DNA of 64,000 nucleotides, from contig JAFCCL010000006.1 in assembly GCA_017610205.1 (NCBI GenBank), positions 1 to 64,000 on the forward strand, read 5' to 3'. Under the pieces are notes generated by a model. It was not told the origin of the DNA. It was given only the letters and a program-made list of their open reading frames with translations, and searched no databases. Shown here piece by piece: positions 1-64,000 of the stretch (the stretch's first letter is position 1; each line of letters starts with the position of its first letter). Position numbers and translations under genes: made by a program. This DNA is from Candidatus Iainarchaeum sp. (GTDB lineage: Archaea > Iainarchaeota > Iainarchaeia > Iainarchaeales > GCA-2688035).

Positions 1-176
1 ATAAAAAAAACTCCAACCAGAAGCCATAATAGGACTATTCTACAAAAATATAGTAGGCGAATAGATGACACGTTCAAGAGAATCCCTAAAACGAAATAAT
101 ATCAGGATACCACATGTTTTTTCCTCAAACAAAAACTTAATAAACTACTTTGTATAATTATTACTTTAATAAAAGC

Positions 177-200
177 CCCGCCATTGCTTGCAGTGGCGGG
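177..200. terminator. Stem-loop CCCGCCA-N10-TGGCGGG followed by a T-rich stretch
   Basis: Perfect 7-bp inverted repeat read directly, then ttctctcatttattttt. Confidence 0.45.
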
Positions 201-243
201 TTCTCTCATTTATTTTTAATAGCTTTGTCATACTCTTTATTTA

Positions 244-874
244 ATGGCTATTCAAAAACTAATTTTGTTTGTTGACTGCAGTAACTTCTATCATGTACTG
301 AAAGAAATTGGTGTTAACCCAAATTCGATTAACTGCAATAATTTTTTTGAAAAAATTTGTCGGAGAAAAAATCCAACCGTGAGGTTTTACGATGCATTGA
401 AAACAAAAGAACACGGAATGCGGCAACAATCAAACCAACAGCATTTTCATGCAGAGCTTAAAAAAAATCCCAATTTAACTTTACACTTTGGAAGATTGCA
501 GGCCAACAGAAATCTTGACAAAGAAAACATAACATCAGTTCTTAGTCAGTTAGGCTTTTGTGAAAAATGTAAGAAGAAGATCAAGGATTTTTTTGATTGC
601 TTTGGGTCTTTATAAAAAACACAGGGAAAAAGGAGTGGATGTTAGAATTGCTATTGATCTAATGTGTCTTTCGCAGGAAAAAGACGGTTATGAAGTCGCA
701 ATTCTGTTATCAGGCGATGCTGATTTAGCTCCTGCAGTTCACCATGTTGTTTCAAAAGAAAACAAAAAAATCATAAACGCTTATTTTTGGGCAAACAGTG
801 GAAAAGAATTAAGAGACGCATGCAGTTCTTGTTTTTTGATAAAATCTGAAACATTGAAAGATTGCATAAAATGA
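244..874 (+). pseudogene. NYN/PIN-like (LabA/DUF88-type) protein, split by an apparent frameshift near 600-615
   Basis: ORFs 244-615 and 560-874 join as ...DFFDCFGS|LYKKHREKGVDVRIAIDLM...YEVAILLSGDADLAPAV, the NYN motif pattern. Confidence 0.7.
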
Positions 875-896
875 TTTGAAAGGAAGTGAAATCATA

Positions 897-1298
897 ATGC
901 TTGAAGATTTTGTCCAATCAAATGAATTGCAGGCAAAAATTTTGCCAGTTCCTGTAAAAGCGACTGCAATCAAATGCATGCTTTTCAAATGCGATAATGA
1001 AGACGTTTTGGCAGTGTATTTTGCGTCAAAAGAAATTGACCCAAAAAAGCTTGCCGCAGCCGTTGAAGCAAAAGAAGCAAAACCTGTTGCATTGGAGGAA
1101 GCAGAGGAAATAACAGGTTATGACTTAGAATTCATTCCGCCAATTTCAATTTATGGAATAAAAGTTGTTGTTGATTCAAAGCTTAAAATTGCCGAAAAGA
1201 TAAAATGCCTAATAAACCCTGAGCAGGTTCTTGAAATAACTCCAAAGGAAATCCTTGAAGCAAACGAGGGTGCGGTTGAATCAGACATAACAATTTGA
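897..1298 (+). CDS. Conserved hypothetical protein
   Basis: ORF with upstream gaaaggaag; ATG at 897. Confidence 0.6.
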   Translation: MLEDFVQSNELQAKILPVPVKATAIKCMLFKCDNEDVLAVYFASKEIDPKKLAAAVEAKEAKPVALEEAEEITGYDLEFIPPISIYGIKVVVDSKLKIAEKIKCLINPEQVLEITPKEILEANEGAVESDITI

Positions 1299-1328
1299 TT
1301 TTTAAAAACAATCCCCTATTGTTACAGT

Positions 1329-1997
1329 ATGCTTCTTGACTTGCACGTTCACAGCAAATACAGCGAAGATAGCATTGCAAAGCCGTCTGATTTGGTTCAA
1401 AAGGCAGCAAAAAAAGGATTTGGATTTGCTACAACAGAGCACAATAATTGCAGCAGCTGGTCAGAATTCAAAAAACTTGGCAAAAAGTTTAATGTGCCAA
1501 TTGTTTTGGGAACAGAAATAAAGGCCTACAAGGGAGAAAAGCTTTTGGGAGATTTGCTTTGCCTTTTCCTAAAAAAACCTGTTGAAACAAATGATTTTTT
1601 TGAGGCTGTTGAACTAACACACGAACAGGGCGGAATTGCTGTTCCGGCTCATCCCTTTGACCTTATGAGAAAGCCCTTTCTAAGAGGCTGGGGAGACGAG
1701 CTTCAAAGACTTAAAAAACATCTTGACGCCTTAGAGGTTTTTAATAGCAGGACAATTGTGAAAAAATTCAACAGCAGGGCAAAAAAGTTTGCAAAAGAAA
1801 ACAAAATGCCAATGGTATGCGGTTCAGATGCCCACACTCTAAAAGAGTTGGGCAATTCTCTTACCGAAGTTAAAGCAAAAAATCTTGACCAGGCAAAGGC
1901 AGAAATTTTAGCCGGAAGAACAAGGCTTCACTGTCACAAGTCAAGCCTTTTTGTGCACAGTCATTCAACAATGGCAAGAATTGGATTAAAGAAATGA
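1329..1997 (+). CDS. PHP-domain metal-dependent phosphoesterase
   Basis: LDLHVHSKYSEDS...TEHN...PAHPF...GSDAH motifs. Confidence 0.9.
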   Translation: MLLDLHVHSKYSEDSIAKPSDLVQKAAKKGFGFATTEHNNCSSWSEFKKLGKKFNVPIVLGTEIKAYKGEKLLGDLLCLFLKKPVETNDFFEAVELTHEQGGIAVPAHPFDLMRKPFLRGWGDELQRLKKHLDALEVFNSRTIVKKFNSRAKKFAKENKMPMVCGSDAHTLKELGNSLTEVKAKNLDQAKAEILAGRTRLHCHKSSLFVHSHSTMARIGLKK

Positions 1998-2032
1998 GAT
2001 ATTTTTTATTTTTAAAAAACGAGGTGAAAAAA

Positions 2033-2356
2033 ATGATTTCTTTTCAGGACTGGCAAAAGGCAGAATTAAGGGTTGCAAAAATCATTGCAGCTGAGGACAT
2101 TGAGGGAAAAGACAAGCTCTACAAAATACAAATTGATTTGGGTTCAGAGCAAAGGCAAATTATTGCAGGCCTAAAACCATTTTACAAAAAAGAAGAACTG
2201 CGTGGCAAAAGCATTATTGTTGTTGCAAACCTTGAACCTGCAAAAATTGCAGGGTTTGAAAGTCAGGCAATGCTTTTAGCAGCCGAAGATTCAGAAGGCA
2301 AGTACAAGCTTGTTTCAATTGACGATTCTGTTGAAGCTGGAACAGCTGTAGAATAA
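2033..2356 (+). CDS. tRNA-binding (EMAPII/MetG C-terminal-like) domain protein
   Basis: FQDWQKAELRVAKIIAAEDIEGKDKLYKIQIDLGSEQRQIIAGLKPFY. Confidence 0.85.
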   Translation: MISFQDWQKAELRVAKIIAAEDIEGKDKLYKIQIDLGSEQRQIIAGLKPFYKKEELRGKSIIVVANLEPAKIAGFESQAMLLAAEDSEGKYKLVSIDDSVEAGTAVE

Positions 2357-2397
2357 AACAAAACCAATTACTTACTGCAATACAATAAGCTTTCAGA

Positions 2398-3549
2398 TTA
2401 AAACAGCAGGCTTGTAATATATGGCAGGGCAATTACTGTTCCGATTAGGCTGCCAATGTTTGCAAAGGCAGTAATCATTAAAATTTTTGTAACCTTGTTG
2501 TGGGTCATTTCCATAATTCCGTTCATTTTAGGCAATTGCTCAAAGTCAACAACCTTTGGCGGTCGCGTTTTCAATTCAACAAGTCCTGCAACCCATCCTG
2601 CGGCAAAAGCAGGGTGCAGTGAAGTAAATGGTGCGGAAATAAATGCTGCCAAAATTGACAAAGGATGTGCTCTTGCAAGTGCTGCACCCAAGGCTGAAAG
2701 CACTCCGTTAATTAAGAACCACATTACAATTATGTCAAGTGCTATGTCAACTCCTTTTGCATAAATTCCAAATCCGAGAACGGCAATAAAAACTACCGGA
2801 ACAAGGTATTTCAAAAAACCAATCCATTTTCTTTTTTTCTTAACAGTAAGCAATGGTCTTAGGTCTCTTGGTTTGTCAAGATATTTTTTAATTCCCTCCA
2901 AATGCCCTGCTCCAACAACTGCGACAATTTTTTTTGCCTTTATTCCCATAATTTTGTTTGCAATAAATACGTCTCTTTCGTCAACCAAAACTTTTTTTAT
3001 TGAAGGAAGTTCTTTGCCAAGCTGCTGCATCAATGCATTTAGCATGTCCTTTTCTTTGAGTTTTTCAACTGTTTTTGCATCAAGCTTTTGTCCAAATCCA
3101 AAAAATCCTCCAAGAATGCTGTAACCCATTTTTGCCTTTTCAACAATTCCCATTCTGTTCAGTGCTCGTTTAAGTGTAATCTTTACATCCCTGTCAAGAA
3201 GTGCTATTGGAAGCTTTTTTCCAGCAGCAATATTTACAGCCTGCAGCATTTCACTTCCTGGCTTTACTCCGAGGTTATCTCCGATTTGCCTTTGCAGGTT
3301 TGACAAAAGAATGTTTAAAAGAAACAGGTATGTTTTTCCGTCTTTGATTATTTGTTCCAAATTCGTCTGCTGCCATTTGTTTCCCTGCTTTAGCTGGTGC
3401 AGTCTTTGCAGGTCAAGTTCTATTCCAACAACATCTGGCATTTCATTTTCAATGGTTTGTCTGACAAGCTCTATGCTTTCCTTGCTTACGTGAGCAGTTC
3501 CAACAAGTATAATTTCCTTTCCAAAAGCATTTATTTTTTCAACAAACAA
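2398..3549 (-). CDS. TraB family protein with C-terminal transmembrane region
   Basis: ILVGTAHVSKESIELVRQTIENEMPDVVGIELDLQRL...VVGAGHLEGI. Confidence 0.88.
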   Translation of the reverse strand: MFVEKINAFGKEIILVGTAHVSKESIELVRQTIENEMPDVVGIELDLQRLHQLKQGNKWQQTNLEQIIKDGKTYLFLLNILLSNLQRQIGDNLGVKPGSEMLQAVNIAAGKKLPIALLDRDVKITLKRALNRMGIVEKAKMGYSILGGFFGFGQKLDAKTVEKLKEKDMLNALMQQLGKELPSIKKVLVDERDVFIANKIMGIKAKKIVAVVGAGHLEGIKKYLDKPRDLRPLLTVKKKRKWIGFLKYLVPVVFIAVLGFGIYAKGVDIALDIIVMWFLINGVLSALGAALARAHPLSILAAFISAPFTSLHPAFAAGWVAGLVELKTRPPKVVDFEQLPKMNGIMEMTHNKVTKILMITAFANIGSLIGTVIALPYITSLLF

Positions 3550-3627
3550 GCTAAATCACTAGATTAAAGAGAAAGAAAAGGTTTAATTAAAAATGGGTTT
3601 GCATAGTATTATCCCTAAGGTGTAATA

Positions 3628-3801
3628 ATGGCAAATAAACTGAGCAAAAAACTGTTGGATGTCCTGGTTTGCCCCAAATGCAAGGGGAATTTAAAGTATG
3701 AACAGGCAAAATCGCGCCTTACCTGCAAGAAATGCAATCTCTCCTACCGCGTGGAAGAAGGAATTCCAATAATGCTTATAGAAGAAGCGGAAAAAATTTA
3801 A
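3628..3801 (+). CDS. Trm112-like zinc-ribbon protein (57 aa)
   Basis: Read manually (below ORF-track cutoff): MANKLSKKLLDVLVCPKCKGNLKYEQAKSRLTCKKCNLSYRVEEGIPIMLIEEAEKI. Confidence 0.85.
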   Translation: MANKLSKKLLDVLVCPKCKGNLKYEQAKSRLTCKKCNLSYRVEEGIPIMLIEEAEKI

Positions 3802-3805
3802 TAGA

Positions 3806-5515
3806 TTATTCCGCGCTCTTTTTAACAAATTCTAAAAATAGTTCGTCGGGGTGCAATGGTCTGCTTGTTAGTTCCGGATGGTATTGTGTTGCCATCATAA
3901 ACTTGTGTTTTGGCATTTCAAGAATTTGCATAATTGGAACCTTTGGAGCTTTGCCGCTGAACACTATGCCCTTTTCTTCAAATTGTTTAATGTAATCAGG
4001 ATTGCATTCAAACCTATGCCTAAACCTGCGCCTTATCTTTTTTGCATTGCTGTGAAGCTTTGAAGCAATTGTTCCGCCAATAACTTCAACATCTCTGCCA
4101 CCCAAGCGCATGTTTCCGCCCAATCCCTCTATTTTTCTTTGCTCTGGAAGAAGGCATACTACCGGATTTCCTGTTTTTGAATCAAACTCTGTACTGTTTG
4201 CGTCTTTTAAGTTCAAAACATTTCTTGCAAATTCAATCAATGCAATCTGGAATCCAAGACAAAGTCCAAGGTATGGAATATTATTTTCACGGCAGTATTT
4301 TGCCATAGCAATTTTGCCTTCAACACCTCTTGTTCCAAATCCACCTGGAACAATTACTCCGTTAACTCCCTTCATTTGCTTTTTTAGCAAATCTTTTTTT
4401 CCTTCAAGTCCTGTTGTGTCAATCCATTTTGCTTTTACAGGCTTGTTAAGCTTAAAGCTGCAGTGTTCAAGTGCTTTTAGTATACTGATATAGGCGTCTG
4501 AAGAACCGGTGTATTTTCCGGCAATTGCAATTAAAACAGGTTTTGCCTTTCCCTGCATGCTTGTTTTCTTTGTCCACTCTTTTAAGGCAGTGTTTCCATT
4601 TGCCTTAAATTTCTTTTCAATTTTTAATTCTTTTAAGACTGCTTCATCAAACCCTTTTTTTCTTAGAACCAATGGCAGACCATAAATGTTGCTTACGTCA
4701 TGCACTCCAAAAACGTTTTCTTTTGCAATGTTAATGTAAAGGCTCATTTTTTCTCTAATACTTTCTTTCAACTTGGTTTGACTCCTGCAAACAATTATTC
4801 CTGGCTGAATTCCCATTGCAAGCAGTCTCTTAATGCCAAGCTGTGCAGCCTTGCTTTTCTGCTCTCCTAATGAATTTGGCTCAAGGATGTAAGTGATGTT
4901 AATAAAGCAAACATTTTCTGTGCCTTCCTCATACTTTAATTCCCTCAAAGCTTCTAATGCAAACATGTTTTCATAATCGCCAACAGTTCCGCCAATTTCT
5001 ATTGGAATTACGTCTGCCTTTGTTTCCATTGCAAGCTTTCTTAGTACAAGTTTTATTTCGCCTGTAACGTGGGGAATGAATTGAACGTCCCTGCCCAAAT
5101 ACTTTCCAGTCCGCTCTTTTTCAATAATTCTTTGATAAATCTTTCCGCTTGTAACAAAGTTTTCTCCCCTCAAATTCTTGTCCAAAGCCCTTTCGTAGGT
5201 TCCCAAATCCAAATCGGTTTCGCTTCCATCATCAAGTACAAACACCTCTCCGTGCCTAAACGGGTTTAGGGTTCCTGAGTCAACATTCAAATAGGCCTCT
5301 AGCTTGATTGGCTCTACCTTCATTCCTCTGTCATTCAATAGTTTGCACAAACTGCTTGAAATTGTTCCCTTGCCAACCCCGCTTATTACAGAGCCTGTTA
5401 CTACAACATATTTTGTTTTGCCTGGCTTGTAACCTTTTGGTAAAGGTGTATAAAATTCGCCGCTAGAAGTGGACGCAATTTCGCTCAAAATGTCCTGACC
5501 CTTCATCTCCCCCAA
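3806..5515 (-). CDS. pyrG: CTP synthase
   Basis: KYVVVTGSVISGVGKGTISSSL...GTVGDYE...GLCLGFQ...QYHPE. Confidence 0.97.
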   Translation of the reverse strand: MGEMKGQDILSEIASTSSGEFYTPLPKGYKPGKTKYVVVTGSVISGVGKGTISSSLCKLLNDRGMKVEPIKLEAYLNVDSGTLNPFRHGEVFVLDDGSETDLDLGTYERALDKNLRGENFVTSGKIYQRIIEKERTGKYLGRDVQFIPHVTGEIKLVLRKLAMETKADVIPIEIGGTVGDYENMFALEALRELKYEEGTENVCFINITYILEPNSLGEQKSKAAQLGIKRLLAMGIQPGIIVCRSQTKLKESIREKMSLYINIAKENVFGVHDVSNIYGLPLVLRKKGFDEAVLKELKIEKKFKANGNTALKEWTKKTSMQGKAKPVLIAIAGKYTGSSDAYISILKALEHCSFKLNKPVKAKWIDTTGLEGKKDLLKKQMKGVNGVIVPGGFGTRGVEGKIAMAKYCRENNIPYLGLCLGFQIALIEFARNVLNLKDANSTEFDSKTGNPVVCLLPEQRKIEGLGGNMRLGGRDVEVIGGTIASKLHSNAKKIRRRFRHRFECNPDYIKQFEEKGIVFSGKAPKVPIMQILEMPKHKFMMATQYHPELTSRPLHPDELFLEFVKKSAE

Positions 5516-5558
5516 CCAAAAACAATAGGGTGTTTACATTTAAAAGCTTAATCCGCCA

Positions 5559-5742
5559 TGGGGCGTAGAAGATTTGAACTCCTGCCGCAGCGTCGTTCGA
5601 ACCAATTCGAACTGTTTTTCACGATTTTCGCAAACCTTCATGCAAAGCAAAGCTTTGCGTGACCATGCAAAACTTTTGGTTTTGCCAGGTTTTCTAAAAG
5701 GTTTCCCGAACGCTGAATCCTACCAGACTAGACTAACGCCCC
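5559..5742 (-). tRNA. tRNA-Pro(CGG), exons 5705-5742 and 5559-5593, 111-nt intron 5594-5704; CCA not encoded
   Basis: Acceptor GGGGCGU:ACGCCCC, anticodon stem CAGCG:CGCUG, loop UUCGGGA, T-loop UUCAAAU; hBHBh' at the exon-intron junctions. Confidence 0.9.
5594..5704 (-). other. Archaeal tRNA intron with canonical bulge-helix-bulge junction (after position 37)
   Basis: CAGCG-UUCG-[GG|A]-AACC paired with GGUU-CGAA-[CG|A]-CGCUG: 4-bp helix flanked by 3-nt bulges. Confidence 0.88.
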
Positions 5743-5786
5743 TTTTGTAAAAAGATTAACAATAATAATCATTTAAATATGAGTTA

Positions 5787-6947
5787 ATGCCTTATTGTCT
5801 TGTTATGGATTTGATTGGCGAAGCGATTTTGAGGGCAAAGGAAACAATGATGCTTTGTTCTACTCAGCATGGGACATTTGCATCAGGTGGAAAAGATGGA
5901 TATGACAGTGTCTTTGCAAGGGATTCAATGATTGGCTTGCTTGGAACAAGCTGTTATGATGAAGAACACGAATTTAAATCACAGTTTGCAATAACCCTGA
6001 ATACGCTTGCAAAAAACCAAAGCAAGCACGGTCAGATTCCAAACTGTGTTGACCTGTTTAGCAAAAGACCAAAACAGGTTACGTTTGCAACAATGGACAG
6101 CACGCTATGGTATCTTCTTGGGCTGAAATTTTATACTAAAAATTACAAGGATACAAAACTTTTTTCAAGGCACAAAAATCATGTGAAAAGGGCTTTTGCC
6201 TGGCTTGGCTGCCAGGATGCAGGAGAAGACTTTTTGCCTGAACAATTGCCAACAAGTGACTGGCAGGATGCCTTTCCCCACAAATATGGCCATACAATTA
6301 ACTCAATTGCGCTTTACTTTGCAGCATTAAAACTTTACGGGCAAAAAAATGAACTGAAAAATATACTAAAAGCTTCTTCCGGAAAAACTCCTCCCAAAAT
6401 TCAAATGTTTAACAGAAAATCCGGGTATTTTTTTCCATGGGTGTGGAAGAATCACGATGGAGACATAGAGCAGGAAACCTGGTTTGATGCGTTGGGAAAT
6501 TGTCTTGCAATTTGCGGTGGCTTTGCTTTCAAAAAGCAGGCAAAAACCATTATTGATTTTATTGAAAAGAATAAAATCAACAAGCCCTATCCAATGAGGT
6601 CAATTTATCCTACAATAAAAAGAGGAGACAAGGAATGGCATAGTTATTTTTCAAAATGTCTTGCAGAATCACCGCATCAATATTTAAATGGCGGAATCTG
6701 GCCGTTCATAGGCGGTTTTTATGTTGCAACGCTTGTGAAAGCGCATGAATTTGAAAAAGCTGAAGAAAACCTTGAGCTTTTGGCAAAAGCAAACAAACTT
6801 GGTGTAAAATACAAATGGGAATTCAACGAATGGATTAATCCAATAGACAAAAAGGCGTCTGGAAGCAGTTATCATGCATGGAGTGCGGGCGCATTTCTTT
6901 TTGCTGTTAAGGCTCTTGAACAGAAACAGTTACCTGTTCTTGACTAA
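5787..6947 (+). CDS. Six-hairpin glycosidase-like / glycogen debranching-type protein
   Basis: GGKDGYDSVFARDSMIGLLG...TMDSTLWYLLGL...WFDALGNCLAICGG. Confidence 0.65.
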   Translation: MPYCLVMDLIGEAILRAKETMMLCSTQHGTFASGGKDGYDSVFARDSMIGLLGTSCYDEEHEFKSQFAITLNTLAKNQSKHGQIPNCVDLFSKRPKQVTFATMDSTLWYLLGLKFYTKNYKDTKLFSRHKNHVKRAFAWLGCQDAGEDFLPEQLPTSDWQDAFPHKYGHTINSIALYFAALKLYGQKNELKNILKASSGKTPPKIQMFNRKSGYFFPWVWKNHDGDIEQETWFDALGNCLAICGGFAFKKQAKTIIDFIEKNKINKPYPMRSIYPTIKRGDKEWHSYFSKCLAESPHQYLNGGIWPFIGGFYVATLVKAHEFEKAEENLELLAKANKLGVKYKWEFNEWINPIDKKASGSSYHAWSAGAFLFAVKALEQKQLPVLD

Positions 6948-8091
6948 AGCTTTTCAAGTCAAGCTTTTTTTCAATCAGGTCATTTATGTCCTTTGATGTT
7001 TTAATGTAATCAAAGTTTTTTACTGCGTGAGCTCTTGCATTCTCACCCATCTTTTTCATAAGGTCATCTTCTGTAAGCATTCTGTACAAATATTTTGCCA
7101 GGTCGTCTACGTCTGCCCTGTAAGCCATGGTTTTTGGTTCGTCAAACTGAATCTTCTGCTTTTTTTCAAAACCCATCCACTTGTAAGCCCATTCTTCCTC
7201 AAGCTTTATTTCTTCGCCAATCTTTGCAAGGAATCCTGTTTCGTTATGGATAATTGTGTCCTTCATTCCCATTGCATCAATTGAAAGAACAGGCTTTCCG
7301 CAGGCCATTGCCTCCACCTGAATCATTCCAAAGCCCTCGATCCTGCTTGGAGCTGCATAAATGTCGCACGCATTAATCAAATAGCACATAAATTCCCTTG
7401 ACAATGCCCCATCCAGGAAGTCAACTTTTTGTTTCATGTCCAATTCCTTCATTATCTCAATTTCTTTTTTACAATGATACATTGGCTTTCCTTTTTCCCA
7501 GGTCTTTCCAATGTATTTCCATTTTGGAAAGTCACCGTTAATTTTTCCAAGCGCTTGCAAAACTTCCTGAAATCCTTTGCTTGTAGTGTCTCCGCCTGAT
7601 GTCAAAATCATTTTTTCATCCGGTTTTACTCCAAGCATTTTTCTAACTTCAACAATTCGCGGGTCACTCTTTGGAATAGACCTCATTTGATTAGTATCAA
7701 TTCCAATAGGCATTGGATAAATGTTCTTGTTTCTTACTCCGTCCCTGTAATACATTTCCTTAACCCAATTGCTTGTGGTAAGGATTAAGGGTAGGGAATT
7801 AAGCAATTCGTAGTAGTTTGCAACCCAGCCGTCTGCATTAAGCCATGGAACTGGCTGAATTCCATATTCAAGTGGATGTTCAATGATTCGAGGAGCATCT
7901 GCCCAGTAACCTATTCCAATTGCGACATCTGGTTTGAAGGTTTTGTAAAGAAGTTCTTTCTCTGCAACTGCTCCTCTGTCGCATGGTGCAACTTCCTGTC
8001 CGTCTTTAAGCAGTCCTCTGTAAAGCATTTCTCCCTGAATGCTTATACCGTCAAGTTCCGGTGGGTAAGGATAAAATACCACTGATTTCAT
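6907..8091 (-). CDS. Glycosyltransferase family 4-like
   Basis: YAAPSRIEGFGMIQVEAMACGKPVLSID C-terminal GT-B motif. Confidence 0.88.
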   Translation of the reverse strand: MKSVVFYPYPPELDGISIQGEMLYRGLLKDGQEVAPCDRGAVAEKELLYKTFKPDVAIGIGYWADAPRIIEHPLEYGIQPVPWLNADGWVANYYELLNSLPLILTTSNWVKEMYYRDGVRNKNIYPMPIGIDTNQMRSIPKSDPRIVEVRKMLGVKPDEKMILTSGGDTTSKGFQEVLQALGKINGDFPKWKYIGKTWEKGKPMYHCKKEIEIMKELDMKQKVDFLDGALSREFMCYLINACDIYAAPSRIEGFGMIQVEAMACGKPVLSIDAMGMKDTIIHNETGFLAKIGEEIKLEEEWAYKWMGFEKKQKIQFDEPKTMAYRADVDDLAKYLYRMLTEDDLMKKMGENARAHAVKNFDYIKTSKDINDLIEKKLDLKSFSQEQVTVSVQEP

Positions 8092-8692
8092 GTTGCGTCA
8101 CTTTGAAACTCTCGAGTGCGTGTATACTGCGCTCTTCGAAGCTTCCATTACTAAATTGATAGGTGAAAGTGATTAATAAGCGTTTCGATTGCGCAATTCG
8201 CGCGGTCAAGCGCGTGTTAACGTCGGCGTCGCGCTCGTTCGCGACGCAGTAGAAGCCGTCGCGCGCTTTCTTGTAACAGAAGAAGAAAACTTTCTTCGCG
8301 CGCAGCTCGCCGCTTGCAATCATTGCGCACACTGCGCGGTGGACTTCTTTGTGTCTGTTGTGTCCGTACTCGCCGTTTGCTCCATGGGTGAACACGTAAT
8401 CGAATTCGCTGTTGAGCTTCAGTTGCTTTATCATCGCACACACGCGTTCCTTAACTTCTTCAAGCGATTTAAGCTTTTGTTCAGGGTGCTCGTCTTCCAA
8501 ATCGCTGATTGCACACTTTGCTCCAAGCTTTTTGCAGACTTTCCTGAACTTTGGTGCCCGGTCCTTGTCGTTTTTGCGGCAAAGGCTTAAAATAGTCCAG
8601 TACCATTTTGGGTGCATTAAAATAGTGCCACCACACCAGATTGTTTCGTCATCAGGGTGTGCCACTATAACAAGTGCTTTTATCATACTCAA
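8051..8692 (-). CDS. PIG-L/LmbE-family deacetylase
   Basis: ALVIVAHPDDETIWCGGT...THGANGEYGHNRHKEVH. Confidence 0.92.
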   Translation of the reverse strand: MSMIKALVIVAHPDDETIWCGGTILMHPKWYWTILSLCRKNDKDRAPKFRKVCKKLGAKCAISDLEDEHPEQKLKSLEEVKERVCAMIKQLKLNSEFDYVFTHGANGEYGHNRHKEVHRAVCAMIASGELRAKKVFFFCYKKARDGFYCVANERDADVNTRLTARIAQSKRLLITFTYQFSNGSFEERSIHALESFKVTQHEISGILSLPTGT

Positions 8693-8737
8693 AATAAGGT
8701 GGGCAAAAAGTTAAATACCAATTCAGCCCTATAACTG

Positions 8738-9694
8738 TTGTTTGCAATGAAAAAACCAAGGCTTTTCTCTGTAGGGGATTTGAATATGGATATTTTTCAA
8801 GAGCTTTCTGAAAAATCGGTTTTTGGAGAAGAACACCTTCTAAATAATCTGGCTTTTTCAATTGGCGGTTGTGCAGCAAACTTTTCAGTTATTGCTGCAA
8901 AAACAGGCTTAAAACCGGTTCTTATAAGTATTTTGGGAAAGGACTTTACCGCTCCCTTCCTTAAAAAGGAACTATCCAACGCAGGGGTTAAAACTCTTTT
9001 GCTCAAAAGCAATAAGATGAATTCATTTTCAATATTTTTGATTAGAAAGGATGGGGAAAGGGCAATTGAATCAGTAAAGAATTGCTTTAATGAGGTTACC
9101 TCGAAAAAGTTTGCAAAACTGTTGCTGCCAAAAGTCAGGCAGGGGGATATTGTTTCTTTTGGAGGTTTTTATAATCTTGAAAATCTAAGAACTGGTTTTG
9201 CTTCCTTTCTAAAAAAGCTTAAGAAAAAGGGAGCTATTGTTACATTTGACACTTCATTTGACCCTTGGAAAAAATGGACAATCGATTCTTTCCTTCCATT
9301 TATTGATTACTTGTTTGTAAGCCAGAATGAATTGCTGCATATTGCAAAAGGCAGAACTACTGAGCAAAGAATCAACACTCTTTTTAGGAAAGGTGCGTGT
9401 GTAGTGATTCTAAAACAGGGAAGTAAAGGCGCATCCTTGTTTGTAAAAGGCTCAAAGTCACAAAAGTTTAAAGCAATTAAGGCAAAGGCCATTAACACAA
9501 CAGGTGCCGGTGACGCTTTCAACACAGGTTTTGTGTTTGGTCTAATGCACGGATGGCCACTTGAGAGCTGCATGCTTTCAGCAAACTTTATTGCTGCAGA
9601 GAGTGTTAAAGTGCACGGTCTTGCTGCACCAAGTGCCAAAGCTGTGAAACGATTTGTTGCGATGAACAACAAGTCAGTGGTTGCAAGGAGATGA
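8738..9694 (+). CDS. PfkB-family carbohydrate kinase
   Basis: GGCAANFSVIAAKTG...NTTGAGDAFNTGFVFG. Confidence 0.92.
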   Translation: MFAMKKPRLFSVGDLNMDIFQELSEKSVFGEEHLLNNLAFSIGGCAANFSVIAAKTGLKPVLISILGKDFTAPFLKKELSNAGVKTLLLKSNKMNSFSIFLIRKDGERAIESVKNCFNEVTSKKFAKLLLPKVRQGDIVSFGGFYNLENLRTGFASFLKKLKKKGAIVTFDTSFDPWKKWTIDSFLPFIDYLFVSQNELLHIAKGRTTEQRINTLFRKGACVVILKQGSKGASLFVKGSKSQKFKAIKAKAINTTGAGDAFNTGFVFGLMHGWPLESCMLSANFIAAESVKVHGLAAPSAKAVKRFVAMNNKSVVARR

Positions 9695-9767
9695 ACGGGC
9701 TTTCGCAGAAAAATAGAATTGAATGGCGTTTGCTTTCTTTAAATAGTTTTCCCAGCACATTTTTTTT

Positions 9768-10529
9768 ATGTTTTACCTTATTGGAATTGGTTTGAAACCA
9801 GGGCATTTAACCCTTGAGGCAAAGGAAGCAATTGCCAAATGCAGTCGCGTGTTTTTGGATACTTATACTTCTGATTACAGTGAAGGCAAGATTGAGGAGC
9901 TAAAGCAATTGCTGGGAAAGGAAATAATTTCTTTGGACAGAAAGGGAATTGAGGATGGTTTTGAGCTTGTTCTCAGGCAGGCAAAGACCGAGGGTGAGGA
10001 TGTTGCCTTGCTTGTTTTTGGCAATGCCTTGAGTGCCACAACTCACATTCAGCTTTTGCTTGATGCAAAAAAACTTGGGCTTAAGGCAATTGCTTTGCCT
10101 GGAATTTCAATTTTTGATTTTGTTGGCTCTACTGGCTTGGACCAGTATCGTTTTGGTCGTGCCTGTACTATTGTTGCTCCAAAAGAAAATTATGCGCCCG
10201 AATCTTTTTATGATGTGATTGAATCAAATTTCAATGCAGGAATGCATACTTTTTGCCTTTTGGATATTGCTGCTGAAAAAGATTACAAGATGACTGTTGC
10301 AGAGGCTTTGTCAATTCTTGCAAAGATTGAAAAAAAGAAATGCAATGATATTTTACAAAAGGCAACCTTGGTTGGATTGTATGCCTTGGGTGGAAAAAAG
10401 CAGATGGTTAAGTCAGGTGATTTGGAGAAAATGCAGAGGAGCAGTTTTGCTTTGTTTCCCCAGTCTCTTGTAATTGCTGCTTCCCTAACTGACAAAGAAA
10501 AAGAGGCTTTGGGTAAATTGAATACCTGA
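9768..10529 (+). CDS. dphB: Diphthine synthase-like methyltransferase
   Basis: MFYLIGIGLKPGHLTLEAKEAI...LDTYTS...ATTH...GLDQYRFGR. Confidence 0.85.
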   Translation: MFYLIGIGLKPGHLTLEAKEAIAKCSRVFLDTYTSDYSEGKIEELKQLLGKEIISLDRKGIEDGFELVLRQAKTEGEDVALLVFGNALSATTHIQLLLDAKKLGLKAIALPGISIFDFVGSTGLDQYRFGRACTIVAPKENYAPESFYDVIESNFNAGMHTFCLLDIAAEKDYKMTVAEALSILAKIEKKKCNDILQKATLVGLYALGGKKQMVKSGDLEKMQRSSFALFPQSLVIAASLTDKEKEALGKLNT

Positions 10530-10554
10530 AAGGAAATTGTTTTTGGTGAATTAA

Positions 10555-10860
10555 ATGAGTAAAAAGAAAGAGGGGTCTGAATCTGTTGCTGAAAGGGCTG
10601 CAAAATACAGGAAGCTTACGGAAGCAGCTTTGCTAAAGGTTTCAGTAAAAGCATTTGCTGGAACAAGAGATTTTGCAAGGGCAAAAGACTTTATTTCAAT
10701 GGCCGAAAACTATTTGAATGATGGAAGGCATTTTGAGCAAAAAGGCGACAGTGCTTTGGCTCTTGCTGCTTTTTCTTATGCTCATGCATGGCTTGATGCA
10801 GGTGTCCGCGCAGGCTTTTTGGGCGGAAAAGGCGACAACAGGCTTTTTACTTTGCCTTGA
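10555..10860 (+). CDS. DUF357-family protein
   Basis: AKDFISMAENYLNDGRHFEQKGDSALALAAFSYAHAWLDAGVRAGFLG. Confidence 0.85.
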   Translation: MSKKKEGSESVAERAAKYRKLTEAALLKVSVKAFAGTRDFARAKDFISMAENYLNDGRHFEQKGDSALALAAFSYAHAWLDAGVRAGFLGGKGDNRLFTLP

Positions 10861-10906
10861 ATTTTGCAAATAATTAATAATTACCTTAAACAATAATACT
10901 ATTGTT

Positions 10907-11923
10907 ATGGCTAAGGTTGATTGGAAGAAAGTCGATTTAGAGACCTTTTTTGATGTGAATATAACTGGGAAATGTAATTTTCGATGTAAGTTTTGTACTA
11001 CAAAGTCGGAGAAACTTCCGAAGAAGCACATGGAGTTGCAGGAATTTAAGTGCCTGATTTTGGAAATTAAAAAGCTTTCAAAGCAGAATAAAAAGAACTA
11101 TGGAATTTGTGTTGCTGGTGGTGAGCCCTTTCTTAATCCAAATGCTGTTGAAATGATTGCCTTTGCAGTAAAACATTTGGGAAGAAGAAATGTTGAAGTA
11201 ACAACCAATCTTTCAAAATTTCCCCTGGATAAAAAAAAGGCAAAAGAGCTAATGCTAAAGATGGGGCGTCCAAAAATAAATTTTTCAATTGACAGGGAGC
11301 ATTTAAAATTTGGTAAGAGAATGCCTGAACGAATTAGGTCTGCCTGTATTGCTGCAAAAGAGTTGGCTGTTAAGGTTCATATAATAAATGTCACACAGAA
11401 TAAATATCAACAAGCACATCCTTGGCCAAAAGAAGTTGTACACATAATTCCTACATCCTTAAAAAAGAAAGCAGATATTAGGCTCGAACAATATTCTCAA
11501 TCGCAATTAAAACCTATTTAGGATTATCTGGAAAAAGCAGCTGCTGGCAAAAAATCGTTTTTTCCTGCGTATACAGTTTTAGAGTTTCCAATTCCAATGT
11601 TTGAAGAGTTTTCAGTTCCAATAAAATTGGGGTTTGCTCCTGGTGGAAAAGTTTATTTAGGAAATACACCAGATGCATTGCACTTTCCTCAACTTTCTGT
11701 TGGAAACTGGAGGCGAGAATCTTTGCAGAATGTTGTGAAGGTTAACGTTCCCTTTAAGAGAAATTTTCTAAAAAACTGGTTTGGTTATACAAGGAGAAGC
11801 CAAAAACTCAATCCCCCAAAATGGGGTTCGTTTGATATGCCCAACAAGAAAAAACAACAGTTTTTTGCCAAGGCTGCTTTGCGTCAATTCAAGCGGCAAA
11901 GGAAAAGGAGAACTGGCAGATAA
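10907..11923 (+). pseudogene. Radical SAM protein interrupted by an in-frame TAG (11519-11521)
   Basis: CNFRCKFCTTK + GGEPFLNP; after TAG the same frame continues DYLEKAAAGKKSFFPAYTVLEFPIPMFEEF... to 11923. Confidence 0.75.
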
Positions 11924-11978
11924 TGTTTCCTATCGCAAGTTTTATTAATCAAAAAAGTCTATTATTATCTGATTGCTT

Positions 11979-12461
11979 ATGGGCATTTATAACGGAAAAA
12001 GACCAAGTCTTAAATTCGATTTTGGTTTTGACTGGAACAAAGTCAAGTATCCTATTCTTGGAATTTCTGCTGTAATATTTGTTATTGCGGTAACATTTTT
12101 GCTTATTTTGCCTGCTTTGGAACCCAAGGCAATTTCTTTAGAGCTTGCTCCAAATCCCTTGGATTTGAAGGATGAAAGGACAAGCTTTTTGATTGTGTCA
12201 ATTAACAATGTAACAGGTGCAACGGCTGAAAACGTTGTTATTTCTGTTGAAACAGAGGCAAGCGATGCCATTTCAATCTTTCCTGCAACAAGGAAAATTC
12301 CGACCCTGGGCAAGGGTGAGAAAAGGACACTGAACCCGTTTGCAATAAGTCCAAATCCTGCTTCGCCTGTTTACAGCGGAACCTATTTCCTTACAATTTC
12401 CACAGAAATAAATGGGCAGGTCTTCTCAGAACAGATTGCCTTTGAATTAAAAGCAGTATAA
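11979..12461 (+). CDS. Membrane-anchored hypothetical protein (CARDB-like ectodomain)
   Basis: Single TM then beta-rich SLELAPNPLDLKDERTSFLIVSINNVTGATAENVVISVE. Confidence 0.6.
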   Translation: MGIYNGKRPSLKFDFGFDWNKVKYPILGISAVIFVIAVTFLLILPALEPKAISLELAPNPLDLKDERTSFLIVSINNVTGATAENVVISVETEASDAISIFPATRKIPTLGKGEKRTLNPFAISPNPASPVYSGTYFLTISTEINGQVFSEQIAFELKAV

Positions 12462-12476
12462 AATAGGTTTTAGTTT

Positions 12477-12917
12477 ATGAAACAAAGGACTTGGGAACAG
12501 TATTACTCAGACATAACAAAACTCACCGAACGCCTTGGTGTTTACAGGCCTGACATAATTGTGCCAAGTATGCTTGGTGGTCTTATACCAGGAGCAATAA
12601 TGGCAAAACAGCTTGGTATAAAGGATATAAGGCCAATAGATATAGAGCGTGAAGGTAATGTTCGGCGTTTAGTTTATGATGTGCATGGAAGCATTGCAGG
12701 TAAAAAAGTTTTGCTTGTTGAAGATGATTTGCCTACAGGAAAGGGTCCGGCAGTTGTTAAAAAAATATTTGAAGAAAGGGGTGCTGAAGTAAAAATTGCA
12801 TCTGTTTATGTTTGTTCAGTTAGCAAGCCGATTGTTGATTTCTATTCTTCTGTTTGCAAAAATTTACCCGACTATCCCTGGAAAAAATTTCATGCAGGAA
12901 ACAGGCTAAGAAAATAA
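12477..12917 (+). CDS. Phosphoribosyltransferase family protein
   Basis: KVLLVEDDLPTGKGPAVVKKIFEERGAE PRPP-binding motif. Confidence 0.82.
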   Translation: MKQRTWEQYYSDITKLTERLGVYRPDIIVPSMLGGLIPGAIMAKQLGIKDIRPIDIEREGNVRRLVYDVHGSIAGKKVLLVEDDLPTGKGPAVVKKIFEERGAEVKIASVYVCSVSKPIVDFYSSVCKNLPDYPWKKFHAGNRLRK

Positions 12918-12926
12918 TGTTTTTTT

Positions 12927-13199
12927 TTAGAATTCAATTGAAAATTCTTTAAATTTTTTTGTTTCCTTTCGCCATTCAACTTTTACTTCTTCAACGTTTC
13001 CAAGGCAAGGTCCTTTTTTTAGAATTTCTATAAGCAGTTCAAGATTTTCTTTACTTCCCTGTGCCACAATTTCCACTTTTTCGCCTGGAACATTTTTCAC
13101 AAAACCATTTAATCCAAGTTTTCTTGCCTTTTGCACGGTAAAATACCTGAATCCAACACCATGAACCCTTCCAAAAACCAAAGCATTTATTTCTGCCAT
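12927..13199 (-). CDS. Acylphosphatase
   Basis: VFGRVHGVGFRYFTVQKARKLGLNGFVKNVPGEKVEIVAQG. Confidence 0.93.
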   Translation of the reverse strand: MAEINALVFGRVHGVGFRYFTVQKARKLGLNGFVKNVPGEKVEIVAQGSKENLELLIEILKKGPCLGNVEEVKVEWRKETKKFKEFSIEF

Positions 13200-13272
13200 T
13201 TAACCATTAAACTTATTAATATAAACTTTATATTCTTTCCTTAATCAGTTATTTGAAACAGAGGACTTTTTT

Positions 13273-13830
13273 ATGACCTTAAAAGAGATAAGATTGCATG
13301 GAAGAGGTGGACAGGGCGCAGTAACAAGCACTCAGGTTCTTGCAATTGCCGCATTTCACGATGGAAAATACAGCCAGGCGTTTCCAAATTTTGGGGTTGA
13401 AAGAACAGGAGCGCCTGTTGAAAGTTATGTGAGAATTGACGAAAAGCCTGTAAATCTAAGGCAGCATGTTTACGATCCAGATTATGTGATTGTGCTTGAC
13501 ACCTCGCTTATTGATGACGTTGACGTGACAAAAGGTCTGCAAAAAAACGGAATTGTAATTGTAAACAGCGACAAAAATGCCGCAGAGCTTAAGAAAAAGC
13601 TTGGAAATTTTAACATTCATTCAATTAACATTACCAAAATTGCATTGGACATAATTGGCAAGCCATTTGTAAACATTGCCTCGCTTGGAGCCTTCTGTGC
13701 CTTAAGCAAGGAAGTTTCATTGGAAGCATTGAACAAGGCAATTGATGAATTGTTTACTGCAAAAGGAAAGGCTGCAGTGGCAGAGCTGAACAAAAAGGCG
13801 GCAAAAGCAGTTGCCGAAGTATGCAAGTGA
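13273..13830 (+). CDS. porC: Pyruvate/2-oxoacid:ferredoxin oxidoreductase gamma subunit
   Basis: IRLHGRGGQGAVTSTQVLAIAAFHDGKYSQAFPNFGVERTGAPV. Confidence 0.93.
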   Translation: MTLKEIRLHGRGGQGAVTSTQVLAIAAFHDGKYSQAFPNFGVERTGAPVESYVRIDEKPVNLRQHVYDPDYVIVLDTSLIDDVDVTKGLQKNGIVIVNSDKNAAELKKKLGNFNIHSINITKIALDIIGKPFVNIASLGAFCALSKEVSLEALNKAIDELFTAKGKAAVAELNKKAAKAVAEVCK

Positions 13831-13835
13831 TTTTT

Positions 13836-14132
13836 ATGGCAAAGGTTACAGTAAAAAAGAAAAAAGAGAAATTTACTCCAGGTGCAGTTGTTACAGAACC
13901 TGCAAGCAGCCTGAAAAACAAGACAGGTGACTGGCGAACTTTCAGACCAATAATTAATCAGGAAAAATGCATCAAGTGCTATTTATGCTGGCAGTACTGC
14001 CCTGATTCAGCAATAAGAATTGACGAAAAAACAGGAAAGGTTTATGTTGATTACACCTATTGCAAGGGCTGCCTTATCTGCATGCACCAATGCCCTGCAA
14101 AGGCAATAACCAAAGAGGTTGAAAAGAAATGA
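13836..14132 (+). CDS. porD: 2-oxoacid:ferredoxin oxidoreductase delta subunit (2x4Fe-4S)
   Basis: CIKCYLCWQYCPDSAI...CKGCLICMHQCPAKAI. Confidence 0.93.
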   Translation: MAKVTVKKKKEKFTPGAVVTEPASSLKNKTGDWRTFRPIINQEKCIKCYLCWQYCPDSAIRIDEKTGKVYVDYTYCKGCLICMHQCPAKAITKEVEKK

Positions 14133-15274
14133 CAAAAAAAGTTGAAGAAGCTTCACTGGCAATTGCTACCGCCGTAAAATTATCTCGGGTGCAAGTTTGT
14201 CCAATGTATCCAATTACTCCTTCAACTCATGTGCCTGAAAAAATTGCTGAATACATTGCGAATGGAGAGTTTGATGCAACGCTTATTGATGTTGAGTCAG
14301 AGCATAGTGCAGCTTCAGCATTTCTTGGTTCTGTTGCTACTGGGTGCCGAACTTTTACAGCAACAGCAAGCCAGGGCCTTGCATTAATGTACGAAATTTT
14401 GCCAATCATAAGCGGAATGAGGTTTCCTGGAGTAATGGCTGTGGCAAACCGTGCTCTAAGTGCTCCAATAAGCATTTGGAATGACCACAGCGATGCAGTA
14501 AGCACAAGAGACCAGGGCTGGATTCAATTATGGGTTGAAAGCAGCCAGGAAGCGCTTGATACAATAATTCAGGGCTTTTTGATAAGCGAAGACAGCAAAG
14601 TGCAGTTGCCGTTAATGGTTAATTTTGACGGATTTACCTTATCTCATGTGTTTGAACCAGTTGACATACCATCACAGGCAGAAGTTGACAAATTCCTGCC
14701 AAAATTCAAACCTGTTTTCAAACTTGATGTAAAAAAGCCAATGACCTTTGGGCCAATAGGCTTTCCTGACTCCTTTATGCATTTCAAAAAACAACAACAG
14801 AACGCAATGATAAATGCACTTGAAGTGGTAAAAAAGGCAAATTCTTCCTTCAAAAAATCTTTTGGACGTTCTTATGGTGACGGGCTGCTTGACCTTTACA
14901 AAATGACGGGTGCAGAATATGCGGTAATTGGGATGGGAACATTATGCGGAACTGCAAAGGTTGCAATTGACAAGCTTAGAAAAGAAGGCAAAAAAGTTGG
15001 CTTGATTAGAATAAGATGTCTGAGGCCTTTTCCTGAAAAAGAACTGCAGAACGCAATCAAAAACCTCAAAGCAGTTGCAGTGCTTGACAGGCATATTTCT
15101 TTAGGTCAGGAAGGTCCTTTGTTTACTGACATCAGAAGCGCAATCTACTGCAATGACATTACAATCAACAGCTATATTGCAGGACTTGGAGGAATGGACA
15201 TAACAGTATCGCATTTTGAAAAGGTTTTCAAAGATTTGGCTCAGGGAAAGCAAAAAGGAGAGTGGCTTTTTTGA
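14129..15274 (+). CDS. porA: 2-oxoacid:ferredoxin oxidoreductase alpha subunit
   Basis: [15 protein letters not shown]...[32 protein letters not shown]. Confidence 0.94.
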
Positions 15275-17325
15275 CTGAAAAAATGGTTAAAGGCCTGGCA
15301 AAGGAAAGGCTGATTAAAGGGCTTCCTTACAAAGAATACTTTGTTTCAGGCCACAGAGCATGTGCTGGATGCGGAGAAGCACTGATGATAAGGCATGTTG
15401 TAAAGGCAGCCGGCCCAAACACAATTGCAGTAATGGCAACAGGCTGCATGGAGGTTATTTCAACACCGTACCCTGAAACATCCTGGGCAATTCCCTGGAT
15501 TCACGGAGCCTTTGAAAACAATTCGGCAATTGCTTCAGGCATTGACGTTGCATTAAAAAAGCAGGGCAAAAGGGATAAAACAAATTTGCTTGTTTTTGGC
15601 GGTGACGGGGCAAGCTTTGACATTGGCTTTGGCGCACTAAGCGGAGCACTTGAAAGGGGCGACAAATTCACCTATGTTTGCACCGACAATGAAGCTTATA
15701 TGAATTGCCTTGCGTTTGACTCACTGATAATGACAAAAGATGGCCTGAAAAAAATTACTGATATTGAAGTAGGGGATTTGGTTTATGCTTTAAGCCAAAA
15801 GAGCCATAAACTTGTTTTGAAAAAGTGCACAGGTGTTTTCGACAATGGCAAAAAAAGGGTTTTTGAAATAAATACCTATTCGCAAACTATAAAAGCAACC
15901 GGAAACCACCCCTTCCTGGTTTTGAAGAGAAATGGAAGGGGAAAACAAAGTGAGCTTGTTTGGAAAAAAGTCGATGAATTGCGGCCAGGAGACAAGGTTG
16001 TTGCCCTTAAGCAAGGATTGGATGGAAAGCCCTATACCTTTCCAAAAATACAATTGTCCAAAAAGGGAGATTATAAAGTGAACAAAATCAGGGCGGTAAA
16101 AATCCCAAAAAAGTCTTCAGTGAATTTAATGAAACTGCTTGGATTGTATGTTGGAGACGGATGGACAAGGGTTGTAAAAGCAGAGCTCGGCTTTGCAGTG
16201 CCGCTTGGCAATAAGGCAAGAAAGCCTGCAAAACAACTAATTAAGAGCGTGTTTGGTGTTGGCTCAATAAGGGAAACGAAGAACGAAGTCTTTCTGGATT
16301 CCATAAATGCTGTTAAGTTCATTGACTCTCTTGGTTTTGGCAAAGGGGCAAAAAACAAGCTTATTCCAGCCTGGGTGTTTTCACTTCCCTTTAACGAGAA
16401 GAAAGCCTTTGTTGAAGGATTACTGCTCTCTGATGGTTACAAAACAGGCAACAGTTTCAGGTATGTTTCTGCCAGCAAAGAGCTGCTTAGGACTTTAAGG
16501 TTACTATTGCAGACAATGAACATTCGCGCTGGCAAAATCCATCAGCAATCTAAGAGCAAGGGGACAATGGTTGTTTACAGGAACCTAAAAAAGACTTCAA
16601 CTTACGGGTATGTATGTTTCAGCTTAAAGAAAGGGGCGAGCCAGAAATACAAATCCCAAAACAAATACCGGGATTTCCTTTACGGGAACAAAAACTTTGA
16701 GATGAAAGTGATAAAGTCAATAAAAAGGAAGCAAGTTGAGCCAACCCTTGACTTGCGGGTTGAAGGAGAGCACAATTTTATTGCAAACGGAATTGTTGTC
16801 CACAATACTGGAATTCAGAGAAGCGGTGGCACTCCATTGTATGCAAGCACTACAACAAGCCCTGCCGGCTCAAAGGTTTGTGGAAAGCAGGAGCCAAAAA
16901 AACCATTGCCGTTTATTGTTGCCTCACACGGCATAAAATATGTTGCCACCGCAACGCCTGTAAACATTTTTGATTTGCATAAAAAGGTCAAAAAGGCTTT
17001 GGCAACGCCCCATACCTCTTACATTCACGCATTCAGCGTTTGCCCTGTTGGCTGGTATACCAAACCAGAGGCAACAATTGAAATTGCAAAGCTTGCAGTA
17101 AACACAAGGGTTTTCCCATTGTATGAAATAGAAGACGGAGTCCTTACATTTACTCAAAGAATTGAAAAAGAAAAGGCAACACCAGTGCTTGATTACCTCA
17201 AAGTTCAGGGGCGCTTTAAGCACTTAAAGCCAGAACAGGTCAAAAAGATTCAGGAATATGTTGACACAAGATACGATTTCCTTTTAGGAATTGAAGGAAA
17301 AAAAGCTTTTGACTGTTTGTTCTAA
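15262..17325 (+). CDS. porB: 2-oxoacid:ferredoxin oxidoreductase beta subunit, intein-containing precursor
   Basis: [11 protein letters not shown]...[35 protein letters not shown]|intein|[16 protein letters not shown]. Confidence 0.93.
15706..16806 (+). mobile_element. LAGLIDADG homing-endonuclease intein in PorB (367 codons)
   Basis: Block [28 protein letters not shown]; block [19 protein letters not shown] and [11 protein letters not shown]-terminus [12 protein letters not shown]. Confidence 0.95.
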
Positions 17326-17657
17326 TTTCTTTTTTGTTTTGCCTCATCAGCTTTTAGTTTTTCCATCTGATTTATGATTTTTCCTATCAAGTTTCTGGCT
17401 TGATAGTGAGTTCCCTGTCTGATATTACTTCTTGTAAGTTTTGAAAGTTTTTCCAAAGCCATTTTTAACTCAGGTTTTTTCATGCTAAAAACAGATTCTT
17501 TAACAATGCCTATATTTCTTAAAAGACTTTGTTCAGGACCAGTAAAATGGTCCTTCTTAGCTGTTTCACCACGTACTTTTTGCCCGCTTCTGCTTCTTCC
17601 ACTTGCTCCAGCTGTTCTATTCAATCTTGATTTGTAAGATGACCTATTATGTTTCAT
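17322..17657 (-). CDS. Small basic hypothetical protein
   Basis: ORF between convergent/divergent genes, Lys/Arg-rich. Confidence 0.5.
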
Positions 17658-17706
17658 TTCAAAAAATCTCCTGAACTAATTATGTTCTTTTGATTTATTA
17701 ATATTC

Positions 17707-18282
17707 TCAAAACCTGTCCTTGTGCAGCACTTCTTTTAGGCTTCTTTTTGGAACGTGCAGTTCGCCTTTTTTGTCAATCCAGTAATCCAGGTTTTTGGTT
17801 GCTTTTTCAACAACTGGCTTTTCCGCAGGAAAGCCCAATGCAACAACAAGGGAAACATTAAACTCGTTTGGAATTCCAAGAACGCCCTTAATGCGTTCCC
17901 TTTCAATTGCTCCCTGAATGCAGCTTCCAACTCCTTTCTCCCAGGCAGTTAGGACAATTGCCTCTGCTGCAATTCCGACATCCATTCCAATATACTTTTC
18001 ATCAGACTTTTCCTTGTTTGCAAGGATTGCAATAAATGCCTTTGGCTCCTCTCCCTCTTTTCTTCCCTTTTGCTTTACAACACCGCCAAAGCAGACAGCT
18101 TCATTCATTCTTTGCACTTGTTCCCCCCCATTTACAATTACAAAGTCAAGTGGCTGCGTGTTTCTTGCAGTAGGACTCAATCTTGCTGCGTTAACGCAAT
18201 TTTTAAGCAGGGAAAAAGGAACCGGTTTCATCTGAAACCTTCTAATAGTGTGCCTTTTCAGAATATTTGAATAACTGCCCAT
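17707..18282 (-). CDS. Nitroreductase family protein
   Basis: HTIRRFQMKPVPFSLLKNCVNAARLSPTARNTQPLDFVIV. Confidence 0.9.
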   Translation of the reverse strand: MGSYSNILKRHTIRRFQMKPVPFSLLKNCVNAARLSPTARNTQPLDFVIVNGGEQVQRMNEAVCFGGVVKQKGRKEGEEPKAFIAILANKEKSDEKYIGMDVGIAAEAIVLTAWEKGVGSCIQGAIERERIKGVLGIPNEFNVSLVVALGFPAEKPVVEKATKNLDYWIDKKGELHVPKRSLKEVLHKDRF

Positions 18283-18349
18283 AAGTATATTCTTTTATAA
18301 GAAAAAGTTAATAATCTAAATGATTGTTTATTTATTGGAGGTAATTGCT

Positions 18350-18757
18350 ATGGCAGACCAGAAAAAAGAAGAAGAGGAAATTGAAGATGACCTTGACGAA
18401 GACGAGGAAATAGACGATGAGGAAATTGATGGCAATGAAGGGGTTGACGACAGTGATGTGCCAGAAGAGGAAAAAGTAGTTGAAGAGCAGCAGGAAAAGG
18501 ATATTGCAGAAAAGGAAACAGACGACATCTACAACAGGGAAGAAAGGAAAGAACAGCTTAAAGAGGATGAAATAAGCCCTGCGGAAGCTGGATTTATGCA
18601 AGGGCACGAAGACTACAAAGAAGGAACTTGTAATACCTGCGGAAAACAAATTGACCCGGAAAAAACCGTTGAAAAAGAGGTTAATGGCAAGCTTTTGACA
18701 TTTTGCTCGGAAAAATGCGCCGAGTTTTTTGAGAGAAGAAAAGCAGGCCTTCGCTGA
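18350..18757 (+). CDS. Acidic protein with C-terminal TRASH/YHS-like zinc finger
   Basis: Asp/Glu-rich N-terminus, then CNTCGKQIDPEKTVEKEVNGKLLTFCSEKCAEFFERR; SD ggaggt upstream. Confidence 0.7.
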   Translation: MADQKKEEEEIEDDLDEDEEIDDEEIDGNEGVDDSDVPEEEKVVEEQQEKDIAEKETDDIYNREERKEQLKEDEISPAEAGFMQGHEDYKEGTCNTCGKQIDPEKTVEKEVNGKLLTFCSEKCAEFFERRKAGLR

Positions 18758-18766
18758 ATACTCCAC

Positions 18767-19777
18767 GTGATTGTATTGGAAAACCAGAAAATTGCAGAAA
18801 TTTTCTACAAAATTGCAGACTTGCTTGAAATTCAAGGAGTAAAATGGAAGCCACGTGCTTACAGGGCTGCGGCAAGCGCAATTGAATCAATGCCAACACC
18901 TGTTGAAGAAATTTATCAACAAGACGGGTTAAAGGCACTGGATGAAATTCCTGGTGTTGGAGAACACATTTCAAAAAAAATTGAAGAGCTTGTAAAAACA
19001 GGCAGGTTGTGTTATTTTGAAAAGCTCAAAAAAAGTTCTCCAGTAAGCCCTGCATTGCTTGATACCATTCCAGGTCTTGGTCCAAAAAAACTCAAGTCCT
19101 TGTATGAAAAGCTTGCAATATCAACATTGCAGGATTTAAAAAAAGCCGCTAAAAAACACCAGATTAGCAAAATCGCAGGCTTTGCTGAAAAAAGCGAGCA
19201 GGAAATTTTAAAAGCTCTTGAAAAAAACGGAGTGAAAAGCGACAGACTTCCTTTTTCCACCGCTCTGCCAATTGCAAACAAACTTGTGGCGGCAATTAAA
19301 AAAACCCATTCAGTTGAAAAAGTTGAAACTGCAGGGAGCTTTCGGAGAAAGAAGCCAACTATTGGAGACCTTGACATTCTTGTTTCCTCAAAAAAACCGG
19401 CAATTGTTGCAAAAGCAATTGTTTCAATGCCAACTGTAAAAAAGGTTCTTGCTTCAGGCGAAAAAAAGACAAGCATTGTGTTGAAAAATGATTTGCAGGT
19501 TGATTTTAGAGTTGTAAAAAAAGAGCAGTGGGGTTCTGCATTGCAATACTTTACAGGAAGCAAGAATCATTCAATTGCCTTAAGGAAAATTGCGATAAAA
19601 AAAGGGTTCAAGCTAAACGAGTATGGTGTATTTGATAAAGCTGGAAGAGTTGTTGCAAGCAAAACAGAGAAAGATGTTTACAATGCACTTGGAATGGATT
19701 ACATCCTGCCAGAACTTCGTGAAAACAAGGGCGAAATAGAAGCAGCAATTAAATCCTTTGATAAAAGAAAAAACTAA
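18767..19777 (+). CDS. polX: Family X DNA polymerase core lacking a PHP domain
   Basis: HhH repeats IPGVGEHISKKIEEL; GSFRRKKPTIGDLDILVSS; ends after thumb region at 336 aa. Confidence 0.88.
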   Translation: MIVLENQKIAEIFYKIADLLEIQGVKWKPRAYRAAASAIESMPTPVEEIYQQDGLKALDEIPGVGEHISKKIEELVKTGRLCYFEKLKKSSPVSPALLDTIPGLGPKKLKSLYEKLAISTLQDLKKAAKKHQISKIAGFAEKSEQEILKALEKNGVKSDRLPFSTALPIANKLVAAIKKTHSVEKVETAGSFRRKKPTIGDLDILVSSKKPAIVAKAIVSMPTVKKVLASGEKKTSIVLKNDLQVDFRVVKKEQWGSALQYFTGSKNHSIALRKIAIKKGFKLNEYGVFDKAGRVVASKTEKDVYNALGMDYILPELRENKGEIEAAIKSFDKRKN

Positions 19778-19802
19778 TCTATTAAAGAAAAAACCAACAA
19801 GT

Positions 19803-20891
19803 TCACTTGTATTCTTTTTCAAGAATTGCAATAATGTTGGTTTTGAATTTTTTTGCATGCTGCCTTGGAATGCTTCCGGCTGCCGCAGGAGCATGCCCTC
19901 CGGCATTGCTGTTTGGAATTCCTTTAATGGCTTCAGTAAGCAAATCATTTACTTTTACTTTGCAGTCCTGCCTTCTTGCACTAAACCTCACCCTGCCTTT
20001 TGGCAAAAACTGCAAAAGTATAATTGTTTTGTGCGGACGCATTTCACTTATTTCGTTTATCACATAGCTTTTGATGTTTTCATACCTTGCCTTTATTGCG
20101 TAAAAGTAAAGTTCAATTTCTGGAAACTGTTTGGCTTTTTCAGCAAAACCTTCAACAAGCCTGTCTTTTTCTTTTGTGAATTCATTAAGTAACTTGTGAA
20201 ATTTACTTTCAAGCACATCCGAAGGGTGCTTTGCATCAAAAAATTCCCAGTACAATTCAGGAATCTTTTTGTTTGCAACAACTTCAACTGAAGCAATCAG
20301 GTCAAGGAACCTGTAAAGCCATGTCATTGAAACATTTCTTTTCTTAATTGTCTTTTTTACAAAAGGTTGCCATGCATCAAGGCTCATGTCGCCCAAAATT
20401 CCAATGCATGCAAGCCAGTCAAGGTCTGAAATATCAGTAACCTTGTTGAATAGGTCAAAGGCAAATTTGCTTGCAACGTAAGCGCTTGGCTTTTTTTTTG
20501 TAAAAAATTGAGCCTTAAGGAAAACGATTTTTTTACTATTCAAATCCTTGTACAGTTTGTGATGGTCAATCACAAGACATTTTTCAAAAGAGCATTTTTC
20601 AGCCAATGAATGTAGTGAGCTGTCAATTCCAAGGTCAACGACCAAAAGCTTGTTTGCCTTTTTCTTTTTTATCTGGGCAACAGCTTTCCTTTCCTGTTTA
20701 ATGTTTCCATATTCATAAGGCAATACAACAACAGGCTTGCGTCCTGTAAGCCTTTCAATAGCTTTTCCAGCAATCAAAGCAGAACACAATCCGTCTGCAT
20801 CGCTATGGTGGATAATGGCAATTTTGTCATTTTTTGAAAGTTCTGTGCAAAATTCCTTAAATTTCTTTTCAAGTGCTGCTTTGCTTGCCAT
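19803..20891 (-). CDS. DHH/DHHA1 phosphoesterase (RecJ-like)
   Basis: IAIIHHSDADGLCSALIAGKA...VIDHHKLYKDL...AGGHAPAAAGSI. Confidence 0.88.
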   Translation of the reverse strand: MASKAALEKKFKEFCTELSKNDKIAIIHHSDADGLCSALIAGKAIERLTGRKPVVVLPYEYGNIKQERKAVAQIKKKKANKLLVVDLGIDSSLHSLAEKCSFEKCLVIDHHKLYKDLNSKKIVFLKAQFFTKKKPSAYVASKFAFDLFNKVTDISDLDWLACIGILGDMSLDAWQPFVKKTIKKRNVSMTWLYRFLDLIASVEVVANKKIPELYWEFFDAKHPSDVLESKFHKLLNEFTKEKDRLVEGFAEKAKQFPEIELYFYAIKARYENIKSYVINEISEMRPHKTIILLQFLPKGRVRFSARRQDCKVKVNDLLTEAIKGIPNSNAGGHAPAAAGSIPRQHAKKFKTNIIAILEKEYK

Positions 20892-20974
20892 AATCATGTT
20901 AATAACGTGATGCAAAAATTTAATAATGAGAATCAATCTAATATTGCAAAGAAACCACGGAGGCAGTGAACAAA

Positions 20975-21139
20975 ATGGGTTATGAGCATGAAAATAGCAG
21001 AGGGCAAAAATATTTTTTGCATCAAAGAGGGAAACTTTTTTTCTTCAGTAAGAAAAGTGAGGATGGCATTGAATTTCCTGAAGGATTTATAGTTGTTGAA
21101 AATCAGCGAACAGGCCTTCCAATGCTAAAAAGGAAATAA
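20975..21139 (+). CDS. Small hypothetical protein (54 aa)
   Basis: MGYEHENSRGQKYFLHQRGKLFFFSKKSEDGIEFPEGFIVVENQRTGLPMLKRK; below ORF-track cutoff. Confidence 0.55.
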   Translation: MGYEHENSRGQKYFLHQRGKLFFFSKKSEDGIEFPEGFIVVENQRTGLPMLKRK

Positions 21140-21164
21140 TTTCAATTTTTGGAGAGGTGTTTTT

Positions 21165-22955
21165 ATGAAATATAATACAAAACAATTAAGCAAAGAGGTT
21201 GCCTACTACAAAAAAGCGCTTTCAAAAAATCTTGGCAAGGGCAAAACATGCCTTGTTGAACTAAGGCTTGAAAACGAAAAAGCCTTTTTTTCACTTGCTC
21301 CTTTAAGCAGGGCAATTGATTCACTTGAAGCAGACATGAGCGTTTTTGTTACGCAAAAAGAAAGTAAAATGTTAAAAACATTGAACAAAACCTGGAGCCT
21401 TTACAGAGTGCTTGAACACGGCAAGCTAAATAAACAAACAAAAGCACTTGATGCCTTTATCAAAAGCGTGGAAAAAAAGACTAAAAGCAATTATTTTTCA
21501 AAACTCTTCAAAGCACCAGATTTATACATAACTGCTAGCTCTGATGGCTTTATTGCAGATGGAAAAAAACTTTCCTTCAAAACAGGGTGGAGAAAAAAAA
21601 GACTTTGGAAAGAGCTTCTTCAAACAGCCGGAAAAATTCTTGTGCAAGGATACGGTGCCAAAAAAGAAGAGCGTGTTTCAATAGGATTTGAGCTCTTGCC
21701 GAAGGCAAAAGACCTTAAACTTCCTTTGGACGATTACCTTGACAGCTTTTCAATCGCATATTCTTTTGCCTTGAAGGCCGCAAAGCTTTGCAAGAGTGTT
21801 TCACTTGGTTCTGCGACTTCAAGAAAAAGCCAGCTTGAGCCAATGGACCAAATTGACGATTTTGCAGTAACAATTGCTGGTTGTGAATATGAAAAAAGTA
21901 TTAATGAGCCATGGTTTAAGGCTTTTAAAAAACTGAGTCCTTTTATTGGTGCAGACAAACTTAAAACAACAAATATTTCTTTTGGCGTTTCAGGCCAGGG
22001 CTATGGCGGAAAGCATTTCTTTGGAATGAAAATTGGTTATCCTACTCCAAACAAAAAGGCAAGGTGGCAAAGTCCTGGAGCAATGTTCCTAAAGCCTTGG
22101 TGGTATGAACAAACAAGGATTGATCCAAGGCCTGCAAAAAAAAGGCTTGCAATTACAAGCACTTTGCCACTGGAAAATTATGTAAGGACCTGCAACATAA
22201 ACTTTTTTGCTTTGAGGAAACGGGATGAAAAAATTAGAGCCGAAATCAAGAAATGCGTTAAGATTTTTGCCATTGGAAAGAAATTAAAGCAGGGTCAAAC
22301 AAATCTTGAGCTTGACACAGCGCACTTGTATTCTGGAAAAAGCCCAATTTTATGCTCTGATATAGAGGTAAACCCAAAAGTTCCTCATGAGGCCAAAAAA
22401 GCCTTTAAGATGAAGGAAGCCGGAAGATATGGAAATTTTCCAGGTGGCGAGGTTTTTTTTACACCTCACAAGATAGACGGTACTTTTGTTGGTGATGTTG
22501 TAATAAATGTTGACAAAAGCTATGTCATTCCAAACAATCAGCCAATGGTTGTTTCAATAAAAAATGGTAGTTACAAACTTTTGAAGGCAAGTAAGTTAAT
22601 TGGTGACGCATTCAAAAAAAGAAAAAAGGAAAGCAAAAAAATGATTGATCTTTTTGAAAAAAACAAAAGCATGCCTGCAAAGGCAATCAAAGGTCTTAGA
22701 AAAAACTTTGACAGAGTTGGAGAATTTGCTGTAAATACCAATCCAAAGGCAAGGTTGTCAAGGTATCTTATTGAAACAGAAAAGCTTGCCGGGATGATGC
22801 ATATTGCTCTGGGTTCTGGGTATGAGCCTGGAAGGGAAACAACCTATCATTGCGACATTGTAATTAATGTGCCAAGGCAAAAAATTGATTTGTGGGGAAT
22901 TGACAAAAAAGGAAAAGAACATTGGATAATAAGAAAAGGAAAGTTTGTGGTATGA
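21165..22955 (+). CDS. M29-like aminopeptidase-related protein
   Basis: GNFPGGEVFFTPHKIDGTFVGDVVIN and GEFAVNTNPKARL...HIALGSGYEPG resemble M29 motifs. Confidence 0.55.
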   Translation: MKYNTKQLSKEVAYYKKALSKNLGKGKTCLVELRLENEKAFFSLAPLSRAIDSLEADMSVFVTQKESKMLKTLNKTWSLYRVLEHGKLNKQTKALDAFIKSVEKKTKSNYFSKLFKAPDLYITASSDGFIADGKKLSFKTGWRKKRLWKELLQTAGKILVQGYGAKKEERVSIGFELLPKAKDLKLPLDDYLDSFSIAYSFALKAAKLCKSVSLGSATSRKSQLEPMDQIDDFAVTIAGCEYEKSINEPWFKAFKKLSPFIGADKLKTTNISFGVSGQGYGGKHFFGMKIGYPTPNKKARWQSPGAMFLKPWWYEQTRIDPRPAKKRLAITSTLPLENYVRTCNINFFALRKRDEKIRAEIKKCVKIFAIGKKLKQGQTNLELDTAHLYSGKSPILCSDIEVNPKVPHEAKKAFKMKEAGRYGNFPGGEVFFTPHKIDGTFVGDVVINVDKSYVIPNNQPMVVSIKNGSYKLLKASKLIGDAFKKRKKESKKMIDLFEKNKSMPAKAIKGLRKNFDRVGEFAVNTNPKARLSRYLIETEKLAGMMHIALGSGYEPGRETTYHCDIVINVPRQKIDLWGIDKKGKEHWIIRKGKFVV

Positions 22956-24031
22956 ACCCATTAAGTGAAAAAAACAAGACCCTGTTTAGTAACATTGAAG
23001 TAGATGCTGTTTTTCTCAGGACAAGGGAAGATCTTCCTGATTCAAATGTAAGTTATTTCACCGGCTTGACAAAACAGTTTCTTTCAAACCATGCTCTAAT
23101 CCTAAAACCAAAAGCAAAGCCCCTTCTTCTGAAATCAATTCTTGAACCAGCTGTAAAAATTCCTGCTCTCAGAGTAAAAAGAATTGATAGAAGAAAGCAA
23201 TTCAAAACTGTTTTGAAGAAAGAGTTGAAGGGCGTTAAAAAAATTGGTATAAATAAACCTCTTTACTCAAGTGCTTTCCTTCGCGAAATAAAAAAGATTG
23301 CCGATAAGAAAAAGCTTGTTGACGTTTCCAGTGCAATGGCTTCTCAACGTGCAACAAAGTCAATGTACGATGTTTTAAACATTGCTACTGCCTGCAAGAT
23401 TGTTGAGTCTGTTGCGGAAAAAATTCCAAGGTTTTTCAAAAAGGGCATGACCGAAAAACAGCTTGCTTTAAAGATTGAAATCCTTCTCAGAGAAAAAGGA
23501 GAAGACATTCTGCCCTTTCCTGTAATTGTTGCCTCTGGCAAAAACGCTGCCTTTCCACACCACGTTCCTTTGGACAAGAAAATAAAGAACGGGCTTGTGC
23601 TCTTTGACTTTGGCTGCTATTACAAGAATTACTGCAGTGACATTAGCAGAGTTTTTTCTGTTGGAAAACCAACCAAGAAACAGAAACAACTTTATGCCGG
23701 GGTCTTTGCAACAAAACAGTATTCTCAGGCTCTTGTAAAACCAGGCGTCGTCTGTGGCCAATTGTTTGACAAGGCAGACAAATTCCTTAAAAAACAAACA
23801 GGCATTAGTCTTATTCATGGCTTGGGCCACGGCCTTGGAGTTGACGCCCACGACTTTCCATCTGGATTTTTACACGGCAATAAGAAAAAGCTTGAACCAG
23901 GAATGGTTTTAACAGTTGAACCGGGAATTTATGGAAAATTTGGCGGCATTAGAATAGAGGACGATGTTGTTGTAACCTCTGCCGGATGCAAGCAGTTGAC
24001 AAAAGCACCAACCGAACTATTACTTCTTTAA
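22952..24031 (+). CDS. M24 family Xaa-Pro peptidase
   Basis: FPVIVASGKNAAFPHHVP...DFGCYYKNYCSDISRVF...HGLGHGLGVDAHDFP...VEPGIYGKFGGIRIEDDV. Confidence 0.93.
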   Translation: MNPLSEKNKTLFSNIEVDAVFLRTREDLPDSNVSYFTGLTKQFLSNHALILKPKAKPLLLKSILEPAVKIPALRVKRIDRRKQFKTVLKKELKGVKKIGINKPLYSSAFLREIKKIADKKKLVDVSSAMASQRATKSMYDVLNIATACKIVESVAEKIPRFFKKGMTEKQLALKIEILLREKGEDILPFPVIVASGKNAAFPHHVPLDKKIKNGLVLFDFGCYYKNYCSDISRVFSVGKPTKKQKQLYAGVFATKQYSQALVKPGVVCGQLFDKADKFLKKQTGISLIHGLGHGLGVDAHDFPSGFLHGNKKKLEPGMVLTVEPGIYGKFGGIRIEDDVVVTSAGCKQLTKAPTELLLL

Positions 24032-24946
24032 TTCGTTCCATAAAATTATTTGATAGCATAGCATTGCAGCAATTGCCTGACTTTTTCCAAATTTGTCAGG
24101 AATTACTTCTGACAGGCTAAAGCCAAGTATTTTTTTCTTTTGGCAGATTTCGTAAATCAAATCACGCAGGCTTTCCAAACTCATTCCAAAAGCAGTTGGA
24201 ACACCTGTTTCAACTCCCTGCATTAGGTCAAGGCAGTCAATGTCAATGTTCAGCCAGACTTTTTCTGATTCAATTGTTCCAATAATTTCTTTTGCCTGCT
24301 CTTGCATTGATTTTTTCCCAAAAAGCATATTTTCTTTCTTTATCCACTTTGGAAATTCTTGCTTTTTATAAAAAGCTTGTGGCATTGAAGGACAGTAAAA
24401 TATTTTTCCTGCCAGTCCTTGTTTTGAAACAAATTCCATTTCTTCTTCGTTAATCAAATCTCTTACTCCAATCCAAACCTGTTCAAAGCCCTTGTTAAAA
24501 ATTCTGTGTGCAACTGCTGCATGGCTTTCCTTTTTTCCGTTCCATTCTTCTCTTAGGTCAAGGTGGGCGTCAAAGTTTACAAAGCAGGCGTCTTTTGGAA
24601 CTGCGTTCAAAAGACCATTTACTGTGCTGTGGTCTCCGCCAAGTAGTACAAAGAACTTTCCTGCTTCCAAAGCTTTTTTTGCAAAGGTTTCTGTCTTCTC
24701 AATCATTTCTTTTGCATTCTTTGGCTTTATTATTCCAAAATTGTGAATTGGTGTTTGAAGAGTTTTCCCGGTCATTGGGTCCTCAATATCCATTTGAAGT
24801 GATGCCTTCATTATTGCTTCTGGTGCTTTGGCTGCTCCTTTGCCATAACTTGCATTTTCATCAAATGCCACTCCCAAAATACCGGCGTCACAATCCTCAA
24901 AGCTTGGGTTGCCTTTAATAAAAAACAAAGTGTTGTCCTTTTTCAT
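24020..24946 (-). CDS. Arginase/agmatinase family (ureohydrolase)
   Basis: LLGGDHSTVNGL...VNFDAHLDLREE...WLNIDIDCLDLMQGVETGVP. Confidence 0.9.
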   Translation of the reverse strand: MKKDNTLFFIKGNPSFEDCDAGILGVAFDENASYGKGAAKAPEAIMKASLQMDIEDPMTGKTLQTPIHNFGIIKPKNAKEMIEKTETFAKKALEAGKFFVLLGGDHSTVNGLLNAVPKDACFVNFDAHLDLREEWNGKKESHAAVAHRIFNKGFEQVWIGVRDLINEEEMEFVSKQGLAGKIFYCPSMPQAFYKKQEFPKWIKKENMLFGKKSMQEQAKEIIGTIESEKVWLNIDIDCLDLMQGVETGVPTAFGMSLESLRDLIYEICQKKKILGFSLSEVIPDKFGKSQAIAAMLCYQIILWNELKK

Positions 24947-24986
24947 GCAATAATTTCTTTTCTAAAGCTTCTTTAAAAGCTTGCCC

Positions 24987-25259
24987 TTATTCATAAAAGC
25001 AGAAATATACCTGGGTTATTTCCTTATCATACCCTGTTGTAATAATATATTCTTTTTCAGTTATTTCCGTTGCCACTACTAGATTGTACCCCTCCATTGT
25101 TCCGCATTTTTCAGGAGAAATCTGGATTCCTTGTGCAACCTGCTTGGCTTCAAGGGCTTGTACAGACGCATTTAGCCCGGTTTGTTGTACTGCAAGCATT
25201 ACTGTCCATCCAAGCAGAAAAATCAGCAAAAGCCCCAAAATCATGTCACTCATTTGCAT
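24987..25259 (-). CDS. Small membrane-anchored hypothetical protein
   Basis: N-terminal TM MQMSDMILGLLLIFLLGWTVMLAV. Confidence 0.5.
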   Translation of the reverse strand: MQMSDMILGLLLIFLLGWTVMLAVQQTGLNASVQALEAKQVAQGIQISPEKCGTMEGYNLVVATEITEKEYIITTGYDKEITQVYFCFYE

Positions 25260-25323
25260 AATACAAGATAACCCTTTTCAGGTATTTAAACCTTTTTTAT
25301 TGCTTTTGCTGCATTTCTTTTTC

Positions 25324-25713
25324 ATGGAAAAGGCAATGAAGGATTTTGTGGATTCTCTTTTTGAAAAGAGAAAGAAGTGCCCCTGGGCTAAGGGAAGGAC
25401 TTTTGCAAACCATAGGGTGGAATTGGAGAGCGAAGTTCAAGAGCTAAAAGAGGCAATTGAAAAAAACGATATTGAGAACATTAGGGAAGAGCTTGGTGAC
25501 GTTTTGGGGGATGCGCTTTTTATTGGAATGATTGCTGAAGAAAAGGGCCTTTTTACGATTAAGGATTCAATTGAGGAAGTCCACGAAAAGCTTAAGAGAA
25601 GAAGTCCATGGGTTTTTGGAAACGAAACTGTTTCAAGTGAGGAAGAGGCAATAAAGCGATGGAATGAAATAAAGGTTGAAGAAAAAAAGGCAAAAAATAA
25701 GCAAGAGTTTTAG
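25324..25713 (+). CDS. MazG nucleotide pyrophosphohydrolase-like
   Basis: KKCPWAKGRTFANHRVELESEVQELKEAIEKNDIENIREELGDVLGDALF. Confidence 0.9.
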   Translation: MEKAMKDFVDSLFEKRKKCPWAKGRTFANHRVELESEVQELKEAIEKNDIENIREELGDVLGDALFIGMIAEEKGLFTIKDSIEEVHEKLKRRSPWVFGNETVSSEEEAIKRWNEIKVEEKKAKNKQEF

Positions 25714-25755
25714 CATTAACTGATTTCATTTCTTTTAAATGCAAGGTTCTTGCTC

Positions 25756-25890
25756 TTAACTGATTCCAACCTTTTTGAATATCCAAACCTTTGGGAAATC
25801 TATTGCCAAAACGTACAATATGCTAATTGCCAGTACAATGAAAACAAGGATGGCTGGAAGTTTGGTGATGATTATTCCAAATATGGTTAG
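25756..25890 (-). pseudogene. C-terminal fragment of a membrane protein, 5' end apparently lost at the IS boundary
   Basis: ELTIFGIIITKLPAILVFIVLAISILYVLAIDFPKVWIFKKVGIS abuts an IS-type hairpin at 25906. Confidence 0.4.
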
Positions 25891-25905
25891 TTCGTGAGCG
25901 GAAAA

Positions 25906-25926
25906 CCCATGCCTTTTAAGGCAGGG
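25906..25926. repeat. IS200/IS605-type end hairpin CCCATGCCTT-TT-AAGGCAGGG
   Basis: TGCCTT/AAGGCA perfect stem with CCC/GGG flanks. Confidence 0.55.
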
Positions 25927-26032
25927 ATGAAAGCAAGCCACAGCCTATTTCTCTTTTTCTTGGGTATTATTCCTCTAGCGCGGCGTGGCGCTGGCGCGCC
26001 ACTATAAGAACCGCGCTGGAAGTTTTTCAATA

Positions 26033-26455
26033 ATGAAGCGTGATTTGGTTAGCGGAGCTTATAGCGTTTATGAATGTGTATATCCTTTAGAGTGGTGTCC
26101 TAAATATAGGTTTAACGTTTTGAGGAAAGAGTCCAGTAAGGTTGATATGGAGGCTATTTTGAAGCAGATAGCAGCAGAGCATGACAGGCATATAGAAGAG
26201 CTTGCTGTCATGCCCGAGCACGTGCATATTGTGGTGCGAGCAAAACCGAGCATGAATCTAAGTAAAGCAACACAGTTGTTGAAAGGCAGAAGTTCGTACG
26301 AGTTTTTTTGCAAGCACCCAAACATGCGTCTGAGATACAGAAAAGGGCATTTTTGGGCTCCAAGTACCTGCTATCTGACGACAGGTGTAGTAGATTTGGA
26401 TAGAACCAGAGCATATGTAAGAAATCAATCAGACATGCCCATCAAGCAACACTAG
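26033..26455 (+). mobile_element. tnpA: IS200-like Y1 (HUH) transposase TnpA
   Basis: MPEHVHIVVRAKPSMNLSKATQLLKGRSSYEFF...GHFWAPSTCYLTTG...TRAYVRNQ. Confidence 0.9.
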
Positions 26456-26476
26456 CAAACTGTGGCAACTAAGAAG

Positions 26477-26498
26477 CTCCGCACTTTAGTGCTAGGAG
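26477..26498. repeat. IS200/IS605-type right-end hairpin CTCC-GCACTTTAGTGC-TA-GGAG
   Basis: Inverted repeat directly 3' of tnpA. Confidence 0.65.
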
Positions 26499-26608
26499 GT
26501 TCACTTTCCATTAAATCTCATTAAAGGTATTAATCAAGTCGATAATAAACCCTTCGCTTTCGGCATTTTGTGTAAAAAGCTTAAAATAATTTCGCATACA
26601 CTTTTTTT

Positions 26609-26710
26609 ATGCAGCTTAAGCAGGCTCACAAAGAGATAATAGAAGCCATTGGCAGAAAGGACTTGTTAATGATAGTAGGCGAGTGCTATGTAGAGTGGCA
26701 TATAAAATAG
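26609..26710 (+). pseudogene. N-terminal remnant of a NucS-like gene
   Basis: MQLKQAHKEIIEAIGRKDLLMIVGECYVEWHIK* vs intact NucS at 33740 MDLKQAQQQISEALNRKDLLLVVADMSVEYWG. Confidence 0.75.
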
Positions 26711-26745
26711 TCGCTGTTATCTGGGATATTTGCTGTTAACCTTCA

Positions 26746-27129
26746 TTGGAGGATATGTTTATAAACAATACTATACATTTAATGTATAGTGTTATTGGGG
26801 TTGTTTGCTTAGCAAAATGGAAGAAGTTTGTAATTCCTTTAACTGCAACAGATTTACTGGATGTGAAGTTGGAAATAGAACGAAACAAGATAGTGAATTT
26901 TTCTTTGAATTACGGGACAAAGATTAGCGAGAGCTTTTTCGAAGTTTACAGGGGTGATACTGCGCATGACTTTTTGCACGAGCAAAGATATCGGATTATA
27001 CCAGAACCAACCCCTATTCCGACAATGGGAAAGGATTTGAATGACGTTTTTAATTTTTACTTGGACCAGATAAAAGAAAATTTTGCACGCTATAAAAGAT
27101 ATTACTTGGAAAGAATGAAAGGAAGGTGA
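26746..27129 (+). CDS. Putative toxin-like protein of an HTH-paired module (start uncertain)
   Basis: SFFEVYRGDTAHDFLHEQRYR...; overlaps start of HTH gene 27126. Confidence 0.4.
   Translation: MEDMFINNTIHLMYSVIGVVCLAKWKKFVIPLTATDLLDVKLEIERNKIVNFSLNYGTKISESFFEVYRGDTAHDFLHEQRYRIIPEPTPIPTMGKDLNDVFNFYLDQIKENFARYKRYYLERMKGR
26770..26790. promoter_or_regulatory. 21-bp palindromic putative operator ACTATACATT-T-AATGTATAGT
   Basis: Perfect inverted repeat just downstream of a TTTATAAA box. Confidence 0.6.
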
Positions 27130-27521
27130 GAAGCATGAAGTATGAAATGACTGACGAAAGATTGGATGCAATCAAGGCCTATCTCAACAAGGTTTGGAAG
27201 CAGCCAAGCAGGTACCCTGATAAAGGAATGATTCTGAGCCTTTCCGACGAAGAAATAACGCAAGTGTTCACAAAGAAAAGGCTTGAATTGGTTAGGTTGA
27301 TTCAAAGCAAGAAATCAAAAAACGCTACAGCGCTAGCAAATCTGGCTGGCAGAAGGCTGAGTGCCGTCATCAGGGACTTGAAACTCTTGGAAAAATTCCA
27401 CATAGTTGAATTGGAAAAAAAGGGAAAAAACATTGTCCCAACAGTCACAAAAGAAATACTAATACTCCCATTAGTGAAACTCAAAACAAGGGCACTGGAA
27501 GAAATAAAGGCAACTACTTAA
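27126..27521 (+). CDS. Winged-HTH DNA-binding protein (putative antitoxin/regulator)
   Basis: NATALANLAGRRLSAVIRDLKLLEKFHIVELEKKGKNIVPTVTKEIL. Confidence 0.65.
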   Translation: MRSMKYEMTDERLDAIKAYLNKVWKQPSRYPDKGMILSLSDEEITQVFTKKRLELVRLIQSKKSKNATALANLAGRRLSAVIRDLKLLEKFHIVELEKKGKNIVPTVTKEILILPLVKLKTRALEEIKATT

Positions 27522-27570
27522 CCAGCCTATGGTTACCAATAGTACGGACAAAAAGCAGTTCTTGCGGAAA

Positions 27571-27624
27571 GTTTTTAAATAGAAATAGCATATAATTTAT
27601 GTAATTTCACAAAAAACTGAAATT
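27571..27624 (+). promoter_or_regulatory. Putative archaeal promoter (TTTTTAAATAG) with operator-like inverted repeat AATTTCA-N8-TGAAATT
   Basis: TATA-like box about 25 nt upstream of IR 27603-27624; precedes the operon. Confidence 0.5.
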
Positions 27625-27646
27625 TGCGAAATCTGGAGGGGTTGAG

Positions 27647-27736
27647 ATGCTTGGTCGGTTAAGGAGTATAGGAGGTCGAATCTTTGAATGGTTGAGAACT
27701 GTCGTGTACGTAATCAAGCTCTGGCTTGGACTTTAG
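27647..27736 (+). CDS. 29-aa hydrophobic/basic small ORF
   Basis: MLGRLRSIGGRIFEWLRTVVYVIKLWLGL with tggaggggttgag SD-like leader. Confidence 0.45.
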   Translation: MLGRLRSIGGRIFEWLRTVVYVIKLWLGL

Positions 27737-27765
27737 TTTGCTTTAATTTTTTTATGTGAGTTAGA

Positions 27766-27963
27766 ATGGGTAAGCGTAATGCCAATAAGCCAATTGAAAA
27801 CGTTAATTGCCCAAAGTGCAGGCATCACAAAGTTTGGGCTTTACATCGGGAACAAAAGCGTTGCACGAAATGCGGCTACGAGTTTGTGCCAGAGCAAGAA
27901 CAAAATAAGGGCTTGCTTGGGTTTTTAGAAAATGAATTAGTTCGGAGGCTAAACAATGAGTAA
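27766..27963 (+). CDS. Zinc-ribbon small protein
   Basis: CPKCRHHKVWALHREQKRCTKCGYEF. Confidence 0.65.
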   Translation: MGKRNANKPIENVNCPKCRHHKVWALHREQKRCTKCGYEFVPEQEQNKGLLGFLENELVRRLNNE

Positions 27964-28498
27964 AGTAAAAGAAATCAAAAACAGGTTCGTGAACCATGTT
28001 GCTTTGATTGGAAAACAGTGGGGGTTAGGTGAACCCGCTGGAAGAGTTTGGGGCCTGCTGTTGTTCGAAAACAGGTCTTTGACTCAAAGCGAAATCGCTG
28101 AAGAATGCAATTACAGCCTAAGCTTGGTCAGCCCAAGCTTAACCATCCTGGAAAAATGGGGATTGATTGCAGCAGTGGAAAAAAGAGGCAGAGAAAGACT
28201 CTATAAAGCGACAATGTCTTTTTTGGAAGCATTTGAAAAAATACTGCGAAACTTCATGGAATTTAACATCGAGCCAATCATAGAAATGCTTTCAGAAGCA
28301 AAAGACAAAGAAACAAAGAAAAGACTGCAAAAACTGTTAAGTGAATACAAAAAAACCTCGCTGTTATCAAAATTCTTCTTGGGTTTAATAAGAGCAAAGA
28401 AAACCCTAAGCCTAGAGCAATTAAAGAAAGTGCTTGGAGAAGGTGAATTGATTGCGCTTCAACGAAAAATATCAAAGAAAATGCCAACCATTCGATGA
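27956..28498 (+). CDS. MarR/GbsR-like transcriptional regulator
   Basis: WGLGEPAGRVWGLLLFENRSLTQSEIAEECNYSLSLVSPSLTILEKWGLIAAVEKRGRERLYKAT. Confidence 0.85.
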   Translation: MSKVKEIKNRFVNHVALIGKQWGLGEPAGRVWGLLLFENRSLTQSEIAEECNYSLSLVSPSLTILEKWGLIAAVEKRGRERLYKATMSFLEAFEKILRNFMEFNIEPIIEMLSEAKDKETKKRLQKLLSEYKKTSLLSKFFLGLIRAKKTLSLEQLKKVLGEGELIALQRKISKKMPTIR

Positions 28499-28630
28499 AA
28501 TCTACTGCTTTCTAGAGGCACAGGCAAAGCCAAAGGAAAGTAAGGACGCTATTGCAGCAAAGCTCTCCAATCACCTATTCGATAAAATAACACTTAGTAG
28601 TAGGTCGGAAAAAAAGTAATAGGCGATAGA

Positions 28631-30100
28631 ATGATGATTAAAGAAACCCAGTCAATCTGCCCCACTTGCCAAAAGCTGTTGCCGGCAAGAATAGTTGAAG
28701 AAGACAACAAGGTCTTCCTAGAGAAAACTTGCCCAACCCATGGCTTTTTTAGGGAAATCTATTGGTCGGATGCAAAACTGTTTAAGATATTTGACGAATT
28801 TCAGGAAATGGGTTTTACTCCAGAAAACCCCGCCACAAAAATTGAAAAGGGATGCCCATTCGACTGCGGTTTATGTAAGTTGCATGAATCCCAGACACTC
28901 CTCGCTAACATCGACGTAACCAACAGATGCAACCTTAGGTGCAGTTATTGTTTCGCAAACTCTGCAGTAAGCGGCTACTTGTACGAGCCAAGTTTTGGGG
29001 AAATAGAGAAAATGATGGATTTGCTGAGAGCCGAAAAACCATTCCCTGTTCTGGGAATCCAGTTCAGTGGAGGTGAGCCGTTGCTTAGAACCGATATCGT
29101 GGATTTAGTGAAAAAAGCAAGAGAAAAAGGTTTTACACAAGTACTTATTGCCACTAACGGAATTCAGATTGCAAAAAAATTAAAGCTCGCAAAGCAACTG
29201 CAAGACGCAGGCGTTACAACACTTTACATGAAATTCAATGGCCTGACCCCTGAAACAAACACAGAAAACCACGATTTTATTCCACAAATCCTTGAAAACT
29301 GTAGAAAAGCAGGCTTGCAAATAAGCTTGGTGCCAACAATTATAAAAGGATTCAACGACTATGAAGCATACGCAATAATTAAATTCGCTTTGAAGAACCT
29401 GGATATTGTTAGAGCGGTTAACTTTCAGCCAATTTCTTTCTGCGGGAGAATGCCCGCAAAAGAAAGGAACCAAAAAAGATTCACAATACCCTGTCTAATT
29501 AGTGCACTGGAAGAACAGTCAAACGGCACCATTCCAAGAAACGCTTTTTACCCAATTCCAACAGTTGTACCTCTCTCAAAACTGGCTGAGCAACTATCGA
29601 ACCAAAAGCAAGCAATCTTTTCAGCCCACCCACACTGTGGAGCGGCCACATACCTCTTTAAAGACGATGAAAAGGTCATTCCAATAACTGAATTCGTAAA
29701 CGTAACAGCATTAGTAAAACAAATCGGCGAATTATCCAAAGAAAAACAAAAAGGATTAGCGAAAAAAGTTCTAACAGTAAACAAACTGAGAAAAATCCTG
29801 AAAAAAAACATTATAAAAGAAAAAGCCCCAAAATACCTCAAATTAAACAAGCTATTGCTCGAATTGCTGACAGGAAACTTTAACACATTGCTAGAATTTC
29901 ATTTAAAAACACTTTTTGTTGGAGCAATGCACTTCCAAGACAAATACAACCTTGACGTAGCTAGACTAAAAAAATGCGTAATCCACTACGCCACGCCAGA
30001 CGGAAAAATAATCCCCTTCTGCGCATACAATAACCTGGGTTACAGAGAAAAAATCGAAAAAGCACACAGCAAAGAATTAAAACCGGGGACTTTAAAATGA
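28631..30100 (+). CDS. Radical SAM protein resembling tetraether lipid synthase (Tes)/MJ0619-type enzymes
   Basis: SICPTCQKLLPARIVEEDNKVFLEKTCPTHGFF...CPFDCGLC...NRCNLRCSYCFAN...FSGGEPLLR. Confidence 0.75.
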   Translation: MMIKETQSICPTCQKLLPARIVEEDNKVFLEKTCPTHGFFREIYWSDAKLFKIFDEFQEMGFTPENPATKIEKGCPFDCGLCKLHESQTLLANIDVTNRCNLRCSYCFANSAVSGYLYEPSFGEIEKMMDLLRAEKPFPVLGIQFSGGEPLLRTDIVDLVKKAREKGFTQVLIATNGIQIAKKLKLAKQLQDAGVTTLYMKFNGLTPETNTENHDFIPQILENCRKAGLQISLVPTIIKGFNDYEAYAIIKFALKNLDIVRAVNFQPISFCGRMPAKERNQKRFTIPCLISALEEQSNGTIPRNAFYPIPTVVPLSKLAEQLSNQKQAIFSAHPHCGAATYLFKDDEKVIPITEFVNVTALVKQIGELSKEKQKGLAKKVLTVNKLRKILKKNIIKEKAPKYLKLNKLLLELLTGNFNTLLEFHLKTLFVGAMHFQDKYNLDVARLKKCVIHYATPDGKIIPFCAYNNLGYREKIEKAHSKELKPGTLK

Positions 30101-31230
30101 AGGTGAACAAAGCCATGCAAGACATTTGGCAGAAACAAATAGACACCGGCCGGCTTTTAAAGCTCCCTAACAAATTAACAGGAAAGGTTGGAAAGATGAA
30201 AGAATTCAAGGAAACCTACAAGCTAGTACAAAAACTTTCTTCTGTGAACGGATTTGGAGTAAGCAGAGAACTATTGCACAGAACAATGTTTAACTCTGAA
30301 GCACTGCCACCCCTGGGAAAAGAGTATTGGTGGTTTCTATTCATCGGCCAAAACGGAGAAAAGCCAATCCAATTAATGTTCCTCGTTTTCAGAAAACACG
30401 GAAAAAGAATGTCGTTCAACGACAAAAGCATGGTGCTCAAAAGCCATGGCAAAAACAAGTTTCAGGCAGTTACTGCTTGCTGGGTATGGGATGGAAAAAA
30501 ACTGCATGACTTGGGCGACACCAACGCCACAACAACAATCAACTCCAAGAAAAAATCTTTGATTTCAAAAATTTCAAACCACAAAGCGGTTTTTAGAGGA
30601 AAATTTCCAAACTTTGAGCTGAAAATAGGAGACGCCATCAACCTGAACATGACCGAGTTAAAGCGAGTTGACAACAAAGACGCTTACGGCGTATTCTTCC
30701 CCCCCTTTGGCATGGGTTGGGTGAATGCGTTTTCAATAGCCAAAGGCACGGTTTTTGGAAAAGAATTTAAGGGAACAGCACACCTGCAAAAAGTTGTCGG
30801 CATTACAACATTTGGCTGTTTCAACTGGGGAAAAATATTTTTTCAGAAAGGCTCCTCGGTCTCCTTTTTCTGCGTTAAACCAGAAAAAAACTCAAAAAAG
30901 CTCTTTTACCAAGCCATCTCCTTTTACGACCACGAAACCAAAAAAGTCATCAAATTCAAAAGACCAAAGCTAAAAATATTGAAAAAAGAGGGCAAGAAAA
31001 AACCCGAATGGGTCATTACCGGCCGCGATAAAGACAAAGAACTCAAAATTGTGCTGGAAACTTACGCAGAAAAACAATTCACTATGAAAGACGGTGAATG
31101 GCAAGTCTACATCGAGTACGCTGTAACGGCAAAAGAATTCAGCTTAAAAACCAAAGACAGGAAAACCAGCCTGAATGGTTTGGGCAGGGGCGTTGGAAAT
31201 TTTGAAGACGCCTACGGGTTTGTGTTCTAA
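30097..31230 (+). CDS. Protein of unknown function, paralog 1 (possibly CrtC/AttH lipocalin-like)
   Basis: EYWWFLFIG...KGTAHLQKVVG...GLGRGVGNFEDAYGFVF; shares motifs with next ORF. Confidence 0.6.
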   Translation: MKVNKAMQDIWQKQIDTGRLLKLPNKLTGKVGKMKEFKETYKLVQKLSSVNGFGVSRELLHRTMFNSEALPPLGKEYWWFLFIGQNGEKPIQLMFLVFRKHGKRMSFNDKSMVLKSHGKNKFQAVTACWVWDGKKLHDLGDTNATTTINSKKKSLISKISNHKAVFRGKFPNFELKIGDAINLNMTELKRVDNKDAYGVFFPPFGMGWVNAFSIAKGTVFGKEFKGTAHLQKVVGITTFGCFNWGKIFFQKGSSVSFFCVKPEKNSKKLFYQAISFYDHETKKVIKFKRPKLKILKKEGKKKPEWVITGRDKDKELKIVLETYAEKQFTMKDGEWQVYIEYAVTAKEFSLKTKDRKTSLNGLGRGVGNFEDAYGFVF

Positions 31231-31247
31231 AAAAATGGTGATTTATA

Positions 31248-32378
31248 TTGATTGAGACAAAGGTAAAAAAAATCAGCGAAAAAGAAAGAAACACCCTGTA
31301 CGAAAGAATCTGGGAAATCGATCTAAAGGATAAGAAACCTGGCACTTGGTGGTGGTGGTTTTGGATTTTCTTCATAGAAAACAAAGACAATCAAAGCAAA
31401 CCGCAACAGCTAATGGTGCTGTGGTCAACAAAAAATGACAGCAAAATCAAATGCAACGATCTTACCTTAAAATTAGACAACGAAATCAAGGTCCAAAAAA
31501 ACAAAAGCATTTTCAATGGTGCAGCAGCGGCATGGTACTTCGACGGGAAGAGAATGCACGAAGACTATATTCTGGAAAACTGTGACATAACCCTGAGCAA
31601 AAAACCATACGCCCTAGTTTCAGAATCAAAAAACAAGACGTTTTTCTGTGAAAAAAACAACAAGTTTGTAGTGCAAATTAACAAAGGCAAAAAAGAATTT
31701 GTTTTTAATTCAGAAATCGAAGCCAACAACGAATTTGTTGCCCCAACTCTTACCCAAAGCAATTACCTCAACGGCGCCTTTAGCTACAAAGTTCTTCGAA
31801 TGCCAAGACTGGATTTTAATGGTGTAATCAAAAGCCAAGGAAAACAACAAGGCATCAAGGGAACAGCATATTTCCAGCAAGTAGTTGTTAACACCCCCTT
31901 GTTTCCTTGGTATTGGGGAATATTCCATTTCAGGAACGGCAGCATAGTCTCCTACTTCAACCCGCACATTGGAACAGCAATGATAAAAGACAATCTGACA
32001 AAAGCATTACTCAGCAACGGCAACCTTTCACTAAAAAAAGGAATATACTTCTTCGACAAAAAAGCAAAGAAACTGCACCTGTTTAAAAAAATTAAAATCA
32101 AAAAACAGATAAATCAAAAAAACCAGCCAGTATTCAAAGTCAGCGGAGAAAACAAAGACACAAAAATTTCTTTTACCGTTGACTGCTACGCCGATGCATT
32201 CTGGAAATTCGAAAAAAAGTTTCTGGGGCTGGTTAAAATGCGATTAAAGTACAACGAGTACCCTGCCAAAATAACCCAATTCAACTTGCAGAACAAACAA
32301 GGCAAAACGCTGACATCACTAAAAGACTTGGGTGCAGGGATAGGCAATGCGGAACATTCGTGGGGGCTTTTGGCATGA
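31248..32378 (+). CDS. Protein of unknown function, paralog 2 (possibly CrtC/AttH lipocalin-like)
   Basis: TWWWWFWIFFIE...KGTAYFQQVVV...FPWYWGIFHF...DLGAGIGNAEHSWGLLA. Confidence 0.6.
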   Translation: MIETKVKKISEKERNTLYERIWEIDLKDKKPGTWWWWFWIFFIENKDNQSKPQQLMVLWSTKNDSKIKCNDLTLKLDNEIKVQKNKSIFNGAAAAWYFDGKRMHEDYILENCDITLSKKPYALVSESKNKTFFCEKNNKFVVQINKGKKEFVFNSEIEANNEFVAPTLTQSNYLNGAFSYKVLRMPRLDFNGVIKSQGKQQGIKGTAYFQQVVVNTPLFPWYWGIFHFRNGSIVSYFNPHIGTAMIKDNLTKALLSNGNLSLKKGIYFFDKKAKKLHLFKKIKIKKQINQKNQPVFKVSGENKDTKISFTVDCYADAFWKFEKKFLGLVKMRLKYNEYPAKITQFNLQNKQGKTLTSLKDLGAGIGNAEHSWGLLA

Positions 32379-33265
32379 CTGCAAAAAATAAAATAAAAGT
32401 GATTGCAAGAAAAATCAAAGACTTAATCGCACTAATGAGACCAAACGCCTGGTTTGTAACCGTTTTCTCCCTAAGCATTGGAGCAGTATTCGCCCTGCCC
32501 AATACCACCCTTACCACTGAAACAGGCTTAAAGTTTCTCTTCCTGTGCTTTGCTTTCGCTCCATTCATTGCAGGTGGCCTATACGCATTAAACGATGTCA
32601 ATGACAGAAAAGTGGACCAAAGAAACCCGGATAAAGCCCGCAGGCCAATTGCCAGCGGAAGAATAACCCCAATTCAAGGAATAATCTTTTCACTAATCTT
32701 ACTAACCGTTGGCTGTTTTTTGGCCCTGCAAATTTCCTTCATGCACCTTATTTTCGCTTTAATGCTAATTTTTTTGCAACTAATCTATTCAATGCCTCCA
32801 ATAAGATTAAAAGAAACATCAATCGACTTCTTGTTCTCAGGTCCATTAAACCACATGATTAGGTTTACAGCAGCATGGATTCTATTCAAACCAATTACCC
32901 AAATTCCACTGCTCTTACTAGCAAGCTTATTCACATTATACTGTGTTGCATACATTTACTACAAGCTAGTTGACAAAGAATTCACGCCAAAAAAATCGAT
33001 AGCAAGAAACAAAAACATACAAACACAACTAAACTACGCAACCGCAATAGGAATAGGCCTAATGTTCGCCTCAATCCTCCTGCTAAAAGAAGTAGACTTC
33101 GTTTTCATCGCATGCCCAACCTTTCTAACCTTAGCCCTCCTCACGCAAGCTGCCATACCCAGCATGAAAAAAATTGGGTTAATGCGCAGCCTCTTCTATG
33201 GATACGCGCCCTTCAGCCTAATGCTTGGAGTAGTAAGCCTATGGGTGCTAATAATAATGTTCTAA
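32375..33265 (+). CDS. UbiA-family prenyltransferase
   Basis: MRPNAWFVTVFSLSIGAV...LNDVNDRKVDQRNPDKARRPIASGRI; polytopic. Confidence 0.9.
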   Translation: MTAKNKIKVIARKIKDLIALMRPNAWFVTVFSLSIGAVFALPNTTLTTETGLKFLFLCFAFAPFIAGGLYALNDVNDRKVDQRNPDKARRPIASGRITPIQGIIFSLILLTVGCFLALQISFMHLIFALMLIFLQLIYSMPPIRLKETSIDFLFSGPLNHMIRFTAAWILFKPITQIPLLLLASLFTLYCVAYIYYKLVDKEFTPKKSIARNKNIQTQLNYATAIGIGLMFASILLLKEVDFVFIACPTFLTLALLTQAAIPSMKKIGLMRSLFYGYAPFSLMLGVVSLWVLIIMF

Positions 33266-33284
33266 AACAAACGGAAGACTCAAA

Positions 33285-33590
33285 ATGACAACACCAAAAC
33301 CCATCCTAAAGGATTACTTAAATGACATTACGCAATCCCAATGGAACGCGTTCATACATGGCCGGTTAAAAATTTCAGATTACGTCAAACAAAACAAATT
33401 TTGGATCCAGTTATTTGGAAAAACACGCCAAATACGCAACGAAGTCAACAAGTACACACCAGAACAAATACTGCAAATGCTCAAACAGAACAGGGCAGAT
33501 CTATCAATAGGAGACGAGCAAAAAGCCATCAAACGAATACGTGAAGAATTAAACGTTACCCAAAAAATCCTAGAAGAATTCAAATTCTGA
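33285..33590 (+). CDS. Hypothetical protein at end of island operon
   Basis: ORF 20 nt after ubiA-like gene. Confidence 0.5.
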   Translation: MTTPKPILKDYLNDITQSQWNAFIHGRLKISDYVKQNKFWIQLFGKTRQIRNEVNKYTPEQILQMLKQNRADLSIGDEQKAIKRIREELNVTQKILEEFKF

Positions 33591-33602
33591 ACAAAAAAAA
33601 GA

Positions 33603-33624
33603 GAGCAGGCTTTCTCACCTGCTC
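33603..33624 (-). terminator. Stem-loop GAGCAGG-N8-CCTGCTC; T-tract lies on the minus-strand side
   Basis: Perfect 7-bp inverted repeat; a-tract 33595-33602 on + strand. Confidence 0.5.
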
Positions 33625-33739
33625 AACGCCACAGCTACAATCCGTTGCTTTTCGCGATTGAGTTCTTCTTCAAGCAGCTCATTGAGCTTGACTGACAACT
33701 CTGACAATGCTTAAAACAACATTGCATAAGTTTTCTATT

Positions 33740-34489
33740 ATGGATTTAAAGCAAGCCCAGCAGCAGATATCAGAGGCACTCAACAGGAAGGATTTGCTAC
33801 TTGTAGTGGCAGACATGTCTGTTGAATACTGGGGGCGGGCTGCTTCCAAATTGCCTCGTGGCAAGCGATTGCTTTTGATAAAGGGAGACAATTCCTTTGC
33901 AATTCATCAAAACAGGTTGTTGCGTCCAACAAATTATATGATGGGAGCAAGGATTGGATGTGAGCTAAAGGACGGTGCACTTTTGCTGAGTGCAAGAAAG
34001 ATTAAGCCAAAGGAAAGCATTGTTGCAACCCTTTACTCGATGGAGGGACTTCATTGCTATCCAATGAGGGAAAATTCTGACCTTCGCCTTTTTGGTTCTG
34101 AAAAGGAATTAAGCGACCAGTTAATGCAGGATTTGAGTTTTCTTGAACCTGGCTTAAAGCCTTTGAATCAGGAAGAGGTTTTTAGAAAAGGTGTTGTTGA
34201 CATTCTTGCAGAGGACTCTGAGGGAAGGCTTGTTGTAATTGAGTTGAAGAGAAGGCAGGCTGATTATAATGCAGTAATGCAATTGAAGAGGTATATGCAG
34301 CAGGTTGAAAAAATTAAGGGAAAGGAAACCCGTGGCTTGTTGCTTGCGCCTTCAATTGGAAAAAATGCCTACGAGCTTCTTCAAAGAAACGGCTGTGAAT
34401 TTTTTAATTTTGAGTTTGAGATAGGAAATCCTGTGGCAAAAATTAAGGGCTTGCGAAAAAAGCAGGAAACACTTGACAAATTTTTTTAG
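33740..34489 (+). CDS. nucS: Endonuclease NucS-like
   Basis: VVDILAEDSEGRLVVIELKRRQADYNAVMQLKRYM catalytic core. Confidence 0.9.
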   Translation: MDLKQAQQQISEALNRKDLLLVVADMSVEYWGRAASKLPRGKRLLLIKGDNSFAIHQNRLLRPTNYMMGARIGCELKDGALLLSARKIKPKESIVATLYSMEGLHCYPMRENSDLRLFGSEKELSDQLMQDLSFLEPGLKPLNQEEVFRKGVVDILAEDSEGRLVVIELKRRQADYNAVMQLKRYMQQVEKIKGKETRGLLLAPSIGKNAYELLQRNGCEFFNFEFEIGNPVAKIKGLRKKQETLDKFF

Positions 34490-34540
34490 GCCTTTGCAAA
34501 AGGGTTAAATAGTTGTTTTACTAAAATTCTTTTGAATATT

Positions 34541-35020
34541 ATGAAAAGATACTTTCCAACAGGGAAAAGAGTGCGACGCTTTAGAATTGTGGAGCTTAAA
34601 CCTTCTGCGGATGTAGGAAAAGTACAAGAAAAACTTACTGGTTTAAAACCAAAACCAATTGTGTGGGAAAAATATCCTGCTTCCAGAGAAGCCCAGGGAT
34701 TGATTGCTTCAATTGGCAGGCATATTGGAAATCTTGCTTCTAACGCTGCCGAAGCCGACCTTGTTAAATTGCGTAAGGTTCCTGAATCTGAACAGGTTGG
34801 AGTTGCGCTTAGATTGGAAAAGATGGTGAATGGACTTTGGCCAAAGATAGTTGCTGAAACAGTTCCGGGAAACATAAATGCATATGCAAAGGGCATTGTG
34901 TTTTCTTACGTTATTGCAGGTACACTCTATGAAAAGGCAAGATTGTATCCTAAGGCGGCTGAAATGCTTGACAAAATAAATACTATTAATAGAATTTTGA
35001 GAGAGGCGCAAAACCCTTAA
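34541..35020 (+). CDS. Hypothetical protein
   Basis: Intact ORF downstream of nucS with TATA-like region. Confidence 0.5.
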   Translation: MKRYFPTGKRVRRFRIVELKPSADVGKVQEKLTGLKPKPIVWEKYPASREAQGLIASIGRHIGNLASNAAEADLVKLRKVPESEQVGVALRLEKMVNGLWPKIVAETVPGNINAYAKGIVFSYVIAGTLYEKARLYPKAAEMLDKINTINRILREAQNP

Positions 35021-36261
35021 AGCTTTTTCACAGGGTTCTTTTTTGTTATCCTAATTCTGTGAATTTTTGGACCTTTTACCTGAATTGCTTTTAGTGTAAA
35101 GTTGCCGACAGAAATTGTTTCATTTTGTTTTGGAATTCTGTCAAGTTTTTCAATCATAAAACCGCTTATTGTGGAAAACTTTGTGCTTTTCCATTTTGTT
35201 TTAAACATTTGATTTATTTCGTTTAATGAAGCCTTTCCGTCTGCTTCAAAGACTCCTTTGCCTTCTTCAACCACTCTTGGAGCCTCGCTTTCGTCAACTA
35301 TTTCACCAACTATTTCTTCAAGCAAATCTTCCAAGGTTACTATTCCAAGCATGCCTCCATAGTCATCAACCACTACAGCCATGTTGTTTCTTGTTTGCCG
35401 GAATTCTGCCAAAAGCTTGTCAATTTTTTTGGTTTGGTGTACAAAAAGCACAGCCCTTGCAAGTTTGCTTACTTTTGTTGCGGTTTTTCCTTCAGCAAGA
35501 TAATTCCATGCGTCTTTTACATAAAATATTCCTTCAATTTCATCAAGGTCTTTTTTGTAAACAGGAAGTCTGCTAAAAGGAGTTTCTGCAAGCAATTCGT
35601 TCACATCCTCCAAAGTTGCATCTTTTGAAATTCCTTTCACTTCGCTTCTTGGAGTCATTACATCTTCCACGCTTATATCATTGAATTTGAATATTCTGTG
35701 AATCATTTGTTTTTCAGTTTCATGAATTGCTCCAACCTCTGCTCCCATTGTAACCATTGTTTTAATGTCCTGCTCTGTCATAGGCTGCTCTTCAACCTTT
35801 CCAATTATTCTTATAATTATTTTTGTAAATCCATTCAGGAACCAAATGATTGGGCTTAGAATAATACTAAGCCATTTAATTGGCTTTATTACAAAGAGTG
35901 AGATTGCTTCGCTGTGCTGCACTGCAAGGCTTTTTGGCGTAATTTCTCCAAGTACAAGAATCAAAAAGGTCATTATTCCAACAGAAATGCTTATTGCAAA
36001 GTTTGCAAACATCTGCAAGGCAACAGTTGTTGCAATTGCTGCAGCTGCAATGTTTACAACATTGTTGCCGATTAGAATTGTTGTAAGCATCTTCTGAGGA
36101 TTTGCCTTGAATTCCTCAACAAGGATTGCCGATTTGTTTCTTTTTTTTACAAGTTGCCTTATTTTAATTCTGTCAACTGCAATAAGTGCTGTTTCTGTTC
36201 CGGAAAAAAATCCACTTAATGCAAGCAAAATTGCAAGGGTTATTATGTCAAGTTCTAACAT
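35017..36261 (-). CDS. DUF21/CBS/CorC-type membrane protein (hemolysin-like)
   Basis: FSGTETALIAVDRIKIRQLVKK...EDVMTPRSEVKGI...DDYGGMLGIVTLEDLLEEIVGEIVDE. Confidence 0.93.
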   Translation of the reverse strand: MLELDIITLAILLALSGFFSGTETALIAVDRIKIRQLVKKRNKSAILVEEFKANPQKMLTTILIGNNVVNIAAAAIATTVALQMFANFAISISVGIMTFLILVLGEITPKSLAVQHSEAISLFVIKPIKWLSIILSPIIWFLNGFTKIIIRIIGKVEEQPMTEQDIKTMVTMGAEVGAIHETEKQMIHRIFKFNDISVEDVMTPRSEVKGISKDATLEDVNELLAETPFSRLPVYKKDLDEIEGIFYVKDAWNYLAEGKTATKVSKLARAVLFVHQTKKIDKLLAEFRQTRNNMAVVVDDYGGMLGIVTLEDLLEEIVGEIVDESEAPRVVEEGKGVFEADGKASLNEINQMFKTKWKSTKFSTISGFMIEKLDRIPKQNETISVGNFTLKAIQVKGPKIHRIRITKKNPVKKL

Positions 36262-36299
36262 GCCAAGATTAACTCTTTTGCGGTTTTTAATTCTTGCTT

Positions 36300-37580
36300 T
36301 TACTTTTCTAAACGCCTTTTTCCCAAATAAACTGCCTTTTTTCCAAGTTCTTCCTCTATTCTGATAAGCTGGTTGTATTTTGCATTTCTTTCACTTCTTG
36401 CAGGGGCTCCAAGCTTGCTTTGCCCTGCATCAATTCCGACCAAGAAATCTGCAATAAAACTATCTTCTGTTTCACCGCTTCTGTGCGAAACAACAACTCC
36501 CCAGCCTGCTTTTTTGCTTTCTTTTGCGGCTTCAAGTGATTCTGAAATCGTTCCAATTTGGTTTATTTTAAGCAAAAGCGCATTGCAGCTTTTTTCTTCA
36601 ATTGCTTTTTCAATTTTTTTAGGATTTGTTACCAGCAAATCATCGCCAACAATTTGTACTTTGCTGCCAATTTTTGCAGTTAGTTCTTTCCAGCCCTGCC
36701 AGTCTTCTTCTGCCATTCCATCTTCCAAAGAATAAATGCTCCTATAAGTTCCTGTTAGTTCAGTGTAAAAATCAACAAGCTCGCCGGAAGAATATTCTTT
36801 TCCATAAAGTTTGTATTTTCCGTTTTCAAAAAATTCTGAGGATGCGCTGTCGATTGCAATGCTCATAATATCCTTATATCCTGCTTCTTCAATAGCTTTG
36901 CTTATCAAATCAAGCCTTTCCTGTGCACTGTTTACATTTGGGACAAAACCTCCTTCATCCCCCAAAAGCGTTGCCCCTGCTCCGAATTTTTTCTTAAGAA
37001 TTTTTTTTAGAGTATGATAAGTTTCAACCCCTGCCTTAAGCGCTTCACTGTAAGATACTGCGCCTGTGGCGGCAATCATTTGTTCCTGAATATCCTCTTC
37101 AAGCCCTGCATGCTTGCCTCCATTCATTACATTCATTTGCGGAACAGGCATTGTAACGCCCTTGTTTCCGCTTAATGAGGCGATGTATTCAAACAGATGC
37201 TGTCCTTTTGCAGCAGCCCCTGCCCTGCAGACAGCTATGCTTACGCCAAGAATTGCATTGACTCCCAATTTTTCCTTGTTTTCGGTTCCATCAAGTTTAA
37301 TCATTGCCTTGTCAATTTCTTCCTGTTTTGTGCAATCCATTCCCTCAATTAGTGGTGCAATTTTTTTGTTAACATTTGCAACTGCTTTAAGAACTCCTTT
37401 TCCGCCATAGGCGGTTTCGCCATCTCTTAATTCCAATGCCTCGTTTATTCCTGTGCTTGCTCCGCTTGGAACAATTCCACAAAACTGGCCTTGTTCTGTG
37501 TTTACATCTGCTTCAATAGTCGGGTTTCCCCTGCTGTCCAAAACCTGTCTTGCCCTGATTTTCCTGATTTTATTAGCCAT
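36300..37580 (-). CDS. eno: Enolase
   Basis: ARQVLDSRGNPTIEADV...PSGASTG...MNVMNGGKHA...SHRSGETEDSFIADF. Confidence 0.97.
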   Translation of the reverse strand: MANKIRKIRARQVLDSRGNPTIEADVNTEQGQFCGIVPSGASTGINEALELRDGETAYGGKGVLKAVANVNKKIAPLIEGMDCTKQEEIDKAMIKLDGTENKEKLGVNAILGVSIAVCRAGAAAKGQHLFEYIASLSGNKGVTMPVPQMNVMNGGKHAGLEEDIQEQMIAATGAVSYSEALKAGVETYHTLKKILKKKFGAGATLLGDEGGFVPNVNSAQERLDLISKAIEEAGYKDIMSIAIDSASSEFFENGKYKLYGKEYSSGELVDFYTELTGTYRSIYSLEDGMAEEDWQGWKELTAKIGSKVQIVGDDLLVTNPKKIEKAIEEKSCNALLLKINQIGTISESLEAAKESKKAGWGVVVSHRSGETEDSFIADFLVGIDAGQSKLGAPARSERNAKYNQLIRIEEELGKKAVYLGKRRLEK

Positions 37581-37595
37581 ATGCATTTCCTCCAA

Positions 37596-37672
37596 TTTTT
37601 TTTAAACAGTTTTAATAATTTATTTTAAACGATTTGGTATTTTTTTTTAAACAGTTTTGATAATTTATTTTT
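37596..37672 (-). repeat. Imperfect direct repeat (about 31 bp x2) in the enolase promoter region
   Basis: TTTTTTTTAAACAGTTTTAATAATTTATTTT (37596-37626) and TTTTTTTTTAAACAGTTTTGATAATTTATTTTT (37640-37672). Confidence 0.75.
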
Positions 37673-37716
37673 CATTCATTGTTTTGATAGATTGAAACAA
37701 ATAAGTCATTAAAAAG

Positions 37717-38142
37717 CTATTTGGACATTGACCTTTTTGGCCGCTTTACAGTCTTTTTTGCTGCCTTTTTTCTTGCGGTTCTTGCTTTTCTCAGTTCGCG
37801 CCCGATTTTTAATTTAAAATGCTGGTTTACATAATTTGAAAAAATTTTCCTGCATTGTTTTTTTGAAAGAGGCTTTCCAAGTTCTATACTGGTTTTAATT
37901 GCTCCTTCAACAAAAACATTTTCAATAGCCCTTAATTCATTCAAAATTTCGGTTTTGCTAAGTCCACTATAATTGATAATGTGAGCTGTTTCCTTCAATG
38001 CCCTTAGTGTAATTCCTGTATGTTTGCTTAAAATCCGTTCATATTGCTTCAAAGCCTGAATTTTTTCGGCGGACGACATTTTTTGATTTGCAACAATGCT
38101 TTCCAATACCCTAAATTCCTGTTCTATTATATCATAAACCAT
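37717..38142 (-). CDS. Hypothetical basic protein
   Basis: Intact ORF, Lys/Arg-rich C-terminus. Confidence 0.55.
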   Translation of the reverse strand: MVYDIIEQEFRVLESIVANQKMSSAEKIQALKQYERILSKHTGITLRALKETAHIINYSGLSKTEILNELRAIENVFVEGAIKTSIELGKPLSKKQCRKIFSNYVNQHFKLKIGRELRKARTARKKAAKKTVKRPKRSMSK

Positions 38143-38216
38143 ATTCTACATTAAAAAAAAATGCATTCTTTTTTAAAAACAATTCTACAAACTATTTTAT
38201 ACTGGAGGTCTTTTTT

Positions 38217-39161
38217 TTGAAAAACAACGATTTGAAGATTTTTGCAGGGGGCAACAATCCAGAGCTTGCAAAGGAAATTGCTTCATACCTTAAATCTGAT
38301 TTGGGAAGGATTGATATAAAAAGGTTTAATGACGGAGAGCAATATGTTCGCTTTAGGGACAACATTAGGGGAACAGACCTTTTTCTTATACAGGGCACCT
38401 CCAAACCTGTTTCTGAAAATTTAATGGAATTGCTTATAATGATTGACGCTGCCAAAAGGTCAAGCGCTGAAAGGATTACTGCAGTAATTCCCTATTTTGG
38501 TTATGCAAGGCAGGACAGAAAAGCTGCTTCAAGAGAGCCAATAACTGCCAAGCTTGTTGCTGACCTTTTAACAAAAGCAGGAGCAAACCGTGTTATTACA
38601 ATGGATTTGCATTCAGACCAAATTCAGGGCTTTTTTGACGTGCCCTTGGACAATCTTACTGCAAGATTGAAACTAATGCAGTATGTTAAGGAAAAAAACC
38701 TTTCAGATTTGGTTGTTGTTGCACCTGATGCAGGAAGCGCAAAAAGCAGCACCAAGGTTTCAAAAGATTTGGGCACAGAGCTTGCAATTGTAAACAAGGC
38801 AAGGCCTGCTGCCGGTGTTGCCGAGTCAATTGGTGTAATTGGAAATGTAAACGGAAAAAATTGTGTAATGTTTGACGACATGATTGATACTGCCGGAACA
38901 ATTTGCGCTGCAGCAGACGCATTGAAAAAAGATGGCTGCAAATCTGTTTCTGTTTGTGCAACACACGGGCTTTTTTCAGGTCCGGCAATTGAAAGAATTG
39001 AAAAAAGCGGAATAGATTTTGTTGTTGTAACAGATTCAATTCCAGGAAATGGCAGAAGGAGTGAAAAGATAACGGTTTTGCCAGTGGCTGACCTTTTAGG
39101 CGAAGCAATTAAAAGAATTCACTTAAACGAATCAGTAAGCAATTTGTTTAACTGGAAATGA
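38217..39161 (+). CDS. prs: Ribose-phosphate pyrophosphokinase
   Basis: LKIFAGGNNPELAKEIASYL...DLHSDQIQGFFDVPLDNL...VMFDDMIDTAGTI. Confidence 0.96.
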   Translation: MKNNDLKIFAGGNNPELAKEIASYLKSDLGRIDIKRFNDGEQYVRFRDNIRGTDLFLIQGTSKPVSENLMELLIMIDAAKRSSAERITAVIPYFGYARQDRKAASREPITAKLVADLLTKAGANRVITMDLHSDQIQGFFDVPLDNLTARLKLMQYVKEKNLSDLVVVAPDAGSAKSSTKVSKDLGTELAIVNKARPAAGVAESIGVIGNVNGKNCVMFDDMIDTAGTICAAADALKKDGCKSVSVCATHGLFSGPAIERIEKSGIDFVVVTDSIPGNGRRSEKITVLPVADLLGEAIKRIHLNESVSNLFNWK

Positions 39162-39167
39162 ATTTTT

Positions 39168-39437
39168 CTAAATTTCTTTTATTACTTCTTCATAGGTTTT
39201 GAAAAACTTTTTGAGTTTTTTTATCCTGAGAAAATAAAACTTTTCAGGCGGCTCATATTTTTGGCCTACTAGTTTCAAATCATACAATAGCTTTAAATGC
39301 CTTGAAGCCAGAGATTCACTCATGTTCAATTCTTTTGCGATTTCGTGAACAGACTTCCTTTTCTTTCCGCAGAGGATTTTCAAAATTTTCCTTCTAGACC
39401 TTGCCCTAATAGCTCTTGCTAATTTTTCATCAGACAC
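39168..39437 (-). CDS. ArsR-like HTH transcriptional regulator
   Basis: RRKILKILCGKKRKSVHEIAKELNMSESLASRHLKLLYDLKLV. Confidence 0.88.
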   Translation of the reverse strand: MSDEKLARAIRARSRRKILKILCGKKRKSVHEIAKELNMSESLASRHLKLLYDLKLVGQKYEPPEKFYFLRIKKLKKFFKTYEEVIKEI

Positions 39438-39482
39438 AAGTTATCACTAATATTCATGGAGGGTATTCTTTAAAGTCTTGCT

Positions 39483-39496
39483 GTAAAATATTTTAC
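39483..39496. promoter_or_regulatory. Perfect palindrome GTAAAATATTTTAC in the divergent ArsR/CBS intergenic region
   Basis: Direct read. Confidence 0.5.
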
Positions 39497-39604
39497 GTTT
39501 ATATTTTGTGTAATTTTCATTGCCCGTAATACTATTTAAACATTACGTAGTTGAACAATACTGAAACTATGAAATTTTCTGCATCTCCCGGAGGTGGTTA
39601 AAAA

Positions 39605-40021
39605 TTGAAAGTAAAGGATTTGTATCAAAAATTTTCAGAATGTACTGATCAGGTCAAAGAAACAGATTCAGTAGAAAAGATTATTGGGGTTTTGTTTAGA
39701 AACAAGGCAACAAGAACAGTTTTTGTAGTTGGTAACAAAGGCAAATTAATGGGTGTAATAAGGCTGCAAGAAATATTGGATGTTCTTGGAAAAGACCTTT
39801 CGCCACCGCTATTTTCTTTTACAAAAAAACAAAAAAAGACTACAGCGGTAGATATAATGATTTTGCCGACAGTTGTTCAGCTTGAAGACCCTATTGAAGA
39901 TGCTTTGACTGTAGCCATAAAATTTGGGTTGCAAGACATTCCTGTCTGCCATAAGGGAAAATTGGTTGGAGAATTGGATTGTTTTGAATTAATTTACGGT
40001 TTGAGCAAGCATGGTTCTTGA
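39605..40021 (+). CDS. CBS-domain pair protein
   Basis: VKETDSVEKIIGVLFRNKATRTVFVVGNKGKLMGVIRLQEIL; second CBS-like half. Confidence 0.8.
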   Translation: MKVKDLYQKFSECTDQVKETDSVEKIIGVLFRNKATRTVFVVGNKGKLMGVIRLQEILDVLGKDLSPPLFSFTKKQKKTTAVDIMILPTVVQLEDPIEDALTVAIKFGLQDIPVCHKGKLVGELDCFELIYGLSKHGS

Positions 40022-40073
40022 GTAAAATTCAGGTTAAGGCAAGCAATAACCTTTTGCTTACAGGTTTGTTATA

Positions 40074-41783
40074 TCAGCTTGTTTTTTCTTTTAGATAAGT
40101 TATAAATTCATCCTGTAAATTTGATATTCTGTTTCTGTGTCCTGTTTCCAAAAAGTATGCAAGATGTTTTAGCAGAATGTTGGATCCGATAATTTCAGGC
40201 AAAACAACATAGTCTGCTTCATTTTTATACAATTTTAATGCATCTTTAAAGTTTTTTGCCTTGGCAATTGCAACTATTTCAGGATTTATTTTTTTTACTT
40301 TTCGCACTACCCCGGCTGCTGTTTCTGTGTCAGGAATTGTTAAAAGCAAAATCCTTGCCTTTGCAAGTCCTGTTTTTTGCCACATTTCTTCATTATCTGC
40401 CTCGCCATACGCTACCGGAATCTTTTTTTCTATAAGTTTTTGGACAATTTCTGAGTCATGATCGACTGCAATAATAGTATTTGTTTCTTTAAGTGCGGAT
40501 GTAATTTGTTGCCCTAATACGCCTACTCCTATTATTACTGTGTGCTTTTTGAACCGTTTTTTTGGAAGGTACTCTAACCTTTTTTCCTTTTCGCCAAATT
40601 TTTTCCTGCATATTTGGGGAAAAAAACGTTTTCCAATTTTGTTTAAAAAAGAGTAAATGCCTTTATTGTGTTCCATTAAGTAAGGTGTTGAAGCCATTGA
40701 AACAGTTATTACCAGAATACTTGCTGAAAACATTCCTGCTGAAAGCTGTCCTAGTCTGAATCCCTGATTGGCAAGAATAAATGAGAATTCACTTGCCTGT
40801 CCAAGTGCCAAACCGACAAACAAAGCGCTTTTGCTTTTTAGCCCTGAACCAAGTGAAATGAAAAAGTAGATAAGAGGGTTGATAAGGTAGACCACAAGGA
40901 ACATTAGCAGAAGAATTGCTACAGGAATCCCGAAAAACGAAAGGCTGACCTGCATTCCTAGTGAGACAAAAAATATTGTGGCAAAAAAGTCCCTAAAGCC
41001 GATTATTCTGCTGGATGCCTCCTGGCTGTAAGGCAGTGATGAAAGTGCCAGTCCGCCAATGAATGCCCCCACCACTATTGGAAAATTTAATAGGTCTGAC
41101 AAGTAAATAAATGCAAAGCAGCAGGAGAGAAGAATCAGATAAAAAAGCTCTGGTGTTTTATCAAAACGATTCAACAGCTTTGGTAGAATTTTTCTGTTAA
41201 GCAAGAAGGCAATGGATGCCAAAACCATAAAACTTAGAAAAAGGCTCCCTGCCCAGGAAAGTGAGAAAAGCATTTGTGGGGCTGCAAGAAGCGGCAGCAG
41301 CAGAATAGCCAAAGTGTCTTGGACCAGGGCAAAGCCAACAATAAGCCTTCCATGTAATGTGCTAATTTTATTCATGTTTGACAGTTGTTTGACAACAATT
41401 GCTGTGCTGCTGAAAGCTAAAATCAAGCCCAAGTAAAGTGATTCAATGAAACCAATGCCTACAAATTGCATTAGTCCCAGTACAATTCCTGTTGTGGCTA
41501 TAACCTGGGTAAGTGCTCCAATTATTATTGCATTTTTTAGTTTAAACAATTGGCTAAAATTTGACTGGATTCCGATAGTAAACAGGAGAAAAGCAACTCC
41601 TAATTCGGCTAAAATGGCAATTTCCACAGGGCTGGTTATCAGGGCTAGGCCCATTGGGCTGATGATTATGCCTGCAACAATGTAGGCGATGAGCAGTGGC
41701 TGCTTTAAGAGTTTGGCAACACAGCCCATCAAAGTTCCGGAAATTATTACAATTCCCAAATCCATCAAAAGAGTTAAGTCCAT
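40074..41783 (-). CDS. CPA2/Kef-type cation:proton antiporter with TrkA-N domain
   Basis: Polytopic N-terminus, then HTVIIGVGVLGQQITSALKETNTIIAVDHD...VAYGEADNEEMW. Confidence 0.93.
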   Translation of the reverse strand: MDLTLLMDLGIVIISGTLMGCVAKLLKQPLLIAYIVAGIIISPMGLALITSPVEIAILAELGVAFLLFTIGIQSNFSQLFKLKNAIIIGALTQVIATTGIVLGLMQFVGIGFIESLYLGLILAFSSTAIVVKQLSNMNKISTLHGRLIVGFALVQDTLAILLLPLLAAPQMLFSLSWAGSLFLSFMVLASIAFLLNRKILPKLLNRFDKTPELFYLILLSCCFAFIYLSDLLNFPIVVGAFIGGLALSSLPYSQEASSRIIGFRDFFATIFFVSLGMQVSLSFFGIPVAILLLMFLVVYLINPLIYFFISLGSGLKSKSALFVGLALGQASEFSFILANQGFRLGQLSAGMFSASILVITVSMASTPYLMEHNKGIYSFLNKIGKRFFPQICRKKFGEKEKRLEYLPKKRFKKHTVIIGVGVLGQQITSALKETNTIIAVDHDSEIVQKLIEKKIPVAYGEADNEEMWQKTGLAKARILLLTIPDTETAAGVVRKVKKINPEIVAIAKAKNFKDALKLYKNEADYVVLPEIIGSNILLKHLAYFLETGHRNRISNLQDEFITYLKEKTS

Positions 41784-41833
41784 TCAAATCAAATGCCGAA
41801 TGAGTTTTAATTAATATAATTATAAGAAGTATT

Positions 41834-41890
41834 TAAAGCATTGTACAAGTGGATAATTTAAATAAAGCATTGTACGGTTTGATAATTTAA
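41834..41890. repeat. 28-bp tandem repeat x2, TAAAGCATTGTAC(AAGTG/GGTTT)GATAATTTAA
   Basis: 41834-41861 and 41863-41890, read directly. Confidence 0.75.
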
Positions 41891-42068
41891 CGCATTTCGC
41901 AGTTGAACAATAATGAAACTAAAAAAGGTAGTTTGTTTTAAAAACCTTGTTAAGCTAATTTTTTTTAAGAGGATAATAAATTTGTTAATTTTTTTATTTG
42001 AGAAAATACTGTGTGGTCTGAAAGACCCGCAGTCGTTATTTTTTTAACCTTGAATCTTTTTCTTTCTT

Positions 42069-42117
42069 CTATCGCGCGCGACACCGCTTGTGCAGTGCCC
42101 TTTAAATGGCGCGATAG
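42069..42117. repeat. Left-end hairpin of IS200-like element (CTATCGCGC...GCGCGATAG)
   Basis: Perfect 9-bp inverted repeat directly 5' of tnpA. Confidence 0.65.
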
Positions 42118-42130
42118 GAGAAAAGATATA

Positions 42131-42592
42131 ATGGTAGTTTTGAGTGGCGGTAGCTGTAAAAATCAAGGGGATACAAGAAACAACTGGGTTACGTTCATGT
42201 TCAAAACAAAGTGTGTGTTCCAGTGTTTTAGGAAGCAGTCGCATATTGATACTTGTATTGCTGCTTTTCGAGAGTTTGAAGCTCATGGCTTTGAGTTTGG
42301 TGAGATTGGTTTTGGTGGCAATCATGCACACTTTAGAGTGAATATTCCAAAGCGTTACAGTGTCGTGGTTGCTGAGATAATGTTGAAGTCCAGAAGCGCA
42401 AAAAGGATATTTGAGAATCATCCTGGTTTCAGGAAAAGGTATCCTCGTGGTTCTTTCTGGTCAGGATATGAGCATCATCAGTCTACAGGAGAGCAGAACA
42501 TGGAGCAGTCGGATGATTATATTAGAAGCCAGCAGGCACATCACAATGTGCAGGTTATAGATGACAGGCACGCACAGTTATCAGCGTTTTAA
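42131..42592 (+). mobile_element. tnpA: IS200-like Y1 (HUH) transposase, second copy and different lineage
   Basis: GFGGNHAHFRVNIPKRYSVVVAEIMLKSRSAKRIF...GSFWSGYEHHQSTGE...DDYIRSQQ. Confidence 0.85.
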
Positions 42593-42682
42593 GCGCCGAG
42601 CGGGGGTACGGCAAGCCCGAACCCAAGTGAGGGCTTGACAGGGAAGCGAGGCGCAAGGGGGTTATAGGGCGCGCAGCCCCCC
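42593..42682. repeat. GC-rich structured right end of the second IS200-like element
   Basis: GCGCC/GGCGC (42593-42597/42650-42654), CAAGCCC/GGGCTTG (42612-42618/42631-42637), GGGGG/CCCCC. Confidence 0.6.
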
Positions 42683-42687
42683 TATTC

Positions 42688-42952
42688 CATTCCAAAGTAT
42701 GAAGGCCTTAAGAAATTATTCGATGAAAACCTTGAAAAAGATTAAGGCAAAAAAGACTATGGCAAGCAGTTTAGTATCAGAACCGGAAAGGTTTTGGCAA
42801 AACCTGACTGGATTGAAGCAATTTTCAAAGAAGAGGAAGACACACAAAAAGTTTTCTTGGAATATTTAAACCATCAAAGAAAAAGGCTTTTGGATGCAAA
42901 AGAAAAGTTTGGCAAATCAGAAATTCTTCCGGAAGAATTTGAAGCAAAGTAG
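42688..42952 (+). pseudogene. 3' gene remnant with in-frame stop, abutting the IS200-like right end
   Basis: IPKYEGLKKLFDENLEKD*GKKDYGKQFSIRTGKVLAKPDWIEAIFKEEEDTQKVFLEYLNHQRKRLLDAKEKFGKSEILPEEFEAK*. Confidence 0.6.
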
Positions 42953-43008
42953 GATTGCATTGGACAGCAAGGTTTTAATATCTCCTTGCCCTTACTTTAC
43001 TGGTTTTT

Positions 43009-43170
43009 ATGGCTAACAATCAAATGGTTGGAATGCTTTTGCTTGGTCTTGCAATAGGTAGTTTTATTCCAAGAACTCTGCCGGCACCAGGAGACGCACT
43101 CAATCCGCTAATGCCTTTTGCTGGCTTTATCTTTTTGGCGGTCGCAATAATTTTATTTGTCAAAGGCTAG
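43009..43170 (+). CDS. Small two-TM membrane protein (53 aa)
   Basis: MANNQMVGMLLLGLAIGSFIPRTLPAPGDALNPLMPFAGFIFLAVAIILFVKG. Confidence 0.55.
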   Translation: MANNQMVGMLLLGLAIGSFIPRTLPAPGDALNPLMPFAGFIFLAVAIILFVKG

Positions 43171-43538
43171 TTCTTATTTGCCAAAGGCTAAGTCTTATTT
43201 GCCAAGATTAATTTCATGACAATTGCCTTAAACCCCTTCGACAAAAGCGGATTTTTTTGCTTCACCATTTCACTTGTAAAAGTGCTAGAAAGCTTTTTAA
43301 ATGCCAAAAACCTATTACACTTGGAGATGGTTTGTTAATTATCAAGGCATCAATTTAAAACAAGCAACCGAAACAAACTCACCCTGTTTTAAGGGCAATA
43401 GAAAAAAAGGTTTTGGTTTGTACTCGGCCATCTCCAACCTAAAAGCACTTCTAATTCATATGTCTGAACTCTGTTCTTTTAAATTTCTTCAAAAAAAGCT
43501 AGATTTTTTTGTGGCTTACAATTTTTCCCTTGTTAAGT

Positions 43539-43919
43539 TCAAGCAATCCCAACTTCCTTTAAATGATTTTGTTCTTCTTCAATCAACTTTTCCAGAATTT
43601 GAATATATTCTGCGTTTTGCCCAGGCTTCTTCAAATGCACTAGCAAAGCGTTATCGTAAGCGATTTTTGCATTTGCAAATTCCAAAAAGTAAGTTCTGAG
43701 CTCAGGGTCCTGCCTGGACTTTATCATATCAGAGGCCTTTTCCAAATTAATTTTCCTAGACCTAACAGCATTTATGTATTTCCTGCGGAGCAATTCGTAG
43801 TTCATGAAAAATACCTGCCCTTTTCCTCTTTTCTGAAACCTTGTGGTAATTTCCTTAAATCTTATTCCCTGTCTTTTCCAAAAGGGGTTTATCCCAGAAC
43901 GCCTTCTATTATTTTTCAT
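43539..43919 (-). CDS. Small basic hypothetical protein
   Basis: Helical, charged ORF MKNNRRRSGINPFWKRQGIRFKEITTRF... Confidence 0.5.
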   Translation of the reverse strand: MKNNRRRSGINPFWKRQGIRFKEITTRFQKRGKGQVFFMNYELLRRKYINAVRSRKINLEKASDMIKSRQDPELRTYFLEFANAKIAYDNALLVHLKKPGQNAEYIQILEKLIEEEQNHLKEVGIA

Positions 43920-44135
43920 ACTAAAACCTTGTTTTTCTTAATTTAAATAGATTGCGCTACTCTGCCTCAATCTTTCCGTTTCTCAATTCTTTTTCAGTGA
44001 AATCGGTTCTAAGCAATTTTCCTTTTCCAGGCGCAGATAACTGCTTCACACCAATGTTGACTTCTTTCAATTCTTTGGCATTAAAGCCAGCTAGTGCAAT
44101 TGAAAAATTACTAAATCTTGCTATAATTATCCATT

Positions 44136-44632
44136 TTAAGATTTCATCTTTAGTTTAATTGCACCTGCTTCTTTTCCTAATCTCGAAATCTTTGCGTTCA
44201 GTTTTTTAACTTTTTCACTGTTGGCATTCTCCAACTTTGATTGTTCTTTCACAAGGTAAACCTCTTCAAGGCGCATTTCCTTCATCTTTAAGTCGTACTG
44301 TTCGCTTTGTTTGAGAGCCCATTTGTCTTGCAAGTCCAATAACTCTACAATCTTTTCCAAGAGATAGCTCTCTTCTTGAAATGACTTCCTTAAGACTTTT
44401 AAGTGTGCCTTTTCTCCTTTCACTTGTTATTTTCGAATTGCCCAAAATTTCCAAAAGCCTTCTGGTTTGTTCTCCAAATGTTAGCACTTCCTCTCCAAAC
44501 CTGCGATATCCAATATGTCCTTCCATAACTCCTCTAACTTTTTTTTGTCTCTCCTGCTTCCAGTTTTACCAGAACCCTGAATGGGCTTATGTAAGTTTGC
44601 TGTTCCTAAAACTCTCAATTTTTTCTTTTTCA
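44136..44632 (-). pseudogene. Coiled-coil protein broken over three frames
   Basis: MKKKKLRVLGTANLHKPIQGSG...LWKDILDIAGLERKC* then ...TFGEQTRRLLEILGNSKITSE then VKGEKAHLKVLRKSFQEESYLLEKIVELL in successive frames. Confidence 0.45.
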
Positions 44633-44719
44633 TTGATAAATTATTGCCTTTTACGTAATTTAAATCTTCTTTTTTTCAATGAATAGTCTTTTTAATTCAA
44701 TTATTTTATTCTATACACT

Positions 44720-45229
44720 ATGAGTGAAAAAGATAAATTGATTGAGGCAGCCTTGTTTATGACTCCGCAGGCTGTTAGTGTTTCAGACTTAATGGAGATT
44801 ATTTCCGAGTCAAATTACACTATGGCAAAGGGAATTGCTTTGAAGTTTATGAAGGAGTTTAATCAAAGGGATTCTTCTCTTCAAGTAGTGCTGGTTGAGG
44901 ACGCTTTTCAGATGGTTATAAAGCCTGCTTATGAGGAAAAAGTAAGGCATCTTGCACAGAAGGCAATGTTTCATCCTGGTTTAATGAAAACCCTTGCTTT
45001 GATTGCGTTCAAACAGCCTATTGCCCAAAGTCTTGTTGTAAAATACAGAAACAACAAGGCATATGACCACATTCACAAGCTTGTTGAAGAGGGTTTTGTT
45101 GCAAGGGAGCCAAAGGGAAGAAGCTATACTTTGAGAACCACTAAAAGGTTTTTGGAGTGCTTTGGAGAGGATGCAATAAAGCAAAAAAAGCTTTCTCCAC
45201 TTCCTGATCTTGTTGAAAATTTGGATTAG
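44720..45229 (+). CDS. scpB: Segregation and condensation protein B-like
   Basis: LIEAALFMTPQAVSVSDLMEI...GLMKTLALIAFKQPI...LVEEGFVAREPKGRSYTLRTTKRFLECFG. Confidence 0.9.
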   Translation: MSEKDKLIEAALFMTPQAVSVSDLMEIISESNYTMAKGIALKFMKEFNQRDSSLQVVLVEDAFQMVIKPAYEEKVRHLAQKAMFHPGLMKTLALIAFKQPIAQSLVVKYRNNKAYDHIHKLVEEGFVAREPKGRSYTLRTTKRFLECFGEDAIKQKKLSPLPDLVENLD

Positions 45230-45244
45230 AATTAAATAAAGGAA

Positions 45245-45898
45245 TTAAAATTCTAATTTTCTTTGAAAAACTTTGTTTTCAATGTTCTTGCTTGTTGCCC
45301 AGCTTTTTCTTGCAAAGTCCGGCAATTTTTTGTTTTTTTTAACCCAGTTGTGCATAAAAGCAATTGTGTTGGGGTCGTGGGGGTACCCTGAACCTATGTT
45401 TCCATACTTTCTGCTGAGTTTTCTTATTGCCTTGTCTCTTTCAACCTTTGCAATTATTGAAGCAGCGCTTACAATTGGATAATTTATATCTGCCTTGTGT
45501 TCTGCCCTTATTTCTAATTTGAATGAAATGTATTTTTCAATCCTTTTTCCAAAGTTTTTTGCAATGGGGTCTGGTGAGTCAACAAATGCCACATCCGGCT
45601 TTTTTTTGAGACTGTTTAGCAGGTAACCTATTCTCATTGCCTCTATTTCGTTCAGGTTTTTTCTGTTGCGCAATGTGTCAATTTCCCCTGCCTTGATGTG
45701 AACAGAATTAAATTCGTGAAGTAACGCTGGCAATATTTTGTTCTGTCTGTTTCTTTCCTTTTCGTTTAATAGTTTGCTGTCTTTGACTCCGAGGTCAACA
45801 AGTTTTTCTTCGTGCTTTTTTTCAATACTTGCAATGCTTAAAACCATTGGTCCAAGGGCTGGCCCTCTTCCTGCTTCGTCAACGCCTGCAATCAGCAT
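45245..45898 (-). CDS. rnhB: Ribonuclease HII
   Basis: IAGVDEAGRGPALGPMVLSIA...VKDSKLL...SAASIIAKVERD...GSGYPHDP. Confidence 0.96.
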   Translation of the reverse strand: MLIAGVDEAGRGPALGPMVLSIASIEKKHEEKLVDLGVKDSKLLNEKERNRQNKILPALLHEFNSVHIKAGEIDTLRNRKNLNEIEAMRIGYLLNSLKKKPDVAFVDSPDPIAKNFGKRIEKYISFKLEIRAEHKADINYPIVSAASIIAKVERDKAIRKLSRKYGNIGSGYPHDPNTIAFMHNWVKKNKKLPDFARKSWATSKNIENKVFQRKLEF

Positions 45899-45908
45899 AT
45901 AAAAACCT

Positions 45909-46223
45909 TTATTTTCTTATTTTGTTCACGCCTCTGTTTACCAAATCAACGCTTTTGTCGCATTTTTCGCATTCTTCCAGCAAATCCATGCAACGCCTTT
46001 TGTTTTCAATAGCGTTGTTTATGTCTCCTGCTTCAGCGTCTTCTCTTCTAAGTGCATTGAATTTGGTGTGGAAGAATTCAACAAGATTTTTCAGTCCCTT
46101 TTGCACATTCTGCCTTTCAGGTTCGGAACTCCTCAACCTGCTTCTTCCCTTGCACAGCATGCAATGCCTTTTCAAAAAAGCAACTTTGTCGGAAACAAGC
46201 TCTTCATTTGTCAACTCAACCAT
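45909..46223 (-). CDS. Hypothetical protein with CxxC-like pair
   Basis: FLKRHCMLCKGRSRLRSSEPERQNVQKGLKNLVEFFHTKFNALRRED. Confidence 0.5.
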   Translation of the reverse strand: MVELTNEELVSDKVAFLKRHCMLCKGRSRLRSSEPERQNVQKGLKNLVEFFHTKFNALRREDAEAGDINNAIENKRRCMDLLEECEKCDKSVDLVNRGVNKIRK

Positions 46224-46320
46224 TTTAACCAGTAATATTATAGTAGTTGGTTATAAAAAAAGTTTCTGTTTTTTGTTCCGAAAGAATAAAATAGGGGTTT
46301 GAACTTATTAAGTAATACAA

Positions 46321-46554
46321 ATGCCTAGAAAGCCAGCAAAAAAACCAAAAAGAAAACTAAGCGAAAGAATGCGAAACTGGAGAGCGTACAGAAGAGAGTC
46401 TGCTCCAGTCAGGAAACGACTTAAAGAACTTCGTAAAGGAGATAAAAAACTTAGGAGAGCAACTGATCTTGAAACAATGTTAAGGAGACTGGGAAATTAC
46501 GCCATTGCCGGGGAAGAACTGGCAAAGATTAAGAAAAAATATGGTTACAAATAA
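46321..46554 (+). CDS. Small basic hypothetical protein (77 aa)
   Basis: MPRKPAKKPKRKLSERMRNWRAYRRESAPVRKRLKELRKGDKKLRRATDLETMLRRLGNYAIAGEELAKIKKKYGYK. Confidence 0.55.
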   Translation: MPRKPAKKPKRKLSERMRNWRAYRRESAPVRKRLKELRKGDKKLRRATDLETMLRRLGNYAIAGEELAKIKKKYGYK

Positions 46555-46984
46555 TTCTTCTTCAACCCCTCAATGGTTTTGCAGGCATAAAAAGGTTTGA
46601 CTAATTAAGATGATTTAAGGATACGTCAAATTCAATATGTTAATATTATGCTTCCATTAAATTAAGTTATAAAAAAAGTTTCTGTTTTTTTCTGGTTCTA
46701 TATAAATCATTTATAAATTGAAGAAAAGCGTTCATATAATTGAGGTGATTTCATGAATGCTTTGTATCCAATAGAGCTTTCAGGTTTTTATAAGTTATGC
46801 ATTAAGCAGTAGATTCGCAAGTGCTTGATTGAGAGCTGTTTTTCGTGCTTTTCTGTTGATGTTGTTGTTGCGTGTTTTGAGTTTGTTAGAGTAGGTGTTT
46901 GTTGTAGTGTGCTGATAGCGTGCATGTTTGCTCCTGTTGTGTATGCTGATGTCTAGTGCATGTGTGTTGGGGTGTGTGTGGTTG

Positions 46985-48049
46985 CTATGTGTCTGTTCTG
47001 TTTGGGTTTGCAAGGCTTGTGGCAGCAAGCTTTTCGATAACTTTTTTGAATGTTGCAATTGTTGTTGTGGTAGTGTTTCTTGCGTTGTACCATGCGTTGT
47101 ACAGTAGGGATTCCATGTAGAAGTATAGCATTCTTACTGTGTTGTTTGTGGTGGTTGTCTTGGCTCTGAACCTTTTCTTTGACTTGTAGCCGGTTTCAAT
47201 GCTCCATCTCTTGCGGTACAGTTCTCTGAGGTAAAGAGTGTTGTCTGTTTAGATGTTTGTTGCAAAGCAGTATACTGGTCTTGGTTTGTTTGGTTCTTTG
47301 GTTTCACTGCGAGTCATGCCGAGGTTGAATGTTTGTTTTTCTTTCCTGCCGACAGCGTGTTGTATTACTATAGGTAGCTTGTTTTCGTTTTGTTTGATGG
47401 CTCGCTTGATTGCTTTGTCTCTTGGAACAGGCATCACAAACTTTGTTTTCAACAGCTTCAGTGCCTTAATGCATGCAACAGTGTAAAACGCTCTATCTAA
47501 CAGAATACAGGTGATTTGAGCGTGTTTTCTGGCAACCTGCATGAGCTCTTGTACTACTGTTGCTTTGCTGTCATCATCTACTGAGAGTTTTCTTACTGCA
47601 AGTGTTAGCCAGCAGTCACCCTCAACAATCTCCAGTGTCGCAAATTGGTGGCAGTAGTTTGTGCCTCTTTGCCTCTTTGTTCCTCTGACATTAGGATTGT
47701 TTTTGTCTCCGTAGTATAGGATGTCATGATAGTCAATGGCCATAGTGTAGCGTTTCTTTTCGTGTCCTTTCAACATTCTTTTTACTGTAGAGTTGAATGC
47801 TTTCCTAACAATCTTTCTGTTGGTTTGTTTGAGCCGTCTCAATAACGTGTCTGCTGAAGCAACCAGTGCATCAGAGCACTCTATTTTGAGCTGGTTGCTT
47901 GCTTCTTCTGCAGACAACTGGTTTACAAACATGTATAGCAACAGTCGGAATAACTGGCTAAGTTTGTGTTTGCTGTTGTATTTTTGGGTGTATCCCAAGG
48001 TGTTTGAAGAAAAAACGCCTAATAATACTGACCTGTTTCCCAGAAACAA
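46985..48049 (-). pseudogene. DDE (IS4/ISH3-like) transposase with in-frame TAA at 47249-47251
   Basis: TMAIDYHDILYYGDKNNPNVRGTKRQRGTNYCHQFATLEIV...LLDRAFYTVACIKAL...VYCFATNI*TDNTLYLRELYRKRWSIETGYKSKKRFRAKT. Confidence 0.8.
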
Positions 48050-48178
48050 GTATTTTATTTACTCTCCCCTAACAAATAAAACTATCGAGTCAGCTAATCA
48101 GAACCCACTTGCGGAAGTACTGGGCAGGAGGAAAGTAATTTATATAAGAAAGAACAAAATAAATCTAGAGGAATTGAA

Positions 48179-48400
48179 ATGGATACAAAATATAAAATCA
48201 TTTTCAAATCATTGTTTTTTTTTGTAGCTGTTGCAATTCTTACAGCAAGCTTTATTGTCACACTTTTTGAAGGAATTATAATGCAATTTAATGACCTTGA
48301 ATTTGACGCAATGGGTCTTTACATTGTTTCAATAATTGCCCTAATCGCAGCTTTGGCAGTAATGAAAAGGGCAAAACACATGCTTTGGACAGCTGCCTAA
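48179..48400 (+). CDS. Small two-TM membrane protein
   Basis: MDTKYKIIFKSLFFFVAVAILTASFIVTLFEGI... Confidence 0.55.
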   Translation: MDTKYKIIFKSLFFFVAVAILTASFIVTLFEGIIMQFNDLEFDAMGLYIVSIIALIAALAVMKRAKHMLWTAA

Positions 48401-48456
48401 AACAGGAATCAAAAGCCATATTAATCACTTAACACCTATTTAAAACCAGTTTAAGC

Positions 48457-49980
48457 ATGAAGAAAAAAGGGCAGGCTGCAGCAGAATTGCTGATAATTCT
48501 GGCGGTTGCAATAGTTGTACTAATTGCAATCTACAGCTTTAGCTTTGAAGCAATAACAGATATTGGACAAGAACAAATTATTGAAACAGCACAAACAAGC
48601 GTGAAGGATTTGGCAAACGCTACAAACGACGTTTATGAGCAAGGAGTCGGGGCAAAAAAACGGGTTTTCTATCAGGTACCAGGAAATGTTGATGAAAGCA
48701 AAAGCGGAATTGAAGGAAATGCCTTTGTCCTGAACGTACTTAAATCAGATGTTTATGCTTCAGCAAACACCTGCCTTTTGGGAGAAATGCCTACAAGCAC
48801 AGGAGGGCACTTTGTATGGCTTACTGCACAGGAGCAATGTGTTTTTGTAGGAATTGAAAACCTTGAAATAAGCAAAACAAGCAGTTACATTACATTAAAC
48901 CAAAGCGATTCTGAAACAGACTCTGTAACCATAACAAACAATGGAGAAGAAACAGCAGACATTTTTCTTACAAGAAACTGGAGCCACACAGGAACAACAG
49001 ACCTTGACCTTGACATATATATATTCTCACTTAACGCAGGGCAATCGCAAACAGTGACATTGACATACTCTTCAAGCGCGAGTGCCTCTGGCAACTATAC
49101 CGGCAGCGTTTCAATTGATGCAGCCTTTGCATCAGGCAATGAAAGCAATTCACTGCCTGTTACTGCAGACGTGCTTGTTGCAGGCGGAGGTGAGATACTT
49201 GTTGTCTTTCCTGCAACAAGAACAAGTGACTATAATGCAGGCGAAACAGAGAATTATTCATTTCAGGTTTGCAACAACGGGGACAGCGCGTTAACTAATA
49301 TATCGTTTTCAGACAGCGGAAGAATTGCTGACTGGATTGACGCAGAATCAATTCCAATAATTGCCCTGCTTGCAGCAGGCAGTTGCGAAACAGTTTCTTA
49401 CACTTTGACTCACCATGGGTTACGACGCCTAGTGCCACTGATTGGCACGATTATTGCAACAGACGGCACCTACAGTGACAACCTTGCAATAACTGTTGTT
49501 ATTCCAGCAGCACCTCCAGAACCAACAGTAATTGCTTTTGATGTTTTCCCAAACAGTACCTGGGATGAAGGAAGTGGCTGGCTTGAAGACTGGACCCATT
49601 CAGGGGATGCATCTCTTAGAACAATCGGTAATCCACACAGTTTGCCAAGGCACCTTAGACTAAGAAGGGCAACAGGCTATGTCAAAAGACCTGTTGACCT
49701 GAGCAGCTACACAAATCCAAGAATTGAATTCTGGGCAAAAGCTATTAGCTGGGAATCTGGTGACGAAGCACATGTTTTGGTCAGCCACAATGATTCTGAC
49801 TGGCATACCCTAAAAACATGGGTTAACGGAGAGGATGATGGTGTATATCACTTCTATGAATTTAATTTAAATCCTTATACCTTGAGCAGTGAATTCTGGA
49901 TAGCATTTGATGCAGAAATGAACAATAAGAATGATTATTTCTATGTTGATGACGTAAATATTGTTGAAAGGACCCAGTAA
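48457..49980 (+). CDS. Large pilin-like secreted protein (class III signal peptide, Ig/CARDB-like and C-terminal jelly-roll-like region)
   Basis: MKKKGQAAAELLIILAVAIVVLIAIYSF; C-terminus ...GYVKRPVDLSSYTNPRIEFWAKAIS...FYVDDVNIVERTQ. Confidence 0.7.
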   Translation: MKKKGQAAAELLIILAVAIVVLIAIYSFSFEAITDIGQEQIIETAQTSVKDLANATNDVYEQGVGAKKRVFYQVPGNVDESKSGIEGNAFVLNVLKSDVYASANTCLLGEMPTSTGGHFVWLTAQEQCVFVGIENLEISKTSSYITLNQSDSETDSVTITNNGEETADIFLTRNWSHTGTTDLDLDIYIFSLNAGQSQTVTLTYSSSASASGNYTGSVSIDAAFASGNESNSLPVTADVLVAGGGEILVVFPATRTSDYNAGETENYSFQVCNNGDSALTNISFSDSGRIADWIDAESIPIIALLAAGSCETVSYTLTHHGLRRLVPLIGTIIATDGTYSDNLAITVVIPAAPPEPTVIAFDVFPNSTWDEGSGWLEDWTHSGDASLRTIGNPHSLPRHLRLRRATGYVKRPVDLSSYTNPRIEFWAKAISWESGDEAHVLVSHNDSDWHTLKTWVNGEDDGVYHFYEFNLNPYTLSSEFWIAFDAEMNNKNDYFYVDDVNIVERTQ

Positions 49981-49992
49981 CGGAAGGTTAAA

Positions 49993-50385
49993 ATGGATAT
50001 AAGGGCACAGGTTTCGGTTGAGTTCCTAATAGTTTTGATACTGCTCCTTGGACTGCTTTTGTTTTCGCTTGCTGTTTTTAGCGAAAAAAATGAAGGATTT
50101 ATTTTAAGCAAGGAAAATTACAAAGCAAGGCTTATTGCCAACCAGATTGCTGAAAAAGCAAACACAGTACTTACTTCAGGAAATGGAGCAGAAGTAAGTT
50201 TTAGGCTTAAGAAATTGGAGGGTTTTGAGCCAAGTGTTGCAGGAAATGCAGTAAGGGTTTCGTGGCGCGATAACTTTGTTGATTCGCCATTGCTAACTAA
50301 CGATGTAACAGTAAACAACCTTGCATTAGGAGAGGGAATAAAAATTAAAAATCAGAAGGGGGAGATTGTAATTGACTTTGCTTAA
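49993..50385 (+). CDS. Pilin-like protein
   Basis: MDIRAQVSVEFLIVLILLLGLLLFSLAVF. Confidence 0.75.
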   Translation: MDIRAQVSVEFLIVLILLLGLLLFSLAVFSEKNEGFILSKENYKARLIANQIAEKANTVLTSGNGAEVSFRLKKLEGFEPSVAGNAVRVSWRDNFVDSPLLTNDVTVNNLALGEGIKIKNQKGEIVIDFA

Positions 50386-50878
50386 TAGAAATGGCCAGAT
50401 TTTTTCAATAGATTTAATGCTTGCCTCAATAATTTTTCTTCTAATACTAACAACCGCGACAATTTACAGCAACCATATTGCAAACAGGATTTATTTTTTG
50501 GAACAGGATGCAGAAATGAGACAGGCTGGCCAGCAGGCAGCCAATGGATTGGTTTTAACAGGAGGAAATCCTGCAAACTGGCAAAATCAGGGATTGAAAA
50601 ATGTTAATTCGATTGGAATTGCAAGCAGTGCAAACAATCTCAAAAAAAACAAAATGCAGCGGCTTTCCTCACTGGCTTCAAGCAATTACGAGGAAGTGAA
50701 AGACATTCTTGGAATTGCAAAATTTGATTTTAAAATTGATGTTATAAGCATGAAGGGTAATTTTGTGGTTGAAAGCTTTGGCGCAAGGCCTGAAAGCGAA
50801 AGCAGCATAGTAAGCATTAACAGGATTGCGTTTTATGACGGAAACAATGTTGTTGTAAGGCTGAAGGTGTTTAAATGA
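50372..50878 (+). CDS. Pilin-like/minor pilin protein
   Basis: NRNGQIFSIDLMLASIIFLLILTTATIYSNHI. Confidence 0.65.
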   Translation: MTLLNRNGQIFSIDLMLASIIFLLILTTATIYSNHIANRIYFLEQDAEMRQAGQQAANGLVLTGGNPANWQNQGLKNVNSIGIASSANNLKKNKMQRLSSLASSNYEEVKDILGIAKFDFKIDVISMKGNFVVESFGARPESESSIVSINRIAFYDGNNVVVRLKVFK

Positions 50879-51327
50879 AACATGCAAAAAACGGAAAGGA
50901 AAAAGGATTTATAATTTCATTCGAAGCTATTATTGCATTGCTTGTTTTTGCAGTGCTTATTGGCACAAGCGTTTTTTATCTTGAACAGAGTGTGCCAGAG
51001 GCAAGAAACAGCCTGCTATTGAAAGAAACTGCATCCGATACCTTGACTGTTTTGGACAAAACAACTATTTTGCAGGATGCCATTGACAACAGAAGCAGTT
51101 TAGGCATAAATTCTTTTTTTGCAAGACTTCCATACAACAAATGCGCAGAAGTTATTATTTACAATGAATCAGACCTTAACACCGCAATCCTTAGTGTCTT
51201 AAGACAAGATTGTGAAAAAACATTTGACGAGCTTGCAACAGTTAAACGAGGCTTCTTTATTGAAAGTAACGGCAACCTTGACTTTTACATTGCAGAATTA
51301 AATATGTGGGTGAGGGAAACAGCATGA
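50875..51327 (+). CDS. Pilin-like/minor pilin protein
   Basis: EKGFIISFEAIIALLVFAVLIGTSVFYLEQ. Confidence 0.65.
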   Translation: MKHAKNGKEKGFIISFEAIIALLVFAVLIGTSVFYLEQSVPEARNSLLLKETASDTLTVLDKTTILQDAIDNRSSLGINSFFARLPYNKCAEVIIYNESDLNTAILSVLRQDCEKTFDELATVKRGFFIESNGNLDFYIAELNMWVRETA

Positions 51328-52199
51328 GGAAGGGATTTGTGATTTCAATCAGCACCTTTCTGGTAATGATAACTGTGGTGTGGTTCAGTATTTTTTACAC
51401 AGGATTTATGCAAAACCAGGAAGCAGACATTTACAGCACTTATCCTATTGAAAAAGCCGGCTTTGTTGCAGATGACATAATATGGGATGTGAATCAAATC
51501 GTTGGCATTGGACAAAGTGTTGAAAGGAGAACAGATTTTATGAGGATTGAAATAAAGGACAAGCTTCCTGCAGATATAAACAAGCTGCAGCTGATTGACT
51601 ACAATGAATTTGTTGACATAAATTACAGTGAAAAACAAAATGCCTCAATTAACCTTGATTTTTCAAATTTGCTTGACGGAAAGGTTGAACTTCTTTTCAG
51701 CAACGGTCTTGTATACGAGCACCAATATTCAGGAGACCAGAACTTTTCCAAGTTTTACAGGAACGATGGCAGCGATACAGGTGTTTTTACCTACGACATA
51801 AATGTTTTTGTGCAAAATGCAAGATATGACAGTGGAGAATCCGAGGAATGGGACTGCGACAATGACGGAGATGTGAATGTGAATTTAAGGTATAGCGATA
51901 GCTATGGGGAAAGCGTTAATAGTTTTTGCCAACAGGATTCTGAAGAAGAGTATGAATATGAGTTTGAATTTGATAGTGTTGCAGGAAGCCTTGTTGTAAG
52001 TTTTGGAGATGTACAAGGCAATGAGAATTCACTAAAGATAAGGAATAATATCGGAAACCCAAATGTTGAAGTAGTTGTTTCAATCAGTGCAGAGCTTGCT
52101 TCTCCAACTGAAGAAGTTGTATGGTATTATGATGCAGACCTGAATTATGTGCAGGGGGCTGTTGAATTGAATAGAAAAATTGAATTGGGAAGAAGCTAA
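51324..52199 (+). CDS. Pilus-locus membrane-anchored protein
   Basis: MRKGFVISISTFLVMITVVWFSIFYTGFM N-terminal TM. Confidence 0.6.
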   Translation: MRKGFVISISTFLVMITVVWFSIFYTGFMQNQEADIYSTYPIEKAGFVADDIIWDVNQIVGIGQSVERRTDFMRIEIKDKLPADINKLQLIDYNEFVDINYSEKQNASINLDFSNLLDGKVELLFSNGLVYEHQYSGDQNFSKFYRNDGSDTGVFTYDINVFVQNARYDSGESEEWDCDNDGDVNVNLRYSDSYGESVNSFCQQDSEEEYEYEFEFDSVAGSLVVSFGDVQGNENSLKIRNNIGNPNVEVVVSISAELASPTEEVVWYYDADLNYVQGAVELNRKIELGRS

Positions 52200-52282
52200 T
52201 TATATTAGCCGGAATCACTTTTGTTGTTTATAATTAATTTCATTTTCGTTTCTTATAATTAGTTGTTATTTTTACTTTGCTT

Positions 52283-52372
52283 TTAGGGTGCTTTTTTCCG
52301 GTAGTTTTTCTTTTTTCCTTCAGGCTGGGCAAAAAGTGCAATAACTGCCAGCAGAAACAACAATTTTTTCAT
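52283..52372 (-). pseudogene. Signal-peptide remnant (29 aa) similar to start of the 53976 gene
   Basis: MKKLLFLLAVIALFAQPEGKKKNYRKKAP* vs MKKLLFLLVILVFFAQLTVAEEN. Confidence 0.5.
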
Positions 52373-52494
52373 TCAAGGATTACCTTTTTAAATGTCCATT
52401 CAATCATTATCTTTGAAATTGTTCTTTATATAAATAGTCTCTTATATACAAAATAGTTTTCCTAAGGCAAGACAGGAAAAATAGTTATTTTTGT

Positions 52495-53976
52495 TTATCT
52501 TTTTTTATTCTTAGAAATATACTTTTTGTATATTTTAATTTTTTCTTTCAGTTTTTTTTCAGCTTTAGTTTGTTTTCCAGATTCCTTTTCAGCTTTAAAT
52601 TGTTTTTTGTGTTCCTTTTCCTTTTCAATATTGACAATGGTTATAACCAGAGGTTCACCTTCTTCATAGCCAATAACTGCAGGCAATGGAACAGAATTTG
52701 CTTCAGGCTGTGAAATTAACAAAGGAACAGTGTATGAAAAAGTTGTTAGCTTCATTGCACCAACCTTTTCCAAAATAAATTCAGCTACGGAATCAAACTT
52801 TTTTACATTGATTTTTGTATCCTCAGATTTTTCTAAAAAAGTTTTGCCAAAAAACCTTGGAATTTTAACTGCTACCTTTGCATTCAACCAGTTTCTGTTA
52901 GTGTTGTTTTCAATTGTAACCATTACCGTTGTTTCAAAACTTGCTTCTCCTTTTTTTGTTACAACAAGACAGCATTTAACCGACTGTAAAACATTTGTTC
53001 TGGCAGCAAACTCCATTGCGTTTTCCCTCACCTCTGCTTTTAATCCGAGTTTGTCAAGAATCCAACCCACATCGTAATCGTTTGCTGTTCCCTCTGACTC
53101 GGCAGCAAAAAGCCTCACACGATCTTCATCTTCAACACCATCAACAAGAGTTTCAGAAGGCATTATTTTCATAGGGTACTTTCCGCCTGCAAAACGCTTT
53201 GTTGTAAAAAATATTCCTGCAAAAAGCAGAGCGACTAAAACAATAATTGCAATCGTTTGCAATAACTCAAAAGGAAACGGCGGAGGAGTTAAAGGCAGTG
53301 CATTCACAGAAAAATCTTTTATAAGCTTTGCGGATTCGGTGCCTGATAAGGTAGTTACCATAAGCTTATAATTTCCTATCGGCAAACTAGGGCCAAGCCT
53401 TGTTATTTCATTAATCCCACTTACAGCAATATTCTGCGAATTAGACCAAACAACTTCACCATCCTTTGTTATCTGCTCATGTAATTGAATAGGTGTTTCA
53501 TCAACATCGTTTGTCTTAATAGAATAAGCAAAGCCCAGCTGGCCTCCTTCATCCAGACCATCAAGTATAATTGCACCAAGCTGGGGCATCACAGGAACAA
53601 TTTTTCTCACTTCAATTGTCTTGTTTGCCAAAACATTTGCATCATTGCACTTTAATTCAATCAAAAAATTGTAAATGCCCTCAAGGTGGCTTGGCAAAAG
53701 CACATTTGCATTTCCAGATTTTGTCTCATCGCTATCGAGAAAAATATTATCACTGCCCTTGCTTACTTTTTCATTGTCAACCTCAATCCAATAGCTTACA
53801 TAGCCTGTACATGGCGGACCAGCCCTGTTTCCTGCATAATACACAAAATCAAGAGGAGCTCCTGCTTTTACAATAACAGGCATGTCCTCAATTTTTAGCT
53901 CGAGAATGTTTTCTTCAGCCACAGTAAGCTGGGCAAAAAAGACCAAAATAACCAGAAGGAACAACAATTTTTTCAT
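52495..53976 (-). CDS. Secreted/membrane protein with Ig-like region, probably pilus-associated
   Basis: Signal peptide MKKLLFLLVILVFFAQLTVA, internal TM, Lys-rich tail. Confidence 0.6.
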   Translation of the reverse strand: MKKLLFLLVILVFFAQLTVAEENILELKIEDMPVIVKAGAPLDFVYYAGNRAGPPCTGYVSYWIEVDNEKVSKGSDNIFLDSDETKSGNANVLLPSHLEGIYNFLIELKCNDANVLANKTIEVRKIVPVMPQLGAIILDGLDEGGQLGFAYSIKTNDVDETPIQLHEQITKDGEVVWSNSQNIAVSGINEITRLGPSLPIGNYKLMVTTLSGTESAKLIKDFSVNALPLTPPPFPFELLQTIAIIVLVALLFAGIFFTTKRFAGGKYPMKIMPSETLVDGVEDEDRVRLFAAESEGTANDYDVGWILDKLGLKAEVRENAMEFAARTNVLQSVKCCLVVTKKGEASFETTVMVTIENNTNRNWLNAKVAVKIPRFFGKTFLEKSEDTKINVKKFDSVAEFILEKVGAMKLTTFSYTVPLLISQPEANSVPLPAVIGYEEGEPLVITIVNIEKEKEHKKQFKAEKESGKQTKAEKKLKEKIKIYKKYISKNKKR

Positions 53977-54101
53977 TCAACTTCTCCTTTTATTAAACAC
54001 TAGTATATAGAAGTCCTTTTTAGTATAAAATTGTTTTTACAAACCTAGCAAAAGAACAATCAGTACCCCCAAAAAAAGCACAATTTCAAAAAGTTTGTCA
54101 A

Positions 54102-55799
54102 TTACCCAAATTTAGGGCTGTTTTCCTTCATTGATTTGAGCTTTTTTGCCAAAACCAGCATTGCAATCACAGCAAGAATTGCCACTATTATCCATGGAAT
54201 AATTTCAAAAAATGTTGCAACAAGAGACTGGTCTGAAGGAGATGGTGGAGTTGACGGAAGCAGTCCTGCAGATGGCTTTATTTCAAAAGAATACATATCA
54301 GTATCTGTTTCACCCTGATAAACAGCATCTACTTCAAGCCGGTAGTTGCCTGGTTCCAACCCATAAACTTCTTCGGAAAATTTCTGCAGGATTTGAACAG
54401 CCACTGTTTGCTTCTTTTCCCAAACCAGCGAATCGTTTAAATAAAGCCGTTCATTAACAAGCACTGGCAAAACCGCGTCCTTGTTTGATTCAATTGTCAT
54501 TGAAAAAGACAATGGCTCTGCACCACCGCCTGGCAAAAGTGAAGTAATATCAATTCCGATTTTTGTCGGAACACCTTTTCCAACAGTTATTAGCCTTTCC
54601 ACTTCAACGTTTTCCTGCTCTTCCCTTGACAATTGCAGATGGAACTCATACAAGCCATCCATGTCTTCAAACAAAAGAAGGTTTGCATTGATTTCCCTTA
54701 TTTCACCAGATACAAGATAAACTGTTTCACTTCCACTTACAAATTTCACATCATCTTTTTCAAGCCAATATTCAATATATGCATTGTCATTTGAGTTTGT
54801 TCCATTTGTTATAAGATAGGTAAAATCAAGTTTCTCACCTGCTTCAACAGGGTCATCAATTCGGATAAGGATTATATTAAAATCATTTTCCAAAACAGCC
54901 CCTGGAAAAACGCCGCCTCCACCAGGAACAGGTGAAGGTGTTGGCGTTGGTCCAGGTCCTGGAGGAGTATATGTTGTTTGCACTATCAAACTGTTGTTGT
55001 CAGCGTAATCCGTTGCCTTCACATAATAGGTATGGCTTGTTAATCCGCTTCCAGAAAAGACATGGGAAAGGGCGAGCCCTGTCCTTAGCCAGCTTCCACT
55101 GTCTTCCTTAATATAATATGTTTCAATTCCTGTAAACGAATCCTGTCCGTTCCATAAAAGGGCAACATTGGAGCCGCTTTGTGCAGCCGAAATGCTTGTA
55201 ATTACAGGGGCTGTTGCATCATAATGTACAATCCTTTCAATGGGCAAACCACAATTATTCAAATCGTCAGCTGCATAAAAAACAACGTTGTTGTCAGCGT
55301 CAACCGCCAAACCTGTTTCAACATAGCTGCAGTAGAACTCTCCCCTAAATTCGACGCAGTCAGTACTGCCATTAAAGTCAGTGCTTGCAAGGCCATTTAG
55401 ATCTACTCTAGCACTGTAGTTGTTTACATCAGCAGTTGGGGTTTTGTTCAAGTCAAAAATGATTGTTGGATTACTGTTAATGTTTGCATCCTGAACAGGG
55501 TTTTCTATATTGATTAGAACGCCAACAGGCCATCCGTCTAAAATTGTTGCAATCCAACCAAGCTGGAGATAGTAGCTGCTTGAGGATACTTCACCGGCAA
55601 TTGGCTGCCCTGTTGTACTAATCATGCCATAAGAACTTGAGCCAGTTTCTTCACCACTTACTATAGCCAGTTGAATTGGGTTTATTTTGTAAGCTGTTGT
55701 AATCGAGGGGAGAAGTAAAAGAGTAAGGCAAAGAACAATCAGTGGCTTGAAGAAAAATTGCTTTTTAAAAAAAATGTTTGTTTTTTCATTTTCAGACAC
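54102..55799 (-). CDS. Surface protein with beta-sandwich repeats and C-terminal TM anchor
   Basis: N-terminal TM; SSYYLQLGWIATILDGW; Pro/Gly linker; C-terminal IVAILAVIAMLVLAKKLKS. Confidence 0.65.
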   Translation of the reverse strand: MSENEKTNIFFKKQFFFKPLIVLCLTLLLLPSITTAYKINPIQLAIVSGEETGSSSYGMISTTGQPIAGEVSSSSYYLQLGWIATILDGWPVGVLINIENPVQDANINSNPTIIFDLNKTPTADVNNYSARVDLNGLASTDFNGSTDCVEFRGEFYCSYVETGLAVDADNNVVFYAADDLNNCGLPIERIVHYDATAPVITSISAAQSGSNVALLWNGQDSFTGIETYYIKEDSGSWLRTGLALSHVFSGSGLTSHTYYVKATDYADNNSLIVQTTYTPPGPGPTPTPSPVPGGGGVFPGAVLENDFNIILIRIDDPVEAGEKLDFTYLITNGTNSNDNAYIEYWLEKDDVKFVSGSETVYLVSGEIREINANLLLFEDMDGLYEFHLQLSREEQENVEVERLITVGKGVPTKIGIDITSLLPGGGAEPLSFSMTIESNKDAVLPVLVNERLYLNDSLVWEKKQTVAVQILQKFSEEVYGLEPGNYRLEVDAVYQGETDTDMYSFEIKPSAGLLPSTPPSPSDQSLVATFFEIIPWIIVAILAVIAMLVLAKKLKSMKENSPKFG

Positions 55800-56013
55800 A
55801 GGATTAGCCCCCCAACTTTCCTAAAAAATAATTTTTCAGCCCAAAATTTATACGGGCAATTATTTTTTCCCAGTATATTAAAGGCTTTTAAAATTTAAAA
55901 AGCCATTGTTATCAATATCTTGGATTACACCTGAATCCAATAAGAAAGACTTGTTTTAATTACATTTATTAATTAGAAAAGCGTTTTATTGGGTAGTGGA
56001 AAAGTGACTGGAA

Positions 56014-57921
56014 ATGACTGAAGAAAAGAAAGCACTAAAAGGCAATGAAAAGCAAATTGAGAAAAAAAAGAAAATGCAAGCAAAGTCAGTGGTAAAAAAA
56101 GAAGGCCTTTGGGCAAATAAGGTTGAAAACAAAATGCAGGGAGAAGAAATTGAAAAAAATGGCGGGATTGCCTTTTTGCAGACACCTATTGACAAGTTTG
56201 TAGGACTTATTAAAAGAAATGGTAAGATGTCGTTTAAGGCGCTTGCAAACCAACTTGGATGGAGTGTTGAAAGCGTTGAAAAAGTCGGACTTGTTTTGGA
56301 AAAAAGAGGCGTTGTTGACGTGCGCTATCCGGCACTTGTTACAGCAAAGCCAAATATTTCTTTTATAAAAGAGCTTCCTTCAATTCCAAGATACGAAATT
56401 AGGGGAACTTTGCTTGAAAAATACCGTTACATTATTGACTTTGTTCCTGCAACAATTGAAATCTACAAAGTAAAAGAAGAACAGCGGCCGGTTTACCACA
56501 TAGTCACTCCTTATGTTGGAGCATATACCCGTGCATTTTTTGAAGAACTAAAGGAGAATATTGCGGAACAGATTCCAATAGAGGCATCTGAAATAACAGA
56601 CAACAGAAAAGGATTTGAATTGAAAAAAAGATTTTTTATAATTGCAAGAAAAGAGCTTAAAAGCTACCTTGCAGAAAGTCAGCCAAGAATTGTTGACGTA
56701 CTTGCAGGACTTTTGCTGCATGCAATGTACGGACTTGGAGAACTGGAAATTTTACTTGGGGACAACAACCTTGAAGAAGTAGCAGTTAACAGTGCAAAAA
56801 CTCCGATTACAGTTTATCATCGAAAATATGGATGGATGGAAACAACTATTTTTATGCAGTCAGAAGACGATATATTCAATTACGCAGCCCAGATTGGAAG
56901 AAAGGTTGGCAGAAATATTAACACCCTGCACCCTATCCTAGATGCACATCTTGTTTCAGGAGACAGGGTTAGTGCCACACTCAGCCCGGTAAGCAGTTCA
57001 GGCAACACAATTACAATAAGAAGATTTGCAAGGCGCCCTTGGACAATAGTTGATTTTATTGGAAAAGTTCACACAATGAACATTGAAATGGCGTCATTGC
57101 TTTGGATGGCAATGCAGTATGAGATGAGCATTGTGATTGCAGGCGGAACAGCAAGTGGAAAAACAAGCTGTTTAAATGCATTGACTGCAATGATTCCTGC
57201 ATACCATAGGACTATTTCAATTGAAGATGTTAGGGAAATAATGCTGCCAAAATACATGCATTGGAACTGGGTTCCTTTAACCACAAGAAATCCAAACTCC
57301 GAAGGAATGGGAGAGGTTTCAATGCTTAACTTAATGCAGGCATCTCTTAGAATGCGACCTGACAGAATTATTCTTGGAGAAATCAGGAGAAAGAAGGAAG
57401 CAGAAGTATTGTTTGAGGCAATGCACACAGGCCACAGTGTTTACAGCACAATCCACGCAGACAACAGCCAGCAGGTTTTAAGAAGGCTGACAGAGCCTCC
57501 AATTTCACTGCCGCCTTTGGAAATTGAGGCAATAGACCTTGTTCTTGTGCAATACCGGGACAGGAAAAAAAATGTAAGAAGAACCTATGAAATAAGCGAA
57601 GTTGAAAGCGGTGTAAGTGGTGAACAGCTTGGAATAAACACTGTTTTCAAATGGGATCCGAGGACAGACGAATGGGAAACAGTAAATCCTGCAACCAAAT
57701 TTATAAGGCAGCTTAATCTGCACACAGGAATGACAGAGGATGAGATAACAAAAAGCCTTGAGTCAAGAGCAGCTGTGCTGAAATGGGCTGATGAAAACAA
57801 ACAGAACGAAATAGAGCAGGTTGGTAAAATAATGAAACTTTATTACAGTGAGCCAAAAATTATTGAAAAGGCTGTATTGGACAATGAAAACCCTGAAACA
57901 GTTCTTGGTGGTAAAACATGA
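56014..57921 (+). CDS. Archaeal type II/IV secretion ATPase (VirB11/TadA-like)
   Basis: VIAGGTASGKTSCLNALTAMIPAYHRTISIEDVREI...RPDRIILGEIRRKKEAEVLFEAMHTGHSVYSTIHAD. Confidence 0.95.
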   Translation: MTEEKKALKGNEKQIEKKKKMQAKSVVKKEGLWANKVENKMQGEEIEKNGGIAFLQTPIDKFVGLIKRNGKMSFKALANQLGWSVESVEKVGLVLEKRGVVDVRYPALVTAKPNISFIKELPSIPRYEIRGTLLEKYRYIIDFVPATIEIYKVKEEQRPVYHIVTPYVGAYTRAFFEELKENIAEQIPIEASEITDNRKGFELKKRFFIIARKELKSYLAESQPRIVDVLAGLLLHAMYGLGELEILLGDNNLEEVAVNSAKTPITVYHRKYGWMETTIFMQSEDDIFNYAAQIGRKVGRNINTLHPILDAHLVSGDRVSATLSPVSSSGNTITIRRFARRPWTIVDFIGKVHTMNIEMASLLWMAMQYEMSIVIAGGTASGKTSCLNALTAMIPAYHRTISIEDVREIMLPKYMHWNWVPLTTRNPNSEGMGEVSMLNLMQASLRMRPDRIILGEIRRKKEAEVLFEAMHTGHSVYSTIHADNSQQVLRRLTEPPISLPPLEIEAIDLVLVQYRDRKKNVRRTYEISEVESGVSGEQLGINTVFKWDPRTDEWETVNPATKFIRQLNLHTGMTEDEITKSLESRAAVLKWADENKQNEIEQVGKIMKLYYSEPKIIEKAVLDNENPETVLGGKT

Positions 57922-58805
57922 GGGTAAAATTCATGCTTTTTTCAATTGAAAGAGCAAACAAGGTCAACAGGCATTTTGTTTGGATTGGAGAAAAACTAAA
58001 AACTATTTTTTCAAATTTCAAATATACTCTTATGCAGTCAGATCTTAAAATTTCTACTGAAAAATATTTAACAGCGGCATTTTTTAGCGCACTTGTATAC
58101 GGTTTGCTTTTCTTCGTGTTTATTTATGGATTGCAGTTTGCAAGAGACGGAACAGTTACTGCAGAAGGCAATATCATATCGTTTGTTGTAGGCCTTATGT
58201 TCTTTGTCATTTTCTTCATTCTGCACATAATCTACCCCGGAATTATGGCAAAACAGCATGCAACAGGAATTGACCAAAATCTTTTGTTTGCATTGAAAAG
58301 CATGATGATTCAGGTAAGCAGTGGAGTTTCATTGTTTGACTCAATGATAAACATAGGCAATGAAGATTACGGAATTGTAAGCAAAGAGTTTGCAGAATTG
58401 ACAAAAAAAATAAGTTCAGGAGAAGGCGAAGTAAAAGCCCTTGAAAAAATGGCTTTAAGCACAAAAAGCGATTATCTTAGAAAAACCACTTGGCAACTGT
58501 TAACATCTTTGAGAAGCGGAGCTTCTTTGGAGAGTGCCTTAAAATCAATTGTTGAAACACTTTCAAACAATCAGGCAAGGGCAATAAAAAATTATGCAGC
58601 TGAGTTAAATCTGTGGATTTTGGTTTATTTGCTTTTGGCAGTAGCTATTCCAACTATGGGAGTAACCTTTTTGGTTATTCTTTCCGCATTAGGCGGTGTA
58701 TCTATTGGACCAGAACTTATTATACTGATTGTATTGGGGGCATTTGCAATGCAAATTATTTTGATTGGATTTGTCAAAAACAGAATGCCAAAGGTGATTG
58801 CATGA
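57918..58805 (+). CDS. Type II secretion F-domain membrane protein (TadB-like)
   Basis: LKSMMIQVSSGVSLFDSMINIGNEDYGIVSKEFAELTKKISSGEGEVKALEKM. Confidence 0.88.
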   Translation: MRVKFMLFSIERANKVNRHFVWIGEKLKTIFSNFKYTLMQSDLKISTEKYLTAAFFSALVYGLLFFVFIYGLQFARDGTVTAEGNIISFVVGLMFFVIFFILHIIYPGIMAKQHATGIDQNLLFALKSMMIQVSSGVSLFDSMINIGNEDYGIVSKEFAELTKKISSGEGEVKALEKMALSTKSDYLRKTTWQLLTSLRSGASLESALKSIVETLSNNQARAIKNYAAELNLWILVYLLLAVAIPTMGVTFLVILSALGGVSIGPELIILIVLGAFAMQIILIGFVKNRMPKVIA

Positions 58806-59842
58806 GTAAAACAGCAAGTGGAACATATGAAAGGGTGTGCAAAACAGTCTGCGAAATTGTTCCACAGGAAAGAAGAGTTGCAAAAGTTTTTCCAAAGCTT
58901 AAGTATGCTGGCATAAAAGAAAATTTTGATGTCTGGATTGGAAAAAGAATGATTTTGGTTTTCTTTGCAGGAGTAATTGGATTTCTTTTGCCTTTGGCTC
59001 TTGGAAGATACTTTGCATTTCTTGACTTTTCAGCCTTTGTAATGCCTTTGTTTGAAGCAATAGGTCTTGGAATTGCTTTTGCACTTGCAGCAGTGCTTGC
59101 AGTTTACCTTCATCTTTATTACACAATTGAAGGCCGTGCTTCAATGGTTGAAGCAATTTTGCCTGACTTTTTGATGCTTGTAGCAAGCAATATTAGTGCA
59201 GGAATGACTCCTTTTTCAGCATTTAGGGAAGGTGCAAGGAAAGAATTTGGGCCTTTAAGTGAGGAAATAAAAATTGCTTCTGCAAAAAGCCTTGGAACAA
59301 AAAGCTTTGGACTAGCCCTAAAACAGCTTACAGTAAAAATAAATTCAAAGATTTTGAGGGAAACAGTTTCATTCTTTGCACAGTCTCTGAAAAGCGGAGG
59401 CAAGCTCTCAAAGCTTCTTGAAACAAGCGCCCTTGACTTAAGAAGGACACAGGAAATGAAAAAGGATTTGGCTTCAAGTACAAGAATGTATATAATGTTT
59501 GTTGCATTTGTAATAGTAATCGCAACCCCATTGCTTTTAGGAGTATCAATTCAATTCCTTGAAATGATTTCCACTGTACAGGGAGAGCAATTGTCACAGG
59601 GAAGCCAAGGAATTTCAAGCGTTACGTTTCTTTCATCAGAATTGAATGTAAAACCAGCCTTTATGCTAAACCTTTCCTATATTTTGCTTACTGGAAATGC
59701 AATTCTTGCATCGCTCTTTATAGGAGTTATTGGAGGCGGAAAGGCAAAAATGGGCTTAAGATATACTCCTGCAATTCTAATTTCCTCAATAATTGTGTTT
59801 GTTTTCCTTGAACAAATTCTTAATTCAATGTTTGGAATTTAA
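58802..59842 (+). CDS. Type II secretion F-domain membrane protein (TadC-like)
   Basis: LPDFLMLVASNISAGMTPFSAFREGARKEFGPLSEEIK. Confidence 0.88.
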   Translation: MSKTASGTYERVCKTVCEIVPQERRVAKVFPKLKYAGIKENFDVWIGKRMILVFFAGVIGFLLPLALGRYFAFLDFSAFVMPLFEAIGLGIAFALAAVLAVYLHLYYTIEGRASMVEAILPDFLMLVASNISAGMTPFSAFREGARKEFGPLSEEIKIASAKSLGTKSFGLALKQLTVKINSKILRETVSFFAQSLKSGGKLSKLLETSALDLRRTQEMKKDLASSTRMYIMFVAFVIVIATPLLLGVSIQFLEMISTVQGEQLSQGSQGISSVTFLSSELNVKPAFMLNLSYILLTGNAILASLFIGVIGGGKAKMGLRYTPAILISSIIVFVFLEQILNSMFGI

Positions 59843-60027
59843 ATTAATCAAACTTGCTCAAAAAGTAAGTATTTAGTTGGGTCTATCTTCAAGGCTCAGA
59901 AATGCGTTAAAACTGCCAAAATTGAAAAATAGCACTCAGTGACTAAATACGTACCTCAAAAAAAAGCTTTATATAGAAGAAAACACTAATTAAAACCAGT
60001 TTTATTAAATTAAACGGAGGGAAAAAG

Positions 60028-60486
60028 ATGAAGTTTAAAGGTCAAGGGACAACAGAATATCTGATAATCCTTGCAGTTATAATTGTAGTTGCATTGGTTG
60101 TTGTCGGCGTAATGGGCTGGTTTCCAGGACTTGGAACAGGCATTACAGAAAGCCAGAGCAAAGCATACTGGAAAAGCGCTTCGCCAATAGCAATAACCGA
60201 CTGGAAAATCACAGGAACTGCAGCAGATGCCACATTCTCTTTACAGAATCTGACAACCGACAAAATATCGGTTACTGAGATAACAATTGATGGCGCAGCA
60301 ATTGGATTGGCAGACGTCAACATTGCAGCAGGAGACACCAACGGAAGCGTTACAGGCTCAACAGGCATTGCATGCTCAAGCGGCTCAAGCTACCAATACA
60401 ATATATCAATAAGCTATGATGTTGTAGGCGGAATTTCAGGCAAGACCGAAACAGGGCAAAAGCCATTAGTTGGAAGCTGTCCATAA
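60028..60486 (+). CDS. Major pilin candidate (class III signal peptide)
   Basis: MKFKGQGTTEYLIILAVIIVVALVVVGVMG; TATA-like promoter and ggaggg upstream. Confidence 0.85.
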   Translation: MKFKGQGTTEYLIILAVIIVVALVVVGVMGWFPGLGTGITESQSKAYWKSASPIAITDWKITGTAADATFSLQNLTTDKISVTEITIDGAAIGLADVNIAAGDTNGSVTGSTGIACSSGSSYQYNISISYDVVGGISGKTETGQKPLVGSCP

Positions 60487-60563
60487 AAAAAAGTGTTTTA
60501 TTCAATGGGAAGCATTGTACTTCCCACTATTTTTCATTTTGTTAAATTTAAGTAGGCTATATT

Positions 60564-60860
60564 CTAAAATATTGAAAAACCCATAAAAATAAAGTAAGCA
60601 TAGAAAAACACCTGCGCAAGAATTAATGCAGACGAAGTAAAAATTGTCGACTTCCTGTTTTTTGAAAACCTTTTAACAAAATTCAGCAATAGTACAATAA
60701 GAAAAAGAATTAATGGAAGTGAAAGAATAAAAATGTTCAACACCCACTTTTCAGGAATTCCCCAAACAAACCAAGTTGAAATTATCTTGTAGGCAAAATT
60801 TACCCCAGGCAACACAGCCAGAAAAGAAATTACTATAAAGGCAAGGTTTAATTTTTTCAT
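60564..60860 (-). CDS. Small polytopic membrane protein
   Basis: Three to four predicted hydrophobic helices. Confidence 0.5.
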   Translation of the reverse strand: MKKLNLAFIVISFLAVLPGVNFAYKIISTWFVWGIPEKWVLNIFILSLPLILFLIVLLLNFVKRFSKNRKSTIFTSSALILAQVFFYAYFIFMGFSIF

Positions 60861-60900
60861 TCAAAAAAAGAAAAGGAACAAAACCTATTTAATTGAAATG

Positions 60901-60917
60901 CCTCAGTCCGCCCATCT
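60901..60917. repeat. Interspersed 17-nt motif copy 1 (CCTCAGTCCGCCCATCT)
   Basis: Also at 61999-62015 and 63252-63268. Confidence 0.75.
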
Positions 60918-60948
60918 TATTTGAAAGATGAAGATTTAATTCCATTTT

Positions 60949-61398
60949 TTAAGAGTTCTTGGATTTAACGATGTCTTTTGCTTTTTCAATGAATTTTTCC
61001 GCTTTGTCATATAACTCGCTTAGGTTTTCCTCAAACTTCACTCTTGTGACATTGTATTGAACTTCCTGTCTTAGTCCCCTCAACAAATCAAATAATGATA
61101 AGTCCTCTGAGCTGAGCATTCCTTTTTCGCTGAATTTTTCTTCCAGGTATTTCTGCAGGCAATAGTGGCTTTTCTCCTTTACTCCATGCAAATAAAGTAT
61201 TGCTCTTGCTGCATGAAAAGCCGCATTGTACATTGCTATTGCAGCCATCTCTTCCTTTTTAATGTTTATTAAATCAAAACTTTCATTCAGAAAAAATTCA
61301 GCTTGTGCAAGATCCTGCAATGCAAGCCTCTTGCTTTTAGTGGTTTTCTTGAGTAATCCTTTCTCAAAACAATCATCAACCTCAGTCAAGTTCTTCAC
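60949..61398 (-). CDS. HEPN-domain protein of a HEPN/MNT pair
   Basis: LQDLAQAEFFLNESFDLI...AMYNAAFHAARAILYLHGVKEKSHYCL. Confidence 0.85.
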   Translation of the reverse strand: MKNLTEVDDCFEKGLLKKTTKSKRLALQDLAQAEFFLNESFDLINIKKEEMAAIAMYNAAFHAARAILYLHGVKEKSHYCLQKYLEEKFSEKGMLSSEDLSLFDLLRGLRQEVQYNVTRVKFEENLSELYDKAEKFIEKAKDIVKSKNS

Positions 61399-61939
61399 CT
61401 TCTAAGACAATTGATTTAGCCCTTATTTGCTGCAACAATTCTGTTTTCTCTTTTTCCATTAAATCAACTTTGCTTTTAGTCAACGTAATTAACTGCACAT
61501 CTCTTTTTAGCTGGTTACTCAGCTCTCTTTTGATTTGGCTTATTAAAAGCGAATCTGGCTTTTTTTTAAAATAAATTGCCAAATCAATATCACTGTCACC
61601 AGTCATTTTTCCGGTCGCAGCACTGCCAAACAAGTAAACGCCTAAAGGCCGTAACTTGACCAAGTTTTTAAATGGCCTGGTTATTGTGATTTCATGCACA
61701 AGAATAGTTCTCAGTATGCTTGTCGTTAGAGGATTATTATAATTCAGACTGAAAATTTTTCGGTTCTTTTGTTTTGCCACCACAACAATTTTTTTTAGTG
61801 CAAGCTTTGTCATTATTTTGTGAACAGTACTTGGAGCAAGACCTGTTTTTTCAGCAAGCTCTCGCAGATAGTATTTCTTATTCAAAAGAAGCTCTAATAG
61901 TCGAAATGTGCTTTCATTAAGAAAATCAATATTACCCAT
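61382..61939 (-). CDS. HTH-fused minimal nucleotidyltransferase (MNT) partner
   Basis: YYLRELAEKTGLAPSTVHKIMTKL...GVYLFGSAATGKMTGDSDIDLAIYFKK. Confidence 0.9.
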   Translation of the reverse strand: MGNIDFLNESTFRLLELLLNKKYYLRELAEKTGLAPSTVHKIMTKLALKKIVVVAKQKNRKIFSLNYNNPLTTSILRTILVHEITITRPFKNLVKLRPLGVYLFGSAATGKMTGDSDIDLAIYFKKKPDSLLISQIKRELSNQLKRDVQLITLTKSKVDLMEKEKTELLQQIRAKSIVLEGEELD

Positions 61940-61998
61940 GTAATAATACCAAACGTTCATATATAAAAACGTTTCGTTCACACAGAAAAACAATAAAG

Positions 61999-62015
61999 CC
62001 TCAGTCCACCCATCT
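61999..62015. repeat. Interspersed 17-nt motif copy 2 (CCTCAGTCCACCCATCT)
   Basis: One mismatch to copies 1 and 3. Confidence 0.75.
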
Positions 62016-62057
62016 CTCTCGAAAAATGAAGAAAGACTTACAAGACCTTGAAAAGCA

Positions 62058-62288
62058 TTATTTTAGAAACTTAGCCAGTTCTTCAATGTCAAGGTTAGCT
62101 TGCCTTAGAATGGATTTCATTGTACCTGTTCTAATCACTTGTTTCAAAGGAATAATAACAGTAAGCTTTCTTCCGCTTGCAAATTTCCTGAGCTTTACAT
62201 GACTCCCCCTCTGCTTGACAGATTTAAAGCCAGCCTTCTCCAAAGCTTTAATTACTTCCTTTCCTGAAAGAACTGGAAACTTAGGCAC
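62058..62288 (-). CDS. hicA: HicA-family toxin
   Basis: VLSGKEVIKALEKAGFKSVKQRGSHVKLRKFASGRKLTVIIPLKQVIRTGTMKSILRQANLDIEEL. Confidence 0.95.
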   Translation of the reverse strand: MPKFPVLSGKEVIKALEKAGFKSVKQRGSHVKLRKFASGRKLTVIIPLKQVIRTGTMKSILRQANLDIEELAKFLK

Positions 62289-62490
62289 AGGCTTTCACTT
62301 CAAAAGTAGTGACAAAAGGAGCAATATCTGAAAGCTTTATGTCCTTCTTGTCTTCCAAATAGAGTTCAACAGCCTCTTTCAAATTAGCCAGAGCATCTTC
62401 TATTGAATTGCCTTGCGAAGCAACATCAAGCTCAGGGCACAAAGCAACATACTCGCCCTCTTCTTTACTAATTACTGCAGATAATCTCAA
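62281..62490 (-). CDS. hicB: HicB-family antitoxin
   Basis: AVISKEEGEYVALCPELDVASQGNSIEDALANLKEAVELYLED. Confidence 0.95.
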   Translation of the reverse strand: MRLSAVISKEEGEYVALCPELDVASQGNSIEDALANLKEAVELYLEDKKDIKLSDIAPFVTTFEVKACA

Positions 62491-62562
62491 AATATCACCT
62501 AGTATATTTAATGGATAAACAGTATAAAAAAAGATTTGTTTCCCACCAATTTAACTCTAAAA

Positions 62563-63231
62563 ATGAGCTCAGGCGTGCAATATGGTAGAAAGATAATATT
62601 TAATTGTTTAAGATGCATCATTCTGTTAAAGATGACTCCGAAGAAAGCAATTAGAAAAAGAGAAGCTAGAGTAACACAAAATCTGAAAAAAACGCTTGCG
62701 AGATTAAGACCGAAGCTGAAACCTTTCTTAGCAAATCCAAAACCCATAACTGTCGAACAACTTCGAGCAGGCGACATACTATTTTTTAGGCCGAAATCTG
62801 ATTCAGCTATTATAAGAAAGTGCCTTGCATATGGACACCCGTTTTCGCACATGGCACTCTACATTGGAAATGGTAAAATGTTTAATTTGGCAAAAACCGC
62901 AAGACTGCCACTGGCCGAAACCGTGTTAGCAACTTATGGGGCACCCTTTGTTTTAAGACCGGAAATTACTAAGAGGCAAACAGAAAAAATTGCTGAAAAA
63001 GCAAAAGAGGCTGTTGGAGAAAAGCATAATAAAAAAGTAGAGAAGATGGTTCAGCTAAGCGAATTGACAAACATCGGATTCAAAAAAGCAAGAACCAAAG
63101 GATTCAACTGCACAAATGTAATATCATTTATTTTCTCAGAAGCAGGAATGGACGTGACACCAGGGGTGCATCCTCTAAGAGCCGGACCCTCACATTTCCT
63201 CCGAAACAAAAGACTCAGAAGAATAAACTAA
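62563..63231 (+). CDS. Permuted NlpC/P60 (YiiX-like) papain-fold protein (start uncertain)
   Basis: LRAGDILFFRPKSDSAIIRKCLAYGHPFSHMALYIGNGKMF...KGFNCTNVISFIFSEAG. Confidence 0.7.
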   Translation: MSSGVQYGRKIIFNCLRCIILLKMTPKKAIRKREARVTQNLKKTLARLRPKLKPFLANPKPITVEQLRAGDILFFRPKSDSAIIRKCLAYGHPFSHMALYIGNGKMFNLAKTARLPLAETVLATYGAPFVLRPEITKRQTEKIAEKAKEAVGEKHNKKVEKMVQLSELTNIGFKKARTKGFNCTNVISFIFSEAGMDVTPGVHPLRAGPSHFLRNKRLRRIN

Positions 63232-63251
63232 CCCAATAAAAATATTCACAG

Positions 63252-63268
63252 CCTCAGTCCGCCCATCT
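63252..63268. repeat. Interspersed 17-nt motif copy 3 (CCTCAGTCCGCCCATCT)
   Basis: Identical to copy 1. Confidence 0.75.
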
Positions 63269-63421
63269 TTCTTCATTGCTTGCGCTCTGTGTCATCGTCA
63301 GTTCATCATCGGCAATTAAATTGTACTGCGAATGGCTTTAAAGAATAGGTATTCTTACAATTTTAGAGGCTACCACGCCTCTCGGTTATCTTTTAAAGAA
63401 GTTTTAAACCCATTTTTTTTA

Positions 63422-64000
63422 ATGCTAACTGTAATGAAGTTTGGTGGTAGTATTCTTTCAAGCGAAAGCCAGCTTAAGCGGGTTACCCAAGTTGTTAAAA
63501 AGCGCAGGGAACGGGAAGATGTTTTGATTGTTGTCTCTGCATTGAAAGGGGTTACCAATTCTCTTATTGGGATTGCAAACAAGGCACTTGAAGGCAGCGA
63601 CTTCAAAGAAGAATTTGTAGCAGTAAAAAAACTGCATCTTGAAATGCTTTCAGGCATCAAAGCCAAGAATTATGTGAAAGAGACTGAGAAAGGGCTGCTT
63701 GAAGAGTTTTCTCTGCTTGAAAGGGCACTGCAGGGAATTTTGTGCCTTAAAGAGCTTTCTCCGAGAAGCCTTGATCTTGTGCAGACAGCGGGAGAGAGAC
63801 TATGTGTTTTGCTTCTATTCGCCTATCTTTTGGATGAAAACATTCAGGCAATTGCCTTTGACGGAAGAAAGCAGGGCATTGTAACAAACTCTGATTTTGG
63901 CAGAGCTAGGCCTTTGATGGATGAAACCAAAAAAAAGCTGGAAAAAACGAAGGGATTTGTACACAGCAATGTCCTGATTTTCCCAGGCTTTTTTGGAGTT
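63422..64000 (+). CDS. Aspartate kinase, truncated by window end
   Basis: MLTVMKFGGSILSSESQLKRVTQVVKKRREREDVLIVVSALKGVTNSLI...; runs off the window so absent from the ORF track. Confidence 0.9.
   Translation, partial: MLTVMKFGGSILSSESQLKRVTQVVKKRREREDVLIVVSALKGVTNSLIGIANKALEGSDFKEEFVAVKKLHLEMLSGIKAKNYVKETEKGLLEEFSLLERALQGILCLKELSPRSLDLVQTAGERLCVLLLFAYLLDENIQAIAFDGRKQGIVTNSDFGRARPLMDETKKKLEKTKGFVHSNVLIFPGFFGV

Follow-up and report, generated by a model that had tools for sequence, protein, structure and literature searches.

A probable repressor-controlled archaeal operon for tailoring membrane isoprenoids, built around a second tetraether synthase

Can one small archaeal operon carry both a switch and the enzymes for tailoring membrane isoprenoids? 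The locus at 27571–33590 on the forward strand of the window (the whole 64,000-nt stretch of Candidatus Iainarchaeum sp. DNA analysed here) raises this question, and a preliminary description had proposed that its regulator, tetraether synthase (Tes)-like radical SAM enzyme, two tandem paralogs (p1 and p2) and UbiA-like protein together make or tailor an unusual membrane isoprenoid. Every named ORF is present, in a single co-directional, tightly packed operon ordered 29-aa microprotein, zinc ribbon, GbsR/MarR-like regulator, Tes, p1, p2, UbiA and ORF 33285 (Table 1). The short overlaps described earlier are borne out by the ORF coordinates and by two ATGA overlaps, one shared by Tes and p1 (30097–30100) and one by p2 and UbiA (32375–32378), the latter provided that UbiA starts at ATG 32375 and not at GTG 32360. 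Intergenic gaps measure 132 nt (regulator–Tes), 17 nt (p1–p2) and 19 nt (UbiA–ORF 33285); ORF 33285 matched no family in Pfam/NCBIfam-type model searches and has no supported role. Judging from sequence, the operon is probably self-contained, under the control of a repressor, and serves to tailor the membrane isoprenoids of its archaeal host; its product and reactions are inferred.

Table 1. Positions of the operon's genes and control elements within the window
Feature	Position	Strand	Basis
TATA-like box TTTTTAAATA	27572..27581	+	sequence
Putative operator, inverted repeat AATTTCA-N8-TGAAATT (27603-27624) plus TG	27603..27626	+	sequence, conservation
29-aa microprotein MLGRLRSIGGRIFEWLRTVVYVIKLWLGL	27647..27736	+	GGAGG ribosome-binding site; counterpart ORFs
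Zinc-ribbon protein, 65 aa	27766..27963	+	sub-threshold zinc-ribbon matches only
GbsR/MarR-like winged-helix regulator (Tes-linked family)	27956..28498	+	weak model match, neighbourhoods
Tes, genome's second copy, own clade	28631..30100	+	NF045702, 7TOL, tree, motifs
p1, CrtC/AttH-fold, radical-SAM-linked subfamily	30097..31230	+	structure model, Foldseek, tree, residues
p2, CrtC/AttH-fold, widespread archaeal subfamily	31248..32378	+	structure model, Foldseek, conservation
UbiA-family prenyltransferase	32375..33265 (mechanical ORF from GTG 32360)	+	PF01040
ORF 33285, 101 aa	33285..33590	+	co-directional, 19-nt gap; possibly operon's last gene

The radical SAM enzyme, previously called Tes-like, falls inside Tes. 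It scores 652.8 bits against NF045702 (cut-off 450) over residues 6–482 of 489 and matches 7TOL at E=7e-144. Alignment to GDGT-MAS, with the ligand and residue list taken from PMC9433317, shows that the CX2CX20CX2H rubredoxin motif, the N-terminal cluster ([Fe4S4]N) cysteines, CX3CX2C, Met439 and Tyr459 are kept; with the C-terminal cluster ligands also retained, the known GDGT-MAS ligand set is complete. The match to Tes/GDGT-MAS (MJ0619, PDB 7TOL; PMC9433317, PMC8941075) is thus full length with known motifs preserved. Unlike MJ0619-type Tes, however, the operon copy is the second in its genome, belongs to a separate clade and is operonic with p1, p2, UbiA and a regulator. It clusters with two copies from G054 (support 100/100), in a clade that within this order is otherwise seen only in G054, and is 61% identical to the G054 copies versus 45% to the housekeeping Tes (G000:C24). 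The presence of that other Tes in the genus led us to reject a housekeeping role for the operon gene. We also rejected Tes as an invariant operon member: the sister species G002 keeps the regulator, p1, p2 and UbiA and lacks Tes at the locus, and Tes is therefore not essential to the remaining genes.

Upstream of the genes, both the TATA-like box and the operator-like repeat of the preliminary description were located. A similar box, TTTTTAAA, lies ~30 nt ahead of the operator in G002 and G059, and TTTTAAAC precedes it in G056–G058. The candidate operator starts ~26 nt past the TATA centre and should therefore overlap the transcription start. Its core, TTCACAAAAAACTGAAATTTG, occurs only once in the window, where 0.03 matches would be expected at up to 2 mismatches, and the window genome has one operator copy, just past the TATA box. 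The motif TTCAYNAAAAACTGAAAT, derived from seven genomes, adjoins the regulator in G002, G056–G059, G075 (two sites), G077 and G080; the G077 and G080 sites were found independently, beyond the seven source genomes. The operator is common to at least two phyla, and no exact match was found away from regulator loci in the ~80 genomes searched. The sORF noted behind it is the 29-aa microprotein, which has a counterpart ORF in the same place in six other genomes (G002, G050, G056–G059), with an amphipathic MLDWLKSLWEKIKSWFKS in those of G056 and G058. The zinc-ribbon gene that follows is present in G002 and absent from G056–G059.

The regulator matches a CudC/GbsR-type model at E=5.5e-7, under the cut-off, and a number of wHTH models with E values from 4e-4 to 6e-7, in each case under the curated cut-off. 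It has the wHTH, weak similarity and cis location in common with GbsR/CudC regulators, but its genomic partners are lipid enzymes instead of choline/betaine genes, and it has its own putative operator. Its family adjoins Tes in ~14 genomes from several phyla and UbiA in four to five genomes; in the f17 family, regulator–UbiA–SPASM radical SAM operons take the place of the window arrangement.

The paralogs were the weakest assignment of the preliminary description, which placed them among CrtC/AttH lipocalin-like proteins. Foldseek searches with both predicted models bear out this fold, with matches to 2ich at E=2e-9 for p1 (pLDDT 82) and E=1e-10 for p2 (pLDDT 75.6). The top matches for both were 2ich, Fsa2, kievitone hydratase and 25-PSL, at TM-scores of 0.4–0.6, which speak to fold class and from which the reaction cannot be read. 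The p1/p2 models have the two-domain lipocalin-like fold of CrtC and AttH/DUF2006 (NE1406, PDB 2ICH; PMC2954199, PMC4717167), but show no sequence-level match to them and have conserved residues of their own, in p2 a His/Tyr/Glu set. They likewise have the fold class of kievitone hydratase (7A0Q/7A0T), 25-phosphosteroid lyase (9FZN/9G2I) and the Fsa2/Phm7/CghA Diels-Alderases, whereas identity is ~10%, TM is 0.4–0.55, and lineages and substrates differ. Within this fold class, CrtC acts on isoprenoids (PMC2954199, PMC4717167), and kievitone hydratase and 25-phosphosteroid lyase act on prenyl/isoprenoid side chains (PMC11061730). By sequence, no CrtC, Lipocalin_9 or DUF2006 model was matched at E<=0.1, nor at E<=1 for seven family members; no Pfam or NCBIfam family was matched, nor any PDB chain, even using a 37-member profile.

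The two proteins are related (27% identity, E=1e-18) and adjacent, as the preliminary description held, but recent tandem duplication was rejected: they belong to anciently separate subfamilies that split with 100/100 support, each with relatives elsewhere. The family was archaea-only in our scan. p1 carries LPPxGKEYW and has lost the equivalents of His227 and His370. The p2 subfamily, found at 37 archaeal loci, shows WWWFW, W-Y-W-G-x-x-H, Y-x-E-Y-P and G-N-A-E-H motifs, and H227, Q210, Y335, E337, Y338 and E369 are invariant across these loci. Most p2 genes stand alone. p2 is also present in Poseidoniales genomes where no Tes was found, so its substrate need not be a tetraether. A radical SAM gene beside p2 in Methanophagales was rejected as a lipid enzyme, as it is a KamA-like aminomutase. 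A literature search linking hydroxyarchaeol to a hydratase found nothing.

The UbiA-like gene belongs to PF01040 (84.3 bits, gathering score 34.2, E=1e-23), in agreement with the earlier call. In common with the UbiA superfamily (ChlG, DPPR synthase, DGGGPS) it has the fold family and the first Asp-rich motif, NDxxDxxxD, intact as ALNDVNDRKVD; it differs from these enzymes in its second Asp-rich motif, where DxxxD is absent and altered to KLVDKEFTPKKS, and in forming its own clade. Related UbiAs of the order likewise lack the second motif. The separate clade includes the regulator-linked UbiAs of f17 (support 99/98). Assignment as DGGGP synthase was rejected, the best score being to ChlG/BchG; the host genome has its own DGGGP-synthase-like UbiA (L001), the DGGGPS candidate, and its own geranylgeranyl reductase (GGR) genes. 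The UbiA beside Tes in G054 was rejected as an ortholog, since it groups with the general UbiAs of the order.

Neighbourhood conservation, on which the preliminary description depended, was found, but in parts: p1–Tes, p1–B12 radical SAM, p2–Tes, regulator–UbiA and regulator–Tes each recur. In the window, as in G075, G080 and G254, p1 overlaps Tes or lies directly against it; the Tes copies concerned come from two clades. p1 follows a B12 radical SAM gene in G227 and G195, and in G195 it also occurs with a SPASM radical SAM of the f17 regulator–UbiA operon type. In G054 a p2-type protein lies beside a Tes of the operon's own clade, and p2-type genes neighbour GGR in Methanosarcinales, Naiadarchaeum and G252; both arrangements speak for a membrane-isoprenoid role. 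The f17/G195 SPASM enzyme, which is not part of the window operon, resembles the GMGT synthase Gms (PMC11186832) in its AhbD-like layout of helical N-terminus, radical SAM and SPASM domains and in its RS cysteines (124/128/131 versus C123/C127 in Gms), a likeness of layout and cysteine numbering alone. From one species to another, the radical SAM member can be exchanged (Tes, SPASM type or B12 type), so that one regulator or partner set could impose different C–C bond chemistries.

The lipocalin-like fold of the paralogs, the placement of the radical SAM enzyme inside Tes and the recurring neighbourhoods support the proposed membrane-isoprenoid operon under regulator control, of which the product is the inferred part. 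In this proposal, the regulator would bind the palindrome over the transcription start and keep its own operon repressed, with release on a membrane or hydrophobic signal. Lipid tails would then be joined into tetraethers by the second Tes, with p1 as a lipid-presenting or specificity partner, a role suggested by its lost histidines and its company of radical SAM lipid enzymes. p2 may carry out acid–base chemistry of the hydratase/dehydratase type, with double bonds or tertiary alcohols of isoprenoids as its targets, and UbiA may transfer a prenyl chain to some acceptor. Weighing against the proposal are the Tes-less locus of G002, the p2 genes of Poseidoniales genomes in which Tes was not found, the solitary position of most p2 genes and the restriction of the structural match to fold class.

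A different, rather unlikely reading is that the operon answers envelope stress: the regulator family would respond mainly to membrane stress via exporters, p1 and p2 would be non-catalytic lipocalin-like carriers of lipids or hydrophobic molecules, and Tes and UbiA would merely be co-regulated. Relatives of the regulator in Methanophagales and Methanosarcinales do lie beside CARDB exported proteins and MMPL, or beside exported proteins and MacB/FtsX-type ABC exporters, and one G080 operon unites regulator, CARDB protein, FtsX/MacB permease, ABC ATPase, p1 and Tes. The conserved amphipathic microprotein after the operator and the loss of conserved histidines in p1 are also in keeping with this account. 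Against it, no transporter is encoded in the window operon, and the invariant polar residues of p2 are enzyme-like and unusual in a pure carrier.

We regard as still less probable a pathway to a quinone or other small isoprenoid, in which UbiA would prenylate a polar acceptor, p1 and p2 would process the chain it adds, on the pattern of photosynthetic-pigment or quinone pathways, and Tes would be incidental. The best, sub-cut-off models for UbiA are indeed ChlG/BchG and decaprenyl-phosphate phosphoribosyltransferase, and p2 adjoins GGR in several genomes; yet the operon contains no quinone or pigment genes, and in most genomes the regulator, p1 and operator track Tes and not UbiA. That unrelated genes simply came together in a small genome is very improbable. 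The Tes-less G002 locus and the absence of UbiA from the G075 and G080 clusters would fit such chance assembly, but the ATGA overlaps, an operator that crosses phyla and the p1–Tes and regulator–Tes adjacencies repeated across phyla all argue against it.

Beyond the membrane-isoprenoid operon itself, p1 and p2 may represent a new class of archaeal membrane-lipid protein, an extension that we put forward tentatively, as possible rather than probable. p1 would be the first dedicated partner of radical SAM lipid enzymes, Tes and others, and p2 would act like a hydratase/dehydratase on archaeal isoprenoid tails. Joined by a repressor and operator specific to Tes, the two would make up a switchable module whose product would be a tetraether variant so far assigned to no genes. 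A literature search, with most subscription journals outside its scope, found no paper describing such a Tes regulator or partner protein.

These results bear on how archaea switch tetraether synthesis and on which proteins aid radical SAM enzymes at membrane lipids. They provide a concrete candidate regulator–operator pair beside Tes over several DPANN phyla and an as yet unnamed protein family whose genes accompany Tes and further radical SAM enzymes, while sister species with and without an operonic Tes offer a natural experiment. Related archaea reuse the candidate switch and the p1/p2 family beside other lipid-modifying enzymes, so that both the control of archaeal membranes and their chemistry become open to testing.

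Tetraether synthase (Tes) couples lipid tails. The operonic radical SAM protein scored 652.8 bits against the NCBIfam Tes model (cut-off 450), matched the solved GDGT-MAS at E=7e-144, and by alignment retains all metal ligands listed in PMC9433317, together with Met439 and Tyr459. All open reading frames of the preliminary description were found on a single strand in a single run (see table), in a 1.37 Mb genome (G000, with the window on contig C10). This genome holds two Tes genes, the operonic one being the second and the other lying on contig C24. In the Tes tree, the C24 copy falls among the genus's own Tes proteins, and the operonic copy with two copies from genome G054 (support 100/100), to which it is 61% identical versus 45% to the genus copies. 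One G054 copy adjoins a p2-type protein; the other adjoins a UbiA that falls in the order's general UbiA group.

Locations of features in and around the operon (window coordinates unless a locus is named)
Feature	Location	Detail
Operon	27571-33590	+ strand
Regulator	27956-28498	+ strand
Tes	28631-30100	+ strand
p1	30097-31230	+ strand
p2	31248-32378	+ strand
Tes/p1 overlap	30097-30100	ATGA
p2/UbiA overlap	32375-32378	ATGA, provided UbiA starts at ATG
Post-operator small ORF	27647-27736	also upstream regions of L009, L149-L152, L154
ORF with HVHIVV stretch	25985-26455	~1.1 kb upstream of operon
DUF7718 and HVO_A0114-type wHTH genes	26746-27521	upstream; overlapping pair
Broken UbiA, genome G057	L152 1190-2067	
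AACTTTTA...TAAAAGTT stretch	L017, L019, L020, L021, L037	divergent regulator-Tes intergenic regions, several Diapherotrites

Upstream of the operon, one ORF resembles, by eye only, an IS200/IS605-type transposase, and the DUF7718/wHTH pair is possibly a small two-gene module.

The paralogs p1 and p2 matched nothing in Pfam, NCBIfam or PDB sequences. AlphaFold models (p2, pLDDT 75.6 from 7 sequences; p1, pLDDT 82 from 32 sequences) both had AttH NE1406 as top structural match (E=1e-10 and 2e-9, respectively), followed by Fsa2/Phm7 Diels-Alderases, kievitone hydratase and 25-phosphosteroid lyase. These models bear out the initial guess of CrtC/AttH lipocalin-like proteins, at the level of fold class only (TM 0.4-0.6). 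CrtC-fold proteins bind isoprenoids or act on them. The family tree splits p1 and p2 subfamilies with 100/100 support. Conserved in p2 are W-Y-W-G-x-x-H, Y-x-E-Y-P and G-N-A-E-H; in p1 the first His is absent and Asp replaces the second in 14 of 14 proteins examined, nearly all of which share L-P-x-x-G-K-E-Y-W. A collection scan returned 37 loci, with nearly all labels archaeal (Diapherotrites, Aenigmatarchaeota, Nanohaloarchaeota, Undinarchaeota, Micrarchaeota, Methanophagales, Methanosarcinales, Thermoplasmata and Poseidoniales). One of these, L047 (DAOWAC010000028.1), bears the title Chloroflexota bacterium but is identical to contig G002:C149 from the window's archaeal genus; its title or binning looks wrong.

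The partners of these genes vary. In the window, G075 (L106), G080 (L189) and G254 (L225), p1 and Tes are immediate neighbours, and these Tes proteins come from two different clades. In G227 and G195, a p1 of the window p1's clade follows a B12-binding radical SAM protein whose best models are HpnJ/BchE, below cut-off. Upstream of this pair, G195 carries a SPASM radical SAM protein, which also follows regulator and UbiA in another family (f17). Its layout is like that of GMGT synthase, compared with the description in PMC11186832 rather than by sequence. Geranylgeranyl reductase adjoins p2-type genes in Methanosarcinales, Naiadarchaeum and G252 (such loci, from several lineages, include L057, L058, L077 and L226), an independent hint of isoprenoid substrates.

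In the sister species G002, both flanks of Tes align at 86%, and the Tes position spans only ~98 bp versus 1.6 kb in the window; Tes was therefore gained in the window lineage or lost in G002. UbiA enzymes transfer prenyl groups. The operon and f17 UbiAs form their own clade (support 99/98), in which the first Asp-rich motif is preserved and the second one changed. DGGGP synthase was rejected as an identity for the operon UbiA, the genome's candidate being another gene. In G057, UbiA is broken by a stop and a frame shift, its neighbours intact.

The regulator, a winged-helix protein, shows weak similarity to GbsR/CudC. Beyond the close group, a same-order search gave 7 weak relatives, 6 of which adjoin Tes, mostly in divergent orientation and 98-149 nt away. 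In a second genome set, regulator adjoins Tes in G075, G077, G082, G085, G086, G095 and G099, and both share one operon in G080. A palindrome separates the TATA box from the start; in its conserved form, TTCAYNAAAAACTGAAAT, it accompanies the regulator in seven genomes (the window's own, G002, G056-G059 and G075). The pattern built from these sites recurred exactly in G077, between regulator and Tes, and with one mismatch in G080, just after the regulator. These two recurrences, and the lack of further exact matches anywhere in 80 genomes, independently support an operator; the nine remaining one-mismatch matches are about as numerous as the 7 from a reversed-pattern control. The window operator begins ~26 nt past the TATA centre, at the expected transcription start, which would fit repression. 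Between housekeeping Tes genes and their regulators lies a different palindrome-like stretch, AACTTTTA...TAAAAGTT, which probably serves this subgroup of regulators as operator. After the operator, seven genomes have a small ORF (18-29 aa) with a good ribosome-binding site; its amphipathic, Trp/Lys-rich peptide is a possible membrane-active or sensing microprotein. In Methanophagales and Methanosarcinales (L190, L194), regulator relatives are the first genes of operons that also encode exported proteins of the CARDB type together with MMPL or ABC/MacB-type exporters.

The main rival reading is an envelope-stress operon with p1 and p2 as carriers, and the link of related regulators to exporters speaks for it; the G080 cluster comprises regulator, CARDB exported protein, ABC permease and ATPase, p1 and Tes. 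Tes, UbiA and the CrtC/AttH fold are already known. In a search of an open-access library with few subscription journals, we found no description of a Tes-tied regulator-operator pair, the p1/p2 family or an interchangeable radical SAM partner. To the gene order, operator, conservation, fold and Tes motifs observed here, established knowledge adds a mechanism in which the regulator would cover the transcription start and repress the operon, Tes would join lipid tails, p1 and p2 would bind or act on isoprenoids, and UbiA would transfer prenyl groups. We favour this reading, of the operon as a switchable lipid-tail tailoring module with p1 as putative radical SAM partner and p2 as its catalytic-looking relative.
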